Source of the DNA: Hymenobacter sp. BT188
GTDB lineage: Bacteria; Bacteroidota; Bacteroidia; Cytophagales; Hymenobacteraceae
Assembly: GCF_014333585.1 (NCBI RefSeq)
Contig: NZ_JACSCW010000005.1
Coordinates: 372,001-436,000 of the forward strand
DNA length: 64,000 nt
Direction: 5' to 3'
Under the pieces are notes generated by a model. The model did no database searches. It was not told the origin of the DNA and saw only the letters and a program-made list of their open reading frames with translations. Position numbers and translations under genes: made by a program. Shown piece after piece: positions 1-64,000 of the stretch (the first letter of the stretch is position 1; every line of letters begins with the position of its first letter).

Positions 1-1910
1 ACCTGAAAGTGCCGCACCTCGCCGCTAGCCAAGGTAAAGGGCATTTCGGCTGCGTGTTCCCGCCGATTAGCCAATACTCGTCGGTTAAGCACGTTAAGCT
101 GTTGAATTTCAGTTTCTTCGGGTGATTCCTCGTTCTTCCGCACTCGGGCATGATTGCTCCGACTAGCTAGATCATCAAATGCGGTGTTGGAAAACATAAT
201 GTTTCCTTCCTCATCATTGACATAGAGCAGGTTAGGAACGGTATCGACTATCTGACGAATAAACTCCTGCTGCTCGCGCACAACCAATTCGCTGCGGCGG
301 TGCAGCTCTTCGGCTTGATGACGCTCCGTAATGTCGAGGCCGTAAGCCAGCATTAAATGCAGCTCGCCATTGGGATTGAATACCGGCTGGAATCGGCGCA
401 GGACGTAGCGCGGCTCGTGGTTGCCAACGGTCAACTCTTCCCACGTTACCTGGCCCCGCTCGCGCACAGCTTGTTCAAACATGCGCTGCCGATTCTCGGC
501 CACGTCGGTGGGCCGCTGGCGGTATGCACAATAGTCTAGATCAGTCCTGCCAATTATCCACTCTCGAATGTCCTGATCTTTAATGCTTACCGGATTGGCA
601 AACACGTAGCGACCGTGAGCATCGAGTACGGCTATATCGGCGGGCAGCTGATTGAGAACCGCTTCGTAAAACTGCTGTTGCGCCGCCAGCTTCTCTTCTG
701 CCTGATGGCGGGCTGAGATGTCCAGTCCTGAGCTGACTACCATGCGTAGCGAGCCATCAGGATTAAATACAGGCTGGAAGCTGCGCAATACTTGGATTTG
801 CCCCCCAGGCTCCAGAAAATTTTCTTCCCAGCTTATGCCCTGGCGCTCTTGGATGGCTTGGGCGAAGTAAGCGTCGCGTAATTCAGCTAAGGCCAGAGGA
901 CGCTGCCGATACAAACAAGCCTCTTGATTCGTCATGCCCAGCATCTCGCTGCGAGTTATAGGGTCGGGAGCCGCTGTCGGGTTGGCAAATAAGTAGCGGT
1001 GCTCAGCATCTAGAGCGGCTACGCCAACGGGCAGCTGATTAAGAATAGTTTCGTAGAACTCGCGCTGTTGGGCTAGCTTCTGCTCTGCCTCCCGGCGAGC
1101 CGTAATGTTGGTTAGGTATAAGCTCGCATAGTTCTCGCCAGGCACAGGAGTCACAATGAGCAGATAATGCTCATTTTCTACACTTATATCGCGCTGGTGA
1201 TGAGCAGTTGTACGGAGCGCTATCGTTACCAAGGCTACCAGCTGAGTGCGCAGCTCATTGGGGCCGTCCTGCTTATAGATTTGCGCAAGCTGGTATGCCG
1301 CTGGGTTGGCATACAAGAGCTCCCCGCCGGGCGTAAGGCGCAATATCGGATTCGGGCTTTGCTGAGCCAGCAGAGAAATAGTACTTGCGCGGGCATTGCG
1401 GCGATAACGAATAGTGATGTCGCGGTAGCAAACCAACCGGCCGGCCAGCACGTCATCGAGCACTATGTAGTCGCGCTCCAGCACCCGGCCGTCAGCCAGC
1501 ATTACCTCCTCACTCATCACCGTACGACCAGCCGCTCTTACTGCTTTGGCCCGCGCTAGATAGGCCGCCGGATCGGAGTAGTTATGCTGACTGCGCGCTG
1601 CTATTTCCAAGCCCATAGCTCCATACAGGCTTTCCGGCTCGTCGGGAATACCAAAGAGCTGGCAATAAGGCCGGTTGACTAAAAGCACGCGGCCATCGTT
1701 GTCCACGAGCATTATGCCCATTTTTAGGTTTTGGGCTAATGCCGTCAGCCGCGACTGATGGCGCTGCGCATTGGCCTGGGCAACCTCAAGCTCATACCGT
1801 AGGGCGGCGAGTTCCTGTTCTGCTTCCGCCCGCCGGGTTCGCTCGTGGTGTAATTGGGTGAGCAAAGCTTCTGCAGAGTCGGGAGTGGCCGATAAAGTGG
1901 AAAGGGGCAT
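1..1910 (-). CDS. multi-PAS sensor protein, N-terminal part (cut by window edge)
   Basis: An open frame of about 636 codons runs leftward from the ATG at 1908-1910 and leaves the window without a stop. After an N-terminal coiled-coil-like stretch (LLTQLHHERTRRAEAEQEL) there are about five PAS-like units. The third and fourth are close copies of each other: both start with FYE..LNQLP, carry YxFANP, then CxYRQRP, RxFQPVFNP(D/N)G and a GLDI(S/T)xRHQAEE linker. A fifth unit begins DTVPNLLYVNDEEG. PAS repeats like these sense small molecules, redox or light and normally feed a histidine kinase or cyclase domain. That output domain would lie to the left of position 1 and cannot be seen. Upstream of the ATG the frame stays open for about 20 codons without another ATG. 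Confidence 0.85.
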   Translation of the reverse strand, partial: MPLSTLSATPDSAEALLTQLHHERTRRAEAEQELAALRYELEVAQANAQRHQSRLTALAQNLKMGIMLVDNDGRVLLVNRPYCQLFGIPDEPESLYGAMGLEIAARSQHNYSDPAAYLARAKAVRAAGRTVMSEEVMLADGRVLERDYIVLDDVLAGRLVCYRDITIRYRRNARASTISLLAQQSPNPILRLTPGGELLYANPAAYQLAQIYKQDGPNELRTQLVALVTIALRTTAHHQRDISVENEHYLLIVTPVPGENYASLYLTNITARREAEQKLAQQREFYETILNQLPVGVAALDAEHRYLFANPTAAPDPITRSEMLGMTNQEACLYRQRPLALAELRDAYFAQAIQERQGISWEENFLEPGGQIQVLRSFQPVFNPDGSLRMVVSSGLDISARHQAEEKLAAQQQFYEAVLNQLPADIAVLDAHGRYVFANPVSIKDQDIREWIIGRTDLDYCAYRQRPTDVAENRQRMFEQAVRERGQVTWEELTVGNHEPRYVLRRFQPVFNPNGELHLMLAYGLDITERHQAEELHRRSELVVREQQEFIRQIVDTVPNLLYVNDEEGNIMFSNTAFDDLASRSNHARVRKNEESPEETEIQQLNVLNRRVLANRREHAAEMPFTLASGEVRHFQ

Positions 1911-1998
1911 GCGCGGTAATGACGACAGATGGGCGGTCGGTAAAGATACACCTACCGAGGCAGCGGTCAAGGGCAAATTTTAGTACTAAAGCAAGGAT

Positions 1999-2625
1999 TT
2001 AGAAAGAAGCAACTCCCAGCACCAACCCTATCACCACGCTGATTCCCAGGCCCAGTCCAGCCCAGGCTTGGGCCGGCGTGTGCGCATCAAGAGCCAAGCG
2101 GGCGCTAAGTACGGCCAGAGCCAGAAGGGCAGCGGCCAGTAGCCACCAAAAGCCAGCCCAGCCCGCCGCATTTGTAAGATGCAGAAGTAAAAACAGCCCA
2201 AAAGAGCCCCCCACGCCCACGCCATGAGCACTGATTTTCCAGCGCAGCGAGATGATAAGCGTTAGCAGAACGGCCAGAGTCATGCCCAGCATCATGCGGC
2301 CGAGCAGAGGAGCAAAAGGCGGTTGGTGCAGGAGGAAAGCAGCGCCGGCAAAGCTGATAGCGGCCAACAACAAAGGTAGCGGCCGTTGGGCCCGCTCGCG
2401 CAGAAGCAACGAATCGAGGCGGCCAAACCAGTACAAAGCGCCTGTACCCAAGGCGGGCAGTAAAAATGTAAAGCCAAACACGACGGCCAGTACTATCCAG
2501 CGGTCTGCTACGGCTGGCTGCGCTATCACGCCCGGCAGCTGATAGCAGACCACGTAGAACAGATAGGATGGCACCAGCAACGGATGGAACGCCAGCGAAA
2601 GAGCCGTTGCCAATGATTTATTCAA
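1999..2625 (-). CDS. PAP2-like integral membrane phosphatase (divergent)
   Basis: This is a 208-residue, strongly hydrophobic protein with about six predicted membrane segments. Degenerate versions of the three PAP2 phosphatase motifs are visible in order: an RAQRP stretch near residue 80, SAHG near 133 in place of PSGH, and ARLxLDAH near 178 in place of SRxxxxxH. PAP2 enzymes dephosphorylate lipid phosphates such as undecaprenyl or phosphatidylglycerol phosphate at the membrane. The altered second motif makes activity uncertain. The longest frame begins with TTG at 2625 (MNKSLATALS) and no ATG is available nearby, so the start is tentative. The next upstream gene on the strand ends 62 bases away. 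Confidence 0.7.
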   Translation of the reverse strand: MNKSLATALSLAFHPLLVPSYLFYVVCYQLPGVIAQPAVADRWIVLAVVFGFTFLLPALGTGALYWFGRLDSLLLRERAQRPLPLLLAAISFAGAAFLLHQPPFAPLLGRMMLGMTLAVLLTLIISLRWKISAHGVGVGGSFGLFLLLHLTNAAGWAGFWWLLAAALLALAVLSARLALDAHTPAQAWAGLGLGISVVIGLVLGVASF

Positions 2626-2687
2626 CAGAGTAGAAAGTAGGATTGCAAGCCCTAAGCTACAGTGACTTTGGCTTCGAATTCTAGAAA

Positions 2688-3176
2688 CTAAAAGTTGCCT
2701 ACCTGCGCCAGCACATAGCGCTCGGCCAAATCACCGGTTATTTCCTGCCCATCCAGATCAAGCTGTTGTAGAGCGCGGGGACGCATACGGTAATCAGTGG
2801 GGCCGGCGGGGCTGCGCCGCGTGAGCCGCACCAGATTAGCCGATACCTGCGCCCACCGACCGGAGCTTACCTGATCGTTGTTGCCTTCCTTGGGCTGATC
2901 TAAATAGGTCCGGCGTTCCATGTAAGTGCTGTCAGGATAGAGGTAAAGCACAGTTTCGATACCAGCGCAGTCGGCGCAGGGCAGCAATCCCTGATAAATG
3001 CCCCCCAGACCTTCGGTAGCCACCGCAATGGAAGGAGAGCCCATGCTGGGCGACGCGGCGCGTCCTACCATACCATCGGCCGGGAGCGAGGTATCGGTGG
3101 AATTTACAGTAGACCCAGTTGGTCGCTCGCAGGCAGTGGCTAATAGGAGCAGGCAAGGAAGCAGAAGAAGTCGCAT
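2688..3176 (-). CDS. NlpE-like lipoprotein with CxxC motif
   Basis: This 162-residue protein begins with a lipoprotein signal (LLLLATAC lipobox, Cys 16). After a low-complexity linker rich in Ser and Thr it carries the NlpE N-terminal signature: GIYQGLLPCADCAGI at about residues 60-74, followed by an LYLYPDSTY strand. In Escherichia coli, NlpE is an outer-membrane lipoprotein that signals surface contact and copper or redox stress to Cpx. Here only the N-terminal NlpE-like domain is present and no Cpx system is nearby. The family is common in Bacteroidota, where its role is not defined. It lies between rpoN and the PAP2-like gene, all on the minus strand. The ATG at 3176 fits the signal peptide. 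Confidence 0.75.
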   Translation of the reverse strand: MRLLLLPCLLLLATACERPTGSTVNSTDTSLPADGMVGRAASPSMGSPSIAVATEGLGGIYQGLLPCADCAGIETVLYLYPDSTYMERRTYLDQPKEGNNDQVSSGRWAQVSANLVRLTRRSPAGPTDYRMRPRALQQLDLDGQEITGDLAERYVLAQVGNF

Positions 3177-3223
3177 AAGCTGAGTAGGTTAAGCGTAAAA
3201 AAAGCCCCCCAGCCCCCCCAACT

Positions 3224-4786
3224 CTACAACTCCTTTCGAAGTCGAGCTACCGGAATATTGAGCTGCTCGCGGTACTTGGCCACCGTACGCCGGGCAATGT
3301 TGTAGCCACGAGCGTTGAGCATTTTCTCCAGCTTATCATCAGAAAGCGGCTTGCCTTTGCTTTCCCCCTCAATGATTTCCTTCAGAATATGCTTCACCTC
3401 CCGCGAGCTAGCGTCCTCACCCGAATCAGTGGCAATACCTTCGGAGAAAAAGTACTTCAACGGATAAATGCCGAACTCGGTTTGTACCGACTTGCTATTT
3501 GCTACCCGGCTCACGGTCGAAATGTCCATGCTGATTTCCTGGGCTATATCCTTCAGGATCATGGGGCGAAGCTTGCTTTCGTCGCCTTCCAGGAAGAACT
3601 CGCGCTGGTAGCGCACAATGGCATCCATCGTGCGCAGCAGGGTTTGCTGGCGCTGCCGAATAGCATCAATAAACCAACGGGCTGCGTCGAGCTTCTGCTT
3701 CACGAACGTTACAGCCTCCTTCATCTTCCGATCTTTTTTCGAGGCCTTATCATAGGCCTGAAACATCTCGGTATACGCCGGCGCAACCCGCAAATCGGGG
3801 GCATTACGCGAGTTCAGCGTTAAGTTGAATTGACCGTTGTCGTTGGTAAGAATGAAGTCGGGGATGATGTACTGTACTTTGCCCAAGCCAGTAGGGCCGC
3901 TGCCGCCGGGCTTCGGGTTGAGCTTCAGAATTAGAGCAATAGCATCCTTTAGCTCGTCGTCTTCCAGATCGAGCCGCTGCTGAATGCGCGGATAGTGCTT
4001 CTTAGTAAATTCGTCGTAGCACTCGGAAAGAATGCGTTCGGCAGCCTCCACGGTGTCATCTACGGGACGGCGCTCTAGTTGCAGGAGCAGGCACTCACGC
4101 AGGTCGCGCGCCCCGATACCGGCCGGGTCAAAGGCCTGAATGACGTGCAGCACGCGCTCAATCTCGGCCGGGGTAGCTTCGATATTTTGGGCAAAGGCCA
4201 AGTCGTTGGCAATAGCCGATAGATCACGCCGGATGTAGCCGTCGCCGTCGATAGAGCCCAGTAATTGGCGGCCAATCGCTAGTTGCTTGTCATCTAGGTT
4301 AGCAAAGCCCAATTGATCAAAAAGCGAGTCGATGAGCGTAGAACCGGTATCGGCCAGCGGCATTTCACGGTCGTCCTCAGCGTCGCCGGGGCCGTCGCCC
4401 TGCATTTTGTAACCGGCAATCTCATCGTCGTTGAGGTAGTCGCTCAGGTCCAGATCCTGGTTGTCCGGCGCATCGGCGATATCATCCTTGGGAAGCTCTA
4501 CCTCAGGCTGCTCCTCAGAGCGGTCGTCGAAGTCTTCGTCAAGGGTGTTGTCGTCGTTATCGAACTCCGAGTCGGGATCATCGAAATCGTCATCGCTGTC
4601 GTCATCGTCGTCGCGCTCCAGTTCTTCCTCATTCTCGTCGCCTTCTTCCAGCGCTGGGTTTACTTCCAGCTCTTCTTTAATGCGCGTCTCTAATTCCGCC
4701 GTCGGAATTTGCAGCAGCTTAATGAATTGGATCTGTTGGGGAGACAGCTTCTGCGAGAGAAGCTGCTTCATATCAAGTCGTTGCAT
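3224..4786 (-). CDS. rpoN: RNA polymerase sigma-54 factor
   Basis: A 520-residue sigma-54 factor that directs RNA polymerase to -24/-12 promoters with AAA+ activators. Region I is visible at the start (SQKLSPQQIQFIKLLQIPTAELE). The core-binding and DNA-binding parts follow, and the RpoN box reads ARRTVAKYREQLNIP close to the C-terminus. Between region I and the core-binding domain, about residues 40-145 are extremely acidic, with runs of Asp and Glu. ATG 4786 (MQRLDMKQ) was chosen over a TTG at 4801; ATG 4771 (MKQLLSQK) is also possible. A -7 box on the minus strand at 4836-4843 supports a start just downstream. asnS is divergent. Downstream the message runs into a G6 tract and T7 without a clear stem. 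Confidence 0.95.
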   Translation of the reverse strand: MQRLDMKQLLSQKLSPQQIQFIKLLQIPTAELETRIKEELEVNPALEEGDENEEELERDDDDDSDDDFDDPDSEFDNDDNTLDEDFDDRSEEQPEVELPKDDIADAPDNQDLDLSDYLNDDEIAGYKMQGDGPGDAEDDREMPLADTGSTLIDSLFDQLGFANLDDKQLAIGRQLLGSIDGDGYIRRDLSAIANDLAFAQNIEATPAEIERVLHVIQAFDPAGIGARDLRECLLLQLERRPVDDTVEAAERILSECYDEFTKKHYPRIQQRLDLEDDELKDAIALILKLNPKPGGSGPTGLGKVQYIIPDFILTNDNGQFNLTLNSRNAPDLRVAPAYTEMFQAYDKASKKDRKMKEAVTFVKQKLDAARWFIDAIRQRQQTLLRTMDAIVRYQREFFLEGDESKLRPMILKDIAQEISMDISTVSRVANSKSVQTEFGIYPLKYFFSEGIATDSGEDASSREVKHILKEIIEGESKGKPLSDDKLEKMLNARGYNIARRTVAKYREQLNIPVARLRKEL

Positions 4787-4835
4787 ACACAGAAATCGCA
4801 ATAAGCCCCAGCGACGGTGAAATGGGGCACTACTT

Positions 4836-4843
4836 CAAATGTA
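4836..4843 (-). promoter_or_regulatory. candidate -7 box of rpoN
   Basis: Read on the minus strand this is TACATTTG, an exact match to the Bacteroidota -7 consensus TAnnTTTG. It lies about 50 bases before the rpoN ATG. No good -33 TTTG was seen at the expected distance, so this rests on the -7 box and position alone. Confidence 0.45.
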
Positions 4844-4933
4844 GCGTATTCTCTACTTGAGTTGAAGTAAAAAAGTTGAGGCCATCAGAAAGCATTAAAG
4901 AACAGTGCAAATTTCTGCGCTAGCGAAAACCTC

Positions 4934-4941
4934 TACCTTTG
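4934..4941 (+). promoter_or_regulatory. candidate -7 box of asnS
   Basis: TACCTTTG matches the Bacteroidota -7 consensus and is 36 bases before the asnS ATG. A TTTC that could serve as a weak -33 element lies about 18 bases upstream, at 4912-4915. The box is followed directly by CCCCC, like several other promoter candidates in this window. Confidence 0.55.
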
Positions 4942-4977
4942 CCCCCATAGATTATAAACCACAGAAATTCGAGTCCG

Positions 4978-6372
4978 ATGTCCGTCAGAAGGTCGAGTGT
5001 ACAGCAGCTGCTGCAAAGCCAGGAGCTGGAGCGCGAGGTAGTAGTAAAAGGTTGGGTGCGCACCCGCCGCGGAAATAAGTATGTGCAGTTTATCGCCCTG
5101 AACGACGGCTCTACCATCCATAATATTCAGGTGGTAGCCGATGCGGAGAAGTTTCCGGAGGAAACGTTGAAGGACGTGGCCACCGGCGCTTGCTTGTCGG
5201 TGCGCGGCCAACTGGTAGCTTCTCAGGGTAAAGGTCAGGCGGTAGAGATTCAAGCTATTGAGATAGAAGTGCTTGGTACTGCTGATCCAGAAGAATATCC
5301 ATTGCAAAAGAAAGGACACTCTTTGGAGTTTCTGCGCGAAATTGCCCACCTGCGGCCCCGCACCAATACCTTCGGCGCCGTGCTACGCGTGCGCCACGCC
5401 TTAGCGTTTGCTGTACATCAGTATTTCAATGACCACGGCTTTTACTACGTGCACACGCCCGTCATCACCGGTTCGGACGCCGAGGGCGCCGGTCAGATGT
5501 TTCGAGTTACAACTTTGCCCCCCGAGCACCCGCCCCGCACCGCCGATGGCTCCGTGGATTACAAGGAGGACTTCTTCGGCAAGCAAACCAACCTGACCGT
5601 ATCGGGCCAGCTGGAGGCGGAAGTAGCCGCTATGGCGCTGGGTAAGGTATACACCTTCGGGCCTACTTTCCGCGCCGAAAACTCCAACACGGCCCGCCAC
5701 TTAGCGGAGTTCTGGATGATCGAGCCCGAGGTGGCTTTCAACGACTTGCAGGACAACATGGACCTGGCCGAGGATTTCCTCAAAAGCCTCGTGCGTCAAG
5801 CGCTGGAGAAGTGCGCCGACGATCTACAGTTTCTCAACGACCAGTACGACAAGGAGTTGCTTAACCGCCTGCGCTTTGTAATCGACAATGACTTTCAGCG
5901 CCTGACTTACACTGAGGCCGTGGAGATTCTGAAAGTCGCTAAGCAGAAGTTCGAGTTTCCCGTGGATTGGGGCACCGACCTGCAAAGCGAGCATGAGCGT
6001 TATTTGGTTGAGAAGCACTTCAAAAAGCCCGTTATCCTAACTGATTACCCCAAGGATATCAAGGCGTTCTACATGAAGCTCAACGACGACGACCATACCG
6101 TTCGCGCCATGGACGTTCTGTTTCCTGGCATTGGCGAAATCATCGGCGGCTCTCAGCGTGAGGAAAGCCTGGAAAAGCTGCGCACCCGCATGGAGCAGAT
6201 GCACGTGGAGGAACACGAGCTATGGTGGTACTTAGAGCTACGGAAGTTCGGAACTGCCCCCCACGCTGGGTTTGGTTTGGGCTTCGAGCGGCTGGTACTT
6301 TTCGTGACCGGTATGGCCAATATTCGGGACGTGATTCCTTTCCCCCGCTTCCCAAAAAACGCAGAGTTTTAA
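4978..6372 (+). CDS. asnS: asparaginyl-tRNA synthetase
   Basis: A 464-residue class IIb aminoacyl-tRNA synthetase that charges tRNA(Asn) with asparagine in the cytoplasm. The N-terminal OB-fold anticodon-binding domain occupies about residues 15-105 ([18 protein letters not shown]). The catalytic domain follows, with motif 2 around [15 protein letters not shown] and motif 3 near the C-terminus ([15 protein letters not shown]). The protein ends in [10 protein letters not shown], typical of AsnRS. Length and motif order fit full-length AsnRS. It is transcribed alone, divergent from rpoN, and ends in a large hairpin shared with the convergent kinase gene. The CCCCCC motif occurs within its coding sequence near 5518 and 6254. 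Confidence 0.97.
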
Positions 6373-6404
6373 AATTGATAAGTAGCGCTTCTACTTTTTA
6401 ACGT

Positions 6405-6481
6405 ACTTCTTCCTCATACAAAAAATGCCCCCCCTCCCCCCGTACATGCGGGGGGGGGCATTTTTTGTATGAGGAAGAAGT
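6405..6481. terminator. bidirectional terminator with very long stem
   Basis: Two arms of about 29 bases (6405-6433 and 6453-6481) are perfect reverse complements. They include ACTTCTTCCTCATACA, an A6/T6 tract and a C/G-rich top. The hairpin lies between the convergent asnS and kinase genes, so it can stop transcription from both sides. Confidence 0.85.
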
Positions 6482-6506
6482 AAAATTTGCGCGAAGCAAC
6501 GCCACT

Positions 6507-7724
6507 CTATTGGGAAGGCAGCTCAATAAAAAAGCAGGTGCCCTCTTGTTCACGGCTTTCCAGCCAGATTTCGCCACCATGTAGCTGCACAATTTGCTTG
6601 GCGATGAACAGCCCAAGGCCAGTAGTAATCTCGCCGTGCAGGCCCGCGCGCCGAGTAGGGTTGAACTTGTCGAATAAATGAGCGTGTAGCTTACTTGGGA
6701 TACCAATACCTGTGTCCTGCACCGTCAGAAGGGCCCGGGTATCGTGCATCTGCAGGCCGATCGTAACCGTTCCTCCAGTAGGGGTAAACTTCAGGGAGTT
6801 GCCGAGCAGGTTGCTCAATACCCGGCTGAACTTTTCAGGATTGATATTGGCATGAATGATCTCAGTGGGTAAGTCGAGGGCTAGGCTTATGCCTTTATCC
6901 TGAGCTTGTAGACGATACTTCTCAAGCTGTGCCGTTAGGTATGCATTTAGATCAGTTGAATCTTTCTGTAGCCCATGCACATCGAGGTCACCTACGTAAA
7001 GCACGTCGTCGAGCAAGGAGCTAGCTTGGGCGCAGGCCTGTTGAATGAGCATCAGGTAATGGCTCATTTCTGGTGCAGACGGCTCGCCCCCGCCCCGGCT
7101 GTGTACTTCACGCTGAAGAAGGTCTGTCAGCAATTCGATGTGGGCAATAGGGGCCTTTATATCGTGCGTGGCCAGTTGTAGAATCGTTTCCTGCGCGTCG
7201 TAAAGACGTTTTAGCCTGGTCTCCAAACTTTTGCGCTCAGAAATATCCTCTAAGATGGTATACCCGAGCTCGCCACCATCGTCGGGGAACAGGACAGAAG
7301 TTACCTGGCACCAAAAGGTAGAGCCATCGGCGCGCTCCAGGCAGGTTTCTAAGACGAAGTACGGTAGCTTATGTTCCCACAGCTTCGTCTGCAATTGCTT
7401 CCAGTCATCGCGATAGTGCGCGTGCGAAAAGTCAAGAATGCGCCGGCCAATAAGCTCGTCGGGCCGGCTATAGCCCATCATGGATAAGATGGCTGGGTTA
7501 ACCTGGCGGATGGTCAGGTCGGAAGTAATGATTTTCTGGCCTAGGGGCGAGTTCTCGAACACTGTGCGGAAGCGAGCCTGGCTTTGCTGGTAACGATGAG
7601 TCTTGGCTGCCTGCGCGGTGGCTGCTGCTTGGTCCTCGCGGAGCTGGCGAATTTCTTCGCGCAAGACACGAATTTCTGCCTCGGGAGACTCTGGAATCGT
7701 AGGCAATTGAGTAGCGTCAGGCAT
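6507..7724 (-). CDS. PAS-domain sensor histidine kinase
   Basis: A 405-residue soluble histidine kinase. It has an N-terminal coiled coil (residues 13-45), one PAS domain (about 50-170, beginning RFRTVFENSPLGQKI, ending in an EDISERK PAC segment), an H-box at about 188 (LATHDIKAPIAHIELL, His as phospho-acceptor) and a HATPase domain. The HATPase shows the N box (NLLGNSLKFTPTGG), the G1 box (DTGIGIP) and the G2 box (TTGLGLFIAKQIV). There are no membrane segments, so it probably senses a cytoplasmic signal or acts with another receptor. No response regulator is adjacent. The ATG at 7724 is clear. It is convergent with asnS and shares its terminator. The H-box is of the HDIKxP type found in many Bacteroidota kinases. 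Confidence 0.92.
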   Translation of the reverse strand: MPDATQLPTIPESPEAEIRVLREEIRQLREDQAAATAQAAKTHRYQQSQARFRTVFENSPLGQKIITSDLTIRQVNPAILSMMGYSRPDELIGRRILDFSHAHYRDDWKQLQTKLWEHKLPYFVLETCLERADGSTFWCQVTSVLFPDDGGELGYTILEDISERKSLETRLKRLYDAQETILQLATHDIKAPIAHIELLTDLLQREVHSRGGGEPSAPEMSHYLMLIQQACAQASSLLDDVLYVGDLDVHGLQKDSTDLNAYLTAQLEKYRLQAQDKGISLALDLPTEIIHANINPEKFSRVLSNLLGNSLKFTPTGGTVTIGLQMHDTRALLTVQDTGIGIPSKLHAHLFDKFNPTRRAGLHGEITTGLGLFIAKQIVQLHGGEIWLESREQEGTCFFIELPSQ

Positions 7725-7902
7725 AGGCAGAGTGTGGCAGATCAGAAAGGTAAGATTTATCAGCCAGGTACGCCAAGATCAGAAGGGCAGTACAGGACTG
7801 CTCGTGGCAACGAGGCTTTAACTCTTTCCGTTCGATCTGTTGCCGTAATACTATGCCTGAGACTTTGGGCTTAGTGAACGAATACAGGGTAAAGAAGCAC
7901 GC

Positions 7903-8148
7903 TTAGCAGTAATTGCGCAGTTCTTTATCGTCTACTGCTACCAGCGCATCCAGCCGCAGCTCGAAGCCCTCCTGCAAGCGCAGGTATTCTACTTTATCCT
8001 TGATAAACAAGTCACTGATAATACCTTGGTAGGTACTGGGGGGCGTATCGGGCTCCAGACGGTAGGTGAGGGTGCAGGGCTGGCGGGTGGTGGCGCGGGC
8101 CTCTAGCTCGTCGTAGAAAGAGCAGCTGATGGGTTGGTAGGTTTTCAT
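7903..8148 (-). CDS. Rof-like (Rho-binding antiterminator family) protein
   Basis: An 81-residue protein starting MKTYQPISCSFYDELEARA. The YQPIxCxxYDxLE opening is typical of the Rof/YaeO family, as are the later strand VEYLRLQ and the ELRLDxL pattern. In E. coli, Rof binds Rho and inhibits termination. The fold is Sm-like and is also seen in proteins of unknown role, so a Rho function here is inference from similarity. A TTG further upstream would extend the frame by seven residues, but the ATG at 8148 gives the family-typical start. A hairpin at 8163-8198 separates it from the secreted-protein gene upstream, so it probably has its own promoter. Confidence 0.7.
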   Translation of the reverse strand: MKTYQPISCSFYDELEARATTRQPCTLTYRLEPDTPPSTYQGIISDLFIKDKVEYLRLQEGFELRLDALVAVDDKELRNYC

Positions 8149-8162
8149 GCGTGCTAAAACGC

Positions 8163-8198
8163 AAAACACCCCGATTGGGTGACCAATCGGGGTGTTTT
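8163..8198. terminator. bidirectional terminator hairpin
   Basis: AAAACACCCCGATTGG is reverse-complemented exactly at 8183-8198 around a four-base loop. On the minus strand it ends in a T-run, and it lies just after the secreted-protein gene that ends at 8220. Confidence 0.85.
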
Positions 8199-8219
8199 AG
8201 TAGGAGGTAGAAAGAGGAG

Positions 8220-8702
8220 TTAATGCTTGCCTTTTCCCTTGCCATTTCCGTGGCCCTTTCCCTTGTCGGGGTGTCCCCCTGGTTGCTGGACAACTATCAC
8301 GTTGCCCGCAGGGTAGGTAGCGCGCATTTTTTTAGCCTGGCCGGGGGGCATTCCGTGCGGATGACCAGCCTTCGGGTACTTCCCTTTGTGCTCCCGGATA
8401 AGTACCCATGGCTGCGCACCCACATAGTTGATAACAACCGGGTGAAAGCTGCTGGGATTATAGTTGGACACAGTCCTTACGCGCTTCCATTTGCCTTCGC
8501 GCTGCACCACATAATGCTGGTCGCGCAGGTCGTAGTAGCCACCTACTTCAGGAATGTAGTAGTACTGCGTGCCGGCTGGGGCCGCGGGTCCCCAAGAGGG
8601 GGGATTTATATTGATATTTACTTGGGCTTGGGCTGGTTCGGTAGTACCTAGCATAGCCAGCGCAAAAGCGGCAGCAAGCGTGAGTTTGGGTAGGAAGGAC
8701 AT
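8220..8702 (-). CDS. secreted basic protein of unknown function
   Basis: A 160-residue protein with a clear Sec signal peptide (hydrophobic core LTLAAAFALAMLG, cleavage after AQA). The mature part begins with NININPPSWGP, then has Tyr-rich segments (QYYYIPEVGGYYDLRDQHYVV) and ends in a Lys/Gly/His-rich tail (GKGHGNGKGKGKH). The sequence looks like small exported proteins found in Hymenobacter and relatives, for which no function is known. The basic glycine-rich tail could bind nucleic acid or polysaccharide; that is speculation. The ATG at 8702 fits the signal peptide. A terminator follows. Confidence 0.75.
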   Translation of the reverse strand: MSFLPKLTLAAAFALAMLGTTEPAQAQVNININPPSWGPAAPAGTQYYYIPEVGGYYDLRDQHYVVQREGKWKRVRTVSNYNPSSFHPVVINYVGAQPWVLIREHKGKYPKAGHPHGMPPGQAKKMRATYPAGNVIVVQQPGGHPDKGKGHGNGKGKGKH

Positions 8703-8937
8703 GAAGGGAGAATGTAGCGTGAAGGAATTATCCTACTGTGGGCAAGAACAGCGCCAAACGCTAGGGTGTGCGCAAGACCAGAAGCGTGTCGGCCGCCGAA
8801 CTATTATCCAGCTGTTGCGCTGCGCACTGTATGGTTATACAGCAAGTAGAATTTTAGTTCCCTTAAACCCCCGGTATATTCTGCTAAACCCTCTGGCAAA
8901 TAAGCTATTCCGGATAGTGAAAGGGGTGAGTTTTGCC

Positions 8938-8945
8938 TACCTTTG
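8938..8945 (+). promoter_or_regulatory. candidate -7 box of uvrA, decides start
   Basis: TACCTTTG matches the Bacteroidota -7 consensus. Transcription would begin near 8950. That is downstream of an earlier ATG-like start at 8933 but upstream of the ATG at 8969, so the shorter UvrA start is favoured. No convincing -33 element was seen. Confidence 0.55.
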
Positions 8946-8968
8946 CGGACTTATTCGATTCGCGCTGC

Positions 8969-11905
8969 ATGGCTAAGAAAACATCTGCTTCCGTTGCCCC
9001 CGTCACTCCCGAAATTGCCCCCCAGCTTGCTGCCACAGTAGTGGCTACCAACGGCCACGCGGCCGATGTGGAGGCGCCATTTATTGAAGTGTACGGGGCA
9101 CGAGAGCACAACCTAAAAAACGTTTCGGTTCAGATTCCGCGAGGTAAGCTGGTGGTGTTCACGGGCATTTCGGGTTCAGGCAAATCCAGTCTGGCCTTTG
9201 ATACGATTTATGCTGAGGGACAGCGCCGTTACATGGAGACGTTTTCGGCTTATGCCCGCTCTTTCATGGGCGGCCTGGAGCGGCCCGATGTGGACAAAAT
9301 TGAGGGTTTGTCGCCGGTAATCAGCATTGAGCAGAAAACCACTTCACGCAACCCGCGCTCCACCGTGGGTACCATCACCGAAATTTACGACTTCCTGCGA
9401 TTGCTTTACGCCCGCACGGCGGAGGCATTCAGCTACGCTACGGGCGCCAAGATGATCCGGCAGAGCGACGAGCAGATTATCAACTACATTCTCAAGCACT
9501 TCAACGAGAAAAAGCTAGTCGTGCTGGCTCCGGTGGTGAAAGGTCGCAAAGGCCACTACCGGGAGCTGTTTCAGCAGATTGCCAAGCTCGGTTTTGCCAA
9601 AGTGCGCGTGGATGGCGAACTGCTCGACCTGACGCCCAAGATGCAGGTGGACCGATACAAAATCCACGACATCGAAATCGTCATTGATCGGCTGGTGGTT
9701 AAAGCGGAGGACCGGTTCCGGTTGTCGGGCTCGGTGCAGAATGCGCTGACCCACGGCAAAGGCACTATGCTCGTATTGGACCCGGACACGAAGAAAACGC
9801 AGTTTTTTTCGCGCTTTCTCATGGACCCCACCACGGGCATCGCCTACGACGACCCAGCGCCGAACACTTTCTCTTTCAACTCGCCCTACGGCGCTTGCCC
9901 TACCTGCAATGGCTTAGGTGAGGTGCAGCAAATCACTGAGGACTCGGTGCTGCCGGATAAGAAGCTAAGCATCAGCCGGGGCGGAATTGCCCCCCTGGGC
10001 GAGTACCGGGACATCTGGATTTTTCAGCAGCTCCAGCTCATCCTCAAAAAGCAAAAGTTCAGCCTGTCTACGCCGATAGAAAAGCTCCCTGAAGACTTGG
10101 TGGAGCGCCTGCTCTACGGCGTGCCCGAGGATGAAGACGCGGACCCCAAAAAGGCCAACTATACGGAGCCATTCGAGGGTATTATTCCTTTTCTGCGCCG
10201 CCAGATGGAGTCTGACTCGGAGAATATCCGCGCCTGGATTCAGGAATACACGCAGGCCCAAGAGTGCCCCGAGTGCCGTGGCTACCGCTTGAAAAAAGAG
10301 TCACTACACTTCCTAATCGATGGCAAAAATATTGGTGAGCTGTCGGTAATGGACATTGCCCAGCTCAGCCAGTGGTTTGTAGGGCTGGAAGAACGGCTGA
10401 GTGAGCGCCAGAACGTGATTGGGCGGGAGCTACTCAAGGAGCTGCGCAAGCGTATTGGTTTCCTCCTCGAAGTGGGTCTGGAGTACTTGAGCTTGCACCG
10501 CTCAGTGCGCACGCTGTCGGGGGGCGAATCGCAGCGTATTCGCCTGGCTACCCAGATTGGTACTCAGCTCGTGGGCGTGCTGTATATTATGGACGAGCCC
10601 AGCATCGGCCTGCACCAGCGCGATAATGAGCGCTTGATCAAGGCTTTACAGCACCTGCGTGACATCGGCAACTCGGTGATTGTGGTGGAGCATGACAAGG
10701 ACATGATCATGAATGCCGACCACGTGCTGGACATTGGGCCGGGCGCGGGCATTCATGGGGGGCATATTGTGGCTTCAGGCTCGCCTACCGAGATTTTCAA
10801 ATCGGGGAGCTTGACTTCGCAGTACCTGAGTGGGGAGCGGCACATTGAGTTGCGCAAAAAGAAGCGCAAAGGGGAAGGCAACGTGCTGGCACTGAAGGGT
10901 GCCACCGGCCACAACCTGAAAAACGTGTCCGTTAAATTTCCGCTCGGTAAGCTGGTGGCAGTGACGGGCGTTTCGGGCTCCGGTAAGTCGTCGCTCATCC
11001 ACGATACGCTGTATCCTATTCTGAATCAACACTTTTTCAATGCCAAGCGCGACCCGCTACCCTACGCGGGCATTGAAGGGCTGGAATTGATTGACAAAGT
11101 AATTGAGGTAGACCAGTCGCCGATTGGGCGGACGCCGCGCTCGAATCCGGCCACATATACGGGTGTGTTTACCGAAATTCGAAGTCTATTCGCTTCGTTG
11201 CCGGAGGCCAAAATACGGGGTTATGGCCCGGGACGCTTCTCCTTCAATGTGAAGGGCGGACGCTGCGAAACCTGCGAGGGTGCTGGCCTGCGCACCATTG
11301 AGATGAATTTCCTGCCCGACGTGCACGTGCCCTGCGAAACCTGCAAAGGCCGCCGCTACAACCGCGAAACCCTGGAAGTGCGTTTCAAAGGTAAAAGCAT
11401 CACCGACGTACTCGACCTGACGGTAGAGAAAGCCGTAGAGTACTTCGAGAATCAGCCGCGTATTATTCGTAAAATTCAGGTTCTCAACGAAGTAGGTTTG
11501 GGTTATCTGACTTTGGGCCAGCAAGCTACCACGCTTTCCGGCGGTGAAGCCCAGCGGGTGAAGCTAGCAACGGAACTCGGTAAAAAGGACACTGGCAAAA
11601 CCTTCTACATTCTCGATGAGCCGACCACGGGTCTGCACTTCGAGGATATTCGCCACCTTTCTGATGTGCTGCAAAAACTAGTAGACAAGGGCAACACCGT
11701 CCTCATCATCGAGCACAACCTCGACCTAATTAAAGTGGCCGACCATGTCATTGACCTTGGCCCGGAAGGCGGCGGCGGCGGTGGCACTATTGTGGCCCAA
11801 GGCACGCCGGAACAAGTGGCAAAGGCCGGCAAAGGCTATACTGGTAAGTTTCTGGCTGAGGAGCTGAAAGTGAGCAAGTACGCCGACGATAAGGTGGCGT
11901 CTTAG
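8969..11905 (+). CDS. uvrA: excinuclease ABC subunit A
   Basis: A 978-residue ABC-type DNA damage sensor of nucleotide excision repair; the UvrA dimer loads UvrB at lesions. It has two ATPase modules. The first has Walker [10 protein letters not shown], a zinc module (CPTCNGLG and CPECRGYR) and signature [14 protein letters not shown]. The second has Walker [10 protein letters not shown], a zinc module (CETCEGAG and CETCKGRRY) and signature [14 protein letters not shown]. Length is normal for the family. An N-terminal extension of about 35 residues, rich in Ala, Thr and Val, precedes the first domain ([15 protein letters not shown]). ATG 8969 (MAKKTS) was chosen because a promoter -7 box lies at 8938-8945, inside the longer reading. 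A terminator follows. Confidence 0.97.
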
Positions 11906-11930
11906 CTTCGTGCTATAAATTCGCTTAATT

Positions 11931-11965
11931 AAAAAGCCCCCCAGAAGACTCTGGGGGGCTTTTTT
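11931..11965. terminator. terminator with G6C stem
   Basis: AAAAAGCCCCCCAGA pairs with TCTGGGGGGCTTTTT around a short loop. It lies between the convergent uvrA and DUF4142 genes and can serve both. The stem is the same core seen in at least five other terminators here. Confidence 0.9.
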
Positions 11966-11981
11966 GATTGGTTTTAAACCT

Positions 11982-12689
11982 TTACATCTTCATGCCAGCG
12001 TGCTGCTTCGACATATCTAAGTGCTTCTGAATGACAGGCGTAGTCTTTGTAATAAAGCCTTGTAGTTCAGTGTCTTTGGTCATCTTGGCGTGCGCTTGCA
12101 TCGTATTCAGCGTCTTCTGGTGGTCGGTCACCATCTGCTGGAGGAAGCGCTGCTCTAGCTGCTTGCCTGATAGCTTACGCATCTGATCAGCAATGGCTTT
12201 ATGCTCGGCGTCCATATCAGTGGGCAGCGTCACGTTCTTCTTCTGGGCCAGCGTTTTCAAATCCGCTGTCGACTTAGTATGATCCGTAATCATCATGTTG
12301 GCGTGGTCTTTCGCCATGCCCGTTACACCTTTCTCCAGTACCAAGCGGCTCAGTTGAATCTCATTCTGGTCGCTGTGCGCGGCCGACTTCATGAACTCTG
12401 GGTCGTCTTTGTGAGGAGCCGTTGGGCCGTTAGGATCTGCGCTGTTGGCGTTCATGCCAGCGGGAGCGGTGCCAGCAGCGGCCGCCGAACCGCCAGCAGT
12501 AGTGTCGGAAGGCATGGTTGCCGTGGCGCTGTCGCCATCGGTAGCGGCGTTCATGTAGTTATCGCCTGCGTTGCCGCCAGCCTCTTCTGAATCAGTTGGG
12601 GTGTCAGTAGTGGCTGTTTTTTCGTTGCTGCAAGCGCTGGTAGCTAGTAGCATACCTGCACAAAACAGGCTCATGATTGTACGTTTCAT
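11982..12689 (-). CDS. DUF4142 lipoprotein
   Basis: A 235-residue lipoprotein (MKRTIMSLFCAGMLLATSAC, lipobox Cys about residue 20). It has a long Ala/Thr/Gly/Asp-rich linker to about residue 100, then a DUF4142 domain: a four-helix ferritin-like bundle with DPEFMKSAAHSDQNEIQLSR, MAKDHANMMITDHTKS and MVTDHQKTLNTM. The His and Asp residues resemble those of DUF4142/DUF305-type proteins, some of which are proposed to bind metal; no function is proven. ATG 12689 was chosen because it gives a proper signal, while the longer frame has no plausible start. A second DUF4142 lipoprotein lies two genes away (13107-13688), with a small lipoprotein between, all on the minus strand. Confidence 0.85.
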   Translation of the reverse strand: MKRTIMSLFCAGMLLATSACSNEKTATTDTPTDSEEAGGNAGDNYMNAATDGDSATATMPSDTTAGGSAAAAGTAPAGMNANSADPNGPTAPHKDDPEFMKSAAHSDQNEIQLSRLVLEKGVTGMAKDHANMMITDHTKSTADLKTLAQKKNVTLPTDMDAEHKAIADQMRKLSGKQLEQRFLQQMVTDHQKTLNTMQAHAKMTKDTELQGFITKTTPVIQKHLDMSKQHAGMKM

Positions 12690-12837
12690 AGCGGTAGTAG
12701 AAGGTGGAATGGTTGAGCTTGTACTGTAAAAAAATGGGTCTGCCGCCAACAATCAGCGTAAAAGCCAATGGTTAGCGGCAGAAAACAACTGAGCAACTGC
12801 TCAGAGTCATTAGTGTACGGATCAGATTATCCGAAGG

Positions 12838-13077
12838 TTAGTCATTGTCGACCTCTTCCAGGGAGTCGGCATCGGCGGTAACGGTAGCGCCTTCTTCGTT
12901 GTCGATAACGGTAGCGTCAGCTTGTACGCCACCTTGCTCGGCGGCTTCTTCCTGATCGACTACGGCCTCGCCGGCCGTGCCATCAGTGCGGGTTTCAGTA
13001 TTGCCGCAGCTAGTCAGCGACAAAGCGGCGAATAAGGCAAGAACAGAGAATAAGCGGCGTTTTGGGAAATGAAACAT
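12838..13077 (-). CDS. small acidic lipoprotein
   Basis: A 79-residue lipoprotein with a basic start (MFHFPKRRLF), a hydrophobic core and an SLTSC lipobox (Cys about 24). The mature part is very acidic and of low complexity, with many Asp, Glu, Ala and Val residues and the C-terminus SLEEVDND. No known domain is recognised. It lies 29 bases after the second DUF4142 gene and about 150 bases before the first, so co-transcription with its upstream neighbour is likely. It may be surface-exposed; nothing more can be said from sequence. Confidence 0.7.
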   Translation of the reverse strand: MFHFPKRRLFSVLALFAALSLTSCGNTETRTDGTAGEAVVDQEEAAEQGGVQADATVIDNEEGATVTADADSLEEVDND

Positions 13078-13106
13078 GGGGTAAAATTCAGGTTAACAAT
13101 GAAAAA

Positions 13107-13688
13107 TTAAGGCAAGTCTTCTAGTTGGTCTTCCACGACGCCCACCTCATCCAGATGCTGCTCAATCGTGGGTAAAAATTTGGCAGCAAAGCCGCGAATG
13201 TCGCCGTCGTAAGCGTCCTTGCTCATATCCTCGAAGGCATCTACATCGCTTTTGTGGGCCTCCAGCAGCATTTCCACATAGCGCTTATCGAACTGCGTAC
13301 CGGTCAGGGCGCTTAAATCGGCATATTGTTTTTGCTGGTCGGCGCCAAGGCCGCTGGGCAGCATCAGATTCTTTTGCTGCGCTAAGTTTCGCAGCGCCGT
13401 ACTCACCTGCCCATGCTGTTGAACTAAGCGCTGGGCTAAGTTGCGGACCGCCGGAGTAGCTGATTTTTGCTGGGCCAGCTTGCTCATCTCCAGTTCCAGC
13501 ATTCCACTGCTGGCAGCGTTTACCATGAAGTCCGCGTCGCGCTCCTGTCGCTCAGTCACGGCGGCTTCCCCAATGCGCTTTTCGTTTTGAAACCTGGCTT
13601 CCGCTACCGGATCCTTTTGGCTGGCATCGGGCGAGCAGGAACCCAAGGCAACGCAGCATCCTAAGAGCAGAAAACGGGTAGAAGCCAT
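13107..13688 (-). CDS. DUF4142 lipoprotein (second copy)
   Basis: A 193-residue lipoprotein (LLLGCCVALGSC lipobox) with a DUF4142 domain from about residue 50: DADFMVNAASSGMLELEMSK, LAQRLVQQHGQVS and YVEMLLEAHKSDVDAFEDM. It aligns in layout with the DUF4142 protein at 11982-12689 but has a much shorter linker and fewer His residues. ATG 13688 gives a standard signal peptide; a TTG three codons upstream is the only alternative. It is probably the first gene of a small unit with the acidic lipoprotein. Confidence 0.82.
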   Translation of the reverse strand: MASTRFLLLGCCVALGSCSPDASQKDPVAEARFQNEKRIGEAAVTERQERDADFMVNAASSGMLELEMSKLAQQKSATPAVRNLAQRLVQQHGQVSTALRNLAQQKNLMLPSGLGADQQKQYADLSALTGTQFDKRYVEMLLEAHKSDVDAFEDMSKDAYDGDIRGFAAKFLPTIEQHLDEVGVVEDQLEDLP

Positions 13689-13791
13689 AGCACACAAACA
13701 GTTAGAGGAATGGAAAATAAGCTATTGCCTATACGGCCGCCTCAGCAGGTGGTTATCAGGGATAGCAGGATAGCAGAAAAATGCAGAGGCT

Positions 13792-13843
13792 AGAGCGAGT
13801 CTGGGGGGCTTTTTCACGTGAAAAAGCCCCCCAGACTCGCTCT
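13792..13843. terminator. perfect 52-bp palindromic terminator with G6C motif
   Basis: The sequence is an exact palindrome centred on CAC|GTG at 13817/13818. Each 26-base arm contains AGTCTGGGGGGCTTTTT or its complement. It lies directly downstream of the secreted-protein gene that ends at 13850 and can terminate it. Confidence 0.85.
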
Positions 13844-13849
13844 GTTTGT

Positions 13850-14518
13850 TTAGTGCGTGCTTCGGTAGCCAAACCCCACCAGCATATGCAGCGCTATATT
13901 CGGTACGGTAGCAGTGCCGCCATCTGCCAATGGCATCCGGGCCCACGCCGCCGTTAGCTTTGCCTCTGGCCGGAAAAACCAGTGATCTGCTACTCCGATT
14001 GGTGGGCCGGCAGCGGCCTGAAAACCAACTCCCGCAATGTGGTAGCCACCGCCGAGCCAGCTTCGCACCGGATTGATAGGTTTGCCGCGCACGCTTCCCT
14101 CCGGATGGCCAATCACCATTCCGATGCCAATCCGAAAAACCTTGGACTGTTCCAACAAAGGCATCGTCCGGCTTACAATGACCATGTTATAGCCATGTGA
14201 TACCTCGAAATGCTCAATCTCAGGTGGCGAATTCTGGAGGTAAATCTTGTGGTGCACCAGCTCTGCACTCCATTGCCGGTAGCCTAGTCTGTAGGCGTAG
14301 TATGGCGACCCGTGCCAGGGCCGTGTGCGGTAGCGCGCTCGAAAGCGAATAGCTGACTCACTGGGCTGCTCTATCCGAAGAGTGGTTGGTAAGCTCCAGG
14401 CCGTACCGCCAAAGAACTCGGCCGTTAGTCCCTGCGCTTGCAGTGGAAGGCTGCACACGGCTAGCAACAGAGCAAAGAAACTTCGTGCTATTACCCACTT
14501 GCTAATTGTTGCCTGCAT
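13850..14518 (-). CDS. exported protein of unknown function, beta-barrel-like
   Basis: A 222-residue protein with a signal peptide (FFALLLAVCSLPLQAQ, cleavage after QAQ). The mature part has alternating hydrophobic and aromatic strands (FFGGTAWSLPTTLRI, FRARYRTRPWHGSPYYAYRLGY, WSAELVHHKIYL) and ends LHMLVGFGYRS. That pattern resembles small outer-membrane or periplasmic beta-structure proteins of Bacteroidota, but no named family is recognised. The ATG at 14518 is preferred over a GTG one codon upstream. It has its own terminator downstream and a separate terminator region upstream. Confidence 0.7.
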   Translation of the reverse strand: MQATISKWVIARSFFALLLAVCSLPLQAQGLTAEFFGGTAWSLPTTLRIEQPSESAIRFRARYRTRPWHGSPYYAYRLGYRQWSAELVHHKIYLQNSPPEIEHFEVSHGYNMVIVSRTMPLLEQSKVFRIGIGMVIGHPEGSVRGKPINPVRSWLGGGYHIAGVGFQAAAGPPIGVADHWFFRPEAKLTAAWARMPLADGGTATVPNIALHMLVGFGYRSTH

Positions 14519-14634
14519 CACAAGTTGCTAGAATGCTTGTGGAAAATGGCGCTTCATCGGCCAGAGATTCTACGTTCTCTTACGAGGCTTTGATATAGCT
14601 GAGCATCGCCAAAACAGCTCGCAAAGCATCTAAC

Positions 14635-14669
14635 AAAAAGCGCCACCTTACTACAAGGTGGCGCTTTTT
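14635..14669. terminator. terminator hairpin after the PaaG-like gene
   Basis: AAAAAGCGCCACCTT pairs with AAGGTGGCGCTTTTT around a short loop. It lies 33 bases beyond the stop of the minus-strand hydratase gene. Confidence 0.88.
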
Positions 14670-14701
14670 GTCAAACCAAAATTGCAGCTTGATGCCCTAT
14701 T

Positions 14702-15481
14702 TTAAGCCCCACGAAACTGAGGCTTGCGCTTCTCTAAAAATGCCTGCACGCCCTCCCGATAATCCCCTGACTCGCCTGCAATCTGCTGGCAATAGGCTTC
14801 GTAGTCCAGCATTTCATCAAGAGTTGAGGCACTGGCTTTATTCAGCATTTGCTTGATCAGGCCAATCGATTTGGTGGGTGCCGCGGCGTAGCGCGCTGCC
14901 AGAGCGTACGTAACCTCGTCGAGCTGTTCGGGTGCCACCACTTGATTTACTAGGCCCAGCCGCAACGCCTCCTCGGCCGATACCTTAGAGCCCAGCGTAC
15001 ACAGCTCAAACGCCTTTAGCGTGCCCACCAAGCGCGGCAAGAAGTACGATGAGCCCGAGTCCGGTACCAGCCCAATATTGATAAATACCTCAATTAGGGA
15101 GGCATCGGTGGAGGCAATAAGCGCGTCGCAGGCCAGCGCTAGCGAGCAACCAGCGCCGGCGGCTACTCCATTCAACCGCCCAATAATAGGCTTCGGTAAG
15201 CTCCGCATAGCCCGAATAATAGGGTTGTAGCGCTTATGCAAAGAGTCATAAAAAGACCGTTTCTCTTCTCCCTGCGCTGCCTTCAAGTCCTGACCTGAGC
15301 AAAACGCCCGTCCGGCACCGGTGAGCACTACGGCCCGCACCGAGGCGTCACGCCCTACCTGCTTCAGAGCATCCTGCAGTTCATAGCTCTGCGGGTCGTT
15401 GAAGGCATTGAATACATCGGGCCGGTTAAGAGTAATCGTCGCAACACCGTCGCGTACATCGTAGAGCAAGCAGGTATACAT
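14702..15481 (-). CDS. enoyl-CoA hydratase/isomerase family, PaaG-like
   Basis: A 259-residue crotonase-fold enzyme. Oxyanion-hole and active-site segments are visible: AFCSGQDLKA at about 61-70 and GVAAGAGCSLALACDALIAS at about 105-124. The stretch FINIGLVPDSGSSYFLPRLVG is characteristic of PaaG (1,2-epoxyphenylacetyl-CoA isomerase) of phenylacetate breakdown. No other paa genes are in the window, so a general enoyl-CoA hydratase role in fatty-acid or aromatic acyl-CoA oxidation is equally possible. ATG 15481 is clear. About 60 bases upstream, on the minus strand, there is a TAATTTG followed by CCCCCC, which may be a promoter variant. Confidence 0.88.
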   Translation of the reverse strand: MYTCLLYDVRDGVATITLNRPDVFNAFNDPQSYELQDALKQVGRDASVRAVVLTGAGRAFCSGQDLKAAQGEEKRSFYDSLHKRYNPIIRAMRSLPKPIIGRLNGVAAGAGCSLALACDALIASTDASLIEVFINIGLVPDSGSSYFLPRLVGTLKAFELCTLGSKVSAEEALRLGLVNQVVAPEQLDEVTYALAARYAAAPTKSIGLIKQMLNKASASTLDEMLDYEAYCQQIAGESGDYREGVQAFLEKRKPQFRGA

Positions 15482-15601
15482 AAGAATCAGTGAAAGGTAG
15501 AAAGCGGCTCCGAGTGGGGTAGTCCTTGCGTCGCCTGGGGGGCAAATTACAAGAGAAAGTTGGCGTTCGGATGATGCCTTAGGCTACAGTGCCGCAATCG
15601 G

Positions 15602-16285
15602 CTACCGACTACGCAGAATTGCTTCGGCCAGCAGCATATCTTCCGGCGTCGTGATCTTGAGGTTGCGATAGTCGCCTTCTACCAAGTGAATGGGATGTAA
15701 GTCTTCCACTACGCTCGCGTCATCGGTGAAAGTAGGCAACTCCGGCAACCGATAAGCCCGCCGCAGGAGCTCCAAATTAAAGCATTGAGGTGTCTGAACT
15801 AAGCGCAAGCGGGAACGGTCCATCGCATAGGAACCTTCTTTGGATAAGCCGCGCACTGAGTCTTTGGGTGCCACGGCGGCTATAGCCGCGCCGTGCTCAG
15901 CAGCGGCCGCATACGTGTTCTCAATAACTGCCGCCGACACTAGCGGCCGCACACCATCATGCACCGCTACAATGCCTTCGGTGTAGGTAGCCAGGTGCTT
16001 CAGGCCATTGCGTACGGATGCCCATCGAGAATGCCCCCCACCCACTACCGCATGCGGAATTGAAACCTGATGTCGGGTACAGAGGTGGTGCCACGTATCA
16101 AACTGATCGGGGGGCAAAACCACCACAAATTGCTGCACCCCTAGGCTGGTTTCGGCGAAGCGGCGTAGCGTATGCAGCAGCACCGGCTCCCCAAGCAACT
16201 CCAGAAATTGCTTCGGCTGACCAGCGCCCATGCGCGTGCCGCTGCCGCCAGCCACAAGTATAGCAAACCGATTAGGAGACGACAT
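15602..16285 (-). CDS. ispD: 2-C-methyl-D-erythritol 4-phosphate cytidylyltransferase
   Basis: A 227-residue enzyme of the non-mevalonate isoprenoid pathway that joins MEP and CTP. The nucleotide-binding loop is AGGSGTRMGAGQPKQFLEL near the N-terminus. The middle motif is VAVHDGVRPLVS and the C-terminal part has TDDASVVED and EGDYRNLKITTPEDM, all typical IspD signatures. Full length for the family. ATG 16285 (MSSPNRF) was chosen over a TTG two codons earlier. It provides precursors for the carotenoids implied by the lycopene cyclase at 20 kb. A -7 box lies at 16343-16350 in the loop of the upstream terminator. Confidence 0.95.
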   Translation of the reverse strand: MSSPNRFAILVAGGSGTRMGAGQPKQFLELLGEPVLLHTLRRFAETSLGVQQFVVVLPPDQFDTWHHLCTRHQVSIPHAVVGGGHSRWASVRNGLKHLATYTEGIVAVHDGVRPLVSAAVIENTYAAAAEHGAAIAAVAPKDSVRGLSKEGSYAMDRSRLRLVQTPQCFNLELLRRAYRLPELPTFTDDASVVEDLHPIHLVEGDYRNLKITTPEDMLLAEAILRSR

Positions 16286-16327
16286 GAGCAACAGCTACGA
16301 GAGTGAAAAAGGAGTATAACGAGCATC

Positions 16328-16362
16328 AAAAAGCCCGGCCATCAAAGGTAACCGGGCTTTTT
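16328..16362. terminator. terminator of queA
   Basis: AAAAAGCCCGG pairs with CCGGGCTTTTT. It lies between the co-directional queA and ispD on the minus strand. Its loop contains a candidate promoter -7 box for ispD. Confidence 0.85.
16343..16350 (-). promoter_or_regulatory. candidate -7 box of ispD inside terminator loop
   Basis: Minus-strand TACCTTTG is an exact match to the Bacteroidota -7 consensus. It is about 58 bases before the ispD ATG and lies wholly in the loop of the queA terminator. Confidence 0.45.
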
Positions 16363-16405
16363 GGTGAAGACGAAGAAAGATGGTATCTAACTTTTGACTT
16401 CTGGT

Positions 16406-17455
16406 TTACAGAATCAACATGGCGTCGCCGTAGCTGAAGAAGCGGTACTTCTCTTTGATAGCTACTTTGTAGGCTTCCGCCAACAGATCGTAGCCAGCAA
16501 AGGCGGCCGTCATCATCATCAGCGTGCTCTCCGGGGTATGGAAGTTGGTGAGCAGGGTATTAGCGATTTTAAACTCGTACGGAGGGAAAATAAACCGGTC
16601 GGTCCAGCCTTGGTTGGCTTTCAGACGATTGTGCGCCGATACGGATGACTCCAGGGCCCGCATGGTAGTAGTACCCACCGAGCACACACGCTTTTTGGCA
16701 TCCAGCGCCTTATTTACGATAATGGCCGCCTCCGCAGGAACGATGAAGTTCTCAGAGTCCATCTTGTGCTTAGTCAGGTCTTCCACATCCACCGGACGGA
16801 AAGTGCCCAAACCAACGTGCAGCGTGACGGCAGTGGTTTCCACACCTTTGATTTCCAGACGCTTCAGTACCTCGCGAGTAAAGTGCAGGCCCGCCGAAGG
16901 AGCGGCCACGGCACCAATGTGCTTGGCATAAATGGTCTGATAGCGCTCTTTGTCGGCTGGCTCGGCATCGCGGGTGATGGCCTCGCGGGGCAGCGGCGTT
17001 TCACCTAAGTCGTGCAGAGCTTTGTAAAACTCCTCGTCAGGACCATCAAACAAAAATTTGATGGTACGGCCCCGAGATGTGGTGTTGTCAATAACCTCGG
17101 CCACCATGTCGCTTTCGCCGAAGTACAATTTGTTGCCCACCCGGATTTTACGGGCCGGATCAACCAGCACGTCCCACAGGTGGCTTTCTTTATTCAGTTC
17201 GCGCAGCAAAAACACTTCAATTTTTGCTCCCGTCTTTTCTTTATTGCCATATAGCCGCGCCGGAAACACCTTCGTGTCATTCATCACGAATACGTCGCCA
17301 TCATTGAAATACTCAATAATGTCTTTGAAAATACGGTGTTCGATTTTGCCAGTATCGCGGTGTACTACCATCAAGCGCGACTCGTCGCGGTTTTTGGCCG
17401 GGTGCTGCGCCAGCAGGTTCTCGGGCAGGTCAAATTTAAACTCGGACAGTTTCAT
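16406..17455 (-). CDS. queA: S-adenosylmethionine:tRNA ribosyltransferase-isomerase
   Basis: A 349-residue enzyme that transfers and rearranges the ribosyl part of SAM onto preQ1 in tRNA, making epoxyqueuosine. Family motifs are present: [20 protein letters not shown] at the N-terminus, [34 protein letters not shown] and the C-terminal [17 protein letters not shown]. Length is normal. ATG 17455 was chosen because it matches the family N-terminus and because a -7 promoter box at 17504-17511 lies inside the longer reading. It is transcribed alone, with a terminator before ispD. Queuine-related genes are not seen nearby. Confidence 0.96.
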
Positions 17456-17503
17456 GGTCGGATATGGGCAATAGGGGGGGAAGCTAACAAAAATTTCAGG
17501 GGG

Positions 17504-17511
17504 CAAAAGTA
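17504..17511 (-). promoter_or_regulatory. candidate -7 box of queA, decides start
   Basis: Minus-strand TACTTTTG followed by CCCCC. It is about 50 bases upstream of ATG 17455 and overlaps the start of the longer frame, ruling against that start. Confidence 0.55.
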
Positions 17512-17706
17512 CGTAGAATGGCCGGATTAATCGTTATTTTTCGCCCGGAATCAGCATAGAATGCTTAAATGAATGAACAGCTAACTAGTTGTAATAGTGG
17601 CAGATTAAACTGCTAACTTGTTCCTTTACTGATAGCTGAACTACTGCCCAGTGGAAACTGTATTAGTTCAGTCAGCCAACCATTTAGCTACTTAACCTCC
17701 CGCTCC

Positions 17707-18972
17707 ATGCTCGCCTTGCGCCTGACACTGGAAAGCTTCCGCTTCGCGTGGCAAGCTCTCAAATCCAATTTGCTGCGCACTATTCTTTCTTTGCTGGGCG
17801 TCACGGTAGGCATTTTTGCTATCATCGCCGTTTTTACCGTCGTCGATTCGCTGGAGTCGAATATCCGGCAGAGCATGGATTTTCTGGGTGAGAAAGTGGT
17901 TTACGTTGGTAAGTGGCCCTGGAAGTTCGAACCTAATCGGCCTTGGTGGAAATATTTCAACCGCCCTGTGCCCACCCAGCGCGAGTTTCGCGCTATACAG
18001 CGCATGCTGAACCCCAATAGCCATATGGGAATGGCCATTATGGCTAATACGGGTGGTAATACGTTGAAGGCCGGCAATAACAGCCTTACCGACTGTAACT
18101 TGCAGGGTGTAAGCTACGAATATCAGCAGGTTTCAAAGGTACCCATTGCGGAAGGCCGCTATTTTACCCCCCAGGAAATTGACCTCGCCCGCAACGTAGC
18201 CATTATCGGGGCCGACATCGCTGAAAATCTCTTTGGTGGCAGCTCTGCCTTGGGGCGCGAGTTCTCGGCTCGTGGGCGCAAATTCACCGTGATTGGGGTG
18301 ATGAAAAAAGAAGGTAAAAAGCTGATTGACACGCCCAGTAATGATACCAACTGCCTGATTACCTTCGGCATGTTCAGCCAAATCTTTGCCGTCAATAATG
18401 GTAGTAGCATGGGCGGCGTATCGCCCAATATCATTGTGAAAGGCCGCGAAGACGATCAAAACCTCGCTAATCTAGAATCGGAGTTGCAAGGTGTGATGCG
18501 CAACGTACGGGGCCTCAAGCCGCGCGAGGAAGACAACTTTGCCCTCAACCGACCCGAGATGTTCGGTGAGCTTATCTCCAAGCTGTTTTCGGTAATTGGA
18601 GTAGCTGGCGCCGTTATTGGCAGCTTTGCTATGCTGGTGGGGGGCTTTGGTATTGCCAACATCATGTTTGTATCGGTGAAGGAGCGCACCAACATTATTG
18701 GTATTCAGAAGTCGTTGGGGGCCAAAAACTACTTTATCCTGTTTCAGTTTCTGTTCGAAGCTATCTTCCTGTGTCTGATTGGTGGCGCGGCCGGCATTTT
18801 CCTAGTCTTTCTGATCACGTTGATACCCCAGGATTCGTTGCCTTTGTTTCTTTCGGCTGGCAACGTAACGCTGGGGCTCACCGTATCGGTGGTCATCGGT
18901 ATTCTGGCAGGTATTATTCCAGCGGTCTTGGCATCCAACCTTGATCCGGTTATTGCCATCCGCTCGAAGTAA
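17707..18972 (+). CDS. ABC transporter permease, MacB/FtsX type
   Basis: A 421-residue inner-membrane protein. There is one membrane helix near residues 20-45 (LLRTILSLLGVTVGIFAIIAVFTVV), then a long extracytoplasmic MacB_PCD-like domain (about 50-280). Three membrane helices at the C-terminal end form the FtsX domain (GVAGAVIGSFAMLVGGFGIANIM; FEAIFLCLIGGAAGIFLVFLI; GLTVSVVIGILAGIIPAVLAS). It ends in the family pattern ASNLDPVIAIRSK. Such permeases work with an ATPase of the LolD/MacB group in mechanotransmission or export. No partner ATPase is adjacent, so it must be encoded elsewhere. About 200 bases upstream hold no recognised gene. Confidence 0.9.
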   Translation: MLALRLTLESFRFAWQALKSNLLRTILSLLGVTVGIFAIIAVFTVVDSLESNIRQSMDFLGEKVVYVGKWPWKFEPNRPWWKYFNRPVPTQREFRAIQRMLNPNSHMGMAIMANTGGNTLKAGNNSLTDCNLQGVSYEYQQVSKVPIAEGRYFTPQEIDLARNVAIIGADIAENLFGGSSALGREFSARGRKFTVIGVMKKEGKKLIDTPSNDTNCLITFGMFSQIFAVNNGSSMGGVSPNIIVKGREDDQNLANLESELQGVMRNVRGLKPREEDNFALNRPEMFGELISKLFSVIGVAGAVIGSFAMLVGGFGIANIMFVSVKERTNIIGIQKSLGAKNYFILFQFLFEAIFLCLIGGAAGIFLVFLITLIPQDSLPLFLSAGNVTLGLTVSVVIGILAGIIPAVLASNLDPVIAIRSK

Positions 18973-19170
18973 AACAGGTGGAGTAAGTAAGCTCCTTGTC
19001 TTGCACAACAGAGCCAAAGCCTTATCTTGCACGCCCCGGTTTTGGGAGGAGGGCAATTGCGCGTTTTGGTCGCTAGGCTTCTAATTATCTTTCTTTTTCT
19101 TTAAAAACAGGCTCGCGGCGCCGAAAAGTGCTTGCTAATTCCCGTAAGCGGGCTTAAAAGTGCAGTATCT

Positions 19171-20034
19171 ATGACTAAGCTTAAAAAAACCAGTCGGACC
19201 AAAATCCACGACGAAACCCTGAATGCAGGTAGTGGACAGACGATCAGTCAGCCTAATGTGAACGACAACAAGGTAACTTCCATCAGCGAAATTCGGGAGC
19301 AAACCAGCGGGCAGCGCACCCTGCAGCTCGATGATGAGCAGCGCATCCGGCGCGCGTTCGTGGACAAGGACTGGAACGAGATTAAGATTGCCGACTCCTG
19401 GCAGATCTTCAAGGTGATGGCCGAATTCGTGGAAGGCTTCGAGAAGATGAGCAAAATTGGCCCCTGCGTGTCGATTTTTGGTTCAGCTCGCACCAAGCCA
19501 GACAATCCTTACTATCAAGTAGCTGAGGAGATTGCGGCCAAGCTCGTGCGCCATGGCTACGGCGTAATTACGGGCGGTGGACCTGGTATCATGGAAGCCG
19601 GCAACAAAGGGGCTCGCTCTGAAGGCGGCCGTTCGGTAGGTCTCAACATTGAGTTGCCCTTCGAGCAATTTCACAACATCTATATCGACCCCGATAAGAT
19701 CATCAACTTCGATTACTTCTTCGTACGGAAGGTGATGTTCGTGAAGTACGCGCAGGGCTTCATCGGTATGCCCGGCGGCTTTGGCACACTAGATGAGCTA
19801 TTTGAGGCTATCACGCTGATTCAAACCAAGAAGATTGGCCGTTTCCCTATCGTGCTGGTTGGGTCTCGCTATTGGGAAGGTATGTTCAAGTGGATTGAGG
19901 AAGTGATGCTGTACGAGGAGCGCAATATCTCTGCTGAGGATATGCAGTTGGTGCAAATCGTGGATGATGCCGCTTCGGCCGTCAAAATCATCGACGATTT
20001 CTACTCCAAGTACCTGCTCTCGCCAAACTTCTAA
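19171..20034 (+). CDS. LOG-family (TIGR00730) Rossmann-fold protein
   Basis: A 287-residue protein with a divergent N-terminal extension of about 90 residues. The LOG/lysine-decarboxylase-like fold follows: SIFGSARTKPDNP, then GGGPGIMEAGNKGA and PGGFGTLDELFEAITL. These carry the GGGxG and PGGxGTxxE motifs of LOG proteins, which in several organisms are nucleotide 5'-monophosphate phosphoribohydrolases (PpnN or cytokinin-activating). The middle has NFDYFFVRKVMF, as in the long Bacteroidota group. ATG 19171 (MTKLKKTSRTK) was taken; the longer frame has no better evidence. A terminator at 20071 follows. Confidence 0.88.
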   Translation: MTKLKKTSRTKIHDETLNAGSGQTISQPNVNDNKVTSISEIREQTSGQRTLQLDDEQRIRRAFVDKDWNEIKIADSWQIFKVMAEFVEGFEKMSKIGPCVSIFGSARTKPDNPYYQVAEEIAAKLVRHGYGVITGGGPGIMEAGNKGARSEGGRSVGLNIELPFEQFHNIYIDPDKIINFDYFFVRKVMFVKYAQGFIGMPGGFGTLDELFEAITLIQTKKIGRFPIVLVGSRYWEGMFKWIEEVMLYEERNISAEDMQLVQIVDDAASAVKIIDDFYSKYLLSPNF

Positions 20035-20070
20035 TTCAGAAACAAGCTCAGGTATTAAGCCGTTATTTGA

Positions 20071-20105
20071 ACCGGCGACGGAAATGCTTCCGTCGCCGGT
20101 TTTTT
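20071..20105 (+). terminator. terminator of the LOG-family gene
   Basis: ACCGGCGACGG and CCGTCGCCGGT flank an eight-base loop and are followed by TTTTTT. The hairpin lies between the LOG gene and the lycopene cyclase, whose longest reading frame runs through it. Confidence 0.88.
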
Positions 20106-20111
20106 GTGTTT

Positions 20112-21287
20112 GTGCAAACTGATTTCGACTATTTGATAGTGGGTGGTGGGGCCGCCGGCCTGAGTCTGGCGTATGCGCTGGCCCAGGAGCCACGCCTGCG
20201 CAACAAGCGAGTACTGCTGTTGGAGCCGGCTGCCAAAGACCAAAACGACCGCACATGGTCATTCTGGTCAGATGCGCCGTCGCCGTTTGATAGCATTGTC
20301 GCCCACGAGTGGCAGCAGTTAGCCTTTCGTAGTCCGGACTTCGAGCAAGTTTTCCCGCTTAGTCGCCACCGTTACAAGATGATTCGGGGGCTGGATTTCT
20401 ACCAGTTCGTACATGCCGCTCTGGCCAACACCCCACAGTTCACTTTAGTCCGTGCTACTGTTGATAACCTCGAAAATTTGCCCCCCAGCGGTGTGGTAGC
20501 GCATACATCGGCTGGGGAATTTACGGCTAGATACGCTTTTGATAGTCGGCCGCCGGTTATTGATAAGCAACCGGAGAAGCACCGCTATCTGCTCCAACAT
20601 TTTGTGGGCTGGGAGGTAGAAACCGAGCAGGATGTGTTCGATCCGGAAACTGTGGAATTTATGGATTTTCGGGGGCCACAATACCATGAGCCGCGCTTTA
20701 TGTATGTGCTGCCTTTCAGCCCGCGTCGGGCATTGGTAGAGTACACACTGTTTTCAGGGGAGCTACTGCCCAAAGCTGCCTACGAAGCCGCTATGCATGA
20801 TTATCTCACTATCACGCTCAGCTTAAAAAACTACCGAATAGAGGCGGAAGAGGTAGGCGCTATTCCCATGACCGATCATCCGCTACCCGCCCGTCGGGGG
20901 GCAAATATTATCAATCTGGGGACGCGCGCTGGGCGGGCTAAGCCAAGTACGGGCTACGCTTTCAAACGCATTCAGGCGCATACGGCCCGCATAGTGGAAG
21001 CGCTGGCTACTACCGGCACCCCACCGTCCGACCTTACTGGCGACCGGTGGCAATTTCGCCTCTTCGATACCTTGCTGCTCGATATCATGCAGCGCCGCGG
21101 CGAAACCACCCGCGATATTTTCACCGAATTATTCCAGCATAATCCAGTGGAGCGCATCTTTGACTTCTTAGATGAGCGCACTTCCTGGGTCGAGAACTTT
21201 CAGGTGATGAACTCGGTGACGCCGTGGCCATTTATGCGTTCTATCGGGCAGGTGTTACGAGGCAAGCCAGGGAAACGAAGAGAGTAG
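20112..21287 (+). CDS. crtY: lycopene beta-cyclase (CrtY/CrtL-type)
   Basis: A flavoprotein of about 391 residues that cyclises the ends of lycopene to beta-carotene. The N-terminal FAD/NAD-binding site is FDYLIVGGGAAGLSLAYAL. The cyclase-specific segment DRTWSFW lies near residue 55. Later come FMDFRGPQ and AFKRIQAHTARIVEAL. Coloured Bacteroidota use it for hydroxylated carotenoids such as zeaxanthin. The longest frame begins with a TTG inside the upstream terminator, so initiation at GTG 20112 (reading VQTDFDYLIVGGG) or GTG 20106 is more likely. It is convergent with the ABC ATPase gene, only eight bases apart, and no hairpin is seen between them. Confidence 0.88.
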   Translation: MQTDFDYLIVGGGAAGLSLAYALAQEPRLRNKRVLLLEPAAKDQNDRTWSFWSDAPSPFDSIVAHEWQQLAFRSPDFEQVFPLSRHRYKMIRGLDFYQFVHAALANTPQFTLVRATVDNLENLPPSGVVAHTSAGEFTARYAFDSRPPVIDKQPEKHRYLLQHFVGWEVETEQDVFDPETVEFMDFRGPQYHEPRFMYVLPFSPRRALVEYTLFSGELLPKAAYEAAMHDYLTITLSLKNYRIEAEEVGAIPMTDHPLPARRGANIINLGTRAGRAKPSTGYAFKRIQAHTARIVEALATTGTPPSDLTGDRWQFRLFDTLLLDIMQRRGETTRDIFTELFQHNPVERIFDFLDERTSWVENFQVMNSVTPWPFMRSIGQVLRGKPGKRRE

Positions 21288-21295
21288 GTGCAAGC

Positions 21296-22087
21296 TTAAG
21301 AAATACGCTCAATCCGCAGGCTTTCCTCACTTTCCAGATACGCTTTTGCCCCCCGCACGCTCTCAGGGGTCAATAATTCCAATTCTGGCTTCGGAAGCGA
21401 CAAATTGAGTAAGTAGCCCGTCATGGGGGGCAAATTGTCGAGGTCGTGGGTGATGCAGAGTACGGTTTTGCCCGCCTCTAATACCCAGCTTTGCAGCAGA
21501 TCGAACACGCGGCGGCGGTAATACACGTCGAGCTGTTGGGTGGGCTCGTCGAGGAGGTAAAGCTGAGCGTCTTGCAGCGCGAGTTGCGCTAGCCACACCA
21601 GCTGCTGCTCACCGCCAGATAGCAAAGTAAAGTCGCGGTGAGCGAGGTGAGCGGCACCCACGCGGGCCAGGGCTTCATCAGCCTGGGCGTAATCAGTGGG
21701 CCCATAAACACTCAGAAAACGCTGGTGGCGGAAGCGGCCCATCACGACCAGTTCACGCACTTCAATAGGGAAGCTGACAGTATTGCGCTGGGGCAGATGG
21801 GCCAACAAACCACTAGCCGCTGGTTGGCGCTCGGTGCGTAGGTCGTGGCCAAATACCTGCACGCTGCCCTGGTAAGGTATGCGGCCGGTAAGCGCTCTGA
21901 AAAGTGTGCTTTTGCCGCAGCCATTATGCCCCACAATGGCTACAAATGCCGGTGTGGGCACGCACAAAAAAAGGTTGCGGAGCAGAACGCGCTGTTCATA
22001 CCCCGCAACCAGATTCTGTATTGTTAAAGGAGTTGAGAGTTGAGCGCTGGCGGTCGGAGCAGACTGACTGTCGGGTATACCACTCAT
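21296..22087 (-). CDS. ABC transporter ATP-binding protein (metal/siderophore type)
   Basis: A 263-residue ATPase. Walker A is GHNGCGKST (about 54-62), the Q-loop region is LAHLPQRN, the signature motif is LLSGGEQQLVWLAQ, Walker B is LYLLDEPTQQLD and the switch His is in CITHDLD. The pattern, including VRELVVMGRFRHQRF and the next residues, resembles FecE/ZnuC-type ATPases for siderophore, haem or metal import. No permease or binding protein is adjacent. ATG 22087 is clear. The C-terminus has a short extension after LPPMTGYLLNLS. Confidence 0.85.
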   Translation of the reverse strand: MSGIPDSQSAPTASAQLSTPLTIQNLVAGYEQRVLLRNLFLCVPTPAFVAIVGHNGCGKSTLFRALTGRIPYQGSVQVFGHDLRTERQPAASGLLAHLPQRNTVSFPIEVRELVVMGRFRHQRFLSVYGPTDYAQADEALARVGAAHLAHRDFTLLSGGEQQLVWLAQLALQDAQLYLLDEPTQQLDVYYRRRVFDLLQSWVLEAGKTVLCITHDLDNLPPMTGYLLNLSLPKPELELLTPESVRGAKAYLESEESLRIERIS

Positions 22088-22129
22088 CCAATCCGTTCTA
22101 ACTTCGGCTGCTAACTCCTGGCTTCTTTC

Positions 22130-22351
22130 TTAGTACTCGTCTTCATTGAACATGAAGTCTTCCTTGGTCGGGTAGTCCGGCCAAACTTCTTCGATGTTCT
22201 CGTAGGGTTGGCCGTCATCCTCCAATGCCTGCAGGTTTTCCACCACTTCCATCGGGGCACCCGAGCGGATGGAGTAATCAATCAGTTCATCCTTGGTGGC
22301 GGGCCAGGGGGCATCTTCCAGATAGGAAGCAAGTTCCAGAGTCCAATACAT
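22130..22351 (-). CDS. DUF2795 small acidic protein
   Basis: A 73-residue, acidic, soluble protein: MYWTLELASYLEDAPWPATK, then DELIDYSIRSGAP and a C-terminus of YPTKEDFMFNEDEY. This matches the short DUF2795 proteins found widely in Bacteroidota. The function is unknown; the fold is probably a small helical domain. It is 141 bases downstream of the DUF349 gene on the same strand and may be co-transcribed. Short but well conserved, so it is likely a real gene. Confidence 0.88.
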   Translation of the reverse strand: MYWTLELASYLEDAPWPATKDELIDYSIRSGAPMEVVENLQALEDDGQPYENIEEVWPDYPTKEDFMFNEDEY

Positions 22352-22492
22352 AATGGTGTGCTACAAAAAAAGTGGGCAAATGTAAAGTTGTGATATGCCG
22401 ATGAGCAAAAACCCGGCCGGCTGAAAACGCCTGCCAAAGCGGCGCAACGGCGTTTGCTTCCCGACAACGTAAAAAGTGCTGTAAGGTTCAGC

Positions 22493-23797
22493 CTAAGCAG
22501 GTAAGCGCTGGCGTAACAGCTCAATAAGATCGGTTTTTGTGCGGATTTTTCGCTCGAATCCCCGGATTTTTCCTTCCAGCATATTGCGGAAAGTTTCGTT
22601 GCCGGGAGAGTCGCTGAGCTTGCCCAGGTTTTCCTGTAGCACTTCCTGTTCCTGCTTATCGTACTTGATAAAGTCGCGGAGGGCCTGCACGCGAGCGTTT
22701 ATTTTGTCTTCGGGTGAGCCGGTTTCTGGTGCATTAGGCTGACGCTTGCGGATAAAGTGCTCCAATGCGCTCATCTCAAATACTTTGTCGCAGGCCATGA
22801 TGAACTGTTCCCATACGCGGTCAGATTCTTCGCCGCGTACGGGGCCCACCTTTTTCCAGGCAGCCTGCAGTTCCTTGGCGCGCGCCACGGCCGCCGACAT
22901 TGGCTGATTAAGCAGGGCTTCAGCCTCGGCTACCAGTGCGCGCTTGCGGCTCAGGTTGTCATCCATGTAGCCGTCTTTGGCATCCACTCGCTTCGTGCTG
23001 ATGTGCTCTTTCAGGCGGTCGAAAAAGTGGTTGTGAGCAGCCCGAAAGCGCGTCCACAATTCATTAGCTTGTTTGCGGGGCAAAGAGCCGCCCACCTCTT
23101 TCCAGTCCTGCTGTAGTTGCTTGAGTTGGCGGGTGGTTTCTTCGTAGTCTTCCGAGTTTTGGATGGCTTCCGACTTGCGGATCAGGTCGCGGTACTTGTC
23201 TACCACCCGATTCGACATAGCCTTTTTATCGGCCAGGAACTCCTTTTTGCGTACAAAAAACTGATCTACTGCTTCGCGGAAGCGGTTTTCCAGCTCTTCG
23301 GTGAGGTGCTTTTCTACGGGGCCAGTCTTTATCCAGGCTTGGCGCAGCTCCTGAAGCTTTTCGCCGGCCGTCTGCCAGTCGATGCTGTCGCGCAGAGCCT
23401 CAGCCTCCTGAATCAGCGTAATCTTGGTGTTCAGGTTCTTCTCGCGGTTGCGGGCTACTGTTACTTTAATGCCTTCTTCAGCTTCGGTGAGGCGGTGGTG
23501 CAGGGCCTCAAAATCGCCCAGAGCATCGTAGGAGGCCATTTGCTCCTTCAGGTGCAGGGCTTTCATCAGAAAAGAACCCTTGTTCTCCGATTCTTCGATC
23601 TTAGCCAGTAAGTCTTCTACCTTGGCCCGAAAGCTCTCGAAACGCTGAGCAAAGTACTGAAGCGAGGCCTCCTCGGATTCTTTAACCTGCCCAACCTGAC
23701 GGGCCGGCAAATCCATAAACGAGCGTAGCCACACTTGGTCGCCCTCGACGTAGCCGTAGCGCCGGGCTTCGGCCAGCAGGTGATCTTGTGGTTCCAT
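22493..23797 (-). CDS. DUF349 domain protein, coiled coil
   Basis: A 434-residue, highly charged, mostly helical protein. DUF349-type repeats are visible, each ending in a (W)KxxGPV-like segment: AWIKTGPVEKH, DWKEVGGSLPRKQ and AWKKVGPVRGEESD, separated by about 70-80 residues. DUF349 proteins are abundant in Bacteroidota. Some are linked to DNA topology or nucleoid functions, but no role is established. There is no signal peptide or membrane helix. ATG 23797 is clear. The G6C motif is absent from its coding sequence. Confidence 0.87.
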   Translation of the reverse strand: MEPQDHLLAEARRYGYVEGDQVWLRSFMDLPARQVGQVKESEEASLQYFAQRFESFRAKVEDLLAKIEESENKGSFLMKALHLKEQMASYDALGDFEALHHRLTEAEEGIKVTVARNREKNLNTKITLIQEAEALRDSIDWQTAGEKLQELRQAWIKTGPVEKHLTEELENRFREAVDQFFVRKKEFLADKKAMSNRVVDKYRDLIRKSEAIQNSEDYEETTRQLKQLQQDWKEVGGSLPRKQANELWTRFRAAHNHFFDRLKEHISTKRVDAKDGYMDDNLSRKRALVAEAEALLNQPMSAAVARAKELQAAWKKVGPVRGEESDRVWEQFIMACDKVFEMSALEHFIRKRQPNAPETGSPEDKINARVQALRDFIKYDKQEQEVLQENLGKLSDSPGNETFRNMLEGKIRGFERKIRTKTDLIELLRQRLPA

Positions 23798-24256
23798 ACT
23801 AATGATAATAATAACGCGAAAGCGGCTAGGTGGTGGGATCGGAAGGGTAAAGAACGGTATTAGCTGACTACAAGTTTACGGGATGGAAAGCACATTCGCT
23901 GCCTGTGAAACCCTGGGTTTAAACGGCGGAAACTTAGGGCAGGCTGCCTACCTTTGGCCGGTTCGCCGAGTTAGCCAGGGTTATCTGAACCGAACGTAAG
24001 CCAACGCCGCAAGGTTAGGCTATGAGTGGGTAACCAAGTTGAAACGGACGAATTGATCTAAGCCCTTATCCAGCAGACTGTCATGCAGAGCGGAGCGAAG
24101 CATCCCGCGTGCTGATGTGTTTAATTAGTAATCCTGATAAACACGCGAGATGCTTCGCTCCGCTCTGCATGACCGCCTTTTTTATACGAAATCTGACTGT
24201 CGCGGCAGCTTGTTTTGTCGCCTAAAAACTTTAAAAAAAGCCCCCCACCAATCTCT
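23798..24256. other. 459-base intergenic region with REP-like element
   Basis: No gene is supported here. It holds the divergent starts of the DUF349 gene and ettA, a plus-strand TACCTTTG at 23949-23956 (possible promoter about 300 bases before ettA) and the palindromic element at 24080-24173. An AAAAAGCCCCCCA half-motif lies at about 24235, just before the ettA ATG. Confidence 0.6.
24080..24173. repeat. REP-like palindromic element, copy 1
   Basis: Two 32-base arms (24080-24111 and 24142-24173) are inverted copies with one mismatch. The arm contains GCAGAGCGGAGCGAAGCATC. The 30-base spacer includes TTAGTAATCCTG, which also occurs in the second copy at 55010-55102. The structure resembles REPIN elements, which are mobilised by RAYT transposases in other bacteria; no RAYT gene is in the window. 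Confidence 0.85.
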
Positions 24257-25918
24257 ATGAGCGAAACGATCATCTTCTCAATGGCCGGCGTGAGCAAAGT
24301 GTATCCGCCCCAGAAACAGGTTCTCAAGAATATTTACCTCTCGTTTTTCTACGGCGCCAAAATCGGCGTGCTCGGTCTGAACGGCTCAGGTAAGTCGTCG
24401 CTGCTGAAAGTAATTGCCGGCGTCGATAAGCAGATTCAGGGCGAAGTAGTGTGGTCGCCGGGCTACTCGGTGGGCTACTTAGAACAGGAGCCCCAACTCG
24501 ACCCCACCAAAACGGTGATGGAAGTGGTGCAGGAAGGCGCGGCCGAAACCGTGGCGCTGCTCAAGGAATTCGACGAGATAAACGAGGCCTTCGGGGCCGA
24601 AGATGCCGACTTCGACAAGCTACTCGAGCGTCAGGGCATCGTACAGGAGCGCCTCGACCAACTGGACGCCTGGAACCTGGACAGCAAGCTGGAGCGCGCC
24701 ATGGACGCCCTCCGCACCCCCGACGGTGATGCCATCGTGGGCAACCTCTCGGGAGGTGAAAAGCGCCGCGTAGCCCTCTGCCGCCTGCTCCTGCAAGAAC
24801 CTGATGTGCTGCTACTGGACGAGCCCACCAACCACCTCGACGCCGAGAGCGTGCTGTGGCTGGAGCAACACTTGCAGCAGTACAAAGGCACCGTGATTGC
24901 CGTAACCCACGACCGCTACTTCCTCGACAACGTAGCTGGCTGGATTCTGGAGCTGGACCGCGGTGAGGGTATTCCGTGGAAGGGCAACTACTCCTCATGG
25001 CTGGAGCAGAAGTCGAACCGCTTGGCTCAGGAAGAGAAAACCGAGAGCAAGCGCCAGAAAACCTTGCAGCGGGAGCTGGAGTGGGTGCGTATGTCGCCCA
25101 AAGCCCGGCAGGCTAAGAGCAAGGCCCGCGTGGCTGGCTACGACAAGATGGTAAGCGCTGATGTGAAGGAAAAGGAGCAGAAGCTGGAGCTATTTATTCC
25201 CGACGGTCCTCGTTTGGGCGGGCAGGTAATTGAAGCCCACAACATCTCCAAAGCTTTCGGCGACAAGCTATTATTTGAAAACCTGAGCTTTGCTCTGCCT
25301 CAGGGTGGTATCGTGGGCATTATCGGACCGAACGGAGCGGGTAAATCCACCTTATTCCGCCTCATTACTAACCAACTGGAAGCCGACGCCGGCACCTTTG
25401 AGGTTGGCCCCACAGTGCAGGTTGCCTACGTGGATCAGCAGCACGACACGCTGGAGCCCAACAAGTCCGTGTTCGAGACGATTTCAGGCGGCACCGAAAC
25501 CATGCTGCTGGCGGGACGGCCGGTGAATGCCCGTGCCTATGTGAGCAACTTTAACTTCCGCGGCGGCGACCAGGAAAAGAAAGTTGGTAACCTCTCCGGT
25601 GGAGAGCGCAACCGCGTGCATCTGGCCACAACGCTGAAGCAGGGGGCAAATTTGCTGCTGCTCGATGAGCCCACTAACGACTTGGACGTAAACGCCATCC
25701 GGGCGCTGGAAGACGCGCTGGAGAACTTCGCCGGTTGCGCCGTTATCATCAGCCACGACCGCTGGTTCCTCGACCGCTTGGCTACGCACATTCTGGCTTT
25801 TGAGGGCAACTCGGAAGTGGTCTGGTTTGAGGGAAACTTCTCGGATTATGAGGAAGCCAAGAAGAAGCGTCTGGGTGATGTGGAGCCCAAGCGTGTACGG
25901 TACAAGAAGCTGGGGTAG
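24257..25918 (+). CDS. ettA: energy-dependent translational throttle protein, ABC-F
   Basis: A 553-residue tandem ABC ATPase without membrane segments. EttA binds the ribosomal E site and gates elongation by ATP/ADP ratio. The first module has Walker A GLNGSGKSS, signature NLSGGEKRRVALCRLLL and Walker B LLLDEPTNHLDAES. The linker (P-site tRNA interaction motif) region contains EWVRMSPKARQAKSKAR. The second module has GPNGAGKST, NLSGGERNRVHLATTL and LLLDEPTNDLD. Length and the VWFEGNFSDYEEAKKKRLG tail fit EttA. ATG 24257 (MSETIIFSMAGVSK) matches the family start. A REP-like element and a half G6C motif lie in its leader. A terminator follows. Confidence 0.96.
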   Translation: MSETIIFSMAGVSKVYPPQKQVLKNIYLSFFYGAKIGVLGLNGSGKSSLLKVIAGVDKQIQGEVVWSPGYSVGYLEQEPQLDPTKTVMEVVQEGAAETVALLKEFDEINEAFGAEDADFDKLLERQGIVQERLDQLDAWNLDSKLERAMDALRTPDGDAIVGNLSGGEKRRVALCRLLLQEPDVLLLDEPTNHLDAESVLWLEQHLQQYKGTVIAVTHDRYFLDNVAGWILELDRGEGIPWKGNYSSWLEQKSNRLAQEEKTESKRQKTLQRELEWVRMSPKARQAKSKARVAGYDKMVSADVKEKEQKLELFIPDGPRLGGQVIEAHNISKAFGDKLLFENLSFALPQGGIVGIIGPNGAGKSTLFRLITNQLEADAGTFEVGPTVQVAYVDQQHDTLEPNKSVFETISGGTETMLLAGRPVNARAYVSNFNFRGGDQEKKVGNLSGGERNRVHLATTLKQGANLLLLDEPTNDLDVNAIRALEDALENFAGCAVIISHDRWFLDRLATHILAFEGNSEVVWFEGNFSDYEEAKKKRLGDVEPKRVRYKKLG

Positions 25919-25940
25919 GTAATTGCCATACTTAATTATT

Positions 25941-25980
25941 CAAAGAAGCCTTAGCTACACATGTAGCTAAGGCTTCTTTG
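25941..25980 (+). terminator. terminator of ettA
   Basis: CAAAGAAGCCTTAGCTACA pairs with TGTAGCTAAGGCTTCTTTG around a two-base loop. It lies 22 bases after the ettA stop; the convergent LuxR-type gene may share it. Confidence 0.85.
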
Positions 25981-26057
25981 AGTTTAGCGGGCAGCTACCT
26001 TTTACTTTCTGACTACATATAAGCTTACTACAAGCACTACATTAGTGCCACTGGCCT

Positions 26058-26681
26058 CTACGCCGCCACCCAGCCCTCCCGCATCGCCTGTACTACCAGC
26101 CCTACCAGTGTTTTGGCCCCCGTTTTTTGCAGTAAAGCCCGGCGGTGGCTTTCCACCGTGCGCACGCTCAGAAACAGGCGGTCGGCAATTTCCTGGTTGC
26201 AGTGGTCGGCAATTACCAGCCGTAATACCTCCAGCTCGCGGCGGCTGAAAGGTGTAGGCGGCGCGCTTCGGCGGGCAGGTCGGGTGGCGCAGCCAATAGA
26301 ATCATCCGGGCGAATTAGGCCGCCTACGCACTTTATCAATTCCGTGGGTGTAGCGCGGCGTGGAAGTAAAGTGTAGCCCATTTGCGCCAGCAGGTGGCAA
26401 GTAGTACTGGGTAGGTGCCGCCTAGTGAGGAGCACTAGTTGCTGCTGGCTGTGGGCGCCGTGCAGCTGCAGCAACTGGGGCAGCAAGCTGGAGTCGGCAG
26501 CCATGGCATCGACAATAACCAGCGTGAAGCGCTGCTGTGCCAGCAGAGCCAGAAGCTGGTCGGGGTCGGGGAGGATACAAATGCGCAGGGTCGGCCATGT
26601 TTCGCGCAACATAGCAGTCAGGCCTAAGCGGTGTAGCGTGGATGGGGCAGCAACTAATACATCCCCTGCGGGCATAGTCAT
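26058..26681 (-). CDS. LuxR-family response regulator (REC-like + HTH)
   Basis: A 207-residue regulator. The N-terminal receiver-like domain (about 1-125) has the VLVAAP start and LVIVDA with the likely phospho-acceptor Asp near 58. Asp residues at the very N-terminus are scarce, so it may be a degenerate receiver. A linker follows, then a NarL/LuxR HTH (about 143-205) with FSRRELEVLRLVIADHCNQEIAD, LFLSVRTVESHRRALL and TGAKTLVGLVV. It binds DNA as a dimer. No kinase is adjacent on the same strand, but a PAS kinase gene begins 400 bases away in divergent orientation and could be its partner. ATG 26681 or 26675. Confidence 0.88.
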   Translation of the reverse strand: MTMPAGDVLVAAPSTLHRLGLTAMLRETWPTLRICILPDPDQLLALLAQQRFTLVIVDAMAADSSLLPQLLQLHGAHSQQQLVLLTRRHLPSTTCHLLAQMGYTLLPRRATPTELIKCVGGLIRPDDSIGCATRPARRSAPPTPFSRRELEVLRLVIADHCNQEIADRLFLSVRTVESHRRALLQKTGAKTLVGLVVQAMREGWVAA

Positions 26682-27082
26682 ATAGATTGCTAGGTCAATT
26701 CATGAGTAAAAATGAAATGGTGTAGCAAAAGGTGGATAGGTAGTAGCGCGGGTACTTGAAGTATATAAGTAGCTGAATGTATAGAGCTTATAGGAGGAAG
26801 TCAAGTTTTTGTATTGAAAAAGGTAAAATTCATATCGGAATGATTAAATTATAAGTAGTTGCTTTTACTACCGTTAGGCAGTGTAAAAGTGCTAGCAACT
26901 CCAGCTATATAGCCCGGTTGCGCTGCGCTAATTTGCCCCCGGAGCCTTACAAGTGTGAGGTAGCGTACTTTTGGCCCTGCACTTCGCAAGCCTTACCTTC
27001 TGGCTACCTTCGGCTGCTCTTATATGAGTAACAACCAAAGAGGTGCTCGCCGTATAAGTTAGCGCCACGAACTCTTCCTGTT
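26682..27082. other. 401-base divergent intergenic region
   Basis: No gene is supported. The left half (26690-26880) is AT-rich and the right half is GC-rich. A TAATTTGCCCCC at about 26928 and a TACTTTTG at 26966-26973 are candidate -7 boxes for the plus-strand kinase gene. The region divides the LuxR-type regulator from that kinase. Confidence 0.55.
26966..26973 (+). promoter_or_regulatory. candidate -7 box of the kinase at 27083
   Basis: TACTTTTG matches TAnnTTTG. It is 110 bases upstream of the ATG, giving a leader of about 100 bases. No clear -33 element was found. Confidence 0.4.
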
Positions 27083-28231
27083 ATGCCTCCTATGCTTGAT
27101 CCTGTGCCCTTCTTTCAAGACTTCGTGGAGAATCTTAACCAGGTCTTCTTCGTGTATGACCCTGCTGCAAACGAAGTAGTATTCGTGAACGAGGCCTATG
27201 AGCATATAATGGGCGGCAACCGTAATCAGGTGAACCAGGAGCTGCACCAACTCATTGCGCGCCTGCACCCCGATGACCGCCCTTACTTAGCTAATTGCTG
27301 GCGGCGCTGGCAGCGTGGCAGGCTGGAAGAAAAGGAAATTGAGTTCCGCCTGCTGGATCCTGATGGCAACCTGCTGGATCCTGATGGCGCGGAGCAATGG
27401 CTGCAGCTGAAACCTTACCGCCAGCAAACCGGGGCTGAAAAAGAGTTGCTGGGGGGCTTTTTAGAAGTGATTACCAGCCAGAAGGAGTATATAGCCAACG
27501 CTGATAAGTTCAACGCCAAGAAAAACGCCACCTTGGAAATTCTCTCGCACGATTTGGCGGGGCCGTTTATCATGCTACAGCAGCTGGCCGAATACATGGG
27601 CGAGCAAGTTAGCTCCTTGCAGAATGAGAGACTCAATGAGATGATAAGCATCATGCAGACCACCTGCAAGGAGAGCGTAAATCTCATCCGCGATTTTGTG
27701 GATCAGGAGTTTCTGGACTCCGCCAACGTGGAGCTGAAAACGGAGCGTGTGGATATGGTGGAGCGCGTGCAGCAGATGATGGAAAGCTACGAGCAATCGG
27801 AGTCGCTGGTGGATAAGCATTTCCAGCTAATTGCCCCCCAAGAGCCTATTTATATAAGCCTGGACGTCAATAAGTTTATGCAGGTGCTCAACAACTTGCT
27901 GTCGAACGCCGTCAAGTTTACGCCCGATGGTGGCCATATCACCGTGACCGTGGCACAAGAGCCCACAACCGTACGCTTCACCGTAGCCGACGACGGTATC
28001 GGCATTCCGAAGGCCTTGCAGGCCGGCTTGTTTGATCGTTTTACCAAAGCCCGCCGGCCCGGTCTGCGCGGCGAAAAGACCACGGGTTTGGGGATGTCTA
28101 TCATCAAAACTATTGTGGGGCTGCACCGGGGCCATATCTGGTTTGAAAGCGAAGAAGGCAAAGGCAGTACTTTCTATATAGATATTCCACTGGATCTGGC
28201 CTCAAATCCTGACGGGCAGCACAAGGCATAA
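27083..28231 (+). CDS. PAS-domain sensor histidine kinase
   Basis: A 382-residue soluble kinase. It has a PAS domain (about 10-135, beginning FFQDFVENLNQVFFVYDPA), an H-box at about 155 (LEILSHDLAGPFIMLQQLA, with the variant HDLAGP) and a HATPase domain with N box NLLSNAVKFTPDGG, G1 DDGIGIP and G2 TTGLGMSIIKTIVGLHRG. Inside the PAS/PAC part, LLDPDGN is followed at once by LLDPDGA, from a 21-base tandem duplication. It is divergent from the LuxR-type regulator at 26058, a plausible partner by position only. No membrane helices. Confidence 0.92.
   Translation: MPPMLDPVPFFQDFVENLNQVFFVYDPAANEVVFVNEAYEHIMGGNRNQVNQELHQLIARLHPDDRPYLANCWRRWQRGRLEEKEIEFRLLDPDGNLLDPDGAEQWLQLKPYRQQTGAEKELLGGFLEVITSQKEYIANADKFNAKKNATLEILSHDLAGPFIMLQQLAEYMGEQVSSLQNERLNEMISIMQTTCKESVNLIRDFVDQEFLDSANVELKTERVDMVERVQQMMESYEQSESLVDKHFQLIAPQEPIYISLDVNKFMQVLNNLLSNAVKFTPDGGHITVTVAQEPTTVRFTVADDGIGIPKALQAGLFDRFTKARRPGLRGEKTTGLGMSIIKTIVGLHRGHIWFESEEGKGSTFYIDIPLDLASNPDGQHKA
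27349..27388 (+). repeat. short in-frame tandem duplication
   Basis: CCTGCTGGATCCTGATGGC occurs at 27349-27367 and again at 27370-27388, a period of 21 bases (seven codons). The two 19-base copies are identical, which suggests a recent event. Confidence 0.85.
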
Positions 28232-28316
28232 AGGGCGTTGCCCCTGGTAGGGTAAGCGGTATATTATTTGAAGTCAGGCATAGTTCCCGTATTCTTGTCT
28301 CTTACTTATTTCTCCA

Positions 28317-28820
28317 ATGCATACAGAATCTCAAAAGCAGGCCTTGTTTCAGCAGACTGAGCAACAGCTTCAGGCGCAGGGATTTACCATCGACAAGCAA
28401 GATCAATCGCGCCCATGGGGGGGCTTTTTTGTCATCAATGAAGACCAAGCCCAGCCCTTTGCCGATGCTTATTTTGATGGAATGGCCGTAGAAGACCTAC
28501 GCATTTCGGGCAAGCTGAGCCCCAAGATTCTGATTGTAGCGCCCCAAAAGCGGCTGTCGTGGCAATACCACCACCGCCGCGCCGAGGTTTGGAAAGTGCT
28601 GCAAGGCCCCGTAGGTGTCGTAACAAGCTCTACCGATGAGGAGGGTGAAGTAAAAACCTACGCCGTGGGCCAGCTAATTACCTTAAAACAGGGCGAGCGT
28701 CATCGGTTAGTCGGCCTTGACGATTGGGGCGTACTGGCGGAAATCTGGCAGCACACCGACGCCACCCAGCCCTCTGATGAAGACGACATTGTGCGCGTGC
28801 AGGATGATTTTGGCCGCTAA
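28317..28820 (+). CDS. cupin protein, mannose-6-phosphate isomerase-like
   Basis: A 167-residue protein with a C-terminal cupin (about 60-150): PKILIVAPQKRLSWQYHHRRAE, VWKVLQGPVGVVTSS, LKQGERHRLVGL and VLAEIWQHTD. These carry the HxHxxxxE-like and later His metal-binding positions. The N-terminal part has DQSRPWGGFFVI, reminiscent of the RPWG element of type II mannose-6-phosphate isomerase/ManC C-terminal domains. A sugar-phosphate isomerase role is possible but unproven. It ends at a very long terminator. It follows the kinase gene by 85 bases and may be co-transcribed with it. Confidence 0.78.
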   Translation: MHTESQKQALFQQTEQQLQAQGFTIDKQDQSRPWGGFFVINEDQAQPFADAYFDGMAVEDLRISGKLSPKILIVAPQKRLSWQYHHRRAEVWKVLQGPVGVVTSSTDEEGEVKTYAVGQLITLKQGERHRLVGLDDWGVLAEIWQHTDATQPSDEDDIVRVQDDFGR

Positions 28821-28840
28821 TCAGCAGGCTGAACTTTAAA

Positions 28841-28915
28841 CTTGCATCTACATAAAAAAGGCCGGCCCCACACTGACGAATCAGCGTGGGGCCGGCCTTT
28901 TTTATGTAGATGCAA
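28841..28915. terminator. bidirectional terminator with 31-bp perfect stem
   Basis: The arms 28841-28871 and 28885-28915 are exact reverse complements, with outer CTTGCATCTACAT, an A7/T7 tract and GGCCGGCCCCAC at the top. It sits between the convergent cupin and DUF2141 genes. Confidence 0.9.
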
Positions 28916-28919
28916 GCTG

Positions 28920-29363
28920 TTATTTTTTCATTGAAATGGTCACAACTTTGGCGCCATTCACTTTGAATTTACACTCGTCGAACTCGGGAGCCCTCATAGT
29001 AGGCCACACGTTATTCGAGAAGGCATACGGCTCGGTAGGAATACCCAGAAAGTTGCGGTCTACCAAGTCATTCTCGTTCATGTCTTGGGTAAGGGCTACA
29101 GCCCATTCGCCATTGGGCAAGTCGATGGGCAGCGTAATTTGTTTGCTGCCCGCGGGCTTCACATACTTGAGCATGGTATAGTTGCCCCGCTTCAGAAAAT
29201 TCTCCTTCACGTTGTAGAAGTACAGCTTTAGTGTCGCCTTGGTAGAAGGCAAGTCGGTCACGACTACACTTACCGGGGAAGTGCCAGCAGAAGTGGTGGC
29301 ACCGAGCGGAGCCGCTGACAATGTAGTTCCAAGCGCAAGTAGCGCGACTTCAAAAAACATCAT
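28920..29363 (-). CDS. exported DUF2141 protein
   Basis: A 147-residue protein with a signal-like N-terminus (MMFFEVALLALGTTLSAAP). The DUF2141 domain follows: VSVVVTDLPSTKATLKLYFYN, then WAVALTQDMNENDLVDRNFLG and IPTEPYAFSNNVWP. This is the conserved DxNxNxxLD..GxPxExYGFSNN pattern. The family consists of small periplasmic or outer-membrane beta proteins of Bacteroidota and Proteobacteria, with unknown role. ATG 29363 or 29360 fits the signal; the longer frame at 29396 adds an unlikely tail. Downstream is the shared long terminator. Confidence 0.85.
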   Translation of the reverse strand: MMFFEVALLALGTTLSAAPLGATTSAGTSPVSVVVTDLPSTKATLKLYFYNVKENFLKRGNYTMLKYVKPAGSKQITLPIDLPNGEWAVALTQDMNENDLVDRNFLGIPTEPYAFSNNVWPTMRAPEFDECKFKVNGAKVVTISMKK

Positions 29364-29522
29364 AAGCTTAGTGTAAGAGGAAAAAACAGTCAGCACAACG
29401 AATGCACGGTTCTACCCCAGTGTGATACCGCCTCAAACAGATTTGCTAAGGTTGGCCGGCTTCCAGGCATTGGGCATACAGGCCACAGCGCCAATAAGTT
29501 TCCTATTGGGCCGCGCGCCGAA

Positions 29523-30725
29523 TTATACTGACTGTAATAAAGCAACACACTGCCGGGCAATGGCCAGCTCCTCATTGGTGGGCACCACCAGAATCTTCAC
29601 CCGCGCTTCCGCCTGATTAATTTCGCGTAGCTCCTTGGCCCATTTCTCGTTGCGGCCGTCATCAAGGTGAAGGCCCAGGAACTCCATGCTTCGGCAGACC
29701 AAGGCGCGAATACGGGCGTCGTTTTCGCCCACACCGGCCGTGAATACCACAGCGTCGAGGCCGTTGAGCACGGCAGCGTACGCCCCAATGTACTTCTGAA
29801 TGCGGTAAGCATAAAGGTCGTAGGCCAGCGCGGCGGTGGGGTCGCCAGCTAGCAGGGCTTTGGTAATGTCGCGCATGTCGCTGAAGCCAGTAAGGCCCAG
29901 CATACCACTGTTTTTGTTGAGCAGGTTTTGCACCTGAGCCGGCTCATAGCCCCGCTCATTTATCAGATGGAAAATAATCGACGGATCAAGGTCGCCGGAG
30001 CGCGTACCCATCACCAGGCCACTGAGCGGCCCAAAACCCATGCTGGTATCCACCGATTTGCCCCCCAGCACGGCTGCCATGCTACAGCCATTGCCCAAGT
30101 GAATGGTGATGATCTTGGCTGCCGGGTTGCCCAGGTAAGTAGCGGCCTGGGCGGCCACATACTGGTGGCTGGTGCCATGAAAGCCATAGGCCCGAATGCC
30201 GAACTCGGTGTAGAATGACGTAGGCAGCGCGTAACGGAAGGCTCTGGGGGGCAAAGTTTGGTGAAAAGCCGTATCAAACACCGCTACTTGCTGGGCCTGA
30301 GGAAACAGGTTTTCGGCCACCTCAATACCCAGATAATTGGCCGGATTGTGTAAGGGAGCCAGGGAGAATAGTCGCTTGATTTCAGCCTTCACTGCCGGGG
30401 TAATGAGCGCCGTAGCAGCGAAAGCCTCGCCGCCGTGCACCACCCGATGCCCCACCACTTCAATTTCCTGTGGGTCGCGGAGTACGCCTTCTGTTGGGTC
30501 GGTGAGCAAGCCGACAACTTCCCGCAACCCAGCCTCGTGGTCGGGCAGGGGCAGGCTGCGCTGGATAACAGCCCCGGCGTCGCTGGTGAAAACGTTGTGG
30601 GTGATACTGGCATCGGGCAGGCCGATGCGCTCCACCAGACCGCTGCACACGGGCTGCTCGGCGGGCCAGCGGAAGAGTTGATACTTAATAGAGCTGCTGC
30701 CGGAATTGATGACGAATAAGTACAT
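29523..30725 (-). CDS. ackA: acetate kinase
   Basis: A 400-residue enzyme that interconverts acetate plus ATP with acetyl phosphate. Family marks are FVINSGSSSIKYQLF at the start, VGHRVVHGGE at about 90-99, AVFDTAFHQTLPPRAFRYALP, FHGTSHQYV, HLGNGCSM, DTSMGFGPLSGLVMGTRSGDLDP and FTAGVGEN. Full length. With pta it forms the Pta-AckA path of acetate overflow and substrate-level ATP gain. pta lies 3 kb upstream on the same strand, but an AT-rich block of opposite-strand genes separates them. A decayed copy of the ackA 5' end lies in that block (32616-32716). Confidence 0.97.
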   Translation of the reverse strand: MYLFVINSGSSSIKYQLFRWPAEQPVCSGLVERIGLPDASITHNVFTSDAGAVIQRSLPLPDHEAGLREVVGLLTDPTEGVLRDPQEIEVVGHRVVHGGEAFAATALITPAVKAEIKRLFSLAPLHNPANYLGIEVAENLFPQAQQVAVFDTAFHQTLPPRAFRYALPTSFYTEFGIRAYGFHGTSHQYVAAQAATYLGNPAAKIITIHLGNGCSMAAVLGGKSVDTSMGFGPLSGLVMGTRSGDLDPSIIFHLINERGYEPAQVQNLLNKNSGMLGLTGFSDMRDITKALLAGDPTAALAYDLYAYRIQKYIGAYAAVLNGLDAVVFTAGVGENDARIRALVCRSMEFLGLHLDDGRNEKWAKELREINQAEARVKILVVPTNEELAIARQCVALLQSV

Positions 30726-31094
30726 AGAAGTCGCTTACGTACTGGCCCCCACTTCTAGTTCACTTGAATTCCCTGAAGTCATCGCCTAAACTTATCTAAG
30801 CCGATAAAGCACTCGCTTTACCATTCGACCAAGGCCTCAACTCATGAGCCTTCGCCCGCCAATAGAAGGCAGCTGGATTCGATGAATTGTTTTTAAACTA
30901 CTTGTAATGAGTTAGATAGATAAAGTATGAATTAATAATCTCCTTTTTGTTTGGTAACTTTGAAAAACAAAGTACTTTTGAATTGTCGTTCGATATAAGG
31001 AAAGGATCATCGGAAAAAACCTCAGAGCAATTGCGTCAATGGCTAACCTAACAGCCTGTTCCTAAAGGGTGTAGAAGCTTTTAACTGAAAAACC
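30726..31094. other. 369-base intergenic region, left border of AT-rich block
   Basis: No gene is supported. GC falls sharply near 30890. The right part holds a full promoter candidate (30950-30980) for the plus-strand genes. No inverted or direct repeat that would mark an integration site was recognised. Confidence 0.55.
30950..30980 (+). promoter_or_regulatory. Bacteroidota-type promoter of the DoxX gene
   Basis: TTTG at 30950-30953 and TACTTTTG at 30973-30980 are separated by 19 bases, the spacing of the -33/-7 consensus. A second -7-like TAACTTTG lies at 30955-30962. The DoxX ATG is about 115 bases downstream. Confidence 0.6.
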
Positions 31095-31556
31095 ATGAGT
31101 ATCTCTTCCGCACTTGATCGTCTTCATAGTAGGGTAAGGCAAACTAGATGGCTCCGGGATTTCACCGTTTTCACTCGGATAGTTTTGGCTATGGGTTTTT
31201 TGCCTTCAGGTTACGTTAAAATTGTGGGTGAGCGGTTCACCGATTTGCCCATTTGTCATCCAATGGGTCATTATCTGGAGGCATTTCATCGCACTGGGTT
31301 TTACTACACGTTCGTGGGAGTGGTGCAGGTAACGGCAGCCTGTTTATTGCTGATTCCGCGCACCGCAACCTTAGGTGCAGTCCTTTATTTCCCCATCATT
31401 TTAAACATTTGTATCCTGACGTTTGCAGTGCGTTTTGTAGGATCGTGGGTGACTGCCCCTTTAATGGTACTGGCTAATTTATACCTGCTTTGCTGGGACT
31501 ATGACAAATTAAAATTTATCCTTCCGTTCAATAAACAAACAGATCTGATAAGCTAA
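31095..31556 (+). CDS. DoxX-like membrane protein
   Basis: A 153-residue protein with about four membrane helices: residues 25-43 (FTVFTRIVLAMGFLPSGYV), about 70-90, about 95-115 and about 120-135. The GFLPSGYVKI segment and YYTFVGVVQVTAACLLLIP resemble DoxX-family proteins. These occur in quinone-linked and thiol-redox membrane complexes; the substrate here is unknown. It opens an AT-rich plus-strand gene block lying between pta and ackA. Its codon use is more AT-rich than the neighbours. Confidence 0.78.
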   Translation: MSISSALDRLHSRVRQTRWLRDFTVFTRIVLAMGFLPSGYVKIVGERFTDLPICHPMGHYLEAFHRTGFYYTFVGVVQVTAACLLLIPRTATLGAVLYFPIILNICILTFAVRFVGSWVTAPLMVLANLYLLCWDYDKLKFILPFNKQTDLIS

Positions 31557-31594
31557 TAATAAGAAAAGAAATTATTATAAATACAGAAAGGAGA

Positions 31595-31819
31595 ATGAAA
31601 AAAATGTTATTCATGCTTGTTGCTACATTGCTATTTACAGCTGCTTGCGAAATTATGCCCGCCAATAGTTTAATAGATTGTAGGAAGCAATGTAAAGACA
31701 GTGATAAATCTAGAGCATGCTACGAGTTCTGTGATTGTATTCACAACAACTGCCAACCGCTGGATACTTGTTTAGCTGCATATGATAAGGCTGCAAAAGA
31801 TAATATTGGAAAGCCTTAG
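31595..31819 (+). CDS. small cysteine-rich lipoprotein
   Basis: A 74-residue lipoprotein: basic start (MKKM), hydrophobic core and LFTAAC lipobox (Cys 18). The mature part carries seven more Cys (DCRKQCKDSD, RACYEFCDCIHNNCQPLDTC), suggesting disulphides or metal binding. No family is recognised. The start is unusually well marked for this phylum: AAAGGAG, a Shine-Dalgarno-like run, lies four bases before the ATG. It is 38 bases after the DoxX gene and probably co-transcribed. Confidence 0.75.
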   Translation: MKKMLFMLVATLLFTAACEIMPANSLIDCRKQCKDSDKSRACYEFCDCIHNNCQPLDTCLAAYDKAAKDNIGKP

Positions 31820-31934
31820 GTTTGATTTGCTGTTTCTGCAGTTTTGGATTTATTTAAATAGTTGAGCGGCCCTCAAAATTAATAATAACCCATTTTATTT
31901 TTAATTTTCACTTTCATTTAAAAAGAAAACTGTC

Positions 31935-32234
31935 ATGAATGCTACTTCAAATGCTTCGACACCTATTTCAAGTTTAATAGGCTGGCTGTTTGGCCTGCTG
32001 GCTTTGGCCATCGGCATCGTGAATACCTTTTGGGGCAATGATCCCGGATTCGGACTCTTTATCATCGCATTATCTCTTGCTTTTTTTCCTCCAGTGAACG
32101 CCTTCATTAAGGCAAAAGCTGGGTTTGCAATTCCTAGAATAGTAAAATGGCTCTTGGGCTTCTTTATTCTTTGGGCATCGTTAGGTGTGGGTGAACTCTT
32201 TGATAAGATTGACCTGATGATGGCATCTTTCTAA
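31935..32234 (+). CDS. small two- to three-helix membrane protein, copy 1
   Basis: A 99-residue membrane protein. The hydrophobic segments are SLIGWLFGLLALAIGIVNTF, FGLFIIALSLAFFPPVNAF and VKWLLGFFILWASLGVG. The motif FPPVNAFIKAKAGFAIP links it to the next gene (FPPVNAFLKEKTGFYIP), so the two are tandem paralogs. No named family is recognised; similar short proteins may occur in other bacteria. It belongs to the AT-rich plus-strand block. Confidence 0.72.
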   Translation: MNATSNASTPISSLIGWLFGLLALAIGIVNTFWGNDPGFGLFIIALSLAFFPPVNAFIKAKAGFAIPRIVKWLLGFFILWASLGVGELFDKIDLMMASF

Positions 32235-32328
32235 TCCTTGAGCAATGCCCTTGCGGCAAATGTAGAGAGTTGAAAACTAATTGTTTAAATCTGTTACTTG
32301 GCTGTTTCTCAAAACATCCACAAGGACC

Positions 32329-32616
32329 ATGAAAGAAAATGCAATGCAAAGGAAAACCACCCCATCAAGTATTATCGGTTGGGTATTTGGTATAATTGTT
32401 TTTGCTATTGGCGTAGCAAATGTATTCTTAGTGCACCCCGTTCCGGGGATTGTTTACCTGTTTCTATCATTAATATATTTTCCTCCGGTCAATGCTTTTC
32501 TCAAGGAAAAAACTGGTTTTTATATTCCTGGAGTTATAAAAATAATCTTGGGCATAATTATTATACAATTCACCTTAGGCGTGAGTGATCTTGGGGATAT
32601 GATTGATGATTTATAG
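32329..32616 (+). CDS. small membrane protein, copy 2 (tandem paralog)
   Basis: A 95-residue protein paralogous to the gene at 31935: SSIIGWVFGIIVFAIGVANVF, then YFPPVNAFLKEKTGFYIPGV and IIIIQFTLGVSDLGDMIDDL. A TTG at 32281 would add 16 residues that do not match the paralog. ATG 32329 (MKENAMQRK) or ATG 32344 gives a good match. Its stop abuts the ackA relic on the other strand. Paired small helical proteins often form hetero-oligomers; that is a guess here. Confidence 0.7.
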   Translation: MKENAMQRKTTPSSIIGWVFGIIVFAIGVANVFLVHPVPGIVYLFLSLIYFPPVNAFLKEKTGFYIPGVIKIILGIIIIQFTLGVSDLGDMIDDL

Positions 32617-32716
32617 ATCTGCGGCTTGCATTTCTCAGATCAATGCGTTCGACGGGCTAGCGAAACAGTTGACATTTGATGGGACTATTACTGTAGTTGA
32701 CGACGAAGATGTTCAT
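32616..32716 (-). pseudogene. relic of ackA 5' end
   Basis: Read on the minus strand from the ATG at 32716, the translation is MNIFVVNYSNSPIKCQLFR, then a stop (TAG), then PVERIDLRNAS. The intact AckA has MYLFVINSGSSSIKYQLFR, W, P, an eight- or nine-residue stretch missing from the relic, then VERIGLPDAS. The stop is where AckA has Trp, so one base change (TGG to TAG) explains it. Homology ends near the stop of the neighbouring membrane-protein gene. This is a truncated, decayed copy of ackA, in the same orientation as the intact gene and next to pta. Confidence 0.75.
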
Positions 32717-33039
32717 AGAATAAAATAATACCCTTAACTCTACTTTCTGGGAGGGAGGAGCATAGTAATGAGTTGGAGGCAAGATCGAAACAGGATAGAA
32801 AAGTTCTGTACGTAGCACAATTGACGATGGGTAAAATGAGTAGATTATCCAAGTGTTACTTTTCATGCGCGGATCCGGCAAAGTGACCTGTATCAAATTT
32901 CACCAACCATAATTTTCTCGGCGCCTAAGTTTATTATTAAATAAAATCAAAATAATTAAAAAATGTAATACATTTATATACTTTAGGTCCACATAATCCT
33001 ATACCTCACTTACCCTTCAACATTTTTTTGAAAAATAAA
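32617..33039. other. 423-base AT-rich region without an intact gene
   Basis: Apart from the ackA relic at its left end, no gene is supported. The segment 32920-33000 is very AT-rich and includes TATACTTTAG near 32980, close to a -7 box (one mismatch), possibly for the gene at 33040. Confidence 0.5.
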
Positions 33040-33597
33040 ATGAAAAAAACAATTACATCAACGATGCTTTTTGCTGCCCTCTTGCTCACGGTCGCAACAA
33101 ATTCAGTGCAAGCACAAACAAAACCCGCTACACTGGCGCGCTATAAAGACACGGTGGAGGAAAACCTCAGTGCGGATGCGGATATCAATATTGTGACTGA
33201 GTATGTGAATACGTTAGTAGGAGGAAATGCAGATAAGGCAAAAATGCTTTTGGCAAGCAATTACAAAGGGTATGGTCCTTCTGCAGCCGACTCATCTACT
33301 GCTGAGAAAGTAGTGAGCGGATGGAAGCAGGACTATAAGGTGCAATCAAACCGAAAATTCGACTTTGTAAAGGCGACGTTTCGTGTTAAATCGGGGAATT
33401 TCAAAGGTAATTGGGTGTCATTGTGGGGCAATTACAGCTTCACTCAAAGTGGCAAAAATGTCACATTCCCTGTTCACTACAACGCTCACGTAACAAACGG
33501 GAAGATCGACCGGGACTATATCTACTTTGACAGGTTGTCTGTGTACCAAACCCTGGGCTACAAGCTGGCACCTCCCGCCGCTGCGGTGGCTAAGTAA
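33040..33597 (+). CDS. exported SnoaL/NTF2-like protein
   Basis: A 185-residue protein with a Sec signal (MKKTITSTMLFAALLLTVAT, cleavage after VQAQ). The mature domain contains VTEYVNTLVGGNADKAKMLL, then NYKGYGPSAADSST and a run of beta strands ending GKIDRDYIYFDRL. This resembles SnoaL-like/NTF2-fold proteins, which may be enzymes or ligand binders; here the function is unknown. ATG 33040 was preferred over a TTG at 33028. It is the last gene of the AT-rich block and ends at a terminator facing pta. Confidence 0.75.
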   Translation: MKKTITSTMLFAALLLTVATNSVQAQTKPATLARYKDTVEENLSADADINIVTEYVNTLVGGNADKAKMLLASNYKGYGPSAADSSTAEKVVSGWKQDYKVQSNRKFDFVKATFRVKSGNFKGNWVSLWGNYSFTQSGKNVTFPVHYNAHVTNGKIDRDYIYFDRLSVYQTLGYKLAPPAAAVAK

Positions 33598-33621
33598 CGA
33601 TTCGTCAGGTTCAAATAAAAA

Positions 33622-33655
33622 GTCCCGCCTACAGTATTTGCTATAGGCGGGACCT
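33622..33655. terminator. terminator between SnoaL-like gene and pta
   Basis: GTCCCGCCTACAG and CTATAGGCGGGAC pair (one G-U) around TATTTG, preceded by an A-run. It lies between convergent genes. Confidence 0.75.
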
Positions 33656-33725
33656 CTTATTTGATTTTAAATTTATGGCCGCACGACCTACCTGTATTGT
33701 GGCAGATTCCGCCCTATGCTACTAA

Positions 33726-35816
33726 TTACCCCTGCGCCTGTATAGCGGTGATAATCACCGTATTCACTACGTCTTCCACGGTACAGCCTCGGCTCAAGTC
33801 GTTTACCGGCTTATTCAGCCCTTGTAATACCGGGCCGATGGCTAAGGCGCCGGTTTCGCGCTGCACGGCTTTGTATGTGTTATTGCCGGTGTTCAGATCG
33901 GGAAAAATGAGCACGCTGGCCTGGCCGGCTACCGTGGAGTCGGGGAGCTTCTGGCGGCCCACGATGGGGTCGACGGCGGCGTCGTACTGGATAGGGCCTT
34001 CCACTTGCAGGTCGGGGCGGAGCTGGTGCACGAGCTGGGTGGCGCGGCGCACTTTCTCTACTTCCGCGCCTTCGCCGGAGGTGCCCGAGGAGTAGGAGAG
34101 CATGGCCACGCGGGGCTCGATGCCGAAACGCAGGCTGCTTTCGGCCGAGGAAATAGCAATTTCGGCTAGCTGCTCGGCAGTGGGGTTGGGGTTCACGGCG
34201 CAGTCGCCGAACACGGCCACACGGTCGGGGAGGCACATAAAAAACACGGACGACACCACTGACATGCCGGGCTTGGTTTTAATAAACTGCAGGGCCGGCC
34301 GGATGGTGTGCTGGGTAGTGTGCACCGCCCCCGATACCATGCCGTCGGCGTGGCCCTGGTAAACCATCATGGTGCCGAAGTAGGAGACATCCGTCATCAT
34401 GTCGCGGGCCATGTCGAGGTTCACGTTTTTGGCTTTGCGCAGCTCGTAGAGGGTTTCGGCATACTCGGCGAAGCGGGGCGCGTGAGCCGGGTCAAGCAGC
34501 TGGATTCGGGTCAGATCGAGGCTTAAACCCAGGCGGTTGACGGCGGCCGTGATGGCCGTGGGGTCGCCGAGAATGGTCAGGTCTACCACGTCCATCTGCT
34601 GGAGGCGGGCAGCGGCGCGCAGAATCCGGTCGTCGTTGCCTTCGGGCAGCACAATGTGGCGGCGCTGGCTTTTGGCCCACTGCATGAGCTGGTACTGAAA
34701 CATGTGCGGCGTGATGCCCTCCGCCTTGAACGTGACCAGCTTTTCCTCCAGCGCGGCCACATCTACATACTGCTCGAAGGTGCTGATGGCTAGCTCAATT
34801 TTCTTCGGGTTATCGGGCGAAATGCGCGACTGGATAGCGCCTATCTGGGTGGTAGTGAGGAAGGTGCCAGTGGAGACGGACAGGATGGGTATCACGGTTT
34901 CGAGGCCTTCGAGGAGACGTACCACGTACTCGTCGGGGCCGATGTCGCCGGTGAGCACGATGCCCGCTACTTTCGGGAAGTTGGCCGAGGCATTGGCCTG
35001 CAAAGCGCCCAGAATAATGTCGGCGCGGTCGCCGGGCGTGACGATGAGCACGTTTTCCTTAATGCGCCGCAGGAAGTTAGGTACCTGCATGGCCCCGGTG
35101 ATGAAATTGTCGACCTGGTTGCTCAAAAGGTGTTCGCCGAGCAATAATTTTCCCCCCAGCTGCTCCTGAATCTCCTTCATGCTGGGGCTGCGCAGGCTTT
35201 GGTTTTCGGGAATAACAGTCAGGACGATGCCTGCCGGTAATTGCCCTCTAAGCAGCTCGCGCACGGTATCGGCTTCGCTGGGGGGCATTTTGTTAACCAT
35301 AATAGCCAACACTGGTACCTCCCGGGCTTCGAAGCTGCGCAGCATCGTGAGGGCAGCATTCACTATTTGATTAGTCGTTTTTGCCTCGCCCGAAATCATG
35401 AGAATAGCCGGTGCACCCAGATTCTTGGCAATGGAAATATTGGCGTCAAATTCAAACGCTGTTCCCGCTCCCAGAAAGTCGCTGCCCTCCACCACGATGA
35501 AGTCGTAGTGCTCCTCTAAAGCCTTGAACTTGTGTATAATAGTATCAATGATATCGCCTTGCGTGTCCGTTTCCACCAGGTGCATGGCCGCCGCGCGGGT
35601 GTAGGCGTAGGCACCATCATAGGTGATGGGCAGCCTGAAATGGCCGATTATTGTTTCGATGTGGGTGTCCCTTTTTTCGGCGGGCTCAAAGTTGATGATG
35701 GGCTTAAAGTAGCCGACTCTGGGCGTTTTGCGCAGCAGCATGTTAATTAAGCCCAACGACACGAGCGACTTGCCGCTGTACGGCTCAGCGGCGGCAATGA
35801 AAACGGTTTTGGTCAT
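33726..35816 (-). CDS. pta: phosphate acetyltransferase, long form
   Basis: A 696-residue enzyme converting acetyl-CoA and phosphate to acetyl phosphate. The N-terminal P-loop domain (AAAEPYSGKSLVSLGLIN) is followed by a DRTGG-type regulatory domain (about 220-330). The C-terminal PTA_PTB catalytic domain (about 370-690) has VLPEGNDDRILRAA, DGMVSGAVHTTQHTIRPALQ, VFGDCAVNPNPTAEQLAEIA, MLSYSSGTSGEG and FPDLNTGNNTYKAVQR. This is the long form found in Bacteroidota and enterics. In many relatives pta is directly followed by ackA; here the AT-rich block comes between. Confidence 0.96.
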   Translation of the reverse strand: MTKTVFIAAAEPYSGKSLVSLGLINMLLRKTPRVGYFKPIINFEPAEKRDTHIETIIGHFRLPITYDGAYAYTRAAAMHLVETDTQGDIIDTIIHKFKALEEHYDFIVVEGSDFLGAGTAFEFDANISIAKNLGAPAILMISGEAKTTNQIVNAALTMLRSFEAREVPVLAIMVNKMPPSEADTVRELLRGQLPAGIVLTVIPENQSLRSPSMKEIQEQLGGKLLLGEHLLSNQVDNFITGAMQVPNFLRRIKENVLIVTPGDRADIILGALQANASANFPKVAGIVLTGDIGPDEYVVRLLEGLETVIPILSVSTGTFLTTTQIGAIQSRISPDNPKKIELAISTFEQYVDVAALEEKLVTFKAEGITPHMFQYQLMQWAKSQRRHIVLPEGNDDRILRAAARLQQMDVVDLTILGDPTAITAAVNRLGLSLDLTRIQLLDPAHAPRFAEYAETLYELRKAKNVNLDMARDMMTDVSYFGTMMVYQGHADGMVSGAVHTTQHTIRPALQFIKTKPGMSVVSSVFFMCLPDRVAVFGDCAVNPNPTAEQLAEIAISSAESSLRFGIEPRVAMLSYSSGTSGEGAEVEKVRRATQLVHQLRPDLQVEGPIQYDAAVDPIVGRQKLPDSTVAGQASVLIFPDLNTGNNTYKAVQRETGALAIGPVLQGLNKPVNDLSRGCTVEDVVNTVIITAIQAQG

Positions 35817-36030
35817 GATGCGAAAACGAGGGTAGGTACTGCTGTACGGTTTGGAAGCGAGGTGAGGCGGAACAGAATTGTGGTTACGGAGCGAATGGCA
35901 TGCTTCGTTTCACAAGTAATACCTCCTAACCCAAAGCAACAGCTACTGTTGCGTTTCCAACGTATTTAACCATGTGTAACTCGTCAGCTACCGCCCTGAT
36001 GCACAAGCTTTTTACCTAAGTATTAGCCGT

Positions 36031-37044
36031 ATGTCTGCAAAAAAGCCCCCCAGCACGTATATCAATCCCATTCTCAACGAGGACTTTCCCGATCCAACCA
36101 TTATACGGGCCGCCGATGGTTATTATTACGCCTACGGCACCCAAACAAAATGGCGTAAGCAGCTCATCATCAATATCCAAGTGGCGCGATCCGCTAATCT
36201 CATTGATTGGGAACTGCTGGGTGATGCGCTGCCGCAAAAGCCCACTTGGGCCGACACGACCCAAAAGCTGTGGGCGCCCCATGTGAGCGAGCATGACGGC
36301 CTCTATTACTTGTACTTTTCGGCGTTGCCAAACGTTGCTAAAAAGGAAGATCTGTGCTTGGCTGTAGCGGTGGCTGAGGCGCCAGCTGGCCCGTTTGTGG
36401 ATATTGGTCAGCCGCTGCTTTGCGGCAAAAGCTTCATTAACATTGATCCCATGAGCTTCGACGACCTTGCTACGGGCAAGCGCTTGCTGTACTGGGGCTC
36501 GGGCTTCGGGCCGATTAAAGTGCGGGAACTAGCCCCCGACCGCGTGTCTTTTGCCCCCCAGAGTGCTAGTATTGAACTGATTCACCCAGTACCGGATAAG
36601 GCGCCGACCAACTATCAGCGCTTGGTAGAAGGTGCGTGGGTTATTCTGCGCGATGGGTGGTATTACTTGTTTTACTCCGGCAACAACTGCTGCGGCCCCG
36701 ATGCTCATTACGGCGTGCTGGTCGCCCGCTCGCGCAGTGCCACCGGCCCTTTCGAAACCTTGCCCCAGGCCACCGGCAACCCAAATAGTATGCTGCTCGA
36801 AGGCAATGAGCACTGGCACGCTCCCGGCCACAACTGCGTGGTGACCGATGCGGCCGGGCAGGATTGGCTGGCCTACCACGCCATCGACCCGCGCCAGCCT
36901 ACCTTCGACGCCGTCGACGCTGAGCAGGGCTACTCCCGCCGCATCATGCTCCTCGACCGGCTGGAATACCAGGATGGCTGGCCACGTTTGGTCAGCGGTG
37001 GCACTCCTTCGCATAAAGCTCAACCGGCTCCGATTACCGAATAA
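36031..37044 (+). CDS. glycoside hydrolase family 43 protein
   Basis: A 337-residue, five-bladed beta-propeller hydrolase. Likely catalytic residues are visible: Asp in EDFPDPTIIRAADGYYYAYG (about residue 21), the pKa-tuning Asp in FINIDPMSFDD (about 141) and the acid Glu in LVEGAWVILRDGWYYLFYSG (about 202). GH43 enzymes cleave arabinan, xylan or arabinose side chains. No signal peptide is seen, so it may act in the cytoplasm on short oligomers or the start may be mis-set. The coding start overlaps an A6-GCCCCCCAG half-motif (MSAKKPPSTY). It lies at the start of a plus-strand carbohydrate/hydrolase set. Confidence 0.88.
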   Translation: MSAKKPPSTYINPILNEDFPDPTIIRAADGYYYAYGTQTKWRKQLIINIQVARSANLIDWELLGDALPQKPTWADTTQKLWAPHVSEHDGLYYLYFSALPNVAKKEDLCLAVAVAEAPAGPFVDIGQPLLCGKSFINIDPMSFDDLATGKRLLYWGSGFGPIKVRELAPDRVSFAPQSASIELIHPVPDKAPTNYQRLVEGAWVILRDGWYYLFYSGNNCCGPDAHYGVLVARSRSATGPFETLPQATGNPNSMLLEGNEHWHAPGHNCVVTDAAGQDWLAYHAIDPRQPTFDAVDAEQGYSRRIMLLDRLEYQDGWPRLVSGGTPSHKAQPAPITE

Positions 37045-37442
37045 ATGGTCCGAAAAAAAGCCTCCCAAGCCTTTCTTCTGCGCCCCTTATTAGGTAGATG
37101 GATGACGCACAAAGCAGGTGGGGTGTGGGGCTTTTTGTCGCCTTTAATTGAGCTAAAAACCAGTGCCCTAGTGCCATGGGTGAAACATAAGGAAACACCA
37201 CTTCTTACTTGAGTTGCTAAGCATAGAATAATATAATTTTTATATGTACACAGTGGTCTTTATTTAGATATATACTATCACGTTTTCAGTCTAATAGGAT
37301 GTTTTGGCTCATGAAAAATTTATAATAATCATCAGATTATTGACCCGCTAATATTGGAATTGTGGAATAAAAATGGCGTAACAACAAGCGCTGCGCTAAA
37401 GCAGAAGCGAGCTTGTTGTTACGCCATTTTTATCTCCCATTT
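37045..37442. other. 398-base intergenic region, AT-rich in the middle
   Basis: No gene is supported. From 37180 to 37360 it is AT-rich. A small inverted repeat, AATAATC...GATTATT, lies at 37324-37341. A long terminator-like hairpin ends the region at 37431. Confidence 0.55.
37369..37431. terminator. long hairpin before the serine hydrolase gene
   Basis: AAAAATGGCGTAACAACAAGC (37369-37389) is exactly reverse-complemented at 37411-37431, followed by TATC. The loop is 21 bases. It ends only 12 bases before the likely TTG start of the next gene, so it may act as a leader structure as well as a terminator. Confidence 0.7.
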
Positions 37443-39236
37443 TTGAAGAAACTCTACACGCTCGTTTTACTGCTGCTTTCCTTACGGGCTAGTGCCCAAA
37501 CGGGAGTCTCAGTTCCAGAACTTGCCCACTTCGATACCGCCATCCAACAGTTTGTGCAGCGGTGGGACGTGCTGGGCGCGTCGGTAGCGCTTAGCCGCGG
37601 CGATAAGCTCGTGTACGCTCGTGCTTTTGGCTACGCCGATCATGCCCGCACCATTCCGTTGCAACCCCACCATCTGATGCGGGTAGCCAGCTTATCGAAG
37701 CCCATCACGGCGATGGCCATTATGAAGCTGGTGGAGGAAGGGCGCCTCGACCTCGCTCACAAAGCCTTCGGGCCGGAGGGCTATCTGTCAGCTGCTTACT
37801 ACACGGAGGTTATCGACGACCGCCGCATCTATGATATCACGGTGCAGCAATTGCTGGAACACAGCGCCGGCTGGGACCGGGAGAAAAGCTGCGACGGTTT
37901 TGCCAGCTGCGACCCCATCGATTTTCCTGAGCATGTGGCCCAGGTAATGAACGTGCCCAATCCCGTGGGCGACTCTACACTAGTGCGCTTTATGCTGAGT
38001 AAAGGTCTGCACTTCCGGCCCGGCGCTCGCTACGCCTATTCTAATATTGGCTACCTAGTGCTGGGTAAGATAATTGAGGCCGTAACCCTGCAATCGTACG
38101 AAGGCTGGGTGCGCGACCACCTGTTGCTGCCCAGCGGCGTGCGCGAAGCTCACCTCGGACGCAACTTGTTGGTAGATAAGCAGGAGCGTGAAGCCGAGTA
38201 CGACAGCCATTTCCAACAATCGTCGTGCTACGGCACCGGCGAAACGGTGCCGGCGGCCTACGGCGGCTGCAACGTAGAAGCCATGAACGCCCACGGCGGT
38301 TGGATATTCACCGCCCGCGACCTTACGCGCCTGCTCATGGCTGTGGATGGCGCTCCGGGGCAGCCAGAGTTGCTAAACGCGGCTACTATAGCTACAATGG
38401 TAGAACCCTCGGCCGTAAATGCGCGGTATGCGAAAGGGTGGCAGGTAAACAAGGGCAACCGCTGGCACAGTGGCTGCCTCGATGGCACGGCCACCTATCT
38501 GGTGCGGGCGGCAAAAGGCTATACCTGGACTATCCTGCTGAATACCCGGCGCGATGACGCTGCCTTCTGGACCGAGCTTGACCGCTTGGGCTGGACCTGC
38601 ATTCGTGGTGCTTCCAAGTGGCCTGCTCATAACCTGGTTGTGCCTGATCAAAACGCCGCCCAGCTTACGGGTACTTCCTTCACGAAAACGAGTGCTCTGC
38701 TTAAGTGGGCCAATGGTACCGGCAACCGTCGGTTGGTACTCATGAAAGCCGATAGCCCCGTTGATGACTTTCCCCTCGATGGCGCCGACTATGTGGCTAA
38801 TGCCCGCTTTGGTAAAGGACAGGCATTGTCCGGCGGTAGCTTCGTGGTAGCCAATGGCGAAGTGGATACGGTGATGGTTAAAAACCTGGACCCGAACCGG
38901 GCTTATTTCGTGCGCGTCGTGGAGTATGCCAAATCGGAGACGACCAGCCATCAGGCACTTTATGCGCTAGAGGAGAATGCCACGATGATTTTGAATGAAC
39001 ATTTAGCTGAACCTTACCTGGTGGCTGCCCATACCGAGTTGCAACTGGAGCCTAATTCAGCTTACACTGAGCTTGCGCTGCAACTAGTGCCCGCCTCTCT
39101 TGCCCCCGATGCTCAGTACCTGGCAAACGGAATTTTGTCCCCCGGCGCTGCCTCTCCTGCGCTAGAGTCACTAAGCAATCAACCGAGCCGAATCCGCGAA
39201 TCAGGACGCGCGGTGCTGCGTTTGTTTACGAAGTAG
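37443..39236 (+). CDS. exported class C beta-lactamase-like serine hydrolase
   Basis: A 597-residue exported protein. A TTG start at 37443 gives MKKLYTLVLLLLSLRASAQ, a good signal peptide; earlier in-frame starts fall in the upstream hairpin. The beta-lactamase/penicillin-binding fold covers about 25-390: SLSK (Ser nucleophile, in MRVASLSKPITAMA), YSN (in GARYAYSNIGYLVLG) and HSG (in RWHSGCLDG). A C-terminal beta-rich domain (about 410-570) resembles a fibronectin-like or adhesion module. It may hydrolyse esters, peptides or beta-lactams; the substrate is unknown. Downstream is a G6C-type terminator. Confidence 0.85.
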   Translation: MKKLYTLVLLLLSLRASAQTGVSVPELAHFDTAIQQFVQRWDVLGASVALSRGDKLVYARAFGYADHARTIPLQPHHLMRVASLSKPITAMAIMKLVEEGRLDLAHKAFGPEGYLSAAYYTEVIDDRRIYDITVQQLLEHSAGWDREKSCDGFASCDPIDFPEHVAQVMNVPNPVGDSTLVRFMLSKGLHFRPGARYAYSNIGYLVLGKIIEAVTLQSYEGWVRDHLLLPSGVREAHLGRNLLVDKQEREAEYDSHFQQSSCYGTGETVPAAYGGCNVEAMNAHGGWIFTARDLTRLLMAVDGAPGQPELLNAATIATMVEPSAVNARYAKGWQVNKGNRWHSGCLDGTATYLVRAAKGYTWTILLNTRRDDAAFWTELDRLGWTCIRGASKWPAHNLVVPDQNAAQLTGTSFTKTSALLKWANGTGNRRLVLMKADSPVDDFPLDGADYVANARFGKGQALSGGSFVVANGEVDTVMVKNLDPNRAYFVRVVEYAKSETTSHQALYALEENATMILNEHLAEPYLVAAHTELQLEPNSAYTELALQLVPASLAPDAQYLANGILSPGAASPALESLSNQPSRIRESGRAVLRLFTK

Positions 39237-39324
39237 TGCCGGCTGCGCATAGCTGACGTAGTACTGCACTCAACCGCTGACAGCGTCTCGCTAGCCTGTT
39301 GATTACGGCTATTGTAATCAATAA

Positions 39325-39362
39325 CAAAAAAGCCCCCCAGTAGACATCTAGGGGGCTTTTTT
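39325..39362. terminator. terminator with G5/G6 stem
   Basis: AAAAAAGCCCCC...AG and CTAGGGGGCTTTTTT pair around TAGACAT. It lies about 90 bases after the serine hydrolase gene and belongs to the GCCCCCC terminator family. Confidence 0.85.
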
Positions 39363-39500
39363 GTATGACTATTAGATGCAGAAAGAGTAACAGACTGCAC
39401 ATTGCTCTGCTGCCTGCCGGAGAGAATGCCTGCCTGTCCCGGCGGAAGTGGGAGAGTTTACGTACTTTTTCAGAACCTGCCCCATCCAAGCCCACTACGT

Positions 39501-41087
39501 ATGAAAAGACGGTTGCTCCTGTTTCTGCTATTTCCGCTGATTATCAGCGTCCACGCCCAACAACTCACGCCCCGACAGCTGTATCCGGGGCTGTTTGAGG
39601 AAGTGCAGTTGGGCCGCATATACCCCGACAACAAAACCTTCGTGGATGCCCTGCCCAAAGAGTCCCCGGAGGCTATCATGCAGGCGTATGCGCAGCAAAA
39701 GAATACGCCGGGCTTTCAGCTTAAGGCCTTTGTCGACGCTCACTTTTTGCCCCCCACCGCTTCTACTACGCTCTACCAAAGCAATGTAGCGGCCGGGCTG
39801 CGGGCTCATATCGATACGCTGTGGTCGGTGCTGGCGCGCCCGGCTGATGCTGGGGAGCAAATTTCGTCCTTAGTGCCCTTGCCTCACCCTTACATTGTGC
39901 CTGGGGGGCGTTTTCGGGAGGTGTATTACTGGGATTCCTACTTTACCATGCTGGGCTTGCAGGAAGATGGGCAATTCGCGCTTATACGGCAAATTCTGAA
40001 CAACTTCAGCTACCTGATTGGCAAGTATGGATTTGTGCCTAATGGCAACCGGACGTACTACCTGACCCGCTCGCAGCCGCCGTTTTTTTCGCTGATGGTG
40101 GGCCTGTTGGCGCAGAGCCAGGGCGATACGGTGCTGGTGCGCTACCAGGAACCCCTGCTGCGGGAGTACGCCTATTGGATGGCCGGCGCCGACTCGCTGG
40201 CCGTTGGGCAAGCCGACCGCACAGTGGTGAAAATGCCCTCCGGCCAAGTGCTCAACCGCTACTGGGATGCCAGCGACCAGCCCCGCGAGGAATCGTACGT
40301 GGAAGATGTGACGGCCGCCAAGCTCAGCTCCCAGCCAGCAGCCACGTTTTACCGCAATGTGCGCGCGGCGGCAGCTTCCGGCTGGGATTTCAGCACGCGC
40401 TGGTTCGATGAATCGGGGAAGCTGGCCTCTATCCAAACGACCAATCTGGTGCCCGTCGATTTAAATTGTCTGCTGTATAACCTCGAAAAGACTCTGTCGC
40501 GCACTTACGAGCTGCAAGGCAACGCGGAGCAGGCGCGTAGCTATCAGGAGAAAGCAGCCGGGCGTAAAGAAGCCATTCTGGCGTATTGCTGGGATAAGAA
40601 AACCAGCTGGTTTCAGGACTACAATTGGGTGCTGGGGCAGCGCTCGACTATCCGCACGCTGGCGGGCGTTTTTCCGCTGACTTTTGAATTAGCCACGCCC
40701 AAGCAGGCCCGGCAGGTAGCCGCCGGATTAAAGAAAGATTTTTTGAAGCAGGGGGGCTTATTAACCACCCTCAACACCAGCGGGCAGCAGTGGGACGCGC
40801 CCAACGCCTGGGCTCCCTTGCAATACATGTCCATCCGGGGGCTGGAAAACTACCGTCAAAAGGAGCTGGCCAGCACGATTGCCAGTCGTTGGGTAGCGCT
40901 TAACAGCAATGTATTTCAGCAGACGGGTAAGCTACTGGAGAAGTATAATGTAGTGAACACAACTCTGGAGGCCGGCGGTGGCGAGTACCCGTTGCAGGAT
41001 GGCTTCGGCTGGACCAATGGGGTGCTGCTCAAGGTAATGAATCAATACAAGATGACGGAAAAAGATGCAGCGCGAAAGTTTAGATAA
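39501..41087 (+). CDS. treA: periplasmic trehalase, GH37
   Basis: A 528-residue enzyme hydrolysing alpha,alpha-trehalose to two glucoses. It has a signal peptide (LLLFLLFPLIISVHAQ). GH37 signatures are PGGRFREVYYWDSYFTMLGL (about 136-155) and QWDAPNAWAPLQ (about 432-443). A GEYPLQDGFGWTNGV stretch near the C-terminus contains the catalytic Glu/Asp neighbourhood. ATG 39501 was chosen because it gives the signal peptide; a 33-codon extension lacks support. It lies at the end of the plus-strand hydrolase set. Confidence 0.94.
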   Translation: MKRRLLLFLLFPLIISVHAQQLTPRQLYPGLFEEVQLGRIYPDNKTFVDALPKESPEAIMQAYAQQKNTPGFQLKAFVDAHFLPPTASTTLYQSNVAAGLRAHIDTLWSVLARPADAGEQISSLVPLPHPYIVPGGRFREVYYWDSYFTMLGLQEDGQFALIRQILNNFSYLIGKYGFVPNGNRTYYLTRSQPPFFSLMVGLLAQSQGDTVLVRYQEPLLREYAYWMAGADSLAVGQADRTVVKMPSGQVLNRYWDASDQPREESYVEDVTAAKLSSQPAATFYRNVRAAAASGWDFSTRWFDESGKLASIQTTNLVPVDLNCLLYNLEKTLSRTYELQGNAEQARSYQEKAAGRKEAILAYCWDKKTSWFQDYNWVLGQRSTIRTLAGVFPLTFELATPKQARQVAAGLKKDFLKQGGLLTTLNTSGQQWDAPNAWAPLQYMSIRGLENYRQKELASTIASRWVALNSNVFQQTGKLLEKYNVVNTTLEAGGGEYPLQDGFGWTNGVLLKVMNQYKMTEKDAARKFR

Positions 41088-41124
41088 GAAATAATGTCAT
41101 AGATAATAGGAACGGAGGTTACGC

Positions 41125-41197
41125 TGCCAACCAACCCTTTTGGTAAGAGTGCGCACGCGGCACAGATAGTTGCCACCGAGTTAAAGCTGCCAACATC
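41125..41197 (-). pseudogene. relic of an SMP-30/gluconolactonase 3' end
   Basis: Read on the minus strand, about 73 bases align with the 3' end of the intact gene at 43881-44909. GATGTTGGCAGC matches GACGACGGCAGC, then CAACTATCTGTGCCG is identical. After that the relic codes for NYLCRVRTLTKRVGW and the intact gene for NYLCRIRTKTKGAGW. A one-base frameshift lies just before the identical block and no start or upstream part remains. It is therefore a gene fragment in the same orientation as the intact gene, on the other side of katG. Confidence 0.6.
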
Positions 41198-41296
41198 TAT
41201 TCAGTCTGTGGAAGACGTATTGCTATAAATAGCGGAAGGAGTCTGTTCAGGAATTGGTGCAAACGTTTCGGGCATCATACAGCCTATAGCCTGAAC

Positions 41297-41331
41297 AAAA
41301 AAAGGTGGCCTTTTGCAAGGCCACCTTTTTT
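41297..41331. terminator. terminator of katG
   Basis: AAAAAAAGGTGGCC is mirrored by GGCCACCTTTTTT around TTTTGCAA. It lies 45 bases beyond the katG stop on the minus strand. Confidence 0.88.
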
Positions 41332-41376
41332 CAACGCAGTGCAGTAGCTAGTGCAGCCTGTCTGGCTGCGTCATCG

Positions 41377-43692
<2,316 letters not shown>

Positions 43693-43880
43693 TTATACCA
43701 GTGGAGCTTGCTCGCAACGCACTAGTCATTTGGGATATATCTATCCGACTATCTTGTAAAAAAGTCAGTATAGGATAGATGTGAGGCCTACTAGTCGAGT
43801 AGGGCGTCCGCAGAAGCGAAGGGCTTATAAATTAGCCTCAAACCAACCTCATAACCAGCTTTACCAGTTTACTGTTTTGC

Positions 43881-44909
43881 TTACCAGCCAGCCCCTTTTG
43901 TTTTGGTGCGAATACGGCACAGATAGTTGCTGGCCGTCAGATAGAGCGTGCTGCCGTCGTCGCCCCAAGCCAGGTTGGCAACCGCTACGGGCAGGCCAAT
44001 GCGCCCCAAATGAGTGCCATCGGGGGCTAATACGTGCACGCCGCCGGGACCCGTGGTGAAGACGTTACCCTGCTGATCTACCTTAATGCCATCGGGCATA
44101 CCTTTTAATTCTTTGGTAAGTGGCGTGGCATCGAAAAAAACGCGGCCTTTTCCTAAGCTGCCATCCGCGCGCACCGGATAGGCTATCACTACCGCCCGCT
44201 TCGGGTCCGATTGGGTGACGTACAGCGTTTTTTCGTCGGGGGAGAAAGCCACACCATTGGGGCGCGTCAGATCCTGAATCACTAGCGTTACTTGCCCCGA
44301 CTTCGCTACCCGATACACCCCACTGAAATCCAGTTCGCGCCGTGGGTCTTTTTCCTGCTCGGGCAGGCCGTAGGGCGGATCGGTGAAGTAGATGTCGCCG
44401 TTCGATTTGATAACCAGATCATTGGGGCTGTTCAGGCGCTTTCCTTCGTAGCTATCGGCTAGGGTGCGCTTGCCACCATCTTTTAGCAGTACCGATATAC
44501 GCCGGTCACCGTGCTCACAGGCTACCAGCTGGCCCTGCTTATCGAAGGCAAGGCCGTTGCTGCCCGACTCCTTACTGTAGGTGCCCAAACCCGTGTAGCC
44601 GGCGGGTTTGAGATGTTCGGCCAAGGGCTCGCCTTCTTTCCAGCGGTAAATCACGTTTTGGGGCGCATGAGAAAACAGCAGCGCACCTTCCTGCTTCGAC
44701 CACACCGGACCTTCGGGCCAGGTAAAACCCGACGCCAGTACTTCGATTTTGGCATCGGGCGCGACCAACTGATCTATGGCTGGCTGGTCGCGGATAATGC
44801 TGCCTAACGTGGGGTATACGGGCGGCGTGCGTTGCGCCCGGGCGGGCGCAACGTGAGCCAGCATCAAAGACGCGACCCCTAGTAAGCAAAGCAGAAACGG
44901 CTGATCCAT
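43881..44909 (-). CDS. exported SMP-30/gluconolactonase-like protein
   Basis: A 342-residue protein with a signal peptide (FLLCLLGVASLMLAHVAPARAQ). It is a six-bladed propeller with GFTWPEGPVWSKQ (metal-ligand Glu), SNGLAFDKQGQLVACEHGDRR, LNSPNDLVIKSNGDIYFTDPPYG (Asn and Asp ligands) and LTRPNGVAFSPDEKTLYVTQSD. These fit lactonases of the SMP-30/gluconolactonase family, with a divalent metal in the centre. The substrate may be gluconolactone or another sugar lactone. It lies 248 bases upstream of katG on the same strand; a fragment of a second copy lies beyond katG. Confidence 0.93.
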   Translation of the reverse strand: MDQPFLLCLLGVASLMLAHVAPARAQRTPPVYPTLGSIIRDQPAIDQLVAPDAKIEVLASGFTWPEGPVWSKQEGALLFSHAPQNVIYRWKEGEPLAEHLKPAGYTGLGTYSKESGSNGLAFDKQGQLVACEHGDRRISVLLKDGGKRTLADSYEGKRLNSPNDLVIKSNGDIYFTDPPYGLPEQEKDPRRELDFSGVYRVAKSGQVTLVIQDLTRPNGVAFSPDEKTLYVTQSDPKRAVVIAYPVRADGSLGKGRVFFDATPLTKELKGMPDGIKVDQQGNVFTTGPGGVHVLAPDGTHLGRIGLPVAVANLAWGDDGSTLYLTASNYLCRIRTKTKGAGW

Positions 44910-45122
44910 AAGCGGAAGGAAAATGCTACCCTAGTCGTTACGGCAGCCGCGGTATCGTGTTCGGATGGAACAGCGGCAAAAAGCCCCCAGCAGCTATACT
45001 GGTCCCGCGCCTGGCTAAGAGGGGCGTTTCGCCCACAACTTCTACTGGCGGGCCGGCGTAACCAGATACGTGCTTTTAGTGCCTTAAGAAGCCTTTTCTT
45101 TCACTGATTTTCCAGTCAGCTT

Positions 45123-45809
45123 ATGTGTGGCCGCTATACATTTATCTCGCCGGCTCCCGCCATTGAGGAGCGTTTTGATGCCCAGTTTATGGAAGAAATG
45201 CCCCCCAACTATAATGCGGCGCCTTCGCAGCATCTGCCCATCATTACCAACAGCGCCCCCAGCCAGATTCAGCTGGTGCAATGGGGCTTGGTGCCGGGGT
45301 GGGTGAAGGATATTAAAACGGCGCTGAAGCCTATAAACGCCCGCGCCGAGACCCTGGCCGAGAAGCCCTCGTTTCGGCAGCTGCTCCAACGCAAGCGCTG
45401 CCTGGTGCTGGCCGACAGCTTTTACGAGTGGCAGCAAGTGGCGCCGCCAGCCGGAAGCAAGGGTAAAAAAGCCAAGGTACCCCACCGTATTCTGCTGCGC
45501 AACGAGCAGCCGTTTGCCTTTGCCGGCCTCTGGGATGAGTGGGCCGACCGCGAAACGGGCGAAGTGCTGCCTACTTTCACCATCATCACCACGGAGCCTA
45601 ACGACCTGATGGCCAGCCTGCACAACCGCATGCCCGTGATACTGCCAGACCGAAAAGCGGAGCTGGCCTGGCTCGACGACGGCGTATCGGTGGATGAGCA
45701 CCAACACTTGTTGCGCCCATATGCCACCGAGCTGATGCAGGAATATACCGTCAGCACCCTCGTCAATTCGCCGGCGCATAACTCTCCTGATGTGCTGGAG
45801 GCCGCTTAA
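45123..45809 (+). CDS. SOS response-associated peptidase, YedK/HMCES family
   Basis: A 228-residue protein that shields abasic sites in single-stranded DNA by a covalent link through Cys2. It starts MCGRYTF with Cys at position 2, as required. Other family residues are PNYNAAPSQ, NARAETL, CLVLADSFYEWQ (active-site Glu) and LHNRMPVILP (His). It is translated from an ATG directly at the family-typical start. It is transcribed alone, with a G6C terminator after it. A long reverse-strand frame covers the same sequence but is a shadow. Confidence 0.95.
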   Translation: MCGRYTFISPAPAIEERFDAQFMEEMPPNYNAAPSQHLPIITNSAPSQIQLVQWGLVPGWVKDIKTALKPINARAETLAEKPSFRQLLQRKRCLVLADSFYEWQQVAPPAGSKGKKAKVPHRILLRNEQPFAFAGLWDEWADRETGEVLPTFTIITTEPNDLMASLHNRMPVILPDRKAELAWLDDGVSVDEHQHLLRPYATELMQEYTVSTLVNSPAHNSPDVLEAA

Positions 45810-45889
45810 GTTTAGCCGGGTTTGAGCTACAATGACTGTTAAGCTGTTGCTGCTTTAGTTAGTAAGCACTGAAATTTTGAACGCAGTAT

Positions 45890-45932
45890 CAACAAAAAGC
45901 CCCCCAGACAGACTCTGGGGGGCTTTTTGTTG
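45890..45932. terminator. terminator with G6C stem
   Basis: CAACAAAAAGCCCCCCAGA and TCTGGGGGGCTTTTTGTTG pair around a short loop. It lies between the convergent YedK and small secreted-protein genes. Confidence 0.9.
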
Positions 45933-45937
45933 GCTAT

Positions 45938-46150
45938 TTAGTAGATGGCGCGAACAAGTGGACGGCCTTTCTGGCGCGGGGCTTTTTTGTATTTGTACTG
46001 CGCTTTAATGGGCTTGCGCTTGGCATAGGGCCCGATGGCCATAGGTGCTGTTGCGGCCAAAGGTCTTATTTCAGCAGCCACTGTGCCAACTGTCTCGCCC
46101 AAAGCCATAAACAACAGAGTGCCAAAAAGTAGAAAGTATTTGTGCGGCAT
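45938..46150 (-). CDS. small exported basic protein
   Basis: A 70-residue protein starting at ATG 46150 (MPHKYFLLFGTLLFMALGETV), with a plausible signal peptide ending near VAA. The short mature part is strongly basic (AKRKPIKAQYKYKKAPRQKG). No domain is recognised. The longer frame to 46207 would add a Pro-rich, unlikely N-terminus. Basic short exported proteins of this kind are seen in Bacteroidota, but no function is known. Base use is like its neighbours. Confidence 0.55.
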   Translation of the reverse strand: MPHKYFLLFGTLLFMALGETVGTVAAEIRPLAATAPMAIGPYAKRKPIKAQYKYKKAPRQKGRPLVRAIY

Positions 46151-46300
46151 AGGAGGTGGAAAAAAGGTGAAAGAGATTGGTTTAGGTGGATCGGGTATGC
46201 TAAACATATGAACTTATATGTATCATAAAAAATACTTTCTTATTTATATATAATATGATCGAATTATTGCTGACCGTTTTGCTGAATTGCAAAGCTTGGC

Positions 46301-46359
46301 CTAGTATTACTTAAAAAAGCCCCCAGACACTATCTGGGGGCTTTTTTAAGTAATACTAG
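46301..46359. terminator. long-stem terminator with G5C core
   Basis: 27-base arms (46301-46327 and 46333-46359) are exact reverse complements: CTAGTATTACTTAAAAAAGC, then CCCCAGA, and its mirror. The loop is five bases. It follows the single-helix protein gene (stop at 46395) on the minus strand. Confidence 0.9.
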
Positions 46360-46394
46360 AAAGCCTTAAGAAGCTTTATTGGCAGGCTAAAAGC

Positions 46395-46736
46395 TTACGA
46401 AGCTTGGTTCGCTTGCGGCTTCGGACCGTTGTTCGGCTTTTTATCTTTTTGCTCATTCACCGGCTCAGCCGACGTATCGTTGTCGTCAGCGGCATCGATG
46501 GCCTTGTTCACTACGACTACCGCGATGGCAGCAATAGCGGCGATTCCCAGAATCAGCTGGGTAGTCGTCAAACGCTGAGCTGTCTTTTTCAGTAGCGTGC
46601 CACCATGAAGGAGCAGGTCGTCAATACGGTCGTGGTTGCCCTGAAAGATAACGTGGTAGGCACTTTCGAGCGTACGGGTTACGTCTTCAGGCAGAATTTT
46701 CTCTAATTGAGTTTCTAGTTGTGTTTGGTTGTCCAT
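46395..46736 (-). CDS. single-helix membrane protein of unknown function
   Basis: A 113-residue protein. An amphipathic N-terminal part (MDNQTQLETQLEKILPEDVT) is followed by one membrane helix (about 61-80, LILGIAAIAAIAVVVVNKAI) and a charged, Asn/Pro/Lys-rich tail (ADDNDTSAEPVNEQKDKKP). The layout recalls small stress-related membrane proteins such as YqjD, but sequence similarity is not clear. It has its own terminator downstream, and a G6C terminator lies upstream at 46918. ATG 46736 is the first in frame. Confidence 0.65.
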   Translation of the reverse strand: MDNQTQLETQLEKILPEDVTRTLESAYHVIFQGNHDRIDDLLLHGGTLLKKTAQRLTTTQLILGIAAIAAIAVVVVNKAIDAADDNDTSAEPVNEQKDKKPNNGPKPQANQAS

Positions 46737-46917
46737 AGCGGAGGTTAGCGAAACGAGTGAAAAGTCGATACAGAATAGTGGCTAAGCCACCGGGAAGCGT
46801 GTACGCAAAAACTCATTCGCGGGCTGTCCTTTTTTCAATTAACCTTGGATAAGCCTGTATAACCAAAGCTTCAGGTATACAGTAGCCATAACCCAGCATC
46901 CAGATTGCCAACCAACA

Positions 46918-46952
46918 AAAAAGCCCCCCAGAGTCTGTCTGGGGGGCTTTTT
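46918..46952. terminator. terminator with G6C stem
   Basis: AAAAAGCCCCCCAGA pairs with TCTGGGGGGCTTTTT around GTCTG-type loop bases. It is about 20 bases beyond the stop of the protease gene on the minus strand. Confidence 0.9.
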
Positions 46953-46972
46953 GGGGTAAGAAATAACAGCGC

Positions 46973-48130
46973 TTATTCGTAGACCTTTACCACAAAAACG
47001 AAATCCTGTAGCTTACGCAGCTGCTGCGGACGCGTGTTGCCGGTTAACTGGTTGAAGCGGGGTAGGTTATAAGGCTGAGCAGGCTTCGCCGTGGCCAGCG
47101 AATCGACTAAGCGCATCAGGTATGACGACTTAGTAGCAAAAGCGGCGCTTTGTACATCCGTCTGTCGACCACTGATGATACCGATCAGGTTGCCGCGGTC
47201 ATCAAGCAGCGGCCCACCGCTATTGCCTGGATTCACGGGAATGGAAATCTGATAAAACCCGGTATCACCTTCAAAACCCGAGCGGGCGCTCAGCGAACCA
47301 TCGTTAAATACCAGATCTTCACGTGGATATCCTAATGTATATACTCGCTCGCCTAGCTCGGCCAAGCCACGCTTGAAGGAATAAGGCAAGCGGCCAAAGC
47401 CATTAAACTTTGGATCAGTGATGCGCAGAATAGCTAAGTCGTGGGCGACATCCGAGAAAACAGGTTCGGCGCGGAAGCGCTGCCGGTCCCGGCTCTCAAT
47501 CAGGACCGAATCGGCTCCTTGAATGACGTGGTAGCTCGTTACCAAGTAGCCATCGGTAGTCAAGGCAAAGCCCGTTCCGCTGAATTTACCCGGATTTGCT
47601 TCCTCGGTGGGGCGCGGCTCATCCATCAAGGTGAGGGCCTTGTTCATCGCGCGCTGGTTGCGCTTGATGCGCTCTACCTCCCGCCGCAACACGGTGTAGC
47701 CGTATAGCGAAGGCTTTTGCTGAGCGGTACGCCACATCTCCAGCCCAAGCAAAGTGGCAAACACCGCCAGTATAGCCACGGAGGCTGCTACCGCGATAGT
47801 GGCGCGGTGGCTGCTCCAAAACTCCCGCAGATGCTGCTCCGTGCGCGAAATGCGCATGACCGGCATGGTGGGGTAGCCAGTTTCGATAATAGCTTCCGTG
47901 GCGGCTTTCTCCACATCAAGCGCAGCCTGCATGGCCCGTAGCTTACGCCGCGTAGTCAGGCGCCGGCCGTAGCCATGGAGCGTAGCAGTCAGCTCGTTGA
48001 AATCAGCAAGCTGCTGGGCTAAATCCGGTTCGGCGGCCAAGCGGCGCTCCAGAGCAGCGTGTTCCTCGGGGGGCAGCTGTCCGCTCTGGTAAGCGTCAAA
48101 TAAAGCGTAGTAATCAGCTTCAGTTTTCAT
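46973..48130 (-). CDS. anti-sigma-like domain fused to membrane-anchored HtrA-like serine protease
   Basis: A 385-residue protein. The N-terminal part (about 1-105, TEADYYALFDAYQSGQLPPE, then EHAALERRLAAEPDL) looks like the cytoplasmic part of Bacteroidota anti-sigma factors. One membrane helix follows (about 109-131, ATIAVAASVAILAVFATLLG). The periplasmic part is a trypsin/DegS-like domain with GTGFALTTDGYLVTSYHVI (His 201), VAHDLAILRI (Asp 231) and PVNPGNSGGPLLD (Ser 304). No PDZ domain is present. ATG 48130 was chosen because further upstream the frame overlaps the ECF sigma gene in another frame. It lies 49 bases after that sigma gene, so sigma regulation is likely. Confidence 0.85.
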   Translation of the reverse strand: MKTEADYYALFDAYQSGQLPPEEHAALERRLAAEPDLAQQLADFNELTATLHGYGRRLTTRRKLRAMQAALDVEKAATEAIIETGYPTMPVMRISRTEQHLREFWSSHRATIAVAASVAILAVFATLLGLEMWRTAQQKPSLYGYTVLRREVERIKRNQRAMNKALTLMDEPRPTEEANPGKFSGTGFALTTDGYLVTSYHVIQGADSVLIESRDRQRFRAEPVFSDVAHDLAILRITDPKFNGFGRLPYSFKRGLAELGERVYTLGYPREDLVFNDGSLSARSGFEGDTGFYQISIPVNPGNSGGPLLDDRGNLIGIISGRQTDVQSAAFATKSSYLMRLVDSLATAKPAQPYNLPRFNQLTGNTRPQQLRKLQDFVFVVKVYE

Positions 48131-48179
48131 AGGACTGGTCGGAAGCGAGCTTCCTCTATACTGGGAACCGAGCTTGTCG

Positions 48180-48767
48180 CTAAAAAGATTCTTCTTCCTT
48201 ATAATGGGTGAAAAACAGCTTTTTAAGACGCACCAGGCACTTGTATTTTTGATTTTTGGCGTTGTCGGCATTGGTATAGCCAAACTCAGCCGTGAGTTGC
48301 TGCATGGATTTCTCCTGCAGGTAAAAACCTTCAAGCAGCGACCGGCAAGGCTCTCCCAAGTGGTTGAGGGCTTCGGCCATCGTAGCGAAGCGCTGATCGC
48401 GCTCTTCCGCTTGGTCGACATCCGCTTCCGCACCGGTTTCGAGGTAGGGCTCATGGTCTTCGAGACGACCGCCAAAACGGTTTTTCTCAGCTAACCGTTT
48501 GAGCCACAGTCGCCGACACACCGCGTAGAGGTAGGTTTTGATCTGGCAGCTCAGCTCCAAAGAGCCCTCGCGCACCTTTTCATAAAACACCATTACGCCC
48601 TCCTGATACACGTCCTTGGCCTCGTCCTCGGTGCCACTATTTTGCAGCACCAAGTGCGAAATCATGGGCAGATGCAGGCGGTAAAGTTGTGCCAATGCCC
48701 GGTCGTCGCCGCCCTGGATGGCAGCCACGAACTCTTCATCAGTGTAGGAAGGTTGACCCTTACCCAT
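48180..48767 (-). CDS. ECF-type sigma-70 family factor
   Basis: A 195-residue sigma factor. Region 2 (about 20-95) has LAQLYRLHLPMISHLVLQNSG, EDEAKDVYQEGVMVFYEKV and QIKTYLYAVCRRLWLKRLAEK. Region 4 (about 130-185) has LNHLGEPCRSLLEGFYLQEK, then SMQQLTAEFGYTNADNAKNQ with a typical HTH. The linker is rich in Glu and Asp. The gene directly downstream encodes a protein with an anti-sigma-like cytoplasmic part. Such sigma/anti-sigma pairs respond to envelope signals. ATG 48767 fits. No promoter matching its own expected recognition site was identified. Confidence 0.9.
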   Translation of the reverse strand: MGKGQPSYTDEEFVAAIQGGDDRALAQLYRLHLPMISHLVLQNSGTEDEAKDVYQEGVMVFYEKVREGSLELSCQIKTYLYAVCRRLWLKRLAEKNRFGGRLEDHEPYLETGAEADVDQAEERDQRFATMAEALNHLGEPCRSLLEGFYLQEKSMQQLTAEFGYTNADNAKNQKYKCLVRLKKLFFTHYKEEESF

Positions 48768-48900
48768 TCGCTTTGGTCTTTAATACAAAGAGGATGACTT
48801 AGTAACCCTCCCCAAAAATTATTTTCTACTGCTGGGTTACCTTTCAGTCGAATGGGTATGAAGGACGTTTTTTAGACAACTTTTCAAACCTAACACCAAA

Positions 48901-49131
48901 ATGAAGAACTTCCTGAAAGTATCTGCCTTGGCTTTTGTATTCGCTGCTGCCCTGACTTCTTGCGAGTCGAAGCCTGCTGAGACTGAAACTACTACCACCG
49001 AAGTGAGCACTGAGACTACCGTTCCGGCTACTACCGACACTACGATGGCTGCTCCTGCAGACTCTGCTGCTATGACTGCTCCTGCTGACGGCACTTCGAC
49101 CTCGACTACCACTACTACGACTCAAGAGTAA
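48901..49131 (+). CDS. small Thr/Ala-rich lipoprotein
   Basis: A 76-residue lipoprotein: MKNFLKVSALAFVFAAALTS followed by Cys (lipobox ALTSC). The mature part is low-complexity, rich in Thr, Ala, Glu and Ser (TTEVSTETTVPATTDTT; STSTTTTTTQE). No domain. Similar short lipoproteins are frequent in Hymenobacter-like genomes. It is divergent from the ECF sigma gene. TACCTTTC at about 48838-48845 is a near match to a -7 box. A terminator lies at 49168. Confidence 0.68.
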   Translation: MKNFLKVSALAFVFAAALTSCESKPAETETTTTEVSTETTVPATTDTTMAAPADSAAMTAPADGTSTSTTTTTTQE

Positions 49132-49167
49132 AAGTAAGCAGCTACCGGCTTAAACTGGTAAGTTGCC

Positions 49168-49210
49168 AAACGGCCCGGCCTCCTGTGAAAGGAAGCTGGG
49201 CCGTTTTTTT
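49168..49210 (+). terminator. terminator of the small lipoprotein gene
   Basis: AAACGGCCCGGC pairs with GCTGGGCCGTTT (one G-T pair) around a 15-base loop, with T7 at the end. It follows the lipoprotein stop by 36 bases. Confidence 0.82.
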
Positions 49211-49285
49211 GTGTAGGTAATCTTCTGTAACTGCTTTAGCTATAAAGTAGTAGGCATAATAGTTAGGAAGGCTGTAGCTCTAGGA

Positions 49286-51097
49286 CTAGAGTTTCTCTTC
49301 CAGCCATAAAAAGCCTGCTCCCAGCAAAAACAAGCCGAAGAACCAAGTCGCCGGCCACGCCTGACGAGTGAGCACAGGTGAAGCCGCAGCGGAAGCAGAT
49401 GCGTCGGCTAGCCAAGCTTGGGCCGCCTGCTGGCGCAGCTCGGTTTCGGGGCCGAGCCAATTTTGCGCCCCAAACACGTAAAATGAATGCACCGCCTTCT
49501 CGGCCAGCGCCACGCGGTGCCACCCCGCTGAGTCGGGCCAAAACTGACCGGTGCTCCACTCAGGTAGACGCGTATCCTGACGTATAGCCAGGGGTATAGG
49601 CTGGGCCGCAGCCCCTTGCACGGTGGGCGCGGTAGTAGGAAAGCTGGCCGCCGTTAGCTGTGCCTCTACGGGCGTATTGGGGTGAGGCCAGGCTGTTGTT
49701 ACGCACCAAGCGGCCGTTGCCGGTTCGGGTCGCGCTACGGCAGTCAGCAGACGGCTCCAATAGGCATTATAGGTCAGCGAATCATTTTGCAGGGCCCACC
49801 GGAAGGTTTCGGGCAGTACCGATACGACCATTGTTCCGGCCCCCAAGCGCTGAGATGCTACCACAGTTTGCCCCTGCCCAGTTGTGATGAGGGGTCGCAA
49901 GCGGGCCGATGGCCGCAAGGTAGCCGGCACTGTAGCAGTGGTGCGGCCGGGAGCCCCCGGCCACAGTACAGGCTGAGGCTTCGCAGATGCGGCCGTAGCG
50001 ACAGGCACAATACTAAAGGCGGCCCGAGCAGGCGTGAGGCGCGGCAGCGGAGCAGCATCGGCCAGCACGATAAGTCCCGGCCCCCCAGTGCGCAGCGCGG
50101 TAGTGAGCTGTTGAACTTCGCCCCCGGAAAGCGTGGCCAGCGTACCCACATCGGCTATGATGGCATCGTAGCGCGCTAGCAAAGCGGGTGTAAGCCGGAA
50201 AATATCGTGGGTAGACTGGTTGAGAAATTCAGTTTGCGTCAGGCCCCGACTGATGCCTACGCGCAAGGCTACCGCGTGCTGTCGCGTGCCAAGCTGGTTT
50301 TTCAGGAATTTGAATTCAAACGATGGGGTGCTTGCCAGCAGTAACACCCGCAACGTGCGGGTGGGCACTATCTCTACGGGTACGGGTTCGGAGGCCAACA
50401 TTTGCCCCCCACGCCGCGCTACCAACTCGTACACAGCCAATCCGGCTGCCTTCGGCACATAGCTCAGCTGAAAAGCTCCCCGGCCGCCTGTTAAGCGCAC
50501 CGAATCGCGGGGTGCACCCGCCGCTCGCAAGTGTACCCACGTTGGTGTGATGTTATTGGCGCTGGAGGGCAAATTATCGAAGGCGCCCGCTATCTGCAAC
50601 GGCTGGCCTAGCTCCACCCGCGGCGTCCAATTAGCTGTCCGAAAACCCGCGCGAGCCGGGGGCGCATACCGAACCAGCCGGACCGGACCGAGCATGGGCA
50701 AGTCAGCGGCCGGTAAACCTTGGCCCAGCACGTGCAAGCGGCGCAGGTTGGGTTGTTGCTCTCTGATCTGTAGAAGGTTAGCTATTCTAACCGTATCAGC
50801 TCCGACTACAGAACCGGTGCGCCACAGGCGGGTGGCTGGTCCTAAGCGACGCAATAGGGTTTGCAGTGTATCTGGCTGGAAGCCTTCGGTAAGTAAAATG
50901 GTCTCGTACTGCGAGCCTGTTACGCTGCGGGTAGGCGGGAAAGCTGTAAACCACAATCCCACTCCGACTAGTAAGCCCGCCAATAGACGCAAGGCAAGCC
51001 GCTGTTGGTTGGGCCGGCGCAGGGCGCTCCAAGTCAAGCCAACAACCAGCAGCACACACAGTGTAAGCAGGGCGTAATAAAGAAACGTGGGGGGCAT
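49286..51097 (-). CDS. membrane protein of the MoxR-BatA locus
   Basis: A 603-residue protein with membrane helices near the N-terminus (LYYALLTLCVLLVVGLTWSA; LALRLLAGLLVGVGLWFTAF) and at the extreme C-terminus (ATWFFGLFLLGAGFLWLEE). The large middle part is probably periplasmic and beta-rich. A stretch with TRTLRVLLLASTPSFEFKFL and RYDAIIADVGTLATLSGGEV resembles a glutamine-amidotransferase-like fold, as seen in several membrane proteins of this kind of locus; catalytic residues were not identified. ATG 51097 was preferred over a TTG at 51106. It follows the DUF4175 gene by 12 bases and is likely the last gene of the unit. Confidence 0.72.
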   Translation of the reverse strand: MPPTFLYYALLTLCVLLVVGLTWSALRRPNQQRLALRLLAGLLVGVGLWFTAFPPTRSVTGSQYETILLTEGFQPDTLQTLLRRLGPATRLWRTGSVVGADTVRIANLLQIREQQPNLRRLHVLGQGLPAADLPMLGPVRLVRYAPPARAGFRTANWTPRVELGQPLQIAGAFDNLPSSANNITPTWVHLRAAGAPRDSVRLTGGRGAFQLSYVPKAAGLAVYELVARRGGQMLASEPVPVEIVPTRTLRVLLLASTPSFEFKFLKNQLGTRQHAVALRVGISRGLTQTEFLNQSTHDIFRLTPALLARYDAIIADVGTLATLSGGEVQQLTTALRTGGPGLIVLADAAPLPRLTPARAAFSIVPVATAASAKPQPVLWPGAPGRTTATVPATLRPSARLRPLITTGQGQTVVASQRLGAGTMVVSVLPETFRWALQNDSLTYNAYWSRLLTAVARPEPATAAWCVTTAWPHPNTPVEAQLTAASFPTTAPTVQGAAAQPIPLAIRQDTRLPEWSTGQFWPDSAGWHRVALAEKAVHSFYVFGAQNWLGPETELRQQAAQAWLADASASAAASPVLTRQAWPATWFFGLFLLGAGFLWLEEKL

Positions 51098-51109
51098 TTT
51101 AGACAAAAC

Positions 51110-53392
51110 TTACCGGCTTAGTTCCTGGAAATACCGCTGGGCCAGCGGGTTGGCAGTCAGCACCCGTGTAGGTGCTGCTGCCGGTGGTGGCAGCAAACCG
51201 GTAAGCGCCCGCTCCACCGACGGCACAAGCTCAAGGCGCAGCGGCCGGCCGGCGCGCACATCGGCCACTAGGCCACGCAGGTCACGCAAGGCGGTGAGGT
51301 AGGCCCCCGGACGCTCCAGCGCGGCTTGCGCCAAGGCTTGACCAGCTTGTTCAAGTAGCAAGGCGTTAGCCGGTTTGGCGACTTGGCCGCGGCGGGTAGC
51401 GCCCAGCCAACGCAACGCGGTGCGCACGGCTGGCTGCGTAGGCGGGGCGGCAATTTTCTGCTCCCGACGCGGGGCGGCGGCATTACCCATCTCCCCCGTA
51501 AGCCGGAGCGTAGCCTCCGGCAATACCGGCGGCGTAAAGCCCGATTTTTTCACGTAAGCGCGCGTTTGCTGCTGCACTTGCTTGAGCAGGCGCAGGGCGC
51601 GGTACTCATATGGCAACGCTTCCTTTAAACGACTGGTGCGCAGCCGCAACTCCGCTTCCCACATTTGAGCCAGCACGCCACGCAGCTTGGCTTTCACCTC
51701 TGGCTCCAGAAAGTCGGCCGTTTCGCTGTCGTCGTGCAAGTGCATGTAAGGCTCCATAAGGGCAGCGGTGGCAGCCTCACCGGGAACGTCGGTGGCGGAC
51801 GAAAATTTGTCGCCGCTGTGGTCGTGGCCATCGTCGGCCGAATGCTCTTCCTGCTCGGTGCTTTGTTCTTGCTCGGCGGTGGCGGGGTTATCTTCCTCCT
51901 TTTTCGCTGCGGGCGGACGAGTGGCTGTTTCACCAATGCCTTGCTCAAACTCTTCGCCCAAAAACTTGCCATAGCGCATACGCAGAATCTTCTGGTCGAA
52001 GCCTAGGTTATTGCCGCGCTCCGCAACCGTAGTGGCAGGCAAGCGAGGCTGCTCGGCAATCAGCTTTTCGGTGTCAATAATGATCTGACGCTGGCTCCTA
52101 AAGTAGGCTGGTACCACATTTACACCCAACGATAAGTCGGAAGTGCCATCAACTACAGCCGTGTCTTCCCATTGCACTAAGTAGGTGTCGGAGCGGGTGC
52201 TGCCACGGGCGTTGTCCCAGGCTTGCACGTAGAAATATACCTCATCCCCATACGTCAGACCGAGCTTTGGCAAGCTAAGTAGATGGGTAGCGGTGGCTTG
52301 CGCGGGCTGTCCGCGCAGTGGGCCGCTTAAGTCCGTCACAACTTCCGTAAACTTCACTGCTTCGCCCTGCCCTTGCGCAACCGTCGTTACCAAACGGGCC
52401 CGACTCAGGCCGTAGTCGTCGCGCAGGGCTACCCGAATCGCTATTTGCGGCTTGTCGCCAAACTCGATGAGAGTATACGGCTTCGGGTTCTGAATCTGAA
52501 CCACGGGCGCTTGGTCGGGCTGCACGTCAATAGCATAGTCATCGGAGGCTTTGCCCGCAAAACGTACTCGATAAAGCACAGATGCCGTCAGTACTTGCTC
52601 AGCTACGAAGGTATTAGCTTGCCCTAACACAGCCCGAAAAGCCACCCGCCGCGTGCCCAACTCCAGTTGAGGCGGAGCGTCGGCGGCTCGGTTTACGCGC
52701 ACCGTCCACCGCACTCGCGACCCACTAGGACAGCGGAAAGAAGCCATAGCGGCGCTCGTAGCAGGGCGGCGGGTATAGGCCGGCGGCGTCACATTGATGC
52801 GCGTATCAATAACTCGCGGCGCGGCTTGCGCCGCAGGGTTAATCTTTTCTTCGGGAAAATTCAGCGCTACGGCGGGGGCTACAGTTGGTGCTATGGCCTG
52901 CGAAGTTGGTCGCAGCCACCAGGCCGCTCCCGCCAGAGCAAGTAGCAGCCCAGCCCAGCCCAGCGCCGACCGAACATCAAACGGCAGTAAGGTCTTGTCC
53001 GCTGCTTGCAATTCCTGCAAGCGACTACTCACCCGCTGATGCTGCAGGCTTTCAAGCAAATTCAATTCGGACGGCTCGCGAAGCAATAGGCCAGTGCTAT
53101 CCTCCAGTTGGGCAAAACGCCGGTCGAGCTGCCGCGCTATGGGCGCCAAGTCAGGGTTCCAGAAGCGCCGTAGCTGGATAATGGCGTAAGCAGCCAACAG
53201 CAGCGCAGCACCTCCTACGGCCCACATCGGTACCGGCCAATAGCGGGCAATTACCGCCAGCCAAATGCCCCCCGCCACGATGGGCAACAGCAGCGCGCCC
53301 GTTCGGCGCAAAGCATAGCGGCGCCACTCGGCCCTGAGTGCGGGCGAGGCGACCAAAGAAGGCGCTACAGCAGCTTGGGTAGTGGGTGTCAT
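51110..53392 (-). CDS. DUF4175-like large membrane protein
   Basis: A 760-residue protein. It has two N-terminal membrane helices (about 30-75, LLLPIVAGGIWLAVIARYWP and AVGGAALLLAAYAIIQL) and a further helix near 155-175 (LGWAGLLLALAGAAWWLRP). The large remaining part includes an acidic Glu-rich segment (TAEQEQSTEQEEHSADDGHD) and long helical stretches. This layout is that of Bacteroidota DUF4175-type proteins. Function is unknown; the context suggests assembly or stress work with the MoxR ATPase. ATG 53392 overlaps the stop of the upstream BatA-like gene (ATGA), showing translational coupling. The frame further upstream is the neighbour's region. Confidence 0.83.
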   Translation of the reverse strand: MTPTTQAAVAPSLVASPALRAEWRRYALRRTGALLLPIVAGGIWLAVIARYWPVPMWAVGGAALLLAAYAIIQLRRFWNPDLAPIARQLDRRFAQLEDSTGLLLREPSELNLLESLQHQRVSSRLQELQAADKTLLPFDVRSALGWAGLLLALAGAAWWLRPTSQAIAPTVAPAVALNFPEEKINPAAQAAPRVIDTRINVTPPAYTRRPATSAAMASFRCPSGSRVRWTVRVNRAADAPPQLELGTRRVAFRAVLGQANTFVAEQVLTASVLYRVRFAGKASDDYAIDVQPDQAPVVQIQNPKPYTLIEFGDKPQIAIRVALRDDYGLSRARLVTTVAQGQGEAVKFTEVVTDLSGPLRGQPAQATATHLLSLPKLGLTYGDEVYFYVQAWDNARGSTRSDTYLVQWEDTAVVDGTSDLSLGVNVVPAYFRSQRQIIIDTEKLIAEQPRLPATTVAERGNNLGFDQKILRMRYGKFLGEEFEQGIGETATRPPAAKKEEDNPATAEQEQSTEQEEHSADDGHDHSGDKFSSATDVPGEAATAALMEPYMHLHDDSETADFLEPEVKAKLRGVLAQMWEAELRLRTSRLKEALPYEYRALRLLKQVQQQTRAYVKKSGFTPPVLPEATLRLTGEMGNAAAPRREQKIAAPPTQPAVRTALRWLGATRRGQVAKPANALLLEQAGQALAQAALERPGAYLTALRDLRGLVADVRAGRPLRLELVPSVERALTGLLPPPAAAPTRVLTANPLAQRYFQELSR

Positions 53393-54966
53393 GTAGGAGA
53401 AACGGGAGAAGAAGTGGGCCGCCGACGGGCCAGTAGGCGCTCCAATCCAAAAAGCAAAGCCGCTAACAGTACTGCCCAAGCCCGCAAATCAGTGAACGTA
53501 TCAGGAGCTGGCTGAACTGCTTTCTGGGGGGCTTTTTGGGCAAGATCGGGGCTACGCTGAATAGCTGCTTGAACTTGGCTCGGAGCAACTACCCGCTGGT
53601 CATTACGGGCTAAAGCAGGAATTGGTATAGGTGGCTGTAGCAACCCAAGCAGCAAAGCCGGCAATTCTGGACTATCCGGGAGGCCACTCCACGTTGGATT
53701 CAAGCGCGTGTGCAGCGTGTATACCTGGCCGCGCCCTTCCGCCCGCCGTGACAGTACAGGCTGGCCTGAGCCATCTGCCCAAATAGCAGTGGCGGGGGGC
53801 AAAATAGCGGCCGTATCGCGGCGCAAAATTGGAATAAGTGTCTCTGCTCCAACAGGTCCAAATGAAGCCGCAACGGGGGTGCCCGTTCCTGCTGCCTGTT
53901 GCCACCAGTTTACCCCTTTGCCCACACGCAGTTTCCAGGCTGCTGGCATAGGTGCTTTGCTCAGCCAGAAAACCCAAGTCAGCGAGTCGGAAGGGGAGGG
54001 CGCGGTGGCCGAAACGGTAATGACTGGCGGCACTAACAGGCCGCTACTCACCGCTCGTAATGCCGCTGCTAAATAGCGCGCATCCTCGGCTTGGTCTGGG
54101 GTATAATACACGCGCAGACGCATGGGGGCCTGCACAGGTGTAGCTACGGGATCAGGTACGAGGTGCACAGCCGCCTGATTGTTAGCGCGTGTTTCATACT
54201 GCAAGGCGGGCAAACCCGGCACTAGCAGAGTTCCAGCCGTAGTTGGCCGCGCCACCGTAACCGCCTGAAAAGTGGTTTTTTCTTCATCGCTACGCCCAAT
54301 TAGTAGGCGTAGCTTATCTATATCACTAAGGCTCGCAGCTTGCACCCACGCACTTGAGTCGGGAGTAGGGATAAGCTGCCAGGTTAGGTTGGGGGGCAAA
54401 TTAGGGCGGGTGCCTTGCAAGTCGGCTAGCTTAGCTGGTGTGAGTAAATGCACGGGCCGATCTGCAAAACGCTGCGCGGCCTGGGCTGCGCGCGCCCATA
54501 AAAAATCTGGTTTGGTTGAATAGCCTACAGAGTCAGAGGGCGCTGGATTCGCTACTAGCGCAGTCCACTCTTCTGGTGAGATTGACGGGAGTCCTTTCTC
54601 TAAACGACTTACCTCGTACCCGCGGCGCCGGAGCGAATCAACTAGCGGGCGTACGCTTGGTAGCGCAGCGGAGGTCAGCAGCTCGGGGCTTACCAGTACC
54701 TGACCACGGGCCGGCGGTGCGGGCCGTTGCCAGGCAGGCCCAGCCAATGCCACCGCCAATATCGCAACCACAGCCGCCCGCAACAGCAGCAATAGGAGTT
54801 GCTCCAGCTTCAGGCTGCGCAGGCGCCGGTTGGCCGCTGCCGCCAGCCACCTTACGCTGCCCACTTGCACCGTGCGGCCCGGCCGCCGGTTCCAAAGGTG
54901 GATAGCCAAGGGTATTAGCAGCCCCAGCAATGCCAGCAACGCAGATGGAGTGAGTAGGGTGAACAA
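53389..54966 (-). CDS. BatA-domain membrane protein
   Basis: A 525-residue protein. The N-terminal BatA domain (about 1-85) has helix SALLALLGLLIPLAIHLWNRR and a second helix LLLLLLRAAVVAILAVALAGP, followed by WQRP. The middle is a long periplasmic beta-rich part and a C-terminal helix (AWAVLLAALLFGLERLLARR) anchors it. There is no clear von Willebrand MIDAS motif (DxSxS), so it is a BatA-like protein rather than a full vWA protein. The start is a TTG at 54966 (MFTLLTPSALL) and no ATG is close. It overlaps the downstream DUF4175 gene by four bases. A REP-like element sits just upstream. Confidence 0.82.
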   Translation of the reverse strand: MFTLLTPSALLALLGLLIPLAIHLWNRRPGRTVQVGSVRWLAAAANRRLRSLKLEQLLLLLLRAAVVAILAVALAGPAWQRPAPPARGQVLVSPELLTSAALPSVRPLVDSLRRRGYEVSRLEKGLPSISPEEWTALVANPAPSDSVGYSTKPDFLWARAAQAAQRFADRPVHLLTPAKLADLQGTRPNLPPNLTWQLIPTPDSSAWVQAASLSDIDKLRLLIGRSDEEKTTFQAVTVARPTTAGTLLVPGLPALQYETRANNQAAVHLVPDPVATPVQAPMRLRVYYTPDQAEDARYLAAALRAVSSGLLVPPVITVSATAPSPSDSLTWVFWLSKAPMPAAWKLRVGKGVNWWQQAAGTGTPVAASFGPVGAETLIPILRRDTAAILPPATAIWADGSGQPVLSRRAEGRGQVYTLHTRLNPTWSGLPDSPELPALLLGLLQPPIPIPALARNDQRVVAPSQVQAAIQRSPDLAQKAPQKAVQPAPDTFTDLRAWAVLLAALLFGLERLLARRRPTSSPVSPT

Positions 54967-55009
54967 GATTGATTTAAGAATTAGTAATGAAAGACTTATC
55001 TAATCGACC

Positions 55010-55102
55010 GTCATGCAGAGCGGAGCGAAGTATCTCGCGTGTTTAGTTAAGGTTAGTAATCCTGTGTCAGCACGCGAGATGCTTTGCTCCGCTCTGCATG
55101 AC
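55010..55102. repeat. REP-like palindromic element, copy 2
   Basis: Inverted arms 55010-55041 and 55071-55102 are 32 bases each, with GCAGAGCGGAGCGAAG at the outer side and CACGCGAGAT inside. The spacer contains TTAGTAATCCTG, also in copy 1 (24080-24173) and in the same orientation. It lies between the DUF58 and BatA-like genes, within an otherwise tight gene run. Confidence 0.85.
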
Positions 55103-55181
55103 CATCTATTGGGTTGATATATAATGAATAAAACATCACTCATTTAAAAGCACAAAGTAGATCGAAAAAGCCCCCCACGGC

Positions 55182-56057
55182 TCACATCTGTGCCTCGCGG
55201 CGGCGCAGAAACTCGCGCATTGCCTGATCTAGCGGATCAGTGGTGCTAAGTTGATGATAGTCAAAGCCGTGGCGTCGGGCCGATTGCGCCGTGGTACGCA
55301 GCCATTCCTGGTGGTTCTGCTGATAAGCGACCCGCTGCTGATCGGCATCAAGCTGGAGAATCTGACCGGTTTCCAAGTCTTCAAACGTGATGGAGCCCTG
55401 GTAGGAAAACATCAGCTCGTTTTGAGCCACCAAGTGCAGTACCAATACCTCGCCGGCTACGGCCTGCAAGCGAGTGAGCAGGCGTTCCATCTCGGCTTCC
55501 TCCTCATATAAGTCGCTCACAAAAACCGTCAGAGCCCGCTGGCGCCGGGAGGTAAGGGGAGCCAACGTAGCCGTACTCGGAAAACGCCCTATTGCCTCAG
55601 TCTTCTCCAGCATATGATAAAGACGAGGCAACTGCCGCGATTCAGCCCTGGGGGGCAAATGTTGGAGCCCTTCTGGCTTTAGAATGCTGAGCGCTACCGC
55701 GTCGCCCTGATTAGTGGCCAGATACGCCATACTTGCCAGCACCAGCCGGGCATAATCCAGCTTGGTCAGGCCGTTATCGTCGCGGTGATTCATGCTGGCA
55801 CTCGCGTCGAGCAGCAAATGAATCATCAGACTCGTCTCCACCTCCGACTCGCGGATGTAGTATCGGTCGGAGCGGGCGGCCAAGCGCCAGTCGAGGCGGC
55901 GAAGGTCGTCGCCGGGCTGGTAGGGGCGGTATTGGCTGAACTCCAGGCCCACGCCTCGCCGCCGACTCCGGTGCTGACCAGCCAGAAAACCCTCCGCCGC
56001 CAGTTTGGCAGCCAAAGGCAAGTTGCGCAGGGCGTGAAGGGTTTCTGGAGCCAGCAT
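55182..56057 (-). CDS. DUF58 protein of the MoxR locus
   Basis: A 291-residue soluble protein. The DUF58 signature is VGLEFSQYRPYQPGDDLRRLDWRLAARSDRYYIRE (about 36-70), then MIHLLLDASASM, a vWA-like DxSxS motif at about 86-92. After that come GDAVALSILKPEG and LTVFVSDLYEEEAEMERLL. DUF58 proteins work as partners of MoxR AAA+ ATPases, apparently in chaperoning metal or multi-subunit complexes. The MoxR gene lies 11 bases upstream, so co-transcription is likely. ATG 56057 fits. After its stop the DNA has an AAAAAGCCCCCCA half-motif and the REP-like element, which could reduce read-through into the BatA-like gene. Confidence 0.92.
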   Translation of the reverse strand: MLAPETLHALRNLPLAAKLAAEGFLAGQHRSRRRGVGLEFSQYRPYQPGDDLRRLDWRLAARSDRYYIRESEVETSLMIHLLLDASASMNHRDDNGLTKLDYARLVLASMAYLATNQGDAVALSILKPEGLQHLPPRAESRQLPRLYHMLEKTEAIGRFPSTATLAPLTSRRQRALTVFVSDLYEEEAEMERLLTRLQAVAGEVLVLHLVAQNELMFSYQGSITFEDLETGQILQLDADQQRVAYQQNHQEWLRTTAQSARRHGFDYHQLSTTDPLDQAMREFLRRREAQM

Positions 56058-56068
56058 ATAGTTCTTGG

Positions 56069-57046
56069 CTAAACGGCTACGGCTTTCAGCAATTCGGCTA
56101 CGGCGTCATCGGCCGTAATATTCTCAGCTTCGGCATTAAAGTTTAACAGCACCCGGTGCCGTAGCACCGGCGGCGCCAGCGTCCGCAGGTCATCCAGCGT
56201 CACGGCGAAGCGGCCTTGGAGCAAAGCCCGTGCTTTGGCACACAGAATCAGGGCCTGCCCGGCCCGCGGACCCGCACCCCAACGGCCGTAATCCTGAATA
56301 AACTTCACCTGCGTAGTAGCCGGCCGCGTGGCGCGCACCAAGCGATTCACAAAATCGAGCAACTCCGGGCTTAGGCTCACCTGGCGTACAAGCTGCTGCA
56401 ACTGACGAATATCGGCACTGCCCAGCACTGGTTTCACCTCGGCGCGGGCGGTGCCGGTAGTGCCGCTGAGTACCGCTAATTCTTCCTGTTCCGATGGGTA
56501 GCCAATGCGCACGTAAAGTAGAAACCGGTCGAGCTGAGCTTCGGGCAACGGATAAGTGCCGGCCTGCTCAATGGGGTTTTGGGTAGCCAGCAGAAAGAAG
56601 GGCTTCGGCAAGGCGTGCTCCTGACCAGCGTAGGTTACATGGCCTTCCTGCATGGCTTCGAGCAGGGCAGCCTGGGTTTTGGGCGGCGTCCGGTTTATCT
56701 CGTCAGCCAATACTAAGCTGGCGAAAATCGGCCCCTCGTTAAATTTAAAGGAGCGGTGGCCCGTACCGTGGTCTTCCTCCAGTACTTCGGTGCCCAGAAT
56801 ATCGGTAGGCATCAGATCGGGGGTGAACTGAATGCGCCGAAACGACATGTCGGTGGCGGCGGCTAAGGTGCGCACCAGCAAGGTTTTGGCCAGGCCCGGC
56901 ACGCCTTCCAGCAGGGCGTGGCCGCCCGCCAGCAGCGCCACGAGTACCTCATCGAGCACTTCGCTTTGACCGACAATGACTTTGGCAATTTCTTCTTTGA
57001 GCGGCGGTAGTTTAGCAAGCAGGCGGTGTACTTCTTGTTCGGTCAT
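56069..57046 (-). CDS. MoxR-family AAA+ ATPase
   Basis: A 325-residue AAA+ ATPase of the MoxR group. Walker A is GHALLEGVPGLAKTLLVRTL (about 43-62), with the GVPGxxKT form typical of MoxR. Walker B/sensor I includes ASLVLADEINRTPPKTQAALLEAMQE and LLATQNPIEQAGTYPLPEAQLDRF. The arginine finger region follows. MoxR proteins use ATP to activate or insert cofactors and are genetically linked to DUF58 and vWA proteins. ATG 57046 (MTEQEVHRLLAKLP) is the family-like start; seven residues further upstream (MPEKAPC) are unlikely. It is 117 bases after the DUF4159 gene. Confidence 0.94.
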   Translation of the reverse strand: MTEQEVHRLLAKLPPLKEEIAKVIVGQSEVLDEVLVALLAGGHALLEGVPGLAKTLLVRTLAAATDMSFRRIQFTPDLMPTDILGTEVLEEDHGTGHRSFKFNEGPIFASLVLADEINRTPPKTQAALLEAMQEGHVTYAGQEHALPKPFFLLATQNPIEQAGTYPLPEAQLDRFLLYVRIGYPSEQEELAVLSGTTGTARAEVKPVLGSADIRQLQQLVRQVSLSPELLDFVNRLVRATRPATTQVKFIQDYGRWGAGPRAGQALILCAKARALLQGRFAVTLDDLRTLAPPVLRHRVLLNFNAEAENITADDAVAELLKAVAV

Positions 57047-57163
57047 GCAGGGGGCTTTTTCGGGCAATGGTTTCGTTCTGGCGCCATTTCCCGCAGAGTT
57101 TCGCAGAGGGAAGGCGCAGTATTTGGCTTGCGCCCTCCTTCGGGTCGCAGTGTTCTGTCAAGG

Positions 57164-57787
57164 TTAAGCGGTCAGCGCATACATCAAAATGTTGACGCCG
57201 AACTTCGTGTTGTCTTCGGCCAGCCAGCGCTTGTTGCGGTAGTCGTAGTCCCACTCGCAGCCGTAGTCTTTGTTGGAATACAAGACCCCAATGCGGCCGT
57301 TGATTTCCACCGCTTTCAGATAGTCGTGGATGAGGTCGTCGCCCCAGCCATTGAGCTCGAAGGCAGTGGGCGGTGGGCCATCTTTGAAAGTGAAAAACGA
57401 CTTATAGATGGGGTGCGTTTTGGGGATTTTCTTGAGCGCCCCGGCCCCAAAGCACTGGCGCATCTGCTCCTCAAAAGAGCGGGCAAACAGGCCGTCGATG
57501 TCGTGGTTGCAGTCGTCTACGAATACGAAGCCACCATTGCGCACGTACTGGGTGAAATTCTGTTTTTCGGCCGCCGAAAACTGCACCAAGCGGTGCCCTG
57601 ACAAGTAGCAGAACGGATAGCTGAATAAATCGGGGCTGTCTAGGGCTACCACTTTTTCCTTCTGATTGACGGGCACCGTAGTGTACTGAATCAGAGAGTG
57701 TAGCAGGTTGGTGGGCATTCGCTCATCCACAGAATCCCAGTCGCCGGAACGGTATTGGAGGCGCACGAAGGTAAAGGGAGCGGGCAT
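57164..57787 (-). CDS. DUF4159 protein
   Basis: A 207-residue protein. DUF4159 features are FTFVRLQYRSGDWDSVDERMPTNLLHSL near the N-terminus, then YVRNGGFVFVDDCNHDIDG and NGRIGVLYSNKDYGCEWDYD. The fold is glutamine-amidotransferase-like. In other Bacteroidota, DUF4159 proteins are exported and encoded beside MoxR/BatA genes. Here no signal peptide is seen. ATG 57787 was chosen because the frame further upstream, to 57868, is not supported. It is the first gene of the minus-strand locus; upstream lies a GGAATTTGCCCCCC element near 57838-57852. Confidence 0.87.
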   Translation of the reverse strand: MPAPFTFVRLQYRSGDWDSVDERMPTNLLHSLIQYTTVPVNQKEKVVALDSPDLFSYPFCYLSGHRLVQFSAAEKQNFTQYVRNGGFVFVDDCNHDIDGLFARSFEEQMRQCFGAGALKKIPKTHPIYKSFFTFKDGPPPTAFELNGWGDDLIHDYLKAVEINGRIGVLYSNKDYGCEWDYDYRNKRWLAEDNTKFGVNILMYALTA

Positions 57788-58031
57788 AGAAGCAGGTAAG
57801 CGACGGAAAAGAGACGGCGCGGAGCCAACAAAGTTGCCTGGGGGGCAAATTCCGGTCGGAAAATACAACCTCCTATCGACTCATCCGCAGGACTTGAAGA
57901 ACCTATTCTTGGCTTGTGAATTTATTCTGGCCCAATTAATGCAAATAAATCATGTATAAATAATACACCAATGCCTACAATACAATTTGGTATTTCAGCG
58001 TATTAGGTTTTTACTCCAACCCGCAACTACT

Positions 58032-58676
58032 ATGAAACGCACTGTCCTATTGCTGTTTAGCTTATTTTCTCTAGCGCTCAGCGCACATGCCCAATTTGGT
58101 TTGAAAGGCGGAATTAACCGCGCTGTACTCAGCGGCAACGTCGGCGACGATGCCGAGTATCAAACCTCCTATCATGCCGGTATTTTTTATGAACAGAAGA
58201 TCCTCGGCCCCATTTCATTGCAGCCCGAGTTGCTCTATTCGATGCAAGGCGCCCAAGCCCGTAGCCTCGTTCGTAACCAGTCGTTGGAGGAGTTTGATAC
58301 CAAACTGCACTACCTCACCCTGCCCGTATTAGCGAAGGTGAACCTGGGGCCCGTCTTCGTGGAGGCTGGTCCGCAGTTCAGCTACTTGGTTTCGGCTCAA
58401 GATAATGGCCGCTTACAGGTAGATATGACCAGCTCCGGCCCACAGGAATACCTTGATTTTGACCGCGATTCGAGTGGTGATTTTAAGAAAAGCGACTTGG
58501 GTGTGGCGGTTGGCGCAGGCATCAAGCTGCCGCTGGGCTTGGCCGTCGGTGGCCGCTTTACCACCAGCCTCAACAACATCAGCGACTACCGCAACATCAG
58601 CGGTGTCAACGACCCGGAGTTAAAGAACCGCGTGTTTCAGGCCTATGTGAGCTTCCAGCTAGGTCGAAATAACTAA
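58032..58676 (+). CDS. PorT-like outer-membrane beta-barrel protein
   Basis: A 214-residue protein with a signal peptide (MKRTVLLLFSLFSLALSAHA, cleavage before QFGLKGG). The mature part starts with FGLKGGINRAVLSG and then has alternating strands: YHAGIFYEQKILGPISLQPE, LLYSMQGAQ, LHYLTLPVLAKVNLGPVFVE, AVGAGIKLPLGLAVGGRF, FQAYVSFQLG. This is the pattern of the 'outer membrane beta-barrel' (PorT/OmpX-like) family. The role is unknown; some members are porins or adhesins. ATG 58032 is required for the signal. A terminator follows. Confidence 0.87.
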   Translation: MKRTVLLLFSLFSLALSAHAQFGLKGGINRAVLSGNVGDDAEYQTSYHAGIFYEQKILGPISLQPELLYSMQGAQARSLVRNQSLEEFDTKLHYLTLPVLAKVNLGPVFVEAGPQFSYLVSAQDNGRLQVDMTSSGPQEYLDFDRDSSGDFKKSDLGVAVGAGIKLPLGLAVGGRFTTSLNNISDYRNISGVNDPELKNRVFQAYVSFQLGRNN

Positions 58677-58696
58677 CCCTAAATTTCCACAGCTTC

Positions 58697-58735
58697 ATAA
58701 AAAAGCCCCCCAGAGATTGTCTGGGGGGCTTTTTA
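58697..58735. terminator. terminator with G6C stem
   Basis: ATAAAAAAGCCCCCCAGA pairs with TCTGGGGGGCTTTTTAT around GATTG-type bases. It sits between the convergent beta-barrel and PmbA genes and can serve both. Confidence 0.9.
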
Positions 58736-58752
58736 TATTAATAAGTTGCCGA

Positions 58753-60078
58753 TTACACAGCGTCCGATAAGCTGGTGAAGGTGAAGTCGCGAATCTTGAG
58801 CGGCGGCACCAAATTGCCCCCCAGACGTTGCGGCTTGCCTATTGCCTCAATATTATTCAGCATAATAATGGGCGACTCATTGAAGCGGAAGTTCTTCACG
58901 GGGTGCTTGATCTTACCGTTCTCGATGTAGAAGGTACCGTCGCGCGTCAGACCCGTAAAGAGTAAGGTTTGAGGGTCTACGTCGCGGATGTACCACAGGC
59001 GCGTCACCAGAATACCTTTTTCGGTACCCTTAATCATGTCCTGCACCGTTTGGGTGCCGCCTTCCATGATGAAGCCACTGGGGAAAGCGGTGGGCGCAAC
59101 GTTATTCTTCTGGGCCCAGAAGCGTGAATAGTACATATTCTTCATCACGCCTTTCTCGATCCAGACCGTGCGCTTCACGGGCAAGCCGTTACCATCGAAC
59201 ACGCTGCCCGGCGCTTCCGCATTGAGCGGATCGGAGTAGATAGTAACACGCTCGTCGAATAGCTTCTGACCGAGCTTGTTTCCGCCCCCCTTTTTGCTCA
59301 AAAAGCTGCGCCCCTCATCCGCTGAGCGGGCGTCGAGCGAGTACATCAGGTTGTTGAGCAACCCTTCGTCGGAAACAAGCGCGGCCGGCTCCAAAATCAC
59401 GGTGTACTTGCCGGGCTCAATGGCTTTGGCGCCCACCGAACCAGCCGCTTTATCGGCCGCAATTTTGGTCAGAGCCTTGGCGTCGAGCTTGTTGGCATCG
59501 GTAAAGTCAGCTACTGCGTAGCCCGAACCGGTACCATCAGGTGTGCGGACGGTGACGGAGAAATCAACATTCGTGTCCTGCTGATAAGCTTCGAGGCCTT
59601 TGCTGTTGCGCATGGCTAAGAAACTGGCGCCATCCTCTAAGTAGCCTGCCGCCGTAAGCTTGCGCTCTTGGCATAAAGCAATACTATCGGCGGCAGCCTT
59701 GGCCCGGAAATCAGGTGTTATACTGGCAGTCGTCTGAGCAAACGACACTGGCGTGAGGTACTGCTGCGGACCCAGCAGCGGCACATAGTCAGGGTCTTCG
59801 GGGGCGAGGCGGGCAATTTCTTCGGCCCGCTGTACGCAGCGACGCAGCGTAGCTTCGTCGAACTCGTTGCATGTGGCGACGCCCGAGCGTTTGCCAAAGC
59901 CTGACTCCACCACCAGCGACACGTTGTCGGTGGCGCCGGCGGTACTCACGTTGTTGCGGGCGTAGCGGATGTTGCCCCGGGTGCGTCCTTGCAAGGTTAC
60001 GGTGCACTCGTCGGCCTTGCTATAGCTCAGAACTTTCTTAAGAATAGTCTGAGCTTCGTCTTTAGAGAGAATGGGCAT
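58753..60078 (-). CDS. PmbA/TldE-like metalloprotease partner, copy 1
   Basis: A 441-residue protein of the TldD/PmbA family (peptidase U62). It contains CTVTLQGRTRGNIRYARN, GVATCNEFDEATLRRCVQRA and the C-terminal pattern GKPQRLGGNLVPPLKIRDFTF. The metal-binding HExxxH motif is absent, as usual for the PmbA/TldE half, which pairs with TldD. There is no signal peptide. It is 84 bases downstream of the TldD-1 gene. The paralog at 61897-63234 is closely similar throughout. ATG 60078 (MPILSKDEAQTIL) is clear. Confidence 0.92.
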   Translation of the reverse strand: MPILSKDEAQTILKKVLSYSKADECTVTLQGRTRGNIRYARNNVSTAGATDNVSLVVESGFGKRSGVATCNEFDEATLRRCVQRAEEIARLAPEDPDYVPLLGPQQYLTPVSFAQTTASITPDFRAKAAADSIALCQERKLTAAGYLEDGASFLAMRNSKGLEAYQQDTNVDFSVTVRTPDGTGSGYAVADFTDANKLDAKALTKIAADKAAGSVGAKAIEPGKYTVILEPAALVSDEGLLNNLMYSLDARSADEGRSFLSKKGGGNKLGQKLFDERVTIYSDPLNAEAPGSVFDGNGLPVKRTVWIEKGVMKNMYYSRFWAQKNNVAPTAFPSGFIMEGGTQTVQDMIKGTEKGILVTRLWYIRDVDPQTLLFTGLTRDGTFYIENGKIKHPVKNFRFNESPIIMLNNIEAIGKPQRLGGNLVPPLKIRDFTFTSLSDAV

Positions 60079-60162
60079 TGCTAGCTGATTATATGGTAGT
60101 TATGCAACAATTGGCCTCCGCTCTAGCCTGTTCCTGATGGAGAGCTAGAACGGGAGTTCCCA

Positions 60163-61815
60163 TTATCCAATCTTACGGGCAGTGTTGATGACGTTTACGC
60201 CGTTGAAGCGCGTAGTCGAGCTACCGTGGCTTACGGCGCTGCTCTGCGAAGGCTGACCTTTGCCGTCGTTGAAGAAGCCCGAGAAACGGTAGTCGGACTC
60301 GTCGCAGATGGCGGCGCAGCTGTTCCAGAACTCCAAGGTGTTGGTCTGGTAGGCTACGTCTTCCAGCATACCCGTGATTTTGCCTTTGTTAATCTCGTAG
60401 AACACCTGACCGCCAAACTGCGAGTTGTAGCGCTGCTGGTCGATCGAGAAGGAACCGTGGCCGGCAATGTAAATGCCTTTGTCTACGCCTTTTACCATAT
60501 CGTCCACGCTCAACTTGGTTTTGCCAGGCTGCAAGCTCACGTTCGGCATGCGCTGGAACTGCACATCAGCCCACGACTGCGCATAGCAGCACCCATCCGA
60601 CTCGTTCTGACCTACCATCGCGGCTTGGTCCCGAATCTTCTGGTAGTCGATGAGCATACCGTCTTTAATCAGGTCCCACTTCTTGGTTTTCACACCTTCG
60701 TCGTCGAAACCAACGGCACCGAGCGAATTTGCCTGCTGCTTATCGGCTACAATATTTACCAGCTTCGAGCCATAGGGCTGCTTTTTGGCGCGCCACTCCA
60801 AGGTGGCGAACGAGGTACCGGCGTAGTTGGCTTCGTAGCCCAATACACGGTCCAGCTCGGTCGGGTGACCTACGCTTTCGTGAATGGTTAGGCCCAAGTG
60901 ATGAGGGTCCAGTACGAGGTCGTATTTGCCGGGCGTTACCGATTTGGCCGTCAGCTTTTGCTTTACCTGTTTGGTAGCAGCCGTAGCATCTTCGAGGATG
61001 TCGTAGCTGTTTTTGTAGCCTACTAAGTCAGAGCCAGCGGGGCCAGCTACTTTATCAGCCGCTTTCGGCGTGAGGTACTCGTAGCCCATGCCCATTGGCG
61101 CGCTCAACGCCTGACGGCTGCGGAACTTGCCCGAAGCGCGGTCAATGGCCGTTACACTGAATGTTGGCCAGATACGGTGAATATCTTGGTCGATATAGGA
61201 GCCGTCAGTGGAAGCAAAGTACTTCTGCTCATTTACTTGAAACAAAGCTGAGTTCACGAAGCTCGCACCGTTGTCCATGGCTTTCGCATTGGCACCTAAC
61301 AGCAACTCCACTTTCTGGGCAATCGGTACTTCAAATGCATTCTGCTGAATCGGCGTTTTCCAAGCTACTTCACCGTGGCCTTTGACGGGCGCCAGTTTGA
61401 CCTGCTCTTTCTGCACTTTGGAGTTGGCTTTGGCAATCTGCACGGCTAGCTGGGCAGCTTTGGCTAGACCGGCCTCACTTACGGTGTTAGTGGCGGCAAA
61501 TCCCCAAGTACCGTTGGCCAGTACGCGTACGCCAGCGCCGTAGCTTTCTGTGCTTTGAATGTTCTGCACCTGCTTTTCACGGGTGAAAATGCCTTGGTTC
61601 AGGGAACGACCAATGCGCACGTCGGCGTAGGAAGCGCCTGCTGACTTAGCGGCGTTGAGCGCTGCATCGGCTAAACGCTTTTTCAGCGCTACGTCGGCGG
61701 CGGGTATCAGCAATTGCTCGGGCGTAACCAAATTGCCCCCCAGGCCTGGGAAGCTGGGCAAAAACAGGGCGCCGGCCGCTAAGCCCGACAGCCCGACAAA
61801 ATCGCGTCGTTTCAA
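60163..61815 (-). CDS. TldD-like metalloprotease with Tat signal, copy 1
   Basis: A 550-residue protein of the TldD family. The metal site HESVGHPTELDR is an HExxxH motif (about 324-335). Other parts are AGASYADVRIGRSLNQGIFTREK, NIQSTESYGAGVRVLANG and QAMSRW-like C-terminal conservation. Its N-terminus is MKRRDFVGLSGLAAGALFLP, a twin-arginine signal, if translation begins at TTG 61815; no ATG is near. TldD/PmbA dimers cleave unfolded peptides and mature microcins in E. coli. Only this subunit carries a signal. Upstream lies the PmbA-2 gene, separated by a short hairpin. Confidence 0.9.
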   Translation of the reverse strand: MKRRDFVGLSGLAAGALFLPSFPGLGGNLVTPEQLLIPAADVALKKRLADAALNAAKSAGASYADVRIGRSLNQGIFTREKQVQNIQSTESYGAGVRVLANGTWGFAATNTVSEAGLAKAAQLAVQIAKANSKVQKEQVKLAPVKGHGEVAWKTPIQQNAFEVPIAQKVELLLGANAKAMDNGASFVNSALFQVNEQKYFASTDGSYIDQDIHRIWPTFSVTAIDRASGKFRSRQALSAPMGMGYEYLTPKAADKVAGPAGSDLVGYKNSYDILEDATAATKQVKQKLTAKSVTPGKYDLVLDPHHLGLTIHESVGHPTELDRVLGYEANYAGTSFATLEWRAKKQPYGSKLVNIVADKQQANSLGAVGFDDEGVKTKKWDLIKDGMLIDYQKIRDQAAMVGQNESDGCCYAQSWADVQFQRMPNVSLQPGKTKLSVDDMVKGVDKGIYIAGHGSFSIDQQRYNSQFGGQVFYEINKGKITGMLEDVAYQTNTLEFWNSCAAICDESDYRFSGFFNDGKGQPSQSSAVSHGSSTTRFNGVNVINTARKIG

Positions 61816-61854
61816 GAAAGTAGAAGTTTGAGTGAGGAGTAGAATGTAAGTACA

Positions 61855-61882
61855 AAACCCGCCGGACAAGGCCGACGGGTTT
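61855..61882 (-). terminator. weak terminator between the two Tld pairs
   Basis: AAACCCGCCGG pairs with CCGACGGGTTT (one mismatch) around ACAAGG. It lies 15 bases downstream of the PmbA-2 stop, so it may divide the two pairs into separate transcripts. Confidence 0.65.
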
Positions 61883-61896
61883 CGTAGTGACCAACG

Positions 61897-63234
61897 CTAG
61901 ACGGCGTCGGAGAGACTGGTGAAGGTAAAGTCGCGAATCTTGAGCGGCGGCACCAAATTGCCCCCCACGCGCTGGGGCTTACCGATAGCCTCCAGGTTGT
62001 TGAGCATAATGATGGGCGACTCGTTGAAACGGAAGTTCTTCACGGGGTGCTTGATCTTGCCGTTCTCGATGTAGAAGGTGCCGTCGCGCGTCAGACCCGT
62101 GTACAGGAGCGTTTGCGGATCAACAGGGCGGATATACCACAAGCGCGTCACCAGAATACCTTTTTCGGTACCCTTAATCATGTCCTGTACTGACTGCGTA
62201 CCGCCTTCCATAATCCAGCCGCTGGGGCGAGGGATATCGGGCACACCCGATTTCTGAGCCCAGAAGCGGGAGGTGTAAAGGTTCTTCACGACACCCTTCT
62301 CAATCCAGGTCATTTTCTGCTGCGGGCGGCCGTCACCGGAGAAGGTGAGGGTCGGAATCTCAGCGTTCAGCGGGTCGGAATAGATGGTGACGCGCTCATC
62401 GAATAGCTTTTCGCCCTTCTTATTTCCACCACCTTTTTTGCTCAGGAAAGAGCGGCCTTCGTCGGCGTTGCGGGCGTCGAGGGCGTTCATCAGAGCGGCG
62501 AGGAGGGAAGCATCGGTATTAGCTACCAGCGCAGCGGGCTCCAGAATCACGGTGTATTTGCCGGGCTCAATGGCTTTAGCACCTACTGAGGCAGCGGCTT
62601 TATCGGCAGCAATCTGGGTGAGGCGGGCAGCGTCGAACTTACTGGCGTCGTTATAGTCGGCCGTAGCGTAGCCCGAGCCGGTGCCGTCGGGCGTGCGCAC
62701 CGTTACGGAGTACTCCAGATTGGTGATTTGCTGATAGGCCTCGAGGCCCTTGCTGTTGCGCTTGGCAATGAAGCCAGCCTCGTCATTCAGGAAGCCGGCA
62801 GAGCTGAGTTTCTTCTGCTCACACAGCTTCATGCTGGCGGCCGTTTGCTGAGCGCGATAGTCGGGGGTAATGTTGGCAGTAGCCGCTGCAAACGCCGCTG
62901 GCGACGGAGCCAAGTATTTCTGAGCGCCGAGGTAGGGGACATATTCAGGGCTTTCGGGAGCGAGACGAGCAATCTCTTCGGCCCGCTGTACGCAGCGACG
63001 CAGTGTGGCTTCATCAAACTCATTGCAGGTAGCGACGCCCGCACGTTTGCCGAAGCGCGACTCTACGGCTAGCGATACGTTGTCAACAGCACCGGCGGTT
63101 GAAATAGCATTACGTGCGGAGCGCACGTTGCCGCCCGTTCTACCGTTAAGCGTGACTTCACACTCATCGGCTTTGCTGTAGCTCAGCACTTTGGTCAGGA
63201 TTGCCTGAGCTTCTTCTTTGGAAAGTATGGCCAT
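61897..63234 (-). CDS. PmbA/TldE-like protein, copy 2
   Basis: A 445-residue paralog of the gene at 58753: CEVTLNGRTGGNVRSARN, GVATCNEFDEATLRRCVQRA, ERVTIYSDPLNAEIPTLTFSG and GKPQRVGGNLVPPLKIRDFTF. It has no HExxxH motif and no signal peptide (MAILSKEEAQAIL). The closest relative in the window is PmbA-1, so the pair probably arose by tandem duplication. It starts 60 bases after TldD-2. Both copies contain the GCCCCCC motif at the equivalent GGNLV codons. Confidence 0.92.
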   Translation of the reverse strand: MAILSKEEAQAILTKVLSYSKADECEVTLNGRTGGNVRSARNAISTAGAVDNVSLAVESRFGKRAGVATCNEFDEATLRRCVQRAEEIARLAPESPEYVPYLGAQKYLAPSPAAFAAATANITPDYRAQQTAASMKLCEQKKLSSAGFLNDEAGFIAKRNSKGLEAYQQITNLEYSVTVRTPDGTGSGYATADYNDASKFDAARLTQIAADKAAASVGAKAIEPGKYTVILEPAALVANTDASLLAALMNALDARNADEGRSFLSKKGGGNKKGEKLFDERVTIYSDPLNAEIPTLTFSGDGRPQQKMTWIEKGVVKNLYTSRFWAQKSGVPDIPRPSGWIMEGGTQSVQDMIKGTEKGILVTRLWYIRPVDPQTLLYTGLTRDGTFYIENGKIKHPVKNFRFNESPIIMLNNLEAIGKPQRVGGNLVPPLKIRDFTFTSLSDAV

Positions 63235-63294
63235 TATATGTGGTTGTACTGATTATTTATGTGTGAATTTGCCTCCCAGCGGTGGAAGCAATCA

Positions 63295-64000
63295 TTACCC
63301 GATTTTGCGGGCGGTGTTGATGACGTTCACGCCGTTGAAGCGGGTGGTGGCGCTACCGTGACTCACAGCTGACACCTGCGAAGGCTGTCCTTTGCCATCA
63401 AAGAACGACCCGAACAGACGGTAGTCGGACTCGTCGCAGATAGCGGCGCACGAGTTCCAGAACTCTAGCGTGTTGGTCTGGTAAGCCACGTCTTCCAACA
63501 TGCCGTCAATCTTACCCTTATTGATGGCATAGAACACCGTGCCGCCAAACTGCGAGTTATAGCGCTGCTGGTCGATGGAGAAGGAACCACGACCGGCGAT
63601 ATAAATGCCTTTGTCGACGTTCTTGATCATCTCATCTACGCTCAGCTTGGCTTTGCCAGGCTGCAAGCTCACATTGGGCATGCGCTGGAATTGAACGGAG
63701 CTCCAGGAATCGGCATAGCAGCAGCCGTCCGACTCGTTCTGACCCACCATGGCGGCCTGGTCGCGAATCTTCTGGTAATCAACGAGTACGCCGTCTTTAA
63801 TGATATCCCACCTCTTGGTCTTCACCCCTTCATCATCGTACCCAACCGCACCCAATGAGCCTGGTTGTAGCTTGTCAGCTACAATGTTCACTAGCTTGGA
63901 GCCGTAGGGCTGCTTTTTGGCTTTCCACTCCAGGGTAGCAAAGCTGGTGCCGGCGTAGTTAGCTTCGTAACCGAGCACGCGGTCAAGCTCCGTCGGGTGA
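63295..64000 (-). CDS. TldD-like metalloprotease, copy 2 (cut by window edge)
   Basis: The C-terminal part of about 235 residues, running off the right edge. It begins within HPTELDRVLGYEANYAGTSF, just after the HExxxH site, and ends AVSHGSATTRFNGVNVINTA, then RKIG. It is closely similar to TldD-1 (60163-61815) over the whole visible length. The N-terminus, including any Tat signal, lies beyond position 64000. With PmbA-2 it forms the upstream member of a duplicated TldD-PmbA pair. Confidence 0.92.
   Translation of the reverse strand, partial: HPTELDRVLGYEANYAGTSFATLEWKAKKQPYGSKLVNIVADKLQPGSLGAVGYDDEGVKTKRWDIIKDGVLVDYQKIRDQAAMVGQNESDGCCYADSWSSVQFQRMPNVSLQPGKAKLSVDEMIKNVDKGIYIAGRGSFSIDQQRYNSQFGGTVFYAINKGKIDGMLEDVAYQTNTLEFWNSCAAICDESDYRLFGSFFDGKGQPSQVSAVSHGSATTRFNGVNVINTARKIG

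Follow-up and report, generated by a model that had tools for sequence, protein, structure and literature searches.

The 64,000-nucleotide stretch of the Hymenobacter sp. BT188 genome analysed here (the window) carries, between pta and an intact ackA, a second and decayed copy of the beginning of the acetate kinase gene. The alignments confirm that this pseudogene piece, hereafter the relic, is a 5' fragment of ackA (Pfam PF00871). It occupies 93 bases of the minus strand (32624-32716) and comprises codons 1-21 and 31-40, with the translation MNIFVVNYSNSPIKCQLFR*PVERIDLRNAS. Codons 1-20 lie at 32657-32716, and codon 20, which encodes W20 in the intact protein, reads TAG (32657-32659). A 27-base deletion has removed nine codons, A22-L30, and the piece that follows it (32624-32656) consists of codon 21 (Pro, 32654-32656) and codons 31-40 (VERIDLRNAS, 32624-32653). 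The earlier note on this DNA had proposed a degraded ackA start with a stop at the Trp position and a gap of eight or nine codons, oriented as the intact gene, nearer to pta and placed at a junction. All of these claims are borne out, with the gap fixed at nine codons.

A tblastn search of 73 pta-ackA stretches from 72 genomes with AckA residues 1-40 recovered the relic as a single gapped alignment to the BT188 protein (E 1.5e-4), the stop standing opposite W20. No comparable second AckA match was found in the stretches of the 71 other genomes (best E 0.17). At the DNA level, the relic aligns to the ackA of its own genome with a local score of 28.0, the maximum among 974 random stretches of the window being 22.9. 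Moreover, several congeners match it by blastn, and the ackA start of G059 is 84% identical over 70 bp (E 2.1e-15). The likeness extends past the first codons: when VERIDLRNAS alone was aligned without gaps to AckA codons 21-59, its score was equalled by 1 of 20,000 stop-free 30-mers of the window. The relic spans only about 93 bases, which might invite the view that its likeness to ackA is fortuitous. However, an E value of 2e-15, the failure of all 974 control stretches to score as well, and the finding of both pieces in frame and in order contradict this view and make it next to impossible.

Decay of the relic is also apparent from its residues. Five of 13 codons that are conserved in at least 95% of 72 genes are altered, besides the stop (G022, the relic stop codon and codon 21 were left out of these counts), and the N-terminal motif invariants Gly9, Ser10 and Ser12 (BT188 AckA numbering) are among the altered positions. 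Between the relic and functional genes, the mean number of residue differences over the first 19 codons is 6.75 (minimum 5), against 2.7 (maximum 7) for pairs of functional ackA genes; over 29 codons the values are 11.3 (minimum 9) and 6.4 (maximum 12), respectively. Synonymous divergence (dS) of BT188 is 0.41 to G010, 0.52 to G091 and 0.56 to G064, and by a rough estimate the decay of the relic corresponds to a single branch after the divergence from G010. The relic cannot encode a kinase, because nothing past codon 40 is left and the one AckA match in the whole genome is the intact gene. It is a small evolutionary scar, ordinary in kind, and does not function.

The position of the relic becomes informative when the region is compared with the closest relatives, G010 and G091. 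In BT188, the gene order is ackA (29523-30725, minus strand), a DoxX-like gene (31095-31556, plus; below the Pfam cutoff), a small lipoprotein-like gene (31595-31819, plus), membrane protein gene 1 (31935-32234, plus), its paralogue membrane protein gene 2 (32329-32616, plus), the relic (minus), a SnoaL-like gene (33040-33597, plus; SnoaL below the Pfam cutoff) and pta (33726-35816, minus). The lipoprotein-like and membrane genes have no Pfam match, and the lipoprotein label and the membrane nature of both paralogues were assigned by eye. The cassette that runs from the DoxX-like gene to membrane protein gene 2 is also present, together with ackA and pta, in G010 and G091, and it is therefore older than their split. 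The three genomes align as far as the membrane protein gene 2 stop codon (32614-32616), which touches the junction with the relic (32617-32623), and again from the end of pta onward. Neither G010 nor G091 has the relic, both in this alignment and by tblastn. Because the shared sequence ends at that stop, the alignment places the relic at the left edge of an insertion that came later and is confined to this genome. The reading of the relic as the right border of an insertion thus holds for the cassette that BT188 has in common with G010 and G091; it does not hold for the genome-specific insert, which continues to pta with the SnoaL-like gene. An A+T-rich spacer (32717-33039, 33.4% G+C) lies upstream of the relic ATG, and the space from the SnoaL-like gene to pta holds an inverted repeat (33611-33664) that may act as a shared terminator.

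The slot between the alignment break and pta holds different DNA in each of the three genomes: the relic and the SnoaL-like gene in BT188, a lipoprotein-like frame with no Pfam match in G010, and a DUF2314 protein in G091. Pairwise tblastx comparison of the three slots, up to E 1, gave a single 9-codon match (E 0.45). By blastn, the slots of BT188 and G010 share one inverted A+T-rich match (66% over 102 bp, E 2.5e-4), which we take for an effect of base composition, and the remaining matches among the three slots have E values of 0.095 or worse. The next relative, G064, carries an Abi_alpha protein in its pta-ackA interval; its assembly splits within that gene, between ackA and pta (end of L041, start of L230). 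Frame breaks occur in both G010 (L042) and G091 (L043) at near-identical codons of ackA (about codon 222) and of a histidine kinase gene (about codon 125), and pta is also broken in both, at different codons. These breaks are probably sequencing errors.

On the far side of the intact ackA lie a cupin-like gene (Pfam MannoseP_isomer) and a LuxR-type gene, as in G064, G059, G050 and G062, and an ABC-F gene stands farther along in G064, G050 and G062 (we read ABC-F from matches to ABC_tran and ABC_tran_Xtn). Protein trees were built for Pta and AckA (32 genomes) and for ABC-F (30 genomes), G010 being in none of them. In each tree, BT188, G091 and G064 form a clade with 100% support, and resolution of the deeper nodes is poor. 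The intact ackA appears to be native, since it keeps the same neighbours as in relatives and falls in the same clade as Pta and ABC-F. The native pta, for its part, is highly similar to those of G010, G091 and G064 until about its stop codon, with 83-99% identity in most 100-bp steps and 74% in a few, up to the 3' end; a mosaic test against these three genomes detected no foreign tract, the side facing the relic included. One option in the earlier note was that the inserted DNA brought the intact ackA, the relic being the disrupted original. The relic is indeed the nearer of the two to pta, and in 27 of 71 genomes fewer than 300 bp separate pta from ackA. We nevertheless judge this replacement highly improbable, given that the working ackA keeps the downstream neighbours seen in G064, G059, G050 and G062, that it shares its clade with Pta and ABC-F, and that G010 and G091 have both the block and ackA without a relic. 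For the time since the common ancestor of BT188 and G064, replacement of ackA is contradicted by the neighbours and the concordant trees.

If the intact gene is native, the relic could still derive from it, and a phylogeny had been proposed to separate the two. Over codons 1-20, G059 is identical to the relic at 50 of 60 bases and each of G144, G064, G061, G060 and G022 at 48 of 60, against 41 for the BT188 ackA, 40 for G091 and 39 for G010. We placed it on an ackA tree of 72 genomes, which lacks G022, and on one of 73, which adds it; G142, G010 and G091 entered as partial genes owing to their frame breaks, G013 was kept, and the relic stop codon and codon 21 were left out. On the 73-genome tree, with about 90 bases to place it, nine branches come within 0.5 lnL of the best placement, among them the stem of BT188, G064, G010 and G091 and that of G032, G050, G059 and G062. 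A position as sister of the BT188 gene, expected of a recent tandem duplicate, fits considerably worse: with 29 codons, the BT188 tip or the branch joining it to G010 is 10.0 lnL below the best (bp-RELL 0.003; AU 0.065, so that the BT188 tip survives at the 5% level), and the tip is 10.9 lnL below when the first 19 codons are used (AU 0.017). The 72-genome tree agrees (9.5 lnL worse, AU 0.054). The phylogeny hence sets the relic outside the pair formed by BT188 and G010, the intact gene appearing native by neighbours and clade.

A recent partial duplication of the 5' end of the BT188 ackA, for example as a by-product of the insertion, would explain why the relic lies on the same strand as ackA and only 2 kb away, with both pieces similar in frame. 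The VERI..L..AS piece also lends it some support, as the BT188 gene is among the best matches over codons 31-40 (19 of 30 bases, the highest among 72 being 20), and the AU value with 29 codons does not reject it. We consider such a duplication improbable, however, in view of the likelihood deficit of 10-11 lnL, of the 16.5 synonymous differences over 18.2 synonymous sites that separate the relic from the BT188 gene, and of residues Asn2 and Val6, where BT188, G010, G091 and G064 have Tyr2 and Ile6 in common. A recent origin of the relic as a copy of the present ackA is thus unlikely. An attachment-site duplicate left by an integrase was also considered and rejected: the relic and the BT188 ackA start are identical at 41 of 60 positions, and no direct repeat joins them.

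An import is the simplest account of the relic, which G010 and G091 do not have, which stands at the breakpoint and is not of the BT188 type, and whose decay amounts, by a rough estimate, to about one branch. The analysis shows what the relic is, its place at the breakpoint, its absence from the two relatives and how poorly a recent copy of the BT188 ackA would fit; the import itself, the donor arrangement and the mode of joining are inferred. After the split from G010, the genome would have taken up part of a pta-ackA interval from a different lineage, including a SnoaL-like gene and the beginning of that lineage's ackA. On the pta side, this DNA would have joined at or near the end of pta by homologous pairing, and on the opposite side just past membrane protein gene 2, with no visible homology. 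This junction would have cut the imported ackA, which would then never have worked in this genome, and the stub would have decayed through point changes, the premature stop and the 27-base deletion. We give even chances to this origin of the relic from imported DNA of another lineage's pta-ackA interval. In its favour are the end of the sequence shared with G010 and G091 at the membrane protein gene 2 stop with no coding similarity from there to pta, the closer likeness to the ackA of some congeners (48-50 of 60 bases, against 39-41 for BT188, G091 and G010), and the variable gene content of the pta-ackA interval across the genus. Against it, no donor came to light among 120 genus genomes, the spacer upstream of the relic has no relative in the genomes searched, the near-best placements include the stem of the clade of BT188 and G064, and pta has no foreign 3' tract, the supposed anchor having left no trace there.

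On the other hand, the relic might be the last piece of an old second ackA that stood beside pta in the ancestor of BT188, G010, G091 and G064, whether an ancient duplicate or an earlier acquisition, persisted for long in the BT188 lineage and was lost elsewhere. The stem of these four genomes is the best placement on the 72-genome tree and lies within 0.08 lnL of the best on the 73-genome tree, and the relic is oriented as ackA and adjacent to the pta side. However, separate losses would be needed in G010, G091 and G064, each of which has different DNA in the interval, and the extent of decay, set against dS values of 0.41-0.56, suggests by a rough estimate that the second copy would have functioned beside the other ackA until late. 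We regard this explanation as possible, with some doubt. The proposal in the earlier note that a tandem copy was lost keeps some likelihood, but a recent copy of the BT188 gene fits about 10 lnL worse, and neither G010 nor G091 has the relic.

Searches for a donor of the presumed import returned none: neither the relic DNA in 99 genomes, nor the relic with the SnoaL-like gene in 120 genomes of the genus, nor the relic with the spacer in 390 genomes of the order identified one. For the spacer itself, bar a few bases beside the ATG, no match in these 390 genomes reached E 1e-6. The interval DNA had no match among phages and no donor among plasmids, where nine records matched, the annotated ones at ackA and one being unannotated. 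The SnoaL-like protein also yielded no plasmid donor, with one match of 42% on a Spirosoma plasmid, and in a scan of genome contigs with AckA none of the best 80 matches listed exceeded 66% identity. A homologue of the SnoaL-like gene occurs in six of the 120 genus genomes, BT188 included, and in BT188 alone does it lie between pta and ackA. In G139, the homologue and ackA are on different contigs, and G046, G049, G070 and G077, which also bear it, have no AckA match. No ackA fragment was found within the 3.4-10 kb around the five other homologues (best E 0.20), and no arrangement of pta, SnoaL-like gene and ackA that could serve as donor was found among the 120 genomes.

The joints produced by homology-facilitated illegitimate recombination are homologous at one end and illegitimate at the other (PMC3240628). 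The process has been proposed, and called rare, for displaced effector gene ends in the type VI secretion system (T6SS) clusters of Vibrio cholerae (PMC5361080). The remnants described there resemble the relic in that the truncated end of a conserved gene stands beside newly arrived cargo, and in that the insert abuts conserved sequence on one side and has no visible homology on the other. They differ in that the relic is the 5' end of a housekeeping gene, with no donor found and no anchor visible in pta. In BT188, the end expected to be homologous abuts a conserved pta that is free of foreign tracts. The other end is a clean break after the membrane protein gene 2 stop; eight short families of direct repeats of at least 14 bp were detected, and none of them links the two ends of the insert. 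Because no matching donor was found among 120 genomes, we do not file the relic as an established scar of this process. With ordinary pseudogenes of duplicated or displaced metabolic genes, it shares the premature stop, the in-frame deletion, the lost conserved residues and the truncation; it departs from them in that its recent parent is probably not the working copy. In the literature covered, nothing was found on acetate kinase and phosphate acetyltransferase, or on horizontal gene transfer and natural competence, in Hymenobacter, and for intergenic insertions at pta-ackA in Bacteroidetes the one match concerned Yersinia.

The gap between pta and ackA is an operon junction in many bacteria. 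Of 85 Hymenobacter genomes with an AckA match, 13 were left out of the interval comparison, either because ackA and pta are distant from each other or on separate contigs (G013, G016, G027, G004, G030, G099, G075) or because the match is a distant kinase type or a fragment (G066, G011, G051, G096, G053, G083). Among the remaining 72, G064 is split over two contigs and is not in the table of 71 intervals. Across these 71, the gap ranges from 31 to 4515 bp. A co-directed DUF808 gene is present in 23 of the intervals, and other cargo includes Zeta_toxin-like and DUF6602 proteins (G060), an acyltransferase (G050) and a GIY-YIG protein (G059). Genes similar to the DoxX, lipoprotein and membrane genes of the cassette lie in the same interval of G092, G052 and G045, a membrane gene in that of G142, and weak DoxX matches (25-30%) in those of G009, G023 and G039. 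In seven intervals of at least 300 bp, no query gave a match. The intervals of G078 and G086 carry an intact tyrosine recombinase together with an SSB protein, and 3' stubs of that recombinase lie within about 300 bp of ackA in G059 (L162, 36 codons) and G035 (L194, 24 codons). Site-specific integration was rejected for BT188: these four intervals have the recombinase or its stubs, the BT188 interval has neither, and the G086 recombinase found no match in it at E values up to 5.

Tentatively, the pta-ackA gap of the genus could be a lasting point of entry for passing genes, which species would trade through recombination in the housekeeping genes on either side, with the ackA stub of BT188 and the recombinase stubs of G059 and G035 as footprints. 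Such cargo would be of defence-like, toxin-like, lipoprotein, recombinase and metabolic types. Because the pta-ackA interval alone was surveyed, the hotspot is offered as a suggestion. In this sense, the relic suggests that the gap admits foreign genes and that imports may leave behind roughly datable stubs of a flanking gene. Their number could serve to test by what route cargo gets into housekeeping intervals when no integrase is involved.

The Pta/AckA pathway itself seems to be often absent in the genus, with no AckA match at E 1e-5 in 35 of the 120 genomes and no Pta match at E 1e-50 in 37; in four more, G089, G046, G147 and G053, Pta matches in its C-terminal part alone, at about 36%. 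A broken copy of the tyrosine recombinase of G078 and G086 occurs elsewhere in the BT188 genome (G000:C11:392739-393155). Finally, the small tandem membrane protein paralogues of the cassette (31935-32616) are also found as two copies in G010, G091, G042, G145 and G156.
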